Below, one piece after another: positions 1 to 36,449 of a stretch of 36,449 bases of DNA. The stretch comes from Planctomycetota bacterium (GTDB lineage: Bacteria > Planctomycetota > Planctomycetia > Gemmatales > Gemmataceae), in NCBI GenBank assembly GCA_021807595.1, contig JAKBCS010000042.1, positions 1 to 36,449 of the forward strand, read 5' to 3'. The position numbers and the translations under genes were made by a program. The notes under the pieces were generated by a model, which searched no databases, was not told the DNA's origin, and saw only the letters and a list, made by a program, of their open reading frames with translations. Positions within the stretch are counted from its first letter, which is position 1; each line of letters begins with the position of its first letter.

Positions 1-18
1 AATCAATCTTCGGGACCA

Positions 19-236
19 CAAGACCGCGAGGAAGCACCTACAAATGCAGAGACGCGATGACTTGCACAAGATTCTGCTCATCGGCTCTGGACCTATTGTC
101 ATCGGTCAGGCATGTGAGTTCGACTATTCCGGAACACAAGCGTGCAAAGCGCTGCGTGAGGAAGGATACACCGTCGTATTGGTCAACTCCAATCCGGCCA
201 CCATTATGACCGATCCGGAGACGGCGGATCGGACGT
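19..236 (+). repeat. Direct repeat, upstream copy of carB 5' end
   Basis: This copy matches 3249-3466 over 218 bp with seven mismatches, at 43, 48, 50, 58, 136, 157 and 160, about 97% identity and no gaps. It begins 25 bp before the start codon, so the ribosome-binding region is duplicated too, and ends abruptly at codon 64. Of the six coding differences, five are synonymous and one changes codon 2 from Gln to Pro. The bases before 19 do not match those before 3249. Confidence 0.95.
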
Positions 237-286
237 CCTCGATCCGGCGATGGAAGTGCATCGACGCGGTGCCCTCGAATCTGTAG
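44..286 (+). pseudogene. carB: Truncated carB 5' fragment
   Basis: The first 64 codons encode the N-terminal nucleotide-binding start of the carbamoyl-phosphate synthase large subunit, including the [17 protein letters not shown] segment. The reading frame then breaks at 237 and stops at 284-286 after 80 codons. The intact protein has 1109 residues, so this product lacks nearly all of both ATP-grasp halves and cannot be an enzyme. The fragment keeps the Shine-Dalgarno-like GAGGA and the ATG of the intact gene and may still be translated. It is most simply the left-hand leftover of an integration or duplication at carB. Confidence 0.9.
237..279 (+). pseudogene. Diverged carB remnant after a 91-bp deletion
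   Basis: Bases 250-279 align without gaps to 3571-3600 inside intact carB with 23 of 30 matches. The offset to the intact gene changes from 3230 to 3321, which corresponds to a 91-bp deletion and a frameshift. In the shifted frame the residues read [11 protein letters not shown] against [11 protein letters not shown] in the real enzyme. Similarity fades after about 280. The drop from 97% to about 77% identity at the junction suggests a mosaic of a recently homogenised end and an older or foreign carB piece. The match is short, so some doubt remains. Confidence 0.55.
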
Positions 287-292
287 CTACAG
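281..292. repeat. 12-bp perfect palindrome CTGTAGCTACAG
   Basis: This self-complementary 12-mer contains the stop codon of the truncated carB frame and lies about 55 bp past the end of the leftward operon. It may be chance or a small binding site; it is too short to call a terminator. Confidence 0.4.
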
Positions 293-348
293 CTTCCCCT
301 GGTAACGAGACGTTCCAGCCAAGCCATAACATCCAGAGAGAAGAGACG

Positions 349-1269
349 TTAGTTATCGATCTTTGGACTGGCATCCTTGGCAGAGGACTTCTCCTGCTGC
401 CCGAAATCCGGCCATTTTTTCTCTTGCTGTGGACATACAACATCTTCTTTCAGAGGATCGATTGGACGCACGATCAAGGTCTGCTTTAGTGCCCGACAGA
501 GATGTTGTGACTCGGCACTATTTAGAGTGTAAAAGCTCTCTATCCCAAGTGACTCAAGAGCGATAAGTAGGTCGCCTGTGGACAGGCAGGGGTTGTACGA
601 GACAGCCTTTTCCGGATGGAAGAGGATCTCCTGGAGAAATTCCTCTGCCTGCGTTAAGTCGTTGGTTTTTTCCGCCGGCTTTAGCGAACGAATTTTTTCA
701 AGGATCATCTTGCAAGCATCCGTTCGAGTTTGAAGGAAGGCCACCACGCCACACTGTCCCGGCCTAGTATCACTACAGCGATCTGGCCCAAAGTTGTATT
801 TGCGTAGGGGAACCTTCTCAACCACGTCTGCGCGAGCGCAAGCGCAGTTTGCGTCTTGCCTCACGCTATCAACTTGCTGATCGAAACGTTTAAGACCTGC
901 CACCAGCAAACTGCGTAAATAAAGGCTCAGGCGTTCCGTTCGTTCCTTATCGTCTCCGCCGTGGACTTGAGCAAGAGTTTGAAGACAGATGTTTCGCTTC
1001 CTCACCCGCCCCGGCCATTGTCCCCACAGTCGGATGACGTGTTGGTTGACTTCATCGAAAGAGTTATACTTATTCAGTATGCGAAGGAGATATTCGGCCT
1101 CTTTCAAGAGCCTGCGTTTGAACTCCTGCCGGGACACCAGCCCTGTACTGGTCTGGTCGTGCTGGGCGATCCGATTCCGTATTCTCTCCTTCGTCTTCGG
1201 CCCGTGAACAACTCGGGCGATCTGAATGGAGGTATCGAGAAAGAGTGGACCGCTTTTCTTTTTTCCCAC
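349..1269 (-). CDS. PIN-domain-like nuclease candidate with Cys insertion
   Basis: This 306-residue protein starts with GTG 21 bp after the preceding gene. Its N-terminus has the hydrophobic strand and acidic residue expected of a PIN fold (LFLDTSIQIA, D12). An acidic residue in a helix context follows (E49), and a C-terminal block resembles the end of PIN proteins (TGDLLIALES with D233, then FYTLNSAES). Position 250 is Asn where many PIN nucleases have a fourth Asp. VapC-type PIN proteins are usually near 130-150 residues, so this one is about twice that; the extra middle part holds C142, C144, C165 and C173, a possible metal site. PIN enzymes are generally metal-dependent RNases, often toxins. 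It is the last gene of the operon. The fold is inferred from pattern only and the target is unknown. Confidence 0.55.
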   Translation of the reverse strand: MGKKKSGPLFLDTSIQIARVVHGPKTKERIRNRIAQHDQTSTGLVSRQEFKRRLLKEAEYLLRILNKYNSFDEVNQHVIRLWGQWPGRVRKRNICLQTLAQVHGGDDKERTERLSLYLRSLLVAGLKRFDQQVDSVRQDANCACARADVVEKVPLRKYNFGPDRCSDTRPGQCGVVAFLQTRTDACKMILEKIRSLKPAEKTNDLTQAEEFLQEILFHPEKAVSYNPCLSTGDLLIALESLGIESFYTLNSAESQHLCRALKQTLIVRPIDPLKEDVVCPQQEKKWPDFGQQEKSSAKDASPKIDN

Positions 1270-1290
1270 GGTGGACTACTCCGTTACCAT

Positions 1291-1929
1291 TCAATCTTTC
1301 AGATCGGGCAAATGCTCCCCTGAGATCGCACCGTAGGGGTCGAAACCGATGTCTTCAATGAGACGAAGAACCGCGTTCAAATCCTCAATTGTCTTCGTAG
1401 CCGGGCCGAGGTATTTGGCAACGATCTCCACGATGCTTTCGCATTGATCTTCTGTGAGCGACTCAACGCGCTTGGCAGCAAAGAGTTGTTTTAACATCCC
1501 TTGGGTATGGTTAAGGATGGTCTTCCAGTCGATGTCTCGGGTCGCCCGAAGATCCCACAATCGGCTCAGGGCCATCTCTAGGTCGTCGGCCGCGACGGTC
1601 ATCGCCATCTGATCTTGGTGCTGAGCGGCATGCAGCATGACCTCGGCAGCGGTGTTGGCCTCTTTCCACCGCGTACGGAACATTGCTCGTTGCTCCGGCC
1701 CTTGTAGCCGACGGGGGATATTGTACTGCGCTGATGGGCGAACAGAGGGTTGCAATCGAGATCTGGGAACGCGCGTGAAAGAGTTGGGGGGCTCACCGGT
1801 TGGAGCAGACCCGTACCCTTCATCGAAGATGGGGAGAGATTCATTGACACGTGATCCCTCGCCCTCGCGTGACATGGGTGGTTTGACGACGCTGAATGGC
1901 GTGGTGATTTCGGAGTCCATCATCTTCAT
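1291..1929 (-). CDS. Unknown protein, middle gene of cassette operon
   Basis: This 212-residue protein is not recognised. Residues 1 to about 75 are rich in Pro, Ser, Gly and Arg and look disordered. The rest is mostly helical, with segments such as AAEVMLHAAQHQDQM and ESIVEIVAKYL and an acidic C-terminus. There is no signal peptide or membrane segment. Its ATG overlaps the TGA of the upstream gene in an ATGA arrangement, so translation is probably coupled. Its position between a candidate sensor or antitoxin and a PIN nuclease would suit an adaptor or neutralising partner, but this is inference only. Confidence 0.7.
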   Translation of the reverse strand: MKMMDSEITTPFSVVKPPMSREGEGSRVNESLPIFDEGYGSAPTGEPPNSFTRVPRSRLQPSVRPSAQYNIPRRLQGPEQRAMFRTRWKEANTAAEVMLHAAQHQDQMAMTVAADDLEMALSRLWDLRATRDIDWKTILNHTQGMLKQLFAAKRVESLTEDQCESIVEIVAKYLGPATKTIEDLNAVLRLIEDIGFDPYGAISGEHLPDLKD

Positions 1930-2759
1930 TTTCTCTTCTTGGGAGAACTACGCGCAATCGCATTGCCAAATTGTTTGATGTTCTCTTGCGAATATTGTTG
2001 GACGAACCCTCGAAGGTCAACTTCTGGAGGATCGACGAGGAAGGCATCGATGTCCAGTACGACCGAGAAAGCAGAGTTTATTTGTCTCTGACTCTGCTTC
2101 TTCAATGCACTCAGCACGGCTTGCCTCTGCCCTTTCGGCACGGCACTTGCCCGAACGGCGAGCATTCCCTCCCCGACAGGTACTTGAGCGGCTCTCTCGG
2201 TACCATTTATGACGATCCGATAGCGGCATTCGTTTCCCTGGATTATTAAGGCTACACCTAAGGCTTCCGGTTGGGCATCAAAAACCTGGTAGAACTCGGG
2301 TGCGACTGTCGCGAGGCCGAGTTCCCGAAGCCATTTCTCGGACTCCTCTTTGCTGTCAAAGGCAAAGTAATGCTGTTCCCGGTAGCCGACTCGCGCGAAA
2401 ACGCTCACCTCAAGTTCGTCCAACACTGGTCCCATCACCGAATCTATCTGGTCGTGGAAAATTGCGATCTCCTCCGGGCTAATGATCTCATCGCTGGCCG
2501 TCTTGTCGAGTGACAAACTTGTACTCGTCATCGATAGCCCCAACTGGGTACCCGCAGCAAGATTGAAAGCGGATGTTCCCTGGGGAGTTGGAGCCGTGGA
2601 TAGAATCCACTCGGGAGCATGAGCGATTAACTGTTTAAGGATTCGGCCGCATCGGTCCAGATAGAGTTGGCCGTCCTGATAGCGAACTTCACATACCATC
2701 CTCCGCAGGAGTGGTTCACGATTGTGAATCTGGGTGACAGTCCTAAAACCAGTTGTCAT
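1926..2759 (-). CDS. TIGR04255-like protein of unknown function
   Basis: The 277-residue reading starts at the ATG at 2759, with a GAGG about nine bases upstream. An in-frame TTG at 2783 would add eight residues and is less likely. The pattern REPLLRRMVCEVRY near the N-terminus, followed by alternating strands and a VFARVGYREQHYF segment near the middle, is loosely like the sporadic TIGR04255 family, whose function is unknown. There is no signal peptide or transmembrane segment; the C-terminus is basic (SSPKKRK). It is the first gene of the operon and overlaps the next by 4 bp. The gene is well supported; the family is a guess. Confidence 0.6.
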   Translation of the reverse strand: MTTGFRTVTQIHNREPLLRRMVCEVRYQDGQLYLDRCGRILKQLIAHAPEWILSTAPTPQGTSAFNLAAGTQLGLSMTSTSLSLDKTASDEIISPEEIAIFHDQIDSVMGPVLDELEVSVFARVGYREQHYFAFDSKEESEKWLRELGLATVAPEFYQVFDAQPEALGVALIIQGNECRYRIVINGTERAAQVPVGEGMLAVRASAVPKGQRQAVLSALKKQSQRQINSAFSVVLDIDAFLVDPPEVDLRGFVQQYSQENIKQFGNAIARSSPKKRK

Positions 2760-3248
2760 GTTGCTGCCTCGGCAAGAGAGCAAGCGTAGGGTCGATCCTT
2801 ACAGCCATTATGCTGAAATTTGGCGCGTCCGCAAGCCCCCTGGTTCTTCTACCGCAAGTCGTTGGACGCTTCTCGCCACCAGCGTTTCGTCGCCCAAACG
2901 GTCCAGTCCGCTGTCGTTTGGCGGGCGAACAGTTCACCACACGGCACGGACATTGATGAAGGGCGAGTCGAGGTGTCGAGGTTCGCCGTATTCCTGCCAT
3001 TTTGTCACTCCGCCACATTTGGAAGTTGGCGGAGTCAAGTCGTGCCAAGACGTGCCGTATGGTACCAATTGGCGGGAGTTGGCAGTAGATTTTCGGGAGG
3101 CGTCAAAAAGGTGGCGGTGTGGCGGAGTGACAAAATGGCATTCGTCCGCCGAGACAGGGCGACATGCCGAGAGCATCCGTTCAGCGATGCGCCTCTTGGA
3201 TGCGGGCGCGTCGGCCATAAGATGAGGAGCAACCGACACGCTGGCCTT
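2760..3248. other. Non-coding stretch upstream of intact carB
   Basis: Nearly 490 bp lie between the leftward operon and the second carB repeat, so any promoter for the operon and the present carB promoter should both be here. The clear structure is the inverted-repeat element at 2995-3140. A TTG-started reading at 2820 begins ARPQAPWFFYRKS, faintly reminiscent of the N-terminus of some tyrosine integrases, but it loses any such character within a few dozen codons. No tRNA was seen. Confidence 0.5.
2995..3140. repeat. 146-bp element with perfect 23-bp inverted ends
   Basis: Positions 2995-3017 are the exact reverse complement of 3118-3140. The arms contain CATTTTGTCACTCCGCC and its complement and enclose 100 bp. 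The interior has smaller pieces of similar composition, such as TTGGCGGAGTCAAG and a TGCCAA / TTGGCA pair at 3043-3048 and 3079-3084. The size and perfect termini fit a MITE-like element or a large hairpin; no flanking target duplication was found by eye. It lies 133 bp before the carB ATG and could influence carB transcription. Confidence 0.75.
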
Positions 3249-3466
3249 CAAGACCGCGAGGAAGCACCTACACATGCCGCGACGCGACGACTTGCACAAG
3301 ATTCTGCTCATCGGCTCTGGACCTATTGTCATCGGTCAGGCATGTGAGTTCGACTATTCCGGAACGCAAGCGTGCAAAGCGCTGCGCGAAGAAGGATACA
3401 CCGTCGTATTGGTCAACTCCAATCCGGCCACCATTATGACCGATCCGGAGACGGCGGATCGGACGT
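3249..3466 (+). repeat. Direct repeat, copy inside intact carB
   Basis: This is the downstream partner of 19-236. It contains the GAGGA ribosome-binding motif at 3258-3262, the ATG at 3274 and the first 64 codons of the complete gene. After 3466 the intact coding sequence continues without a break. Confidence 0.95.
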
Positions 3467-6400
3467 ACATTGAGCCGATCACCTGGGACATGGTGGCGCG
3501 GATCATCGAACGCGAACGCCCGGATGCGCTGCTGCCGACGCTGGGCGGACAGACGGCTCTGAATACGGCGATGGAACTGCATAAGCGCGGCGTTCTCGAA
3601 CAGTACAAGGTCGAGATGATCGGGGCGACGCCGGCCGTCATCGATAAGGCCGAAGACCGCGAGCAGTTCAAGCAGGCGATGCAGAAAATCGGTATCGCCG
3701 TGCCGAAGAGTGGCGTGGCGCGCTCGTTCCAGGAAGCGCTAGAAATTCTCGAACGCATCGGTTTGCCGTGCGTGCTGCGGCCGAGTTTCACGCTCGGCGG
3801 GACCGGCGGCGGCATCGCCTACAACCGCGAAGAGTTCAATCAGCTGATCGTTCGCGGACTCGATCTCAGCCCGGTCGGCGAGGTGTTGATTGAAGAATCC
3901 ATCATCGGTTGGAAAGAGTTCGAGTTGGAGGTCATGCGCGATCGGGCGGATAACGTCGTCATCGTTTGCTCGATTGAAAACTTCGATCCGATGGGAGTGC
4001 ATACCGGCGATTCGATCACCGTGGCTCCGGCGCAGACGCTGACGGACAAGGAATATCAGCGGATGCGCGATGCCTCCTTGGCCATCATCCGCGAGATCGG
4101 CGTCGAGACGGGCGGCAGCAACATACAATTCGGTGTCAATCCCGTCGACGGCCATATGGTCGCCATCGAGATGAATCCGCGCGTCAGTCGGTCGAGCGCG
4201 CTCGCCTCCAAAGCGACCGGCTTTCCCATCGCCAAGATCGCAGCCAAGTTGGCCATCGGTTATCGGCTCGACGAGCTGCGCAACGACATTACCCGTGAGA
4301 CGCCGGCCTGCTTCGAGCCGACCATCGACTATGTCGTGACCAAGGTTCCGCGTTGGGCTTTCGAGAAGTTCCCCGACGCCGACACGACGCTGACGACGCA
4401 GATGAAATCGGTCGGCGAGACGATGGCGATTGGCCGGACCTTCAAGGAATCGCTGCAAAAAGCGTTGCGCGGACTGGAAACGGGCAGTTTCGGCCTCGGT
4501 TGTTCGCGCGGCGACCTGTGGGGCACACCGCGCCAGCCGAGTCTCGAAGACATTTACGCCCGCCTGGCCACGCCGACCGCCGAGCGCATGTGGTACATCC
4601 GCTATGGCTTCAAGGCGGGGCTGACGCTGGAGGACATCCATCAGCAGACGAAGATCGACCGCTGGTTCCTGCACAACATTCAGGAAATCGTGGCGATGGA
4701 GGATCGTCTGCGCGATGCGGCAGATCTCGTGCGGACCCGCACCCGCGACGAGGACATACGCGAGCTTCTGTTGGACGCGAAGCAGTTCGGATTCGCCGAT
4801 AAACAGCTGGCGTTTTTGTGGCGTTCGACCGAAATGGAAGTGCGGCGATTGCGCAAAGAATTGGGCGTCGTGCCAGTGTATAAACTCGTCGATACCTGCG
4901 CAGCCGAGTTCGAGGCATACACGCCGTACTATTACTCTACCTATGAAAAGCCGATCGAATTCAGCGACCCAGCAGCTAACGCAGCCGGGTCCCCGACAAG
5001 CAAGGTTTATTTTGATAACGAGACCCGTCCGCCCAGCGGTAAGGATCGCATTATGATCCTCGGCGGGGGGCCGAATCGCATTGGGCAGGGGATCGAGTTC
5101 GATTACTGTTGCTGTCAGGCTGCGTTCGCCCTGCGGGGCGAGGGCTACGAAACGATCATGGTCAACTCGAACCCGGAGACGGTTTCGACCGATTATGACA
5201 CCAGCGATCATCTCTTCTTTGAACCATTAACTACTGAAGATGTCTTAAATATCTGCGATGCCATGCAGCCGAAAGGGCTGATCGTCCAATTCGGCGGGCA
5301 GACGCCGTTGAATCTGGCGCGCGGACTGGAAGCGGCGGGCGCGCCGATTATCGGCACGAGCGTGGATAGCATCGACCGCGCCGAGGACCGCGAACAGTTT
5401 CAAGAGATGGTGCGGCGATTGGGTTTGAAACAACCGGCCAACGGCACCGCACTCGATTTACAACAAGCGATTCATGTGGCCCGTCGCATCGGCTATCCGG
5501 TACTGGTGCGTCCCAGCTACGTTCTCGGCGGCAGAGCGATGGAGATCGTCTACGATGAGATGGCGTTGAGTCGCTATGTCGGCTATGCGATGGAGGTGTC
5601 GGCGGGCAAGCCGATCTTGATCGACAAGTTTTTGGAGTCCGCGATCGAAGTCGATGTCGATTGCCTCAGCGACGGCACACGCACGCTGATCGGCGGGGTC
5701 ATGCAACACATTGAGGAAGCCGGTATCCACTCCGGCGACTCGGCTTGCGTCATTCCGCCGTACAGCTTGCCGGTCGATGTGATTGAGGAGATCAAACGCC
5801 TAACGCGCGCCATGGCACTAGAGTTGAGTGTAAAGGGTTTGATGAACGTACAGTTTGCCGTGCAAGGAAACACCGTGTACGTTCTCGAAGTGAATCCGCG
5901 CGCCAGCCGTACCGCGCCGTTCGTGTCCAAGGCCACCGGCATCTCGCTGGCTCGCCTGGCGTCTCTGGTCATGGTCGGCAAAAGTCTCGACGATTTGGGA
6001 TTATTTGAGGAGGTGACTCCGAAACATTACTCGGTCAAAGAGAGCGTGTTTCCGTTCAACAAGTTCACCGGGGTGGACATCATCCTCGGCCCGGAGATGC
6101 GTTCGACCGGCGAAGTGATGGGCATCGACGATAGCTTCCCTCTGGCGTTCGCGAAAAGTCAGATGGCGGCCAACAGCGCCTTGCCGCAACCGGGAGACGG
6201 GCAAGTGTTCGTGTCCGTGGCCGAGCGGCACAAGCAGGAGGTAATCCCGATAGCTCGGGCGCTCGTGGAGATGGGCTACAAACTGTTGGCCACGCGCGGG
6301 ACGGCTAAAGCGCTGCGCGCGGCGGGTATCGTCGTCGAAGAGTTGAACAAGTTGCAACAAGGGAGGCCCAACCTCATCGACTACATGAAAAATAAACAGA

Positions 6401-6603
6401 TTTCGTTGATCTTGAATACGCCCAGTGGAAAGGGATCGCGCACCGACGAAGGCAAGATTCGCTCGGCGGCGGTGGCCAACGGGGTGACGTGCATCACCAC
6501 ATTGTCGGCGGCGCACGCCGCCGTCGAAGCCTGCCGCGCCAGCCGGCAACGACCGTGGACCGTGTGCGCCTTGCAAGATCGTTTCCTAAAGGAAAAGCAA
6601 TAG
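3274..6603 (+). CDS. carB: Carbamoyl-phosphate synthase large subunit
   Basis: This enzyme uses ammonia from the CarA glutaminase, bicarbonate and two ATP to make carbamoyl phosphate for pyrimidines and arginine, in the cytosol. The 1109 residues are close to the usual 1070-1080. The two homologous halves are visible: [17 protein letters not shown] near residue 15 and [15 protein letters not shown] near residue 598, each followed by an ATP-grasp domain (GGTGGG near 170). An oligomerisation segment lies between them, and an MGS-like allosteric domain forms the last 130 or so residues. The linker before the second half seems longer than usual, and bases 4968-4994 there resemble the intergenic repeat family. 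The 5' end is duplicated upstream. The glycosyltransferase gene follows by 10 bp. Confidence 0.98.
4968..4994. repeat. Repeat-like insertion in the carB linker
   Basis: This 27-base stretch matches 22309-22335, an intergenic palindromic repeat, at 21 of 27 positions without gaps; the shared core is GCAGCTAAC followed by CCGG. It encodes small residues (PAANAAGSP) in the linker between the two CarB halves. It may be an old repeat tolerated in frame, but GC-rich words of this kind can also match by chance. Confidence 0.35.
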
Positions 6604-6613
6604 AATCGGCTCG

Positions 6614-8290
6614 ATGAAGACTTCTTTGCCCCTCGTGGCGTTGTCGCTATTCCTCACCGGCCTCAACGCCCTGAAACCGCTGCACGTCGATGATACGACG
6701 TACTGCTGTTTCGCCCGCCAGTTTGCCGCTCGTCCCCTCGATCCCTACGGACACACTCTCCTCTACTTTAGCGATCCGTTGCCTGCCTTAAAGGTTCTGG
6801 CCCCGCCGGTACTGCCCGCATGGTGGGCGCTGGGCATTCGACTGTTCGGCGAACGTCCGGTGTTGTGGAAACTGTGGCTGTTTCCATTCGTGCTGTTGTT
6901 CGTGGTTTCGTTGGCCAATCTGCTGCGCCGTTTCGCTCCTTCCTCGGCTATGCCACTCCTCCTGATGACGGTGCTATCGCCGGTATTTTTGCCGAGTTTG
7001 AATCTTATGATCGACATACCGGCACTGGCCTTAAGTCTGACCTCGATCGTGCTGTTTATCCGCGCTTGCGATCGCCGTTCGGCTTGGGAAGCCACCTTCG
7101 CCGGACTGGTTGCGGCGCTGGCCATGCAAACGAAATATACGGGTATCCTCGGTCCAGCCGCGATGTTGGCTTACGCTTCTATCTTCCGTCGCTGGCGGCT
7201 TGGGCTACTCGCTCTGGCGTCGGCTACGCTTGGCTTCGCCTCCTGGGAAGGTTTTCTCATCTGTCGATATGGCGAATCCCACTTCTTTCATCATGCGACG
7301 AATACGCCCAGCACGCTTGAGGTCAAACTATCCCTGTTTCCGTGCCTTTTTCCCATTCTCGGAGCCGTCGCTCCGTCGCTGTCGCTGTTGGCTTTGTTGG
7401 TAGGACGCGCTTCGCGTCGAACGCTTCTCTTTGCCGTTTTGCTCGCCGCGTTGCCGTATTCGCTGATCGGGTGGTACGATCCGGTTCTCGTCGATTTCGG
7501 CTACGATTACCTTCCGTTAACGGGGGTTCTCTTTCCCATCACCGGAGTTGCAGTCGTCTCCTGTCTGGGGCTGTCGGCTTGGCATTTGTTGTATCCGAGG
7601 CGAGGCGAGCCGGTGCTGCCTCTGTTTTCGGCGCAAGGGAACACGGCTTGGTTTTTGATACTCTGGGTCGTTCTCGAACTATGCGGCTACTTCGTTCTCA
7701 GTCCGTTCGCCGCCGTGCGTCGCATTATGGGATTCGTGGTGGCCTCGACGTTGTTACTAGGATATTATGCCGAGCAATCTCCAATGGAGGACCGTCAAAC
7801 AAGATTGTTAACGGGTCTCGTCGCCGCCACGATACTCCTGGGGTTTGGCTATTGGGTTGTCGATTTTGTTGAGGCGAGGGCCGAGCGGCAGGCCGCTTAT
7901 CGCGCCCTCGACCGCATCCGAGAAGAAGATGCGAACGCCGTTGTCTGGTACGCCGGCTATTGGGGTTTTCAGTATTACGCCGAGGAAGTCGGCATGAAAC
8001 AAGCCGTCCCCTTGCTCGACGACGAGTCTGCGCAACTGTTGCCGCCTACCCACTTTCATCGGGGCGATTGGCTGGTAATGCCCGACGATGCCATTCCGCA
8101 ACAATCGTTGGATCTCGACGAAAAGGACATGGAGTTCCAGGATACCCTTTCGATGAGCGACGAGGTGCCGCTACGCACGCTCATCTATTACTATTCCGGC
8201 ACGCCGCCTTTGCGCCATCGACGCGGGCCTCGCCTCGACGTTCGCCTCTATCGCATCAAAAGGGATTGTACCGCTCGTTTACCCCGCTGA
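6614..8290 (+). CDS. GT39/ArnT-like membrane glycosyltransferase
   Basis: This 558-residue integral membrane protein has roughly a dozen hydrophobic segments. The first loop carries the paired acidic residues D26 and D27 (HVDDTTY), placed as in GT-C glycosyltransferases of the PMT/ArnT (GT39/PF13231-like) group, which take a sugar from a lipid-linked donor and transfer it outside the cytoplasm. A soluble tail of about 130 residues follows the last membrane segment (WYAGYWGFQYYAEE). The ATG lies 10 bp after the carB stop, so the two may be co-transcribed, although no functional link is evident. Donor and acceptor cannot be predicted. Its end is 19 bp from the convergent dioxygenase gene. Confidence 0.75.
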   Translation: MKTSLPLVALSLFLTGLNALKPLHVDDTTYCCFARQFAARPLDPYGHTLLYFSDPLPALKVLAPPVLPAWWALGIRLFGERPVLWKLWLFPFVLLFVVSLANLLRRFAPSSAMPLLLMTVLSPVFLPSLNLMIDIPALALSLTSIVLFIRACDRRSAWEATFAGLVAALAMQTKYTGILGPAAMLAYASIFRRWRLGLLALASATLGFASWEGFLICRYGESHFFHHATNTPSTLEVKLSLFPCLFPILGAVAPSLSLLALLVGRASRRTLLFAVLLAALPYSLIGWYDPVLVDFGYDYLPLTGVLFPITGVAVVSCLGLSAWHLLYPRRGEPVLPLFSAQGNTAWFLILWVVLELCGYFVLSPFAAVRRIMGFVVASTLLLGYYAEQSPMEDRQTRLLTGLVAATILLGFGYWVVDFVEARAERQAAYRALDRIREEDANAVVWYAGYWGFQYYAEEVGMKQAVPLLDDESAQLLPPTHFHRGDWLVMPDDAIPQQSLDLDEKDMEFQDTLSMSDEVPLRTLIYYYSGTPPLRHRRGPRLDVRLYRIKRDCTARLPR

Positions 8291-8309
8291 CGACGAAATG
8301 GGAAGACCG

Positions 8310-9479
8310 TCACTCCAGCCAACTGTAGGGGTAATTGGCATCGTCTAGGTCCGAAGCCTGCCGCGTCAAGCACAGCGGTCGCATGGTGTCGATCATGACG
8401 GCGAGTTCGTCGGTGTGCGTCATGGATCGGCTGGCGACGATGGTTCCCGGATGGGGGCCGTGCGGGATGCCGCGCGGATGGAGCGTGAACGATCCTTCCT
8501 CGACTCCGCGCCGGCTGCCGAATTGGCCGCGCACATAATACAGCACTTCATCGGCTTGCACGTTGGAATGGGCGTAGGGAACCTTGATCGCTTCGGGATG
8601 CGTATCGAGCATCCGCGGGGCGAAGGTGCATATCACGAAACCCTCCGCCTCGAAAGTCTGTTGCACCGGCGGCGGCTGATGTATCGTTCCAGTGATCGGC
8701 TCGAAATCGTCGGCATTGAAAGTGAACGGATAAACGAAGCCATCCCAGCCAACCGCGTCGAACGGATGCTGCGCCAAGACGTAGCGCGTCAGCCGGGAAC
8801 CGTCCTTGATTAGGACGGGGACTTCTTCCTCGCGGTCGATCGTCAGTGCTTCGCTCGGCCCATACAAATCGCGTTCGCTGTACGGAGCGCCGAGCCGTAG
8901 CTGCCCGTCGGGATTGAGATAGCGCGGCGGAATTACCACGCTATTCGCGGCCTCCACGACCAGCAAATCCGGCTGAATCTCGGCGTCGAAGTCGAGCCGA
9001 TACGTCGTGCAATGCGGGATCACGATGTAATCGTAGGGTTTGAACGGCAGTACGCCGAACAGGCTCGTCAGCGTGCCCCGTCCCTTGTGGACGAACAACA
9101 CCTCATCGGCGGAGGCATTGCGATACAATTCGGCTTGCGGTTGTGCGGGACGGCAGCGCGCGATCGACACGTCGGCATTGGCCATGAGCGGCACGCGGCC
9201 CGTGACGGTATCGCCGGCCGCTTTCATCCCTCCCGATTTCAGATGGTGGTGCCGAAGCATCGGTTCCTCGGCAAACTTCAAAGTCCATTGGCCCGCCGGC
9301 TCGACCTTGCGAACGCGCGTCGGTGGACGTAAGTGGTAGACGATGCTGTAGGCCCGACCGAAACCGGCGGTGGTGACGACTTCTTCGTAGTAGATGCCCT
9401 CGTTGCGGTAGCCCGGCTCATGCCGATGCGCGATATGCCGTTTGCGGGGCAACGATCCCATTCGACGATAAGGAGGCAC
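8310..9479 (-). CDS. hmgA: Homogentisate 1,2-dioxygenase
   Basis: The enzyme opens the ring of homogentisate to maleylacetoacetate in tyrosine and phenylalanine breakdown, using Fe(II) and O2. The 389-residue protein has the two-cupin layout: ADEVLFVHKGRG in the first half, and AHSNVQADEVLYYVRG plus HPRGIPHGPHPG in the second. Likely iron ligands are H304, an acidic residue at 310-311 and H340, by comparison with the His-Glu-His site of the human enzyme. The GTG start is preferred because MPPYRRMGSLPRKRH matches the usual start of bacterial homologues and GGGAG lies upstream. No other tyrosine-degradation gene is in the window. Confidence 0.88.
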   Translation of the reverse strand: MPPYRRMGSLPRKRHIAHRHEPGYRNEGIYYEEVVTTAGFGRAYSIVYHLRPPTRVRKVEPAGQWTLKFAEEPMLRHHHLKSGGMKAAGDTVTGRVPLMANADVSIARCRPAQPQAELYRNASADEVLFVHKGRGTLTSLFGVLPFKPYDYIVIPHCTTYRLDFDAEIQPDLLVVEAANSVVIPPRYLNPDGQLRLGAPYSERDLYGPSEALTIDREEEVPVLIKDGSRLTRYVLAQHPFDAVGWDGFVYPFTFNADDFEPITGTIHQPPPVQQTFEAEGFVICTFAPRMLDTHPEAIKVPYAHSNVQADEVLYYVRGQFGSRRGVEEGSFTLHPRGIPHGPHPGTIVASRSMTHTDELAVMIDTMRPLCLTRQASDLDDANYPYSWLE

Positions 9480-9601
9480 GGTGAGACTCCCTTAAAGCGT
9501 ATTCGCAACGGCCCCTTCTCCCCTGAGTGCGAGGAGTCTGCCGAAAAAACCGGCGAGGGGGATTGTGGTAGTATACCCTCCAACGCGGAGGCTTGCGACC
9601 G

Positions 9602-9649
9602 ATGTTACTGTCCGATGACTTTGTGCCGCTCGATTTCTTGGAACGGTAA
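9602..9649 (+). CDS. Possible 15-residue peptide ORF
   Basis: An ATG is followed by 14 sense codons (MLLSDDFVPLDFLER) and TAA. GCGGAGG lies about a dozen bases upstream and a TAGTATACC -10-like box lies before that. It may be a leader peptide or the decayed start of a lost gene; nothing downstream continues it. The surrounding 255 bp hold no larger gene. Confidence 0.25.
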   Translation: MLLSDDFVPLDFLER

Positions 9650-9692
9650 TGGATTCCCTCAATTCGCTGTACAGCGACACGCTTGGATTCGC

Positions 9693-9718
9693 CCCTCTCC
9701 CCTGAGTACAGGAGAGGG
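9693..9718. terminator. Hairpin downstream of the porin gene
   Basis: CCCTCTCC at 9693-9700 pairs perfectly with GGAGAGGG at 9711-9718 around a 10-base loop. It lies about 16 bp past the stop of the leftward porin gene and can act as its terminator, though no clear U-run follows. A related, poorer copy of the same wording (CTCCCCTGAGTGCGAGGAG) lies near 9519-9537, so this is probably also a dispersed repeat. Confidence 0.5.
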
Positions 9719-9734
9719 TAGCGGTGCCGTACTG

Positions 9735-11645
9735 TTAGAAGAAGACTTGGGTGCGAATCCAATAGAGATTCTCATGTTTGGTAAAGTGGTTCGTGCCCAA
9801 GAAGACGGGCGAACCGAACATGGCGTGCTGCCAATCGAGATAGATGCGGACGTAATTGTTGAGATACCAGTTTATACCGGTGTCCACGGCGGTGGCGTTA
9901 TTGCTCCATAGAGCCGGGTTCGCCAAATTGTTGGTGAAAATCTGATTGCCCAGTTGCAGATTGGAGACGCGCGAGAACAACTCGATGGCCCCCGGATTGA
10001 GTCGTCCATTGTAAAATCCGAACGGCCGTTTCGGTTCCAACAAATAGACGCGGCGTGTGATCTCCTCGCCGGTGATGAAATACGTCAGTGCAAGGCTCCA
10101 TCCTTCTAGGGGAACCGTGGTGCGTTGGGTGCTGGCAAACCCGACAAACGCATCGGTACCCAACAAGAAGTTCTTGGTGACGGGCAAAGTTTGATTGCTG
10201 AAGGAATACTGTTGAAATCCACCTTGATAGCCGGCCACCATTGTAAAGCTCTTGTAGTAATACGCCACATCGCCGCCCCACTGCATGCGCATCCCGTTCT
10301 CAAAGGCTCCGTTGTTGAATTCCAGAAAGATCGGCGAGACGTTCTCGACGTTGGCCGAAGGGGATTGATCGTTCGCCGTGGTCAAGAACGTCGGCTGCAA
10401 AGGGTTGTGTTCGTCGCCGGCGTTGTAAGAACCACTGATATTAAGTTGCTCCAACCAATCGATTCCAGAATGCAGAAACGGCTTGAAGTTCAGAAAGGTG
10501 TAAATGTCCTTGCTGTTGTTATAATCTTGGAACGAACGCCGCGGACCGTTGAAAGCACCGACGAAATACTCCATCTGGCGCTCGAAAAGCTGGCCGTGCA
10601 TCATGGCACCGATTTGACGGTTGCCGGCGAAGTTGCCGATAAACAACGATCGCTCCGGCGCAATGAGATCGCTTTCCGAGATTTTAATGTACTCGTAGGA
10701 ATACGGCGTTTTCATGCGACCGACGCGGAGCTGGAAGTTCTCTTTATAGCGCGGGGCGAAATTGAGATCGACCCACGAATCGAGTATATCGAGCGGTCCA
10801 TAACCACGATTGATGACGGTATAATAATAGGCGTAAGGAGTGACCTGCCCCTGGATGTACCAGCGTTGACGAGGGATGACGAAGTTATCGTGCAAGGCAT
10901 CGCCGGTATTGCTGAATAATCTTCCATCGGCCTGTGTTAAATTGTGAAATTCGAAGGTAATGAAATCGTCGGCACTGCGAATTTCGAGACCTTCGCGGAA
11001 AGAGACCGTCGCCGGCACGCGCGGCGGCCTCATGTTCCGCTGATAGGTGCCCAACATATCGACGTAAGATTCCATGGATTGACGCGGTGCCTCTTCAATG
11101 ACTTGCCCTGCGCCGCCGAGACCCGATTGACGGCGCGGCCGGCGGAGCGGCTCAACGGTAATGGGCACTTCCTCCTTGTTCTCATCCTCTTGACTATCCA
11201 GTTCGTCGGAGATCGATTTTTGCTTCGTTTCCGCCGATTTTGCCTCGATCGGATCGTCGCCCGCGGAGCTATCTCCATCTTCCTGAAGGAACGTAAATAT
11301 GGGGCGAAATTGAACGCCGTTGGGGATGCCCTTGCCGTCCGGATTATTCGGAACGATGCCGAAAACCCCATCCGACCCTTGCTTCTGGAGGAGGTTGTAT
11401 TGCTTCGAGAGTCGGTCGTAACGCTTTTGCAGGCTGTTGTTCCGCGATTCCAGCCGACGCAATTGCCATTCGATTCGCGTCCGCCAATCGGGGCCATCCG
11501 GGTCGGTATTTGGCTCCGATTCCTCGGAAGACGGTGCGTCGCCGAACCCCTCCTGAGCGCATAATCTGACCGCGCTCGACGAGAGGAAAACAAGTATCGT
11601 TCCGGTTAGCGCCAGAACGATGCTTATCTTATTCAATCGATCCAT
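9735..11645 (-). CDS. Phosphate-selective porin O/P family protein
   Basis: This 636-residue outer-membrane channel of the Porin_O_P (PF07396) type has an N-terminal signal peptide (hydrophobic core near residues 8-25, likely cut after LCA). A charged coiled coil follows at about 56-92 (LESRNNSLQKRYDRLSKQ), which may make trimers or contact the cell wall, then an acidic, low-complexity link. The barrel holds family-like text such as VGRMKTPYSYEY and APERSLFIGNFAGNRQIG, and ends in aromatic residues (QVFF) as outer-membrane proteins do. A strong GGGGAGG precedes the ATG. Phosphate or another anion as substrate cannot be decided. Confidence 0.85.
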   Translation of the reverse strand: MDRLNKISIVLALTGTILVFLSSSAVRLCAQEGFGDAPSSEESEPNTDPDGPDWRTRIEWQLRRLESRNNSLQKRYDRLSKQYNLLQKQGSDGVFGIVPNNPDGKGIPNGVQFRPIFTFLQEDGDSSAGDDPIEAKSAETKQKSISDELDSQEDENKEEVPITVEPLRRPRRQSGLGGAGQVIEEAPRQSMESYVDMLGTYQRNMRPPRVPATVSFREGLEIRSADDFITFEFHNLTQADGRLFSNTGDALHDNFVIPRQRWYIQGQVTPYAYYYTVINRGYGPLDILDSWVDLNFAPRYKENFQLRVGRMKTPYSYEYIKISESDLIAPERSLFIGNFAGNRQIGAMMHGQLFERQMEYFVGAFNGPRRSFQDYNNSKDIYTFLNFKPFLHSGIDWLEQLNISGSYNAGDEHNPLQPTFLTTANDQSPSANVENVSPIFLEFNNGAFENGMRMQWGGDVAYYYKSFTMVAGYQGGFQQYSFSNQTLPVTKNFLLGTDAFVGFASTQRTTVPLEGWSLALTYFITGEEITRRVYLLEPKRPFGFYNGRLNPGAIELFSRVSNLQLGNQIFTNNLANPALWSNNATAVDTGINWYLNNYVRIYLDWQHAMFGSPVFLGTNHFTKHENLYWIRTQVFF

Positions 11646-11915
11646 TCCGCCTCCCCGCAGAAACGGCCTCGCAAGCGAGCGGACGACCGGCGAGAGTCGT
11701 GAACGAGTTCTTTAATACAATTTCCATAAGCGAGCGATTCCATATCGACTAGCCGCTGGCATTGCAAGGGCAAGCGTATCAATGGAAGTGAATGAATGAA
11801 CGAAAGTGGGTTCTCGTTCGTCTTCTTCTTGACATTCCGCCCGCCGGGGGGTTACGGTTGATCGACGGTTTCATTTTCTAGCAGCGGCCAGGCTTTCGAT
11901 GGGGAGGGAAGGGTT

Positions 11916-13727
11916 TTGCCTCGCGCGATCGTGACGAAGGGAGTGGATGAAGGCAAACAGTTTGCGTTGAGTGGCGAGCGCATCGGCATCGGGCGCGATG
12001 CGACCAACCGCATTCGGCTACACGATACCGAGGTGTCGCGCCGCCACGCTGAGTTCGCGCATTCTGCCGAGGGGTATCGCCTGGTCGATCGCAACAGCGC
12101 CAACGGCACGTTCGTCAACGGGCAATCGATCCGCGATGTGTTGCTTCAAACGGGCGATCAGATACAAATTGGCCAGACTACCCTCGTCTATACCGCGGGA
12201 GCGCGCTCCGGCGTTTGGGACTCGCCGCGAGGCGATCTTGCCGACCGCATCAGCCTCATCGCCCGCCACGATCTCGAGCTGCCGTCGGCCATCGTTCAAT
12301 CCATCGGCGAGACGGAAGGCAGCCGGATTCTCGCCCATCCAGAGCAGGCGGAGGGACCGTGGCTGCAAAATGCCTTGGCCAACCTCATGTATCAGGCCAC
12401 GCAGGCCGTCAGCCATATTCTCGATCTCAACCAACTGCTCGATCGCATCTTGGAGTTGATCTTTCGCCACCTCGATGCCGACCGCGGCTGCATCATGCTG
12501 CGCGATGTGCCCGTGTCCTCCTCCCCCCTCACCCCGCCACCTCCCGGCAGGCGCGCGGAAGACACCGGCGATGCACCGCGGCTTGCCGTCGCCGAGTTTC
12601 AACCGAAAGCGGCACGCTGGCGCGACGGTCTCGATCGCCAAGAAAAGATACCCATCAGCCGAACGCTCATGGATTACGTTCTCCGCGAGAAACAAGGTGT
12701 TCTCGTGTCCGACGTGGCCCGCGACGAGCGCTTTCAGGCGGTGCAGAGCATCGTTCGCCACGGCATTAGCGAGATCATCTGCGTACCCATGAAGGGCCGT
12801 CACGAAACGCTGGGACTTCTTTATCTCGATGCGCGCACGCCGTCGCGCGATCCGCTCGGCTCTCCGCTGCCGGCCGGGAAGTCGGCCAATAAGTTCACGC
12901 GCGAGCATCTCTATCTGGCCGGCGCGATGGCCCATCATGCCGCCTTGGCCGTTGAGGAAACGCGCTACTATCAGGCGATGGTGCAAGCGGAGCGCTTGGC
13001 GGCAGTCGGCCAAACTATCGCCGCGCTCTCGCATCACATCAAGAACATTCTCCAAGGGCTGCGCAGTGGCAGCGAGATCCTTAAATTGGGACTGAAGGAC
13101 ATGGATGCGGCCCTGCTGCAACAGGGCTGGAAGAACATCGAGAAAAATCAGGGCAAAATCTACGACCTCGTCATGGACATGCTCAGCTATTCCAAGGAGC
13201 GCGAGCCGAACATCGAACTCGCAGACCTCAATGCGACGGCCCGCGATACCGTCGAACTGTTGGCTCCGCGCGCCAAAGAACTGGGGATCGCGTTGACCGT
13301 TCGCTTGGACGAGACGCTGCCAAAATGTCCCGCCGATCCAGAAGGCATTCATCGCGCCCTATTGAACATTCTCGGAAACGCCTTGGATGCGGTCGAGGAA
13401 GAGGAATCGCCGAGCGTTCAAGTCTCGACCGCCCAAGAATCCGACGGCGAATGGGTCCGTATTGAAGTGCGCGACAACGGCCCCGGCATCTCACTGGAAA
13501 AGATCAACGACATCTTTCGACCGTTCGTCAGCACCAAAGGCGCGCGCGGCACGGGACTGGGACTCGCCGTCAGCCGAAAGATTCTCCGCGAACACGGTGG
13601 CGACATCCTGGTGCGCAGTCAACCCGGACAGGGCAGTCTCTTTATCCTCCGCCTCCCCCTGCCACGGGCATCGTCTTCGGAAATTCCCAATACGATCGGC
13701 ATTCAATCGGCACCTCCGCCCAATTGA
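11916..13727 (+). CDS. FHA-GAF sensor histidine kinase
   Basis: This soluble 603-residue histidine kinase starts with TTG after a strong GGGGAGGG. The FHA domain covers about residues 3-93 with GRD (26-28), SRRH (41-44) and NGTFVNG (64-70), so it should bind a phosphothreonine partner. A GAF domain spans roughly 160-350. The kinase core has a SHHIKN box with H373 as likely phosphate acceptor, an N-box (NILGNALDA), DNGPGIS, FRPF and GTGLGLAVS. It has no membrane segment, so its signal is cytoplasmic, perhaps from a Ser/Thr kinase recognised by FHA. It precedes a second kinase and an NtrC-type regulator on the same strand. Confidence 0.93.
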   Translation: MPRAIVTKGVDEGKQFALSGERIGIGRDATNRIRLHDTEVSRRHAEFAHSAEGYRLVDRNSANGTFVNGQSIRDVLLQTGDQIQIGQTTLVYTAGARSGVWDSPRGDLADRISLIARHDLELPSAIVQSIGETEGSRILAHPEQAEGPWLQNALANLMYQATQAVSHILDLNQLLDRILELIFRHLDADRGCIMLRDVPVSSSPLTPPPPGRRAEDTGDAPRLAVAEFQPKAARWRDGLDRQEKIPISRTLMDYVLREKQGVLVSDVARDERFQAVQSIVRHGISEIICVPMKGRHETLGLLYLDARTPSRDPLGSPLPAGKSANKFTREHLYLAGAMAHHAALAVEETRYYQAMVQAERLAAVGQTIAALSHHIKNILQGLRSGSEILKLGLKDMDAALLQQGWKNIEKNQGKIYDLVMDMLSYSKEREPNIELADLNATARDTVELLAPRAKELGIALTVRLDETLPKCPADPEGIHRALLNILGNALDAVEEEESPSVQVSTAQESDGEWVRIEVRDNGPGISLEKINDIFRPFVSTKGARGTGLGLAVSRKILREHGGDILVRSQPGQGSLFILRLPLPRASSSEIPNTIGIQSAPPPN

Positions 13728-13755
13728 GGCGAACCGGCAGCGTCAGCCGCCGGGT
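13728..13755. repeat. Dispersed palindromic repeat, single unit
   Basis: The unit reads GGCGAACCGGCAG, a short spacer, then GCCGCCGGGT, and can fold on itself through ACCGGC and GCCGGGT. It starts at the base after the FHA kinase stop. Related units occur at 22309-22402 and 28781-28840. Confidence 0.6.
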
Positions 13756-13924
13756 AGCACTTCGATCGCCGCCGGTTGGTCCAGGAAAGTTGGCCTCCAT
13801 TTGTATCTCGGCTTTTGGTAAAGTTCCGTGGCTTCAAGTGCCGGACAGTGTTGTCGGAAGGGTTCGAGGAACAGGGATGTTCCCGGACGGACGACTCGGC
13901 GATGGATCGGGGGAGGGTGAGGGC

Positions 13925-15718
13925 GTGGCCTCGCGTTGGCGGATTCGCCACAAATTGATGCTCGGTCTCGGCCTGGTGCTGACGACGATGGTTCTGCTCT
14001 TGGCGGGAACCATTCGCAACATCTGGTCGAACTACCTCGACATGAGCAGCCTGCGCGTGATGACTTCCCAACTGCACGATGCCGAAGAACTCCGCGTCGC
14101 CGTCGGCGACATCACGCGACTCATCGAGAGAAAGAGGCTCCAAGGCCACGACGCGCCCGAACTACCACGATACGACGGCAAGAAAGAAGTCGAGTCCCAC
14201 CAGAGTTTGAAACTGCCCCCGCTACCCGACGATCTGGTCGATGGACTGTCCAAGGCGAAACGCAAAGCGCCGACAACACCCGAACAAGCCATTGAGAAGG
14301 CCAACGATTACCTCCATATCTGTGAAGCGGCTCTGCTCGGACACGAAGCCGCCCGAAACACAAAAGTAGAGCTGGAGCTGCTGCAAATCCTTCGTTCCAA
14401 GTTCGACGCGCTCGGCAAACAATGGAATCGTCCGGACGATCGCAAAAAGGCGAGTTCGCTCGATGTCTCGATGGAGCCGAACCTGGACGACGGCAAAATT
14501 GACGGCGAGCAAGAAGAACAATGTGCGAAATTGATGGGAGAGATTGTCCACATCGCCAGTGACGTGCGCGATCACATTGAGGGAGACATCCGCGACCGCA
14601 TCGGCAATTCGCGGGGCAATTATCAGATCACCCTCTGGATCGTCGTGCCTTCGAGCATCGTCGGTTTGTTGCTCGTCATCGGTCTGTTAAGTTCCTTCTA
14701 CGCTTGGGTCTTTCATCCGATCCGCGATTTGGAGGCCGGCGTCAATCGCGTGGCCAAGGGCGATTTCGAACATCGCATCGAGTTGCACAGCGGCGACGAG
14801 ATGGAAGATCTCGGCGTGGCCTTTAACGACATGATGGGACGTTTGCAAGAGCTTTACGGCGATCTGGCGCGGCAAGTCAACGAGCGCAGCCGACAATTGG
14901 TCCGTTCGGAACGGTTGGCCAGCGTCGGCTTTTTGGCGGCGGGCGTGGCGCACGAGATCAACAACCCCTTGGCCAGCATCGCCTTTTGCAGCGAGGCGTT
15001 GGAAGCGCGGCTCCACGATCTGCTCCGCAATCTGCGAGCGAACGGCCGATCCGATGAGGAACACGAGGTTTTCAGCAAGTATCTGCGGATGATCCAAGAA
15101 GAAGCGTTCCGCTGCAAGAACATCACGGAGCGTCTGTTGGCATTCAGCAGGCCCGGCGAACGTCGCCGCGAAAAGGCCGACCTGCGCGAACTGGTACAAC
15201 TCGTTCTCGACGTGACGCAGCATCTGCCCAATCATCGCGGCAAAGAGATTCAATTCGAGATGAACGCCGACCGCCTCGCCGCCGGTGAGCCGATCTGTGC
15301 TTGGGTCAACGGCGAAGAGATAAAATCGGTCGTTCTCAATCTCGTCGTCAACGCCCTGGACAGCATGAATGAGGGCGGCAAATTGACGATCCGTCTCGGC
15401 CAGCGCGGCGACATGGCCGAGTTGCAGTTTACCGATACTGGTTGCGGTATGAATCAAGAAGTGTTAGAGAACATCTTTGAGCCGTTCTATACCCGCAGCC
15501 GCACCGGCAAGGGTACGGGCTTGGGATTGACGATCACGCATCGCATCATCACCCAGCACGGCGGCGAGATTGAAGCGAGCAGTCCCGGCCCGAATCGAGG
15601 CAGCACGTTCATTGTGCGTCTGCCCGTGAGAGAGGTGGAAGGGGCGCATGTTCTGCCGGGCCCGGGCCTAACGCCCGGCAAGAACGAGGAGGCAACCGCG
15701 TCGGCCCGCGCGGCGTAA
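13925..15718 (+). CDS. Membrane sensor histidine kinase, NtrB/AtoS type
   Basis: I chose the GTG at 13925 because GGGGGAGGG lies just upstream and the protein then starts as usual (ASRWRIRHKLMLG); the ATG at 13877 would add 16 Gly-rich residues. The 597-residue product has a first membrane segment near 8-28 and an extracytoplasmic region of about 200 residues that is charged and unlike known sensor domains. A second membrane segment lies near 235-262, then a HAMP domain. The kinase core has H343 in AGVAHEINNPL, then NALDSM, DTGCGM, FEPFYT and GKGTGLGL. Its likely partner is the sigma-54 activator encoded 98 bp downstream. Confidence 0.92.
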   Translation: MASRWRIRHKLMLGLGLVLTTMVLLLAGTIRNIWSNYLDMSSLRVMTSQLHDAEELRVAVGDITRLIERKRLQGHDAPELPRYDGKKEVESHQSLKLPPLPDDLVDGLSKAKRKAPTTPEQAIEKANDYLHICEAALLGHEAARNTKVELELLQILRSKFDALGKQWNRPDDRKKASSLDVSMEPNLDDGKIDGEQEEQCAKLMGEIVHIASDVRDHIEGDIRDRIGNSRGNYQITLWIVVPSSIVGLLLVIGLLSSFYAWVFHPIRDLEAGVNRVAKGDFEHRIELHSGDEMEDLGVAFNDMMGRLQELYGDLARQVNERSRQLVRSERLASVGFLAAGVAHEINNPLASIAFCSEALEARLHDLLRNLRANGRSDEEHEVFSKYLRMIQEEAFRCKNITERLLAFSRPGERRREKADLRELVQLVLDVTQHLPNHRGKEIQFEMNADRLAAGEPICAWVNGEEIKSVVLNLVVNALDSMNEGGKLTIRLGQRGDMAELQFTDTGCGMNQEVLENIFEPFYTRSRTGKGTGLGLTITHRIITQHGGEIEASSPGPNRGSTFIVRLPVREVEGAHVLPGPGLTPGKNEEATASARAA

Positions 15719-15734
15719 CGGACGACGGGCGGGG

Positions 15735-15794
15735 TCGCGTTAGCGCCCCGAGTGTTTCGTCTCGAGGCGATTTGGTCTCAAGGCGCTAAAGCGA
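15735..15794. repeat. Imperfect inverted repeat between kinase and regulator
   Basis: Arms at 15735-15747 and 15782-15794 match at 12 of 13 positions (core TTAGCGCC / GGCGCTAA) with a 34-base loop. The hairpin fills most of the 98-bp gap between kinase and response regulator and could attenuate or tune transcription between them. Confidence 0.5.
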
Positions 15795-15816
15795 CTCCGC
15801 TCGCCTGAATAACGGA

Positions 15817-17286
15817 ATGGAAGCCATGCCAGAGATTACTCTCAATCGAACCTCTGCCCGCGATCGCGTCGAGACGCATCGCTGCTTGCGGGTACTCTTC
15901 GTCGATGACGAGAAGCCGCTGCAAGAATTGATGCGCGCCGAGTTGCCTCGCTTGGGCCACGAGGTCACGATCTGCCCCGACGGCAAGACGGCGTTAAAGA
16001 CGCTGGAGAAGAGTACCTTCGACGCCGCCATTCTCGATCTGCGCATGCCGGGCATGAGCGGAATTGAGGTGTTAGAGCATCTCAAAAAGATCAGTCCCGA
16101 CACCGAAGCCGTGGTGATGACCGGCCACGCCACGATGGAAACGGCCATCGAAGCGGTGCGTTTGGGCGCGCTCGATTACATGACCAAACCGTGCAAGCTG
16201 GCGCAAATCGAGGCCGTGCTGTGCAAAGTGGCCGAGAAGCGGGAGTTGAAACACAAGAACCTCGCGCTACAGACGCGGGTGCAGGCTGCCGAAGGACCGA
16301 GCATTCTCGTCGGCAAATCGCCGGCGATGGCCGCCGTCCATCGTCTCATCGACACCATCGCGCCGACCGATTCGACGGTGTTGATTCTCGGCGAAACCGG
16401 CACTGGCAAAGAGCTAGCCGCGCGGACGCTGATGCAAAAAAGTAAGCGCGGCGACATGCCGTTCGTGCCGGTCAACTGCGGCGCGCTGGCCGAGCATCTC
16501 GTCGAGAGCGAACTGTTCGGCCATCGCAAAGGCGCGTTTACCGGAGCCGACCGCGATCACAAGGGACTCTTTGAAGTGGCCAACGGCGGCACGCTGTTCC
16601 TCGATGAAGTCGGCGAGCTGAACAAAAACATTCAGGTCAAGCTGTTGCGCTTCTTGGAATCGGGCGAGATTCGCCGCGTCGGCGATACCCAGCCCTTCCG
16701 AACCGACGTGCGCGTTCTGTGCGCCACCAACCGCGATTTGCGAACGATGATCCGAGAAGACGAGTTCCGCGAGGATCTGTACTTCCGCATTAACACGTTT
16801 GAAGTACGTCTGCCTCCCTTGCGCGAACGGCGTCAGGACATACCGGAGTTGGCGCGTCATCTTTTGGCCCGCGCCGCCCGCCGTCCCGCCGATCAGGTGG
16901 CCGATTTGCTTACCCCGGAAGTCATCGACTTGCTGCTCGAACACGAGTGGCAGGGCAACGTCCGCGAAATGGCGAACGTGATGGAACACGCCTACATCCT
17001 CGCCGGCGGCGGTCCCATCATGCCGGAGCATGTGCCGCACTCGGTTCGCAGTCCCAACCTCGAAACCTCGACATTGAAATTGTCGGACTCCTTACCCGGG
17101 GCACCCTCGACGAGCGCTCCCGGTTCGCCGCGCACCCTGCGCGAGATCGAGATGGAGCATCTTCTGCGCGTGCTGGAAAAGCACAGCGGCAGCAAGACCA
17201 AAGCTGCCGAGGAACTGGGGATCAGCCTCAAAACCATGTACAATAAGCTGAATCAACTACAAGAGGATCGAAAATCCGCCGGTTGA
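15817..17286 (+). CDS. NtrC-family sigma-54 response regulator
   Basis: The 489-residue protein has the full NtrC layout. The receiver domain has D30 and D31 in LFVDDE and D74 (AILDLRMPG) as phosphorylation site. The AAA+ domain has Walker A GETGTGK at 192-198, the sigma-54 contact loop GAFTGA at 239-244 and Walker B LFLDE. A Fis-type helix-turn-helix forms the C-terminus (KTKAAEELGISLKTMYNKL). It should activate sigma-54 promoters when phosphorylated, most likely by the upstream membrane kinase. The exact GAFTGA loop argues for true sigma-54 use. Target genes are not visible. Confidence 0.95.
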   Translation: MEAMPEITLNRTSARDRVETHRCLRVLFVDDEKPLQELMRAELPRLGHEVTICPDGKTALKTLEKSTFDAAILDLRMPGMSGIEVLEHLKKISPDTEAVVMTGHATMETAIEAVRLGALDYMTKPCKLAQIEAVLCKVAEKRELKHKNLALQTRVQAAEGPSILVGKSPAMAAVHRLIDTIAPTDSTVLILGETGTGKELAARTLMQKSKRGDMPFVPVNCGALAEHLVESELFGHRKGAFTGADRDHKGLFEVANGGTLFLDEVGELNKNIQVKLLRFLESGEIRRVGDTQPFRTDVRVLCATNRDLRTMIREDEFREDLYFRINTFEVRLPPLRERRQDIPELARHLLARAARRPADQVADLLTPEVIDLLLEHEWQGNVREMANVMEHAYILAGGGPIMPEHVPHSVRSPNLETSTLKLSDSLPGAPSTSAPGSPRTLREIEMEHLLRVLEKHSGSKTKAAEELGISLKTMYNKLNQLQEDRKSAG

Positions 17287-17421
17287 TCGGTGAGGGATGC
17301 CTTTTGCGCCCCGCTTCGTCCGGCGCAGACGCCCAGGCCCGTTTGAGGAAGCCCATCGAAGGCGTTCCACCCGAATCGATCCGCGCCACCCTACGCTAGC
17401 ATCGTTCGCAGCACCCCGGTG

Positions 17422-18276
17422 TTATTGTCTGGCCAAACGATGGAATTGCTCGCGCAGTTGCTGCGTGATGGGGCCGGGCTTGCCGTTGCCGATGAGTCGG
17501 CCATCGCATTCGACGATGGGAGCGACCTCGGCGGCGGTTCCGGTCAGAAAACACTCGTCGGCACTATAAATATCGTGCCGGGTCAGCGCCATCTCTTGGA
17601 CGAGAATCTGGGCCGCGCGCGCCAGCTCGATGACGGCGTTGCGCGTGATGCCTTCGAGAATCCCGGCAACGAGATGCGGTGTCCGCAAGATACCGCGCTT
17701 GACGAGAAATAGGTTGTCGGCAGTGCATTCCGCCACTTCGCCGTTGTGATTGAGCATAATCGCTTCTTGGCAACCGGCTCGAACCGCTTCGATTTTGGCG
17801 AGAATGTTATTGAGATAATTGAGCGATTTGATCCGAGCGTTGAGCGCATTGGGATGATTGCGAATGATGGACGACGTGACGATACTCAGCCCTCTTTCGT
17901 AGGACTCGGCCGAATAGAGCGCGATGTCATCGACGATGATAATGATTTGCGGATTCGAGCAGCGCTTGGGATCGAGTCCGAGAGTGCCCGCGCCGCGCGT
18001 CACAACGAGACGAATGTAACCGTCGATCTTGGCATTCGCTCGCATGGTGTCGAGAACGGCCTGCGACATCCGTTCGGGGGGAAGCGGAATCTCCAGCGCG
18101 ATGTGGCGCGCGCTTTCGTAAAGGCGTTCGATGTGTTCGCCGAGACGGAACACCTTGCCGCCATAGATGCGGATGCCCTCGAATACACCGTCTCCGTAGA
18201 GTAGGCCATGATCGAAGACGCTGATTTTGGCGTCGTCCTTCTCGAACAATTTTCCGTTGATCCAAACCTTGCTCAT
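17422..18276 (-). CDS. ilvE: Branched-chain amino acid aminotransferase
   Basis: This PLP enzyme carries out the last step of valine, leucine and isoleucine synthesis. The 284 residues show fold-type IV aminotransferase features: FDHGLLYGDGVFEGIR near 21-36, the Schiff-base lysine K150 in RIKSLNYLNN, GEVAECTADNLF near 179-190, and a late TGTAAEV phosphate-binding turn. GAGGA lies five bases before the ATG. It is 25 bp downstream of lolD in the same direction, so it may share a transcript. D-amino-acid transaminases share the fold, but the length and motifs favour IlvE. It converges on the response regulator with 135 bp between. Confidence 0.92.
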   Translation of the reverse strand: MSKVWINGKLFEKDDAKISVFDHGLLYGDGVFEGIRIYGGKVFRLGEHIERLYESARHIALEIPLPPERMSQAVLDTMRANAKIDGYIRLVVTRGAGTLGLDPKRCSNPQIIIIVDDIALYSAESYERGLSIVTSSIIRNHPNALNARIKSLNYLNNILAKIEAVRAGCQEAIMLNHNGEVAECTADNLFLVKRGILRTPHLVAGILEGITRNAVIELARAAQILVQEMALTRHDIYSADECFLTGTAAEVAPIVECDGRLIGNGKPGPITQQLREQFHRLARQ

Positions 18277-18301
18277 GGTGTTCCTCGCGGTCGCATCCCC
18301 G

Positions 18302-19081
18302 TCAACATTCGACGTCCGTGGACAGACAAACTCCGGAAGCGGAGCGATGATTGGCGATTGAGGCGGCCGTTTCTCCGCTCGTGTCTTCCACGCGCCCCTT
18401 CACCAAGCGAACGAACCGATCGGTGTTGGCAACAATCTCCATGTTATGCGTTACCATCACGATTGTCAGCCGTTCTTGGCGGTTCAAGTCGCGCAGCAAG
18501 CGAACGATCTCTTCGCCCTTGTCGGCATCGAGATTGCCCGTCGGTTCGTCGGCGAGCAGCACGCGCGGCTTGTTGATGAGCGCCCGCGCGATGGCGGCGC
18601 GTTGCATCTCGCCGCCCGATAGTTCGCGCGGCTTGTGGCGCAGGCGGTGCCCCAGACCCACGCGATCGAGTAGTTCCGTGGCGGCTTGCTTGAGCGCGCG
18701 ACGTTCGCGGAACCAGCCGCGCATCGGCAGCGCGATCATCTTCGGCATCAACACATTTTCAAGCGTGCTAAGCTCCGGCAGCAGATGATAGAACTGGAAG
18801 ATAAACCCGAACGTCTGATTGCGCAGCCGATCGCGCTGCTCGGCCGGTTGATTGTCGATGCGTTCTCCTTCGAGAAGCACGCGGCCTTCATCCGGTTTGT
18901 CGAGCGTGCCGAGAACGTGCAACAGCGTGCTTTTCCCGCTGCCGGAACTGCCAACGATGCTGAGAAACTCGCCGGCATACACTTCGAGATCCAGGCCGTT
19001 CAGCACCGGCACCTCGATGGCGTGCTTGCGATAGGCTTTGTGAACGTCGATCGCCGTCAATAGTGGGATATTATCGCGCAT
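18302..19081 (-). CDS. lolD: LolD-like ABC transporter ATPase
   Basis: This 259-residue ATPase belongs to the MacB/LolD group. It has Walker A GSSGSGKST at 44-52, an FQFYHLLPELSTLENV segment with the Q-loop, the signature LSGGEMQR at 154-161, Walker B VLLADEP at 174-180 and the H-switch histidine in VTHN. The FYHLLPE wording is typical of LolD. With the permease gene 25 bp upstream it should form a complex that frees lipoproteins from the inner membrane for the outer membrane. A tail of about 30 residues after the core is not conserved-looking. Confidence 0.88.
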   Translation of the reverse strand: MRDNIPLLTAIDVHKAYRKHAIEVPVLNGLDLEVYAGEFLSIVGSSGSGKSTLLHVLGTLDKPDEGRVLLEGERIDNQPAEQRDRLRNQTFGFIFQFYHLLPELSTLENVLMPKMIALPMRGWFRERRALKQAATELLDRVGLGHRLRHKPRELSGGEMQRAAIARALINKPRVLLADEPTGNLDADKGEEIVRLLRDLNRQERLTIVMVTHNMEIVANTDRFVRLVKGRVEDTSGETAASIANHRSASGVCLSTDVEC

Positions 19082-19106
19082 TATTTTCCTCTCTCGTTCG
19101 CTCGAA

Positions 19107-20516
19107 TTACTCGTAACGCAGTGCCCGCACCGGATGCAACAGAGCGGCGCGCAGGGCCGGCAAGACGCTAAACAGCACGGCGATCGCCACCGCGCCCCCG
19201 TTAATCAGCAGCACGCTCCACACGTTCAGATCCGTTGGGATTTCATTGAAGTAGTACACGGAGCGATCGAACAATTCGTGCCCCGTCCAGCGTGTGAGCC
19301 ATTGTTCGATCTCGTTGATGTTGAGGGTGATGTAGACGCCGCTCAACGACCCCAGCAGCGCCCCGACCACACCCAACAATAAGCCGTAGGTCAGGAATAT
19401 ATTCAGCACCCCGGTGTTCGAGGCTCCGAGCGCTTTGAGGATTCCGATATCGCGCGTTTTTTCGACGACGATCATCGAGAAAATGGCGAGGATGCCGAAA
19501 CCGGCCACGGCGATAATCATGAACAAAAGCACATTCAAGATGCCTTTTTCGATGCTGATGGCGGCCAACAGCGGTCCTTGTTTGTCTTCCCAGGTATGCA
19601 CACTCAGACTCCAATGGGCGGGCAACAAGGACTGCAAACGATCCTTGACGGCGTGCAAATCGCGATAATCCTTGATGCGGATTTGCAAACTGGTCGCTCG
19701 ATTATCCATACCGCGCAGACGCTGCAATTCGTCGATGGGCACAAAGACATAATTGGCGTCGTATTCACTCATTTCCGAGCGGAAATAATCGCACACCGCA
19801 CAGCGCCATTCGACCGGCTTCATGCCCTGCCCGCTAATCGTCGTCACCCATACGTCGTCGCCGGGATCGAGCGTGCGGATCTCCTGTGCCGCCTCCTCCG
19901 GTTTCATTTTGGCTCGAAAGTGAGCGACGGCATAACCGACGATGATGGTGGAAGGTGGCAATTCGCGCGAGGGAGGCGGATCGGGAACGGGCGAGCCGTC
20001 CTTCGGTTTCGGCAACATCGACCGAGCGATCTCGTCGAGGCGTCTCGGTGGATGAAAGAGACTGTTCCTCTCAAGGGCTTCCCGACTCAGCGCGAACGAA
20101 GGCTTTCCCTTATGAAGCATCAAGTGTTCTGCGAAGCCCCCCACGCGCGCCCGCCCCTCCGGATCGACGCCGATAATGTGAACGGGCCGAGCGATGGGCG
20201 AACCGTTGCAATTGAATTGGATCATCCCGAAAATTTCCAACGTCGGCGTCATGGCTTCGATGCGTTGGCTGAGAAAAGGGTCGGACTGAATGAGGGCCAT
20301 TTTGCCTTCGGGATTGGCAAAGCCCTGAAAGTCGCGGGCCTCGACTACAATATCGGACAACAGACCGTGCAGCCGCTCGCGCAGCTTGGTGCTGAAGCCG
20401 GCCATGACGCTGTTGACCACGATGAGCGTGGCCACTCCCAACATCACGCTGATGATGCACACTAAGGCCAAATAGCGCGTCAGTAAATAGCGCCAGCACA
20501 GCAGCAACTTATACAC
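19107..20516 (-). CDS. LolC/LolE-like lipoprotein-releasing permease
   Basis: The 469-residue permease starts with GTG, with GAGGTGAG a few bases upstream. It has one N-terminal membrane segment (about 17-39), then SVMAGFSTKLRERLHG as in LolC/E, a large extracytoplasmic domain, and three C-terminal segments of the FtsX domain. The conserved EKTRDIGILKALGAS lies between the first two of these. Only one permease gene is present, so it probably works as a homodimer with LolD, as the single LolF-type or LolC-type permeases of many non-enteric bacteria do. It transports outer-membrane lipoproteins. Confidence 0.88.
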   Translation of the reverse strand: MYKLLLCWRYLLTRYLALVCIISVMLGVATLIVVNSVMAGFSTKLRERLHGLLSDIVVEARDFQGFANPEGKMALIQSDPFLSQRIEAMTPTLEIFGMIQFNCNGSPIARPVHIIGVDPEGRARVGGFAEHLMLHKGKPSFALSREALERNSLFHPPRRLDEIARSMLPKPKDGSPVPDPPPSRELPPSTIIVGYAVAHFRAKMKPEEAAQEIRTLDPGDDVWVTTISGQGMKPVEWRCAVCDYFRSEMSEYDANYVFVPIDELQRLRGMDNRATSLQIRIKDYRDLHAVKDRLQSLLPAHWSLSVHTWEDKQGPLLAAISIEKGILNVLLFMIIAVAGFGILAIFSMIVVEKTRDIGILKALGASNTGVLNIFLTYGLLLGVVGALLGSLSGVYITLNINEIEQWLTRWTGHELFDRSVYYFNEIPTDLNVWSVLLINGGAVAIAVLFSVLPALRAALLHPVRALRYE

Positions 20517-20540
20517 ATCTCACCTCAAAAAATACATTTC

Positions 20541-20670
20541 ACTGCGGAACATACGGAAATCACGGAAGAGATAATAGGAAACAAACGAAAATCCAATCAT
20601 TCATTTCTCGTTCGTTCGCGTTGGCTCCGATACGGTCTATTTTCTGTCTTATTTCCGCGTGTTCCGTGGT
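20541..20670. repeat. Inverted repeat pair between lysS and lolC
   Basis: ACTGCGGAACATACGGAAAT at 20541-20560 and the inverted copy at 20651-20670 match at 16 of 20 positions with about 90 bases between. The pair fills the gap after the lysS stop and may end the lysS transcript or be two oppositely inserted copies of an intergenic repeat. Confidence 0.45.
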
Positions 20671-20673
20671 GAT

Positions 20674-22242
20674 TCATGTTTTCTCCGGACGAAGCAGGGG
20701 GAACAGAATGACATCGCGGATGGTCGGCGTATTGGTCAGCAGCATGACGAGGCGGTCGATGCCAATGCCGAGTCCGCCGGCCGGCGGCATACCGTGGCGC
20801 AGGGCGCGGATGAAATCCTCGTCCATCTTCGCCATCGAATCCTCTTCGGGCAGCCCGGCCAATTGCATTCGGAACGTCTTTTCCTGCGTGATCGGATCGT
20901 TCAACTCCGTATAGGCGTTGGCCAACTCCATGCCGCGAGCGTACAGCTCGAAGCGTTCGGCGATGCCGGGATTGTCGCGCTTCCGCTTCGTTAGAGGACA
21001 AAGCGGAGCGGGATAATCGTAGACGAATACCGGGCCGATGAGTTTATCCTCGACGCATTGGTCGAACAGATGATGCACGATGACGGCCGGATCTTTGCCG
21101 GCGGTCGGGAATCCCTTCTCCTCAGCGGCGCGGCGCACGGCCTCGGTATCGCTCATCGCTACGCCGACGTGCTGCTCGAACAACTCGGCGTAAGTCGTGC
21201 GCTGCCACGGCGGCGTAAAGTCGATGGTGTGTTCGCCGAACGGCAGTTGCATTCCGCCGCCGAGAGTCTGCACGCAGGCGACGATCAATTCCTCCGTCAG
21301 ATCCATCATCGAGCGGTAATCGCCATAGGCTTGATACAACTCCATCATGGTAAATTCAGGATTGTGCCGGGGACTGATGCCTTCATTGCGGAAGACGCGG
21401 CCAATCTCATACACTTTCTCAATGCCGCCAACCAACAACCGTTTCAAGTGCAGTTCCAGGGCGATGCGCAAATAGAGGCCGATGTCCAAGGCATTGTGGT
21501 GCGTGGCGAAGGGCCGGGCCGCCGCTCCTCCCGCGATGGCGTGCAACGTCGGTGTCTCCACCTCCCAAAAGCCTCGGGCGTCCAACAAACGCCGGATGGT
21601 GCGAACGATCAAAATGCGCTTCCGCGCCCGGTCGAGCGTCTCCGGATTGTGCGTCAAATCGAGATAGCGATGCCGCAGACGATACTCCAAATCGTGCAGA
21701 CCGGCGAACTTATCGGGATGCGGCAACAGCGATTTACCGAGAAACGTCAGCTTGTCGGCAAAGATCGTTGGCTCACCGCGCCGCGTCTTGCCGAAAGCAC
21801 CGTCCACCCCGAGCAAATCGCCGAGATCGAGAAGTTGTGCCAATTGCCAGCCGACCTCGCCGACTTGCTTCTGTCCGATCATCACCTGAATTCGGCTGCT
21901 CAGATCGGCGACCTTTTCGACCTCTCCTTCGCGTTCGCCCTTAATCTCGCGGAAGACCGGCGTGCCGGACCAATCCTTGAGATCGAGAAAATGAACCTTG
22001 CCACCTTCGCGGCGGCTGACGATGCGTCCGGCAATGCGCACGCGCGGACGCCGATCTTCCGGTTCATCGCCGGGGAGAGCAAGAACGGTTGCGAGGGACT
22101 GGTGCCCATCGAAGCGAGCGCCCCACGGATCGAGTCCGAGCGCCTCAATGGCGTGTAGTTTCTCCTGTCGAACGGCCTCGAAGGTGTCTTGGGGTACGGT
22201 CACGGTTGTCGCCTTCCGGTTAAAATCAGCGCGGTTGTGCAT
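20674..22242 (-). CDS. lysS: Lysyl-tRNA synthetase, class II
   Basis: This enzyme charges tRNA-Lys. From the ATG at 22242 the protein has 522 residues, near the usual 490-510. An in-frame reading continues upstream to 22344, but those 34 residues run into the repeat array and look non-coding. An N-terminal OB-fold anticodon domain carries RVRIAGRIVSRREGGKVHFLDL. The class II core shows motif 2 (RVFRNEGISPRHNPEFTMMELYQAY in part) and motif 3 (GLGIGIDRLVMLL). No good Shine-Dalgarno precedes the chosen start, so a GTG near 22203 is possible. Confidence 0.94.
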   Translation of the reverse strand: MHNRADFNRKATTVTVPQDTFEAVRQEKLHAIEALGLDPWGARFDGHQSLATVLALPGDEPEDRRPRVRIAGRIVSRREGGKVHFLDLKDWSGTPVFREIKGEREGEVEKVADLSSRIQVMIGQKQVGEVGWQLAQLLDLGDLLGVDGAFGKTRRGEPTIFADKLTFLGKSLLPHPDKFAGLHDLEYRLRHRYLDLTHNPETLDRARKRILIVRTIRRLLDARGFWEVETPTLHAIAGGAAARPFATHHNALDIGLYLRIALELHLKRLLVGGIEKVYEIGRVFRNEGISPRHNPEFTMMELYQAYGDYRSMMDLTEELIVACVQTLGGGMQLPFGEHTIDFTPPWQRTTYAELFEQHVGVAMSDTEAVRRAAEEKGFPTAGKDPAVIVHHLFDQCVEDKLIGPVFVYDYPAPLCPLTKRKRDNPGIAERFELYARGMELANAYTELNDPITQEKTFRMQLAGLPEEDSMAKMDEDFIRALRHGMPPAGGLGIGIDRLVMLLTNTPTIRDVILFPLLRPEKT

Positions 22243-22308
22243 CTTTGGTGAGCAATGGATTGTAGTAAGTGCCGCCAACCTGTCAATTCCAGCGTGCGCA
22301 CAACTTAA

Positions 22309-22402
22309 CCCGGCAGCTAACACTACCGGTTCGCCAAACCCCACGAACGCAGTGTTAGCTGCCGGGTGCTACTTTGGGCGAACCGGCAGTTAGCTGCCGG
22401 GC
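22309..22402. repeat. Three-unit palindromic repeat cluster
   Basis: Units lie at 22309-22335 (inverted), 22350-22367 and 22376-22402. The first and second form a perfect 16-bp inverted repeat: 22309-22324 (CCCGGCAGCTAACACT) and 22351-22366. The third reads GGGCGAACCGGCAG then TTAGCTGCCGGGC. The cluster sits between the divergent lysS and marR genes, so it lies in or next to both promoters. Confidence 0.75.
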
Positions 22403-22460
22403 TGTTTGATTTCCATAAACTTGTGTGGACAACTATTGTTCCGACGCCTAACATGACGAT

Positions 22461-22952
22461 ATGGATACCACGCAAGCCCGCCCGGCGCGCGGCAACCGAC
22501 GGTTCGACTCTTTGGAGCAAGAGGCGTTTCTGGGTCTATGGCGCACCTACGACCGCCTGCGCGCCTTGGAAGACGAATTGTTCGCACGCTACGAATTAAC
22601 GCCGCAACAGTACAACGTGCTACGCTTGCTGCGCGGCGAGCATCCGGAGAAACTGCGTACCCTCGATCTGGGGGCGCGCTTGGTGTCGCGCGCTCCGGAC
22701 ATCACACGCATGCTCGACAAATTGGAGCAGCGCGGCCTCATCGAGCGCGACCGGCCTGCCGACAATCGCCGCGTCGTTCACATTGGCATCACTGCATCCG
22801 GCATCGCGCTGTTGGATGCCCTGCGCGAACCGCTGCGTGTCTGCCACGGTCAACAGCTTGGACACTTATCGCGGAAAGAACTGGAAGATTTGATTGCTCT
22901 CCTTCGCGCCGCTCGCCTGCCACACGAATCCTCGGCCAGCACTTGGCGCTAA
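22461..22952 (+). CDS. MarR-family transcriptional regulator
   Basis: The 163-residue protein has the winged helix-turn-helix layout of MarR: helices around residues 15-45 (QEAFLGLWRTYDRLRALEDELF), a recognition region LTPQQYNVLRLL, LGARLVSRAPDITRMLDKLEQRGLIER and the wing RPADNRRVVHIGITASG. DNA-binding dimers of this family respond to small phenolic or oxidising ligands. It lies 39 bp before the halogenase-like gene on the same strand, so it probably controls that gene and itself; the palindromic cluster upstream is a possible but unproven operator region. Confidence 0.9.
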   Translation: MDTTQARPARGNRRFDSLEQEAFLGLWRTYDRLRALEDELFARYELTPQQYNVLRLLRGEHPEKLRTLDLGARLVSRAPDITRMLDKLEQRGLIERDRPADNRRVVHIGITASGIALLDALREPLRVCHGQQLGHLSRKELEDLIALLRAARLPHESSASTWR

Positions 22953-22991
22953 GCGAAGGCTAATTTTATTTTTCCCTCTGGAGATTCTCCC

Positions 22992-24314
22992 ATGAGCGCA
23001 ATTTTCGGCGATTCCACGGACGTCGTCGTCATCGGCGGCGGCCCAGCGGGCAGCACGGTATCGACGCTGCTCGCCCAACACGGCTGCAAGGTTCAACTGT
23101 TCGAGCGCGATCGCTTTCCGCGCTTTCACATCGGCGAATCGCTGATCCCGGAAACCTATTGGGTGTTTCAGCGTCTCAACATGCTCGACAAGATGAAGGC
23201 CAGCGCCTTCGTCAAAAAATACAGCGTTCAATTCGTCAACGCGCAGGGCAAGGAATCGGCTCCGTTCTATTTCCACGACAACAAGCCGCACGAATGCTCG
23301 CAGACGTGGCAGGTAATCCGCAGCGAGTTCGACACCATGATGCTGGATAATGCCCGCCAACACGGTGTCGCAGTCCATCAACCGGCCCGAGTTCTCGAGG
23401 TGCTATACGATGGCGAGCGTGCCATTGGTGTGCGCGTCCAAGCGGAGGACGGTTCGACCCATGAAGTGCGGGCGAAAGTGGTCGTCGATGCCAGCGGCCA
23501 AAGCACGATGCTGCAAAATCGCCTCAAGCTGCGCGTCTGGGATCCGGTGTTGAACAAGGGCGCGATCTGGACGTATTGGGAAGGAGCCTACCGCGATACC
23601 GGGCGCGACGAAGGGGCGACCGTGGTGATTCAGACCACGAACAAGCAGGGCTGGTGGTGGTACATTCCGCAGCACGACAACACGATGAGCGTGGGAGTCG
23701 TCGCGCCGTTCGAGTATCTGTTCGAGGGACGCGGCAGCCACGAACAGACGTACAACGAAGAGGTGGCCGCGTGTCCCGCCGTGCAGAAACGCATCGCCGG
23801 AGCCAAGCGCTCGACGGGCTATTTTGCCACAAAAGACTACTCCTATCGCTCAAAGCAAGTGTCCGGCGACGGCTGGGTGTTGATCGGCGACGCCTTCGGG
23901 TTTCTCGATCCGCTGTACTCGTCCGGCGTGCTGCTTGCGCTGAAATCGGGCGAGTTGGCCGCCGACGCCATCGCCGACGGCTTGGCCAAGGACGATGTCT
24001 CCGCCGCTCAGCTCGGGCGCTGGGGCGAGGCGTTCAACAAAGGCGTCGATCGCATGAGGCGTCTTGTGTGCGAGTATTACGATGGGTTCAGCTTCGGCAA
24101 CTTCGTCAAGACGTATCCCCATCTGCGCGGCAAGGTCACGGACCTCTTGATCGGCGATCTTTTCGAGGACAAGGTCGATGAGGTCTGGGGGCCGATGGAG
24201 TCGCTGTATCCGCCGGAGAAGAAGAGGATTCCAACTTGGGAAAAGGGCGCGCCGACCGAAGCGGCGAGCGACAAAGTGAACGAACTGTTCCTTCCGCCGG
24301 GAGATCTTCGCTAA
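22992..24314 (+). CDS. Flavin-dependent halogenase-like oxidoreductase
   Basis: The 440-residue flavoprotein begins with an FAD-binding GGGPAGS (residues 15-21), followed by RFPRFHIGESLIP. It has a WxWxIP motif (W221, W223, I225, P226) that marks flavin-dependent halogenases, and K76 in VKKYSVQF aligns with the catalytic lysine (K79) of PrnA-type tryptophan halogenases. A second FAD motif GDAFGFLDPLYSSG follows. Halogenases use FADH2, O2 and halide to halogenate aromatics. The related geranylgeranyl-reductase-type oxidoreductases look similar, and no biosynthetic cluster is nearby, so the substrate and even halogenation are uncertain. Confidence 0.75.
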   Translation: MSAIFGDSTDVVVIGGGPAGSTVSTLLAQHGCKVQLFERDRFPRFHIGESLIPETYWVFQRLNMLDKMKASAFVKKYSVQFVNAQGKESAPFYFHDNKPHECSQTWQVIRSEFDTMMLDNARQHGVAVHQPARVLEVLYDGERAIGVRVQAEDGSTHEVRAKVVVDASGQSTMLQNRLKLRVWDPVLNKGAIWTYWEGAYRDTGRDEGATVVIQTTNKQGWWWYIPQHDNTMSVGVVAPFEYLFEGRGSHEQTYNEEVAACPAVQKRIAGAKRSTGYFATKDYSYRSKQVSGDGWVLIGDAFGFLDPLYSSGVLLALKSGELAADAIADGLAKDDVSAAQLGRWGEAFNKGVDRMRRLVCEYYDGFSFGNFVKTYPHLRGKVTDLLIGDLFEDKVDEVWGPMESLYPPEKKRIPTWEKGAPTEAASDKVNELFLPPGDLR

Positions 24315-24544
24315 GCTCGACTTGTGCCCAAATTATCGCTGCAAATGGAACGTCCCATGTCAAGTCTCGCCTCCGTGAGGACGGTCGGTCGGTTTAGCGG
24401 TTTAGCGGCGCGAGGGGGAATTGCCCTGGACATTCGCTCGGTACTCATGGTATGCCGAGCGGACGCAGGATTTTCATAAGTCGCTCAGCGCCGCCAGGCG
24501 AGGCGTCTTCCGGGATTCGACGTTCAAAGGATCTCAGGGCGGTA

Positions 24545-27500
24545 ATGGATCGAGCTACCTTCAATTCGTGCTTCCGCTTTGCGCTCGCCGCTTTGGTGTT
24601 GGCCTTAGCCCCCGCTTCGACGCGGGCCGACGCACCTTCTCCATTGCCTCGCTATTACCTCGACATCCAACTCGACACCGACCAACACGTCGCCGTCGTG
24701 CGCCAACGCATCGTGTGGACCAATTGCCAGGCGCGACCGGCCAACGAACTGATCTTCAACGCCCACAGTCACTATCAGCTGCCCGATAAAGATGTAGGCA
24801 TGACCTCCAAGATTTTCGAGATCTTGCGGATGATGCCCAGCGAGTCGCTCGACTTCGAAGGCCACGCCCTGGATGTGCGCAAAGTGCGCCTGATGAAGAT
24901 AGAGCGTGCAGAGAATACGGAAGAATTGGGTCAACCGCGCAAGGTCGAAGACCCGGCGAACGGGGGGGGTAAACCTCAGGAGGCTTACGCCCCCCGCTCG
25001 GCGGAGAAAACTCAGGGGGCTTACGCCCCCCGCTCGGATGGCGATAGTTTGCCGTTTCACTACGACGAGAAGAACGACTCGGCGTTGGTCGTACCTCTGC
25101 CGCGTCCGCTGCTTCAGGGCGAGACGGTCACGGTCGATCTGGATTTCGCCTTGAAGCTGCCGGAGAAGTACGGACGCTGGGGACACTGGCGCGGCATCAC
25201 CTATCTCACGAACTGGCTGCCGGTGCTGGCGGTGTACAATCGGGGCGGCTGGCAACCGACGCCCTACGTTTGCTGGCATCAACCGTTCTACAACGAAGCC
25301 GGACTGTACACGGCGCGGCTGACACTGCCGTGCCAGCAAAAAGTCGCCTGCTCCGCGGCGGTGTTGACCGATACCTCGTTGGCCAACGGTCGGCGACAAA
25401 TCGACTTCGCCCCCTTTTACGCGCGCGACTTCTCGCTGGTTTGCAGCGACCGCTTCCACGAATACACCGGCAAATGCGGCGACATCACCATCCGCTGTCT
25501 GGCCGAGCCGAAACACGAACACCACGCGCGCTTCGCCGTCGAAAGCGCCCGCGAGGCGTTGGCGACCTATAGCCGTTGGTTCGGTCCCTATCCCTATCGA
25601 CATTTTACCGTCGTCGAGTCGTATTTCGGTTGGAACAGCAACGAATGCTCCGGTCTCATTCTGCTCGACTCGCGCATCCTTGGCATGCCCAAATTGGCTA
25701 AGGGGTTCGTCGATTATCTCGTGGCCCAGGCAACCTGCCACCAATGGTGGTACAACGTGGTCGGCACGCACGGCTACAGTGAAACGTGGATGGACGAAGG
25801 GGTAGCCACCTATTTCGCCTATCGCTTGATGAAGACCAAGTACGGCAGCAACGATCCGCTCGTCAACTACCCAACGGGCCTGAAATGGCTGCCCAATGTC
25901 CGCCGCAGCGACTACCGCTATTTCAATCTGTACGGAACCATCGCTCGAGCCGAGTTGCAGCCGACCGTGCAAGACATTCCCAAGTTTGGACACATCGTCG
26001 ATCTTTATAGCATGTGTTACGAGCGCGGCAGCAAAATCATCGGCATGATCGAACACGATCTGGGCGAGAAAGCCTTTTTCGACTTCATGCGCTTCGTCTA
26101 CGAGCGGCACGCTTGGGGCATCTTGCGTGTGGCCGATTTTCAGCGCGATCTCGAGCAATTCACGCACAAATCGTGGCAGACCTTTTTCGATCGTTGGGTC
26201 TACGGTGCCGGAGTGAGCGATTGGTGCGTCGAGGACGTGAAAATTCAATCGACGGCGTCGGAACGACCGCATCTCCCCCGCATGGTCTACGGCCGCTATA
26301 CCTCGGCGATGAAGAGTTGGTTCCGCCCCAAAAATCCCTGTAAGGTCACGGTTATCGTCAAGCAAAAGGCCGACTACAACGATCCAACCGTGTTGGGCTT
26401 TCGGTTGGACGACGGCGAGGGCTATCAAATCCGCATCCCCATCGTCCCGGAGACGGGACTGGTCGAAACCACCGATCCGCCCGGCCGCGTCGAGACCTTG
26501 GCCGACAATCGCGTCCGGGTCGAAGTCGAACTATCGAATTGGCCGACGCAAATCACCGTCGATCCCGATGAGATTCTGGTCGATCGCAATCCGGCGAACA
26601 ACTATTGGAAGCCGAGCTTTCGCGTTCGCGCCACCCCGCTGTACACCTTCCTCGACGAGACGGACCTGACCAACGCCTACGACCGTTGGAATCTCATTTT
26701 CGGGCCGTGGATCTTCGCGCCGACCTACGATAATCCGTGGTTCACGCGCTCGACGCGCTTCGGAGTGCGCGGGGGAGGCTATCGCACGGCGGCTTTCGAG
26801 GGCGGCGGGTACGCGGCCTACCGCACCGACTACCGCGATTTCGTCGAAGGGGTCGATGCCATTTTCGATCATTGGCCCTTTCCGCACACCGAGGCCGGCT
26901 TCGTCTTCGAGCGCCGGTTCGCCGGTACGCTCAAGGGTGAAGACAACGCCAATATCGGCGTCGCCTATGCTCGCTACGTTATCGACTATGGCGATAGCCT
27001 TTATCTGCCACCCTTCCAATATGCCGAGGTGTTCACCACCATTCAGGACGATTTGTTGCCCTTGGCGCGGGAGACCGTGCCAGGCGCGGAGCGCTTTCGC
27101 CATCAAGGCATGGGCGGTGCCCACTATCACATCAACTATCTGACGCCGTACTGGAATCCCGAAGGCGGCTTCTCGGCGGACGTCAGTTACGCCGGCGGAC
27201 TCGTGCTGCCGGGCGAAGCGCAAGCCATCGACGGTTCGCATCAGTTTCTCGGACAGGCGACCTATGTGCAAGCCATGCCGGACGGTCTGGGGTGGCTTTC
27301 CGACACCGTGTTCGCCTTTCGCGCCTACGGAGCCTTTGGCCTGCCCAACAATGTGCAGTATTTTGCGCTGGGAGGCAGTTCGTTATTCCGCGGCTACGAC
27401 TTGGCCCAACGTCAGGGCAATGCCCTCTGGGTGGGCAGCGTGGAATGGCGATTCCCGGTGGCGCGGGAGCTAAATTGGGCCTTCTTCGACCGCGCGTTTA

Positions 27501-27724
27501 ACTTGCGCGGCATCTATGCGGCGGCGTTCTGCGACGTGGGCAATGTCTACTTGCGCGGTCAGTCCGTGGGTAGCGGCGTAGCCGAGGCCGTCGGAGCGGG
27601 TTTGCGGCTCGATGTCGCCTGGTTCACCTTCGTCGAACGCACCATCTTCCGCCTCGACGCCGCCAAGACCGTCAACAGCACCGCCCCCATGCAAATCTGG
27701 GCGGGAATCGAGCATCCATTTTGA
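24545..27724 (+). CDS. M1-peptidase-like pseudoenzyme fused to beta-barrel
   Basis: From the ATG at 24545 the protein has 1059 residues; an upstream in-frame ATG at 24452 is rejected because the signal peptide (FRFALAALVLALAP) starts here. Residues up to about 620 resemble M1 aminopeptidases: YFGWNSNECSGLILLD in the GAMEN region, then VAQATCHQWWYN and WMDEGVATYF. The normal HEXXH-X18-E is here Q395-A396-T-C-H399 with E418 at the right distance, so one zinc ligand and the catalytic Glu are missing. The last 350 or so residues look like an Omp85/surface-antigen barrel (GGSSLFRGYD; end GIEHPF). It is probably outer-membrane anchored and catalytically dead. Residues about 144-164 are a repeat insertion. 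Confidence 0.8.
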   Translation: MDRATFNSCFRFALAALVLALAPASTRADAPSPLPRYYLDIQLDTDQHVAVVRQRIVWTNCQARPANELIFNAHSHYQLPDKDVGMTSKIFEILRMMPSESLDFEGHALDVRKVRLMKIERAENTEELGQPRKVEDPANGGGKPQEAYAPRSAEKTQGAYAPRSDGDSLPFHYDEKNDSALVVPLPRPLLQGETVTVDLDFALKLPEKYGRWGHWRGITYLTNWLPVLAVYNRGGWQPTPYVCWHQPFYNEAGLYTARLTLPCQQKVACSAAVLTDTSLANGRRQIDFAPFYARDFSLVCSDRFHEYTGKCGDITIRCLAEPKHEHHARFAVESAREALATYSRWFGPYPYRHFTVVESYFGWNSNECSGLILLDSRILGMPKLAKGFVDYLVAQATCHQWWYNVVGTHGYSETWMDEGVATYFAYRLMKTKYGSNDPLVNYPTGLKWLPNVRRSDYRYFNLYGTIARAELQPTVQDIPKFGHIVDLYSMCYERGSKIIGMIEHDLGEKAFFDFMRFVYERHAWGILRVADFQRDLEQFTHKSWQTFFDRWVYGAGVSDWCVEDVKIQSTASERPHLPRMVYGRYTSAMKSWFRPKNPCKVTVIVKQKADYNDPTVLGFRLDDGEGYQIRIPIVPETGLVETTDPPGRVETLADNRVRVEVELSNWPTQITVDPDEILVDRNPANNYWKPSFRVRATPLYTFLDETDLTNAYDRWNLIFGPWIFAPTYDNPWFTRSTRFGVRGGGYRTAAFEGGGYAAYRTDYRDFVEGVDAIFDHWPFPHTEAGFVFERRFAGTLKGEDNANIGVAYARYVIDYGDSLYLPPFQYAEVFTTIQDDLLPLARETVPGAERFRHQGMGGAHYHINYLTPYWNPEGGFSADVSYAGGLVLPGEAQAIDGSHQFLGQATYVQAMPDGLGWLSDTVFAFRAYGAFGLPNNVQYFALGGSSLFRGYDLAQRQGNALWVGSVEWRFPVARELNWAFFDRAFNLRGIYAAAFCDVGNVYLRGQSVGSGVAEAVGAGLRLDVAWFTFVERTIFRLDAAKTVNSTAPMQIWAGIEHPF
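24975..25037. repeat. Two in-frame copies of a 27-bp palindromic repeat
   Basis: Units at 24975-25001 and 25011-25037 match at 26 of 27 positions with a 36-bp period, exactly 12 codons. Each contains GGCTTACGCCCCCCGCTCGG, and a preceding run of eight G with GTAA (near 24962-24972) can pair with TTACGCCCCCC. The encoded residues EAYAPRSAE and GAYAPRSDG form a loop in the peptidase-like domain. Flanking codons are undisturbed. Confidence 0.85.
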
Positions 27725-27805
27725 GGAAGTAGCCGGTAGCCAATAGCCGGTCGATAAAAGGCAGTAGGCAAAGGGAAGTAGGCAGCAAGCGATATGCAAA
27801 AAGCA

Positions 27806-27856
27806 GTAGGCAGAAGGCAGCCGTGATCCGAAGATTCTTGACTGCCTCCTGCCTAC
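27806..27856. terminator. Hairpin between convergent genes
   Basis: GTAGGCAGAAGGCAG at 27806-27820 pairs with 27842-27856 at 14 of 15 positions around a 21-base loop. It lies in the 149-bp gap between the rightward barrel gene and the leftward secreted-protein gene and could terminate both. The gap is built from repeated words such as GCAGTAGGCA and TAGCCGGTAGCC, so it is probably a repeat-derived structure. Confidence 0.5.
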
Positions 27857-27873
27857 GGACGAATGACTGCCGA

Positions 27874-28743
27874 CTACTTCTCCAACGGCGACGGTTCCGG
27901 CAGTTTCTCGCGCTTGGGTAGTTCGAGTTTGTCGCCGTTCTCCGGTTTGTCGGCGTCGGTGTCCTCGGCGACCTTGATGGTGAGTTGGAAACCGAAGTCC
28001 TTTTTGACCGCTCCGTGGAATGGCTCTTTGTAGCTCAGCCACAAGGGGTCGATGGCCGGGTCGGGCGCGAACTCCGCCGACGGTCCCTTGGTCGGCAATA
28101 CGGTCGGTTGGGCCATTGCCGAGACGCGGAACGTCTGATGCAGCGTGTAACGGCCCGCCGTCACCGGGACACTCTGAGGTCCGTCGTGATCGTTGACGGA
28201 GAGGCTCTGTCTACCGCAAACGGAATGGGGCGGCACGCAGAGACTGAGGAGGCTCTGCGAGCCGACGCCGATGGCGGCGCAAGCGTTTTCGTATCCCGCA
28301 CCATCGCGCATGCCGTGGCTGCGCAACAAACCGATGACGCGGCCTTCCATCGTCAACTTGCCCTTTTTCACTTTGGGATTATCGAAGGACAACTCGAAAC
28401 ATTGTTCGAGATCGAACGCCTGGGCGGCATGAGCTTCGCGCAGCGCTCCATAAGCCACGGCCGCGCCGGACATGGTGATGACGAGCGTATCGGGCGAGGG
28501 CTGAGCGATGTCGATATTCCCGCCGCCGGTATGCGTGCAGCCGCGCCGCTCCGGCATGACGTGGCCGTGACGCGGGCCGAGGACGAACGAAATCGGCGGC
28601 GCGGACGCGGGCGCAGGTTGCACCGTGATGTTCACCGGCGTGCCCGGCTGCGCCGTCGTTTTCTCCTGAGCGTTCAGCGTAAGCGGCAGCAGCATTCCCA
28701 CCGCCGCCGCCCACACGCGCCGCTTCCCAATCCTTCGGGTCAT
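27874..28743 (-). CDS. Secreted protein of unknown function
   Basis: From the ATG at 28743 (GGAGGAGGAG lies upstream) the protein has 289 residues with a clear signal peptide (TRRIGKRRVWAAAVGMLLPL, cut near NAQ). The longer reading to 28812 is not preferred because the extra part precedes the signal. The mature protein is rich in short strands and holds several Cys (for example RRGCTHTGGG, ENACAAIG, SLLSLCVPPH, SVCGRQS), probably disulfide-bonded outside the cytoplasm. The C-terminus is charged and Pro-rich. I do not recognise a family. It lies 96 bp downstream of the OmpL-like porin gene on the same strand and may be co-expressed with it. Confidence 0.8.
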   Translation of the reverse strand: MTRRIGKRRVWAAAVGMLLPLTLNAQEKTTAQPGTPVNITVQPAPASAPPISFVLGPRHGHVMPERRGCTHTGGGNIDIAQPSPDTLVITMSGAAVAYGALREAHAAQAFDLEQCFELSFDNPKVKKGKLTMEGRVIGLLRSHGMRDGAGYENACAAIGVGSQSLLSLCVPPHSVCGRQSLSVNDHDGPQSVPVTAGRYTLHQTFRVSAMAQPTVLPTKGPSAEFAPDPAIDPLWLSYKEPFHGAVKKDFGFQLTIKVAEDTDADKPENGDKLELPKREKLPEPSPLEK

Positions 28744-28780
28744 AAATCTCTCCTCCTCCAAAAAACGAGTCCTGCGAAAC

Positions 28781-28840
28781 GGCGGCGTAAGCGGCCGGGT
28801 TCTGTTCGCCAAACCCGGCAGCGTAAGCGGCCGGTTCGCC
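28781..28840. repeat. Tandem pair of the dispersed repeat
   Basis: GCGTAAGCGGCCGG occurs at 28785-28798 and again at 28821-28834, with GTTCGCC following each. These are inverted relatives of the units at 13728 and 22376. The array ends at the first base of the stop codon of the leftward porin gene. Confidence 0.65.
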
Positions 28841-30384
28841 TACCAGCGAATGATCAAATCCGACGCCGCCGTGAAAATGCCGTGATGGCCTTCAAACGGT
28901 TTTTGCAACCAATTGTCGTCGTAGCGCAATTCGGGGCGAATGACCATGCTCTTGTTGATGTGATATTGCACGCCCGTTGTCAGAGAGGTGTAGAGCCCGG
29001 CAAAGCCGGTACGTTGGCCCTGGCAGTCGTCGAACGTCTCAAAACGGACAACACTTCCCCATTTAGGAGAAATCGTCCAGAACATATAGTGAGCCGCAGA
29101 GAACCAGTTGGCGAAACCGTTGGAGCTTCCGACGGCCAAGGCATCTTGCGGCACATTGTTCTGATAGGCGTAAATCGCCTCCATATTGTAACTCAGCACG
29201 GTGTTGAACAAATGGGTATAGACGAGATCGAAAGCGTTGAAATTGTTGCGGCCAAACGGCTCGGTGGCCAGCGCGACGGTGCTTTGTTGCGGCGGCGTGG
29301 CGTAGGCGGGATTAAACGTGCCGCGACCCAACGATGTGGCCACCGTAACCGTGTTGCGTCCGCCCGGCTGCACCCAGCGGAGATTGCCGACGAAACGCAA
29401 CTCTTCGGACGGATCGCCGAAGAACACGTCGTTACCGTTGGCCAGCATGAACACGCCGGACCATTCCTTGTTGAAGGTCACATACGCGGCCAGGCCAGAA
29501 TGGGTGAAGGGGGGAGACCAGTTGAAGGCATAAGAGCGAGAAAGCAACGGCGTACTGACCGCTTCGAGGCTTTCCACGCCCCACGGAGTATACAAGCGGC
29601 CCAAACGGAACTCCACCCCTTGAAACAGCGTCGGCACATACATCGAAACGTATTCTTGAATCGGATCGACGCCGTAGAGATTCTGCCCACCCGTCGAATT
29701 GTACAACTGACTGTTGAACAACCCGCGCGGCAAGGTAAAGCGATAGTCGCTACCGGTCAGCACGTCGAGCTGAAAGCCGAAGCTCGGCGACGTGGTGCCG
29801 CTGGTGACGACGCTGCGGCCGACGCGGAACCACGCCTGCTGCATTAAATACTTGTTGGCCTGGTCGTTCCAGGTAATGGTACCGTTGGTGACTTTGTCCG
29901 TACTGGCGGTGTACGACTGCTCGACCCAGCCGGTCATAAAGAAGCGATTGTCGTCGAAAAACGCTCCCAGGGCCGTACCCTGTAACTCGCGCATCAACCA
30001 CCAACGGTCGGGGAGCGGCGCGGGCGGGGCGGCCGGCGCGGGCGGGACGGGCGGCGGAGCCGGCGTCGCCAAAAACGGCGCGGTAATCTCCACCGGCTCG
30101 GCGGGAGCGGCGGCATCGGAGGATTCCGCAGCAGCGGCGCGCGACCACGTTAAACTGGGAAAATTCAACGCAGCGTCGGCTGGTCCGGTGGCACTCGGAG
30201 AGCCACGAACGGAGTCGCTAGAAGGCAGATCGTCCTGAATCGGGTATAACTGGGCGGTTGGGGCGGGAGAGATCGAATCCAATTGAGGACCGACCGCCGA
30301 CACGGCCGCCCCAAGCGGGGCGGTAGCCTCTCCGGTTGTCTGTCCCGGCGTAAGAGCCGTCAACAGCAATACGAACGATACCAT
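28840..30384 (-). CDS. OmpL-like beta-barrel porin (BBP2 family)
   Basis: I start at the ATG at 30384, with CGGAG six bases upstream, giving 514 residues; starts at 30414 and 30417 would add about ten residues. The N-terminus is a signal peptide (FVLLLTALTPG). A long Ala/Pro-rich link follows, ending near PAPAAPPAPLPD. The remaining 380 or so residues are the alternating strands of an outer-membrane barrel, with text like GFQLDVLTGSDYRF, RLGRLYTPWGVE and VQYHINKSMVIRPELRYD typical of the BBP2 (PF07642) family. It ends in IIRW, an aromatic C-terminus. The transported substrate is unknown. Confidence 0.82.
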   Translation of the reverse strand: MVSFVLLLTALTPGQTTGEATAPLGAAVSAVGPQLDSISPAPTAQLYPIQDDLPSSDSVRGSPSATGPADAALNFPSLTWSRAAAAESSDAAAPAEPVEITAPFLATPAPPPVPPAPAAPPAPLPDRWWLMRELQGTALGAFFDDNRFFMTGWVEQSYTASTDKVTNGTITWNDQANKYLMQQAWFRVGRSVVTSGTTSPSFGFQLDVLTGSDYRFTLPRGLFNSQLYNSTGGQNLYGVDPIQEYVSMYVPTLFQGVEFRLGRLYTPWGVESLEAVSTPLLSRSYAFNWSPPFTHSGLAAYVTFNKEWSGVFMLANGNDVFFGDPSEELRFVGNLRWVQPGGRNTVTVATSLGRGTFNPAYATPPQQSTVALATEPFGRNNFNAFDLVYTHLFNTVLSYNMEAIYAYQNNVPQDALAVGSSNGFANWFSAAHYMFWTISPKWGSVVRFETFDDCQGQRTGFAGLYTSLTTGVQYHINKSMVIRPELRYDDNWLQKPFEGHHGIFTAASDLIIRW

Positions 30385-30755
30385 TGCTATCTCCGCAGCG
30401 CCTTCGCGCACCATCACCCATCACGCGACACGGATGACAACGGCAAGGAGAGGAGGTGCCGTCCCATTCGAGGCGCAGTGATTTCCATGCCGCCATCTCG
30501 CTCAGACTGTAGGGATTGTATCGGCAGAATTTCTCAGAAATTTCAGTGCCTTTTGAGATACATTTCAGCCCGACATAAAGCTCTCCTTGAGCGCGGGGGA
30601 GTGGGAGGTATTGCGGATAAAACGGTAAAGGTTCCTTGATCCCTCGTTCTTTCCGCGTTACCATCACCATTATGGCGAGCGAGGGGCATTAGCCCTCCGA
30701 TGCTAGCCAGCACAATGATTCCTGCATCTTCGGGACGCTGCGAGGAGATCGCCGC
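30385..30755. other. Intergenic region between porin and DUF1549 gene
   Basis: This divergent gap should hold promoters for both flanking genes. Apart from a weak hairpin at 30681-30697 (GAGGG / CCCTC with a seven-base loop) nothing stands out. A long leftward reading across it is an antisense shadow of the next gene. Confidence 0.4.
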
Positions 30756-32960
30756 ATGTGCCGTGCCTGTTCCATACTCATCGCGATCGGACTGCTGCCT
30801 CTCCTTGCCGATACTACCGCCTCGGCGGCGGAGATTCCCGCTCTGTTCCGAACGCCGCGCCGTCCCGCCGTACCCGTTGTGAAAAACCGAGCGTGGGTGC
30901 GCACTCCGATCGACGCCTTCATCCTGGCGCGCCTGGAAGCGGAAGGATTGACTCCTGCGCCGCCGGCCGACAAGGAGCGTTTGCTGCGCCGCGTCACCTT
31001 CGATCTGACCGGACTGCCGCCGACCTTGGCCGAGCAAGAAGCGTTCTTGGCCGACGCTTCTCCCGACGCCTATCGCAAAGTGGTCGAGCGATTGTTGGCG
31101 TCGCCGCGCTACGGCGAGCGTTGGGCGCAGCATTGGCTCGATCTGGTCCGCTACGCTGAAAGCGATGGCTTCAAAGCCGACGATCTGCGACCCGCCGCTC
31201 ATCGCTACCGCGATTACGTCGTTCGCGCGCTCAACAGTGATGTACCCTACGACCGCTTCCTCCGCCAACAGCTTGCCGGCGACGAATTGGAGCCGGACAA
31301 TCCGGATGCCCTCGTCGCCACCGGATTTCTGCGTCTGTGGCCGGACGAATACAACGCCGCCAATCTGGAGCAACGCCGTCAGGAAATCCTCGATGATGTC
31401 ACCGACGTGACGGGGCAGGTTTTTCTCGGTCTGACGTTCGGTTGCGCCCGCTGCCACGATCACAAATTCGATCCCATCGCACAGACGGATTACTTCCGCC
31501 TCCAAGCGTTCTTCGCACCGATGCGCACGCGCGACGATTTACCCGCGGCAAGCGAGAAGGAACGCCGCGATTATCGGCACCGTCTCGAAGCCTGGCAGAA
31601 GGCCAGCGCGGCGATTCGCGCCGAAATGGACAAGCTGCTCGCCGACAAACGACAAGCACACCGCCAATCGGCGCTGGGGAAGTTTCGGGCCGAGATTCAA
31701 CAAGCCGTTCTCACTCCGGACGACAAACGCACGCCGTATCAACGCCATATCGCGTTGGTCGCGGAGAAGCAGCTACAATCTCCCGATGAGGCACTGGTCA
31801 AGAGTTTGCCCGCCGACAAGAAGAAAGCCTACGAACGGCTGGAGAAACAACTCGCGGCTTCGTCGATGCCCCGCCCCGAACCGTTGCCGTCGGCGATGGC
31901 CGCGACCGATGCCGGCCTGGACGCGCCGCCTACCTTTCTCTTGGCCGGAGGCGATTGGCGCAAGCCGCGCGAAGAGATGCAACCTGGCTTCCCGATGGTT
32001 CTCGATACTTCCAAGCCCGACATCAGCCCCAATAAAGAAAGAAAGACTACGGGAAGGCGTTCCTCCTTGGCCCGCTGGATGACGCGGGCGGACAATCCGC
32101 TGACGGCGCGCGTGGCGGTCAACCGCTTGTGGCAGCATCATTTCGGGACCGGCATCGTCGCCTCGTCCGGCGACTTTGGAGCGATGGGCGAACCGCCCAC
32201 GCATCCCGAACTGCTGGACTGGCTGGCCGTCGAGTTCGTCTCGCACGGTTGGAGCATCAAGCACATGCACAGGCTGATGGTGCTGTCCGCCGCCTATTGT
32301 CAAGATTCGCGCGTCGATGCCGCATCTGCTGCTTGTGTTGCCGCCCGCCGCGTCGATGCCGAAAATCGTTTGCTCTGGCACGCTCGGCGGCGGCGGTTGG
32401 AAGGCGAGGCGCTGCGCGATTCCATGCTCGCGCTGTCCGGCGAACTTAGCGTGCGCATGTTCGGCCCCAGCGCGAAGCCGAAATTGCCCGCCAACATCAG
32501 CAAATACGCCTGGAAACCCGATGCCGCTCCCCAGGACCGCCATCGCCGATCTATCTACGTTTTGGCCAAACGCAACATGCGCTATCCGCTGTTCGATGCC
32601 TTCGACCTGCCGGATATGCACAATTGCTGCTCGCGGCGTTTGACCACCACGACCTCGCCGCAAGCGCTGTTGCTTCTTAACGGCGACGTTGCCCTCGAAC
32701 GCGGTCAACGTCTCGCCGAGATTCTAAGCGAACGCTTCGGCGACAACGATGCGCAACTCGTCGCGGAGGCGTATCGTCTCGCCTGGGGACGCCGGGCCGA
32801 CAAGGATGAGATTCAACTGGGCGTGCGTTTCCTCGAGCAACGCAGCGAACAATTGCGCGCGCAACGGGGCGGCGACCGCGGTTCGCAAGATCGCGCCGCC
32901 GTCCTCGCCGACTTTTGCCACGCCTTGCTGAACACCAACGAGTTTCTCTTCGTCGATTGA
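30756..32960 (+). CDS. DUF1549/DUF1553 planctomycete secreted protein
   Basis: This 734-residue protein belongs to the PSCyt2-PSD1 family that is expanded in planctomycetes. GAGGAGA precedes the ATG and a signal peptide follows (CSILIAIGLLPLLADTTASA). DUF1549 spans about 45-260 and includes RVTFDLTGLPPT, YGERWAQHWLDLVRYAESDG and a CxxCH motif at C230-C233-H234 (CARCHDHKFDPI), which may bind heme or iron. DUF1553 fills the C-terminal half (RSSLARWMT, NPLTARVAVNRLWQHHFG). There is no N-terminal cytochrome domain, unlike longer members. It is paired with the DUF1501 gene 96 bp downstream. A role with complex polysaccharides is proposed for such pairs, but not proven. Confidence 0.92.
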   Translation: MCRACSILIAIGLLPLLADTTASAAEIPALFRTPRRPAVPVVKNRAWVRTPIDAFILARLEAEGLTPAPPADKERLLRRVTFDLTGLPPTLAEQEAFLADASPDAYRKVVERLLASPRYGERWAQHWLDLVRYAESDGFKADDLRPAAHRYRDYVVRALNSDVPYDRFLRQQLAGDELEPDNPDALVATGFLRLWPDEYNAANLEQRRQEILDDVTDVTGQVFLGLTFGCARCHDHKFDPIAQTDYFRLQAFFAPMRTRDDLPAASEKERRDYRHRLEAWQKASAAIRAEMDKLLADKRQAHRQSALGKFRAEIQQAVLTPDDKRTPYQRHIALVAEKQLQSPDEALVKSLPADKKKAYERLEKQLAASSMPRPEPLPSAMAATDAGLDAPPTFLLAGGDWRKPREEMQPGFPMVLDTSKPDISPNKERKTTGRRSSLARWMTRADNPLTARVAVNRLWQHHFGTGIVASSGDFGAMGEPPTHPELLDWLAVEFVSHGWSIKHMHRLMVLSAAYCQDSRVDAASAACVAARRVDAENRLLWHARRRRLEGEALRDSMLALSGELSVRMFGPSAKPKLPANISKYAWKPDAAPQDRHRRSIYVLAKRNMRYPLFDAFDLPDMHNCCSRRLTTTTSPQALLLLNGDVALERGQRLAEILSERFGDNDAQLVAEAYRLAWGRRADKDEIQLGVRFLEQRSEQLRAQRGGDRGSQDRAAVLADFCHALLNTNEFLFVD

Positions 32961-33056
32961 GCGCAAGAGTTCTGATGTGAAAATATGAACATAAACACAG
33001 GGACAAACCTGGCGAGCGAAGGGCTTCGGCCTCTCGGTGCGAACAATCATCGAGTT

Positions 33057-34484
33057 ATGGTGCATTCGCGCCGCGACTTTTTGACCCGCACCGGCGGCGG
33101 ATTGGGACTGCTCGCCCTTCTCGATCTGCTCCAGCGCGACGCCCGCGGCGACGAACCGACCGCAACAAATCCCATTGCCGCACGTTCGCCGTATCTCCCG
33201 GCCAGCGCACGGAGCGTCATTTGGTGCTTTCTCGACGGCGGACCCAGTCACATCGACTTGTTCGACCCCAAACCCGCATTGGCGAAACTCGACGGCAAAC
33301 CGTTGCCGTCGTCGTTCAAACGTCCGGTCACGGCGATGGGCCGTACCGCCCATACGCCGTTGTTGGCCTCGAAACGACGTTTCCAACGACACGGCCAATC
33401 CGGCTTGTGGGTCAGCGACTGGTATCCCCATCTGGCCGGCTGCGTCGATGACATGGCCATGCTGCACGGCTGCTGGGCGGATGGTCTCAATCACGTCGGC
33501 AGCGTCTGCCAAATGAACACCGGCAGCATTCTCGGCGGCAGGCCGTGCCTCGGTTCGTGGGCTTTGTACGGATTGGGCAGTCTCAGCGACAAATTGCCGG
33601 GCTACGTCGTTCTCCTCGATTATCCCGAAGATCCACCCGGCGGCGCGCGCAATTGGTCCACCGGCTTCATGCCCTCCACTTTTCAGGGCACGCGCTTCCG
33701 CGACGGCGGCACACCGATCCTGCACCTGAAGCCGTCCGACTCAACGATCGGCGGCCAACGCGCCAAACTCGATTTCGTCCAGGAATTGAATCGCCGCCAT
33801 CTCGCCGCGCGCCGCGAGGATCACGATCTCGAAGCCCGCATCGCCTCGTACGAGTTGGCTTATCGCATGCAATCCGCCGCCACCGAAGCCGTCGATTTGT
33901 CCCGCGAGACGCGCGAAACCCAACGTCTTTACGGACTCGACGAGAAGACGACGGAGCGCGTGGGTCGCAACTGTCTGCTGGCCCGCCGTTTGGTCGAGCG
34001 CGGGGTGCGCTATGTGCAACTGTACTGCGGCTCCGGCAGTAAATGGGACGCCCATCGCAATGTCGAAGGCAACCACGCGCGCTATTGCCGCGAGAGCGAC
34101 AAGCCCATCGCCGGGCTGCTGCGCGACCTCAAGCGGCGCGGCTTGCTCGACAGCACGCTGGTCGTCTGGGGCGGCGAATTTGGCCGCACGCCGATGAGTG
34201 AGAGCGGCGATGGCCGCGACCACAACCCCTACGGCTTCACCACTTGGCTGGCCGGCGGCGGCGTCCGCGGCGGCGTCTGCCACGGCGCTACCGACGAACT
34301 GGGATTGTACGCCATCGACGGTCGCGTTCACGTCCACGATCTGCACGCCACCATTCTCTATTGTCTGGGGCTGGATCACCGCAAGCTCATCTTACCGTTC
34401 AACGGCCGCGACGAACGAGCAACCATCAACGGCGGCCATGTCCTACGAGACATCCTGAAAAGCCCGCCCACCATCGCCTCTTAG
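33057..34484 (+). CDS. DUF1501 Tat-exported sulfatase-like protein
   Basis: From the ATG at 33057 the protein has 475 residues and begins with a twin-arginine signal (HSRRDFLTRTGGGLGLLALL). An in-frame ATG at 32985 would place 24 residues before it and is less likely. The alkaline-phosphatase-like fold is seen in VIWCFLDGGPSHIDLFDPKP, LLARRLVERGVRYVQLY, TLVVWGGEFGRTP and HVHDLHATILYCLGLDH. DUF1501 proteins are companions of DUF1549/DUF1553 proteins in planctomycetes and are likely hydrolases outside the cytoplasm. The substrate is unknown. Confidence 0.92.
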   Translation: MVHSRRDFLTRTGGGLGLLALLDLLQRDARGDEPTATNPIAARSPYLPASARSVIWCFLDGGPSHIDLFDPKPALAKLDGKPLPSSFKRPVTAMGRTAHTPLLASKRRFQRHGQSGLWVSDWYPHLAGCVDDMAMLHGCWADGLNHVGSVCQMNTGSILGGRPCLGSWALYGLGSLSDKLPGYVVLLDYPEDPPGGARNWSTGFMPSTFQGTRFRDGGTPILHLKPSDSTIGGQRAKLDFVQELNRRHLAARREDHDLEARIASYELAYRMQSAATEAVDLSRETRETQRLYGLDEKTTERVGRNCLLARRLVERGVRYVQLYCGSGSKWDAHRNVEGNHARYCRESDKPIAGLLRDLKRRGLLDSTLVVWGGEFGRTPMSESGDGRDHNPYGFTTWLAGGGVRGGVCHGATDELGLYAIDGRVHVHDLHATILYCLGLDHRKLILPFNGRDERATINGGHVLRDILKSPPTIAS

Positions 34485-34655
34485 CGCTCTATCGGAAGGC
34501 ACAGCGAGCTTGCGGGCGCAAGGTCCCACCCGACAACTGGTTCGTTCCAGCCGATAGCAATCGGAGCAGCGATGGAGGTAATTCGGCGTGCGGGTGTTCG
34601 GTCGAGGGAGGACGGAAAGCGCGCGGTTACACTCCGGGCACCGGATGCGGGCCAT
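34443..34655 (-). CDS. Small putative zinc-ribbon protein
   Basis: This 70-residue reading starts with ATG after a GGAGAG eight bases upstream and encodes MARIRCPECNRALSVL. Cys residues fall as C6-x2-C9 and C30-x2-C33, the spacing of a zinc ribbon. The C-terminal 14 or so codons overlap the end of the DUF1501 gene on the other strand. No other feature of this stretch competes. It could be a regulator or chaperone-like small protein, but expression is unproven. A longer reading to 34706 adds only basic residues. Confidence 0.45.
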   Translation of the reverse strand: MARIRCPECNRALSVLPRPNTRTPNYLHRCSDCYRLERTSCRVGPCARKLAVPSDRALRGDGGRAFQDVS

Positions 34656-34880
34656 GCAATTCTCTCCACATTCGGATCGGGATTTCCTCTTCCCTCTCCG
34701 CTTCATCCACCGTCATAGGGGAAATGTGACAGCGCAAGGAGAACTCGCGCACCGATTTGTTGGACGCGCCTCAGTCCAGCCGTCCATATCCGCCTCCCAA
34801 CGCGATTCGCGGGGCGGACACACGCTACTTATGCCATCCGAACAGTCCTCTCCTTTCGCGGTCGGTCGACAAGGGGAGGA
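34656..34880. other. Gap between zinc-ribbon ORF and DUF1501 gene
   Basis: No gene, RNA or strong hairpin was seen. A possible promoter for the small leftward ORF would lie here, as would a terminator of the second DUF1501 gene. Confidence 0.4.
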
Positions 34881-36332
34881 TCAAGCCAGCAGCTTCGTCA
34901 CGATCTCGCCGTGTACATCGGTGAGGCGGAAGTCGCGGCCTTGGAAGCGGAAGGTCAGTTTGGTGTGATCGAGACCGAGTAGATGGAGTACCGTCGCTTG
35001 CAGGTCGTGGACGTGAACGCGGTCCTCGACGGCTGCGAAGCCGAGTTCGTCGCTGACGCCGAGGTTCAGCCCCGGCTTGATTCCGCCACCGGCCAGCCAC
35101 ATCGCATAGGCGTCGATGTGGTGATTGCGCCCCACCGAGTCGCGCACTTCGCCCATCGGCGTTCTCCCAAATTCGCCGCCCCATATCACCAGCGTTTCGT
35201 CGAGCAGACCGCGTCGCTTGAGGTCCGTCACCAGCGCGGCACTGGGGCGATCGACTTCGCGGCACACGCGGTCGAGTCCGCTGGTGAGGTTTTCGCTGCC
35301 GGAGCCGTGGTGGTCCCAATCGGTGTGATACAGCTGCACGAAACGCACCCCGCGCTCGACGAGACGGCGGGCCAACAGGCAATTGTTGGCGAACGACGGC
35401 TTGCCCGGCTGCGCGCCGTACATTTCCAGAGTCTTCTTGTCCTCTTGCGCCAGATCGATCAACTCCGGCGCGCTCGTCTGCATCCGATAGGCCATCTCGT
35501 ACGACGAGATGCGCGTGGCAATTTCCGGATCTCCTGTGTCCGTTAATCGTACCGCGTTCAACTCTTTGACGGCGTCGAGTACCTGTCGTTGCCCTTCGTC
35601 GCCGATGCCGGCTGGCCGCGTCAGATTGAGAATCGGTTCGCCGCCGGAGCGGAACGGGACGCCTTGATACGTCGTCGGCAAGAAGCCGCTGCCCCAGAGC
35701 GGATGTCCGCCGCGCGGCCCGCGCGGTCCCGATTGCAACACGACGAAACCGGGCAGATTATTTGCCTCACTACCGATCCCATAAGTAACCCATGCGCCCA
35801 TGCTGGGTCGTCCCGCCTGCGGCGACCCGGTGTTGACGAAGATTTTCGCCGGCGCGTGGTTGAACACATTCGTGGCCATCGACCGCACCACGGCAATGTC
35901 ATCGACGATGCCCGCCGTATGCGGCAGACATTCCGACACCCACGTTCCAACTCGTCCGTGCTGGGCAAACTTGCGGCGCGAGGCCAACAGCTTTGGCTTC
36001 TCCTTAGCGAAGAAGCTATCCATGAAGGCGAAGCGCTTGCCCTTGACGAACTCATCGGGAATGGGCTTACCGTGCAGCGCCGTCAACTTCGGTTTGTAAT
36101 CGAACAGTTCGAGCTGGCTCGGCCCACCGGCCATAAACAAGAAAATAACGTGCTTGGCCCGCGCCGCGCGATGCCCCTTCTTCGGCGCGAACGGATTGAC
36201 CAAACGCGGCACCTCGCCCCAGGCTCGCCCCTCGTCGAGCAACGACGACAGGACAAGCGAGCCCAGTCCGAGCGCGCAATCGTGGAAAAAATGCCGGCGC
36301 GTTTGCGATAAAAGAGAAGTCGCGGACAACAT
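34881..36332 (-). CDS. Second DUF1501 Tat-exported protein
   Basis: The 483-residue protein has a twin-arginine-type start (SQTRRHFFHDCALGLGSLVLSS) and the same fold markers as the other DUF1501 protein: HVIFLFMAGGPSQLELFDYKP, LLARRLVERGVRFVQLYHTDWDHH, TLVIWGGEFGRTP and HVHDLQATVLHLLGLDHTKL. It is clearly a different subfamily, with NHHIDAY where the first has DHNPYGF and a fuller metal-site-like DWDHHG. It points left, towards the first DUF1501 gene. Its DUF1549/DUF1553 partner would be expected just beyond the right edge. GGGGAG lies about a dozen bases before the ATG. Confidence 0.93.
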   Translation of the reverse strand: MLSATSLLSQTRRHFFHDCALGLGSLVLSSLLDEGRAWGEVPRLVNPFAPKKGHRAARAKHVIFLFMAGGPSQLELFDYKPKLTALHGKPIPDEFVKGKRFAFMDSFFAKEKPKLLASRRKFAQHGRVGTWVSECLPHTAGIVDDIAVVRSMATNVFNHAPAKIFVNTGSPQAGRPSMGAWVTYGIGSEANNLPGFVVLQSGPRGPRGGHPLWGSGFLPTTYQGVPFRSGGEPILNLTRPAGIGDEGQRQVLDAVKELNAVRLTDTGDPEIATRISSYEMAYRMQTSAPELIDLAQEDKKTLEMYGAQPGKPSFANNCLLARRLVERGVRFVQLYHTDWDHHGSGSENLTSGLDRVCREVDRPSAALVTDLKRRGLLDETLVIWGGEFGRTPMGEVRDSVGRNHHIDAYAMWLAGGGIKPGLNLGVSDELGFAAVEDRVHVHDLQATVLHLLGLDHTKLTFRFQGRDFRLTDVHGEIVTKLLA

Positions 36333-36449
36333 GACGCAGCTACTCCCCGTTTCGATTTCGAGATTCCCACTTCTCTTAGCCTACCGCAATTGCCTGCGAT
36401 GCGAAACCGGAATGCGGCCCGGCCAAGTGCAACGCTTGGTTCGCCGCCG

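Follow-up and report, generated by a model that had tools for sequence, protein, structure and literature searches.

A predicted M1 pseudopeptidase carried on an Omp85-type barrel in a planctomycete genus: a candidate non-catalytic holder of N-termini or partner of an active paralogue

Peptide hydrolysis by M1 metallopeptidases requires both the first zinc-binding histidine and the general base. In the M16B peptidases, inactive and active subunits pair, and among fusions of an enzyme to an Omp85 barrel the best-studied protein is PlpD. Pseudoenzymes are known among metallopeptidases, and the M1-family protein Tma108 binds nascent chains via the pocket in which related aminopeptidases accommodate the N-termini of their substrates (reviewed in PMC11266112). 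An M1 peptidase with its glutamate mutated to alanine has been crystallised with a bound tripeptide substrate, according to the title of entry 6ifg. The enzyme domain of PlpD has been demonstrated to be periplasmic (PMC11116518), and none of the ten Omp85 subfamilies delineated by Heinz and Lithgow (2014) is named with M1 (PMC4104836). Our search of the open-licence literature found no description of M1–Omp85 fusions or of dead members among them.

We analyzed such a fusion in a window of 36,449 nucleotides, positions 1 to 36,449 of contig JAKBCS010000042.1 from a Planctomycetota bacterium; all features of the gene lie on the forward strand. The coding sequence of the M1-like pseudopeptidase–barrel fusion (24545-27724) specifies 1059 amino acids if read from the ATG at 24545, near which the N-termini of relatives align, and counted from this start the frame is intact over the length originally reported; an alternative in-frame ATG upstream, at 24452, would yield 1090 amino acids. 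Read from 24545, the protein opens with a plausible signal peptide, and its last residue is a phenylalanine (27719-27721), as is typical of BAM-assembled outer-membrane proteins. The probable Sec signal (24545-24634) was recognized from a hydrophobic stretch with an ASTRADA end and corresponds to a helix over residues 3-20 of the model. It is followed by the predicted N-terminal beta domain I (24641-25504; M1 structure match from residue 33), the thermolysin-like, pseudo-catalytic domain II (25505-26251) and the beta domain III (26252-26584; M1 structure match), which leads from the peptidase domain to the barrel. The Pfam Peptidase_M1 model matches over its full profile at residues 330-551 (25532-26197) with 57.9 bits against a cut-off of 27.7. 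Domain I contains a low-confidence insert (residues 127-163; 24923-25033), part of which consists of two in-frame copies of a dispersed 36-nt repeat (24964-25035), at a place where the M1 domain has a variable linker. With up to one mismatch allowed, the 20-nt core of this repeat, GGCTTACGCCCCCCGCTCGG, is present 48 times in the genome, as opposed to no copies for the reversed control, and it is often in tandem at 33-36-nt spacing; similar APRS-type peptides are seen in the corresponding linker of relatives. The window also carries two more genes for outer-membrane porin-like proteins (Porin_O_P and BBP2; 9735-11645 and 28840-30417).

At the position of the HEXXH signature, the codons CAG GCA ACC TGC CAC (25727-25741, in frame with ORF 24452-27724) spell QATCH, as the original prediction had read them: the first zinc histidine is replaced by glutamine and the catalytic glutamate by alanine, with the second histidine, His399, kept. 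Equally, His399 and Glu418 (25796-25798), at the position of the third zinc ligand, do preserve the HX18E spacing that had been pointed out, such that the protein displays QATCH-X18-E in place of the HEXXH-X18-E zinc-binding and catalytic motif. In a search of PDB sequences, NSNEC falls opposite GAMEN, and Tyr492 opposite the catalytic tyrosine of M1 peptidases. The glutamate of the GxMEN exopeptidase motif is present as Glu367, although in NSNE (25634-25645; family consensus NGNE) rather than a literal GxMEN, and Tyr492 (26018-26020) occupies the catalytic/transition-state tyrosine position; both are near-invariant in the family alignment. One HEICH-bearing member (L050; G037:C121) has a glutamine at the former position (NGNQC). 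The QATCH clade shows specific changes flanking the site, namely G365S, D493E and H426Y. Given that both the first zinc histidine and the general base are replaced, this copy is very unlikely to hydrolyse peptides. The Pfam match, the AlphaFold2 model and the QATCH reading together support the earlier suggestion that the fold is kept without the canonical catalytic residues.

An AlphaFold2 model of the full window protein, built with 58 family sequences, attains a pLDDT of 86 and a pTM of 0.85. In a fold search domains I-III resemble M1 aminopeptidases, with the best Z of 33.6 to the tricorn F3 structure 1z1w, and the C-terminal part of the model forms 16 strands (residues 715-1054; 26687-27706). 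When folded alone this part retains a pLDDT of 85 and matches TamA, BamA and Sam50 with Z of 18-22 (22.4 for Pseudomonas aeruginosa TamA and about 20 for BamA); among its top 50 fold-search rows all 50 are Omp85-superfamily proteins. The Omp85 Pfam model scores a sub-threshold 19.2 bits on the window protein (cut-off 24) and matches 23 of 39 relatives, the best at 4e-9. A further hallmark is FRGY (residues 948-951; 27386-27397), which corresponds in the family alignment to the Omp85 loop-6 (V/I)RG(F/Y)-type motif, with the arginine in 54/54 and the glycine in 51/54 of the relatives that have the region. Many members from one other family of the class (L144-L156, L160 and L163-L168) have RA instead of RG in loop 6, with the other parts of the barrel aligning. 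The proposed placement of an M1 domain on an Omp85-like barrel is hence borne out at the level of the model, the structure prediction that had been suggested as a check having returned a 16-stranded Omp85-type barrel; the alternative that there is no barrel is rejected by these strands and fold matches. In the modelled fusion the barrel takes the place of the helical domain IV of M1 peptidases. Omp85 proteins usually, though not always, bear at least one POTRA domain; none is among the Pfam matches of the window protein, and the intervening domain aligns with M1 structures.

Relatives of this protein were recovered by protein searches in 56 of the 61 sampled genomes of the family. A barrel-profile scan detected the fusion beyond this family, in further families of the order and class, which rejects its confinement to a single family. 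The HEXXH region is seen in 39 of 40 loci retrieved, the remaining one (L174) being a contig-edge fragment without the motif; in all 39 the motif is intact, in proteins of about 960-1150 amino acids with the same architecture. The named records among the relatives belong to Gemmataceae and allied Planctomycetota, e.g., Limnoglobus roseus, and from them we infer the class name Planctomycetia. M1–Omp85 genes from records titled Bacteroidales and Kuenenia (L010 and L027) fall inside the Gemmataceae-type tree and probably come from misnamed or contaminated bins. A 931-aa frame (L003; G000:C253, about 9984-13400) has a weak, sub-threshold match (24.2 bits) to the latter half of the M1 profile, lacks HEXXH and lies behind an apparently unrelated N-terminal domain; it is possibly another M1 relic.

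Judging from these sequences, the fusion itself is common in the class, with nearly all its members looking active: of 100 distinct full-length proteins from across the class, HExxH is present in 96 and QAxxH in four, a distribution that requires a single change on the tree. When 102 genomes of the order were scanned at the codon level for x-x-x-C-H-Q-W-W-Y, 75 sites were recovered, 71 with His-Glu and four with Gln-Ala; as the pattern demands C-H-Q-W-W-Y it misses the EQVAQ copy described below, and such cases were covered by the protein searches. The Gln-Ala sites fall within the window's genus, a group that we take to be soil bacteria: each of its four sampled genomes has one such site and also carries a separate HEXXH-intact paralogue. 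The QATCH copies are 74-96% identical and form a single clade (support 100), whose sister is a protein of a different genus with an intact HEICH; the active paralogues that accompany the QATCH copies, with about 45-52% identity to them, sit in a separate clade. Hence, the QA change appears to have arisen once, in the ancestor of the window's genus. Moreover, the QATCH copies differ at third codon positions (GCA/GCG and ACC/ACT) with the amino acids unchanged; the sharing of QATCH by four genomes together with these silent differences argues against chance and rejects a lone mutant or a sequencing error. The alignment of homologues proposed at the outset thus finds QATCH kept in 4/4 genomes of the genus. 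The original prediction was to fall if close homologues were intact and this copy was a lone mutant: the former does hold, but the latter does not, QATCH being fixed in a genus-level orthologue clade, and this clade supports long-term retention of the dead site. The gene neighborhood of the QATCH copy is not conserved beyond the closest genome and indicates no pathway.

A further copy in another genus (genome G036) points to a second loss. Alongside an active HETCH copy, this genome has an open frame of 1055 codons (G036:C206:4800-8300; L194) with EQVAQ for HEXXH, in which the third-ligand glutamate is also changed to alanine, the GxMEN-type glutamate to serine and the tyrosine to alanine. In the tree it is placed apart from the QATCH clade, on a long branch whose exact place is unsure, such that two losses are needed. 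Second copies that are full-length or nearly so were seen in three genera, i.e., the window's genus and those of G036 and G061; in G061 both copies have HEXXH, with one cut by a contig end in a bin with 5% contamination. Among single-copy genomes, no loss of HEXXH was found where the motif could be read. Accordingly, the sequences point to two independent catalytic losses, both only beside an active copy.

Between the halves of the QATCH clade, over common columns, dN/dS of the pseudo-catalytic domain is 0.073 vs 0.123 in the active paralogue, a difference that is not significant (95% interval -0.117 to 0.010), and that of the barrel is 0.122 vs 0.090; these Nei–Gojobori ratios are rough, given a dS of about 1.0-1.4, near saturation, at the deep split, and the clade is carried by four MAGs only. 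For closer QATCH pairs dN/dS in the pseudo-catalytic domain is 0.03-0.06. As far as such sequence comparisons indicate, this domain is under purifying selection. The combination that defines a pseudopeptidase, i.e., loss of the catalytic residues in a gene conserved under selection, is found here in four genomes and one clade, with a dN/dS of 0.07. Columns invariant in other members tell a complementary story: the QATCH clade changed 8/47 of them in the catalytic domain, including Q395, A396, S365 (beside the GxMEN-type glutamate) and E493 (beside Tyr492), and 3/84 elsewhere (Fisher p 0.017), which points to relaxed constraint confined to the active-site domain. The corresponding counts are 1/47 and 3/84 for the active paralogue and 16/47 and 3/84 (p 4e-6) for the G036 copy, which thus keeps 81 of the 84 columns elsewhere.

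We consider it probable that the QATCH protein is an M1–Omp85 pseudopeptidase, most likely periplasmic, that holds N-termini as a receptor or holdase or partners the active paralogue in a non-catalytic role. An active M1–Omp85 member would have been duplicated, with one copy becoming the pseudopeptidase and the active paralogue remaining. In the ancestor of the window's genus the former would have lost the first zinc ligand (H to Q) and the general base (E to A), and very probably it neither binds the catalytic zinc nor hydrolyses peptides. Purifying selection would have kept the remaining substrate site (the GxMEN-type glutamate, the tyrosine, the second histidine and the third-ligand glutamate) along with the other domains. 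The protein's own barrel would anchor the M1-like module at the outer membrane, the module probably facing the periplasm by analogy to PlpD, and N-termini of proteins or peptides would be held uncut in the old substrate groove. The retention of Glu367 and Tyr492 suggests that the groove may still hold an N-terminus; both substrate binding and partnership are what we infer, the former from the kept residues.

The main rival, by virtue of both losses occurring beside an active paralogue, is that the dead copy is chiefly a regulatory or structural subunit, forming a heterodimer with the active M1–Omp85 paralogue and having no substrate binding of its own. Retention of the scaffold and barrel with release of the active-site columns is in line with this proposal, and PlpD furnishes a precedent for dimerization of Omp85 fusions (PMC11116518). 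However, the paralogues are only about 45-52% identical and in different clades, and single-copy relatives manage without a partner; on balance we regard this subunit role as possible but less likely for the QATCH copy. The G036 copy, having also lost the residues equivalent to Glu367 and the tyrosine, seems a better fit for it, and binding through those residues cannot be a function common to both pseudo-copies. We tentatively entertain, as possible though not favored, the broader generalization that, following duplication, M1–Omp85 proteins of Gemmataceae-type planctomycetes repeatedly became outer-membrane-tethered pseudopeptidases working with an active sister, by either holding client N-termini for it or controlling it.

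Other readings fare less well. The architecture of an N-terminal passenger and a C-terminal Omp85 barrel is reminiscent of a type V-like autotransporter, wherein the M1-like domain, exported to the cell surface by the barrel, would serve as an adhesin or receptor; yet no POTRA domain is recognized by Pfam, and PlpD, long assumed to be the model for such export, retains its passenger in the periplasm (PMC11116518), making this unlikely. For the same reason the secretion role originally floated for the M1-like domain appears less likely. It is quite improbable that the protein is still an enzyme by an unusual route, be it metal ligation by Gln/His/Glu with another base or a different reaction: His399, Glu418, Glu367 and Tyr492 are kept, and G365S, D493E and H426Y could represent re-tooling, but the changes of the base to alanine and of the first zinc histidine to glutamine are seen in none of the 96 intact relatives. 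Finally, absent catalytic residues and an active paralogue in the same genome might signal a copy drifting towards a pseudogene; this is scarcely credible and was rejected in light of the open frame in 4/4 genomes and a dN/dS of 0.03-0.09 in the pseudo-catalytic domain, and on the tree the QATCH branches do not exceed the active paralogue's in length.

If the generalization to repeated pairs is true, the dead/active peptidase pairs so far described chiefly in eukaryotes would have a counterpart in the bacterial envelope. The system presents a natural experiment, in which an enzyme–barrel fusion is kept class-wide and catalysis appears to have been lost at least two times, only beside an active copy, with scaffold and barrel fixed. 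What M1 folds do other than catalysis, and how an Omp85 barrel may serve as a platform for tasks beyond membrane-protein assembly, thereby become directly testable. In practical terms, the dead copies would be wrongly labelled if annotated automatically as "M1 aminopeptidase".

Pseudopeptidases are a kind already known, as are enzyme–Omp85 fusions; the placement of an M1 pseudopeptidase on such a barrel appears to be new. With the M1 aminopeptidases (tricorn F3 1z1w, ERAP1/2, PepN and the Deinococcus M1 peptidase 6ifg) the window protein shares the fold of domains I-III, the HX18E spacing, the tyrosine and the GxMEN-type glutamate, but it has QATCH instead of HEXXH, NSNEC instead of GxMEN and an Omp85 barrel instead of the helical domain IV. 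The M16B/MPP pairs likewise keep dead and active homologues together, albeit in a different peptidase family. The yeast M1 pseudo- or putative aminopeptidase Tma108 is likewise an M1 fold proposed to bind N-termini non-catalytically (PMC11266112); unlike the window protein, it keeps HEXXH, is devoid of one substrate-binding residue, acts at the ribosome and has no barrel. The barrel is shared with TamA and BamA in fold (Z 22.4 and about 20, respectively) and in the loop-6 RG(F/Y) motif, the differences being the peptidase-like module and the lack of a recognized POTRA domain. In the Omp85 "Metallo" subfamily, too, the barrel is preceded by an N-terminal domain termed a metalloprotease, but that domain is PF00149 rather than M1 (PMC4104836). 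PlpD, a patatin-like Omp85 protein, similarly has its enzyme domain N-terminal to a 16-stranded barrel and differs in bearing a patatin rather than an M1 domain, in possessing a POTRA domain and in being a homodimer (PMC11116518).
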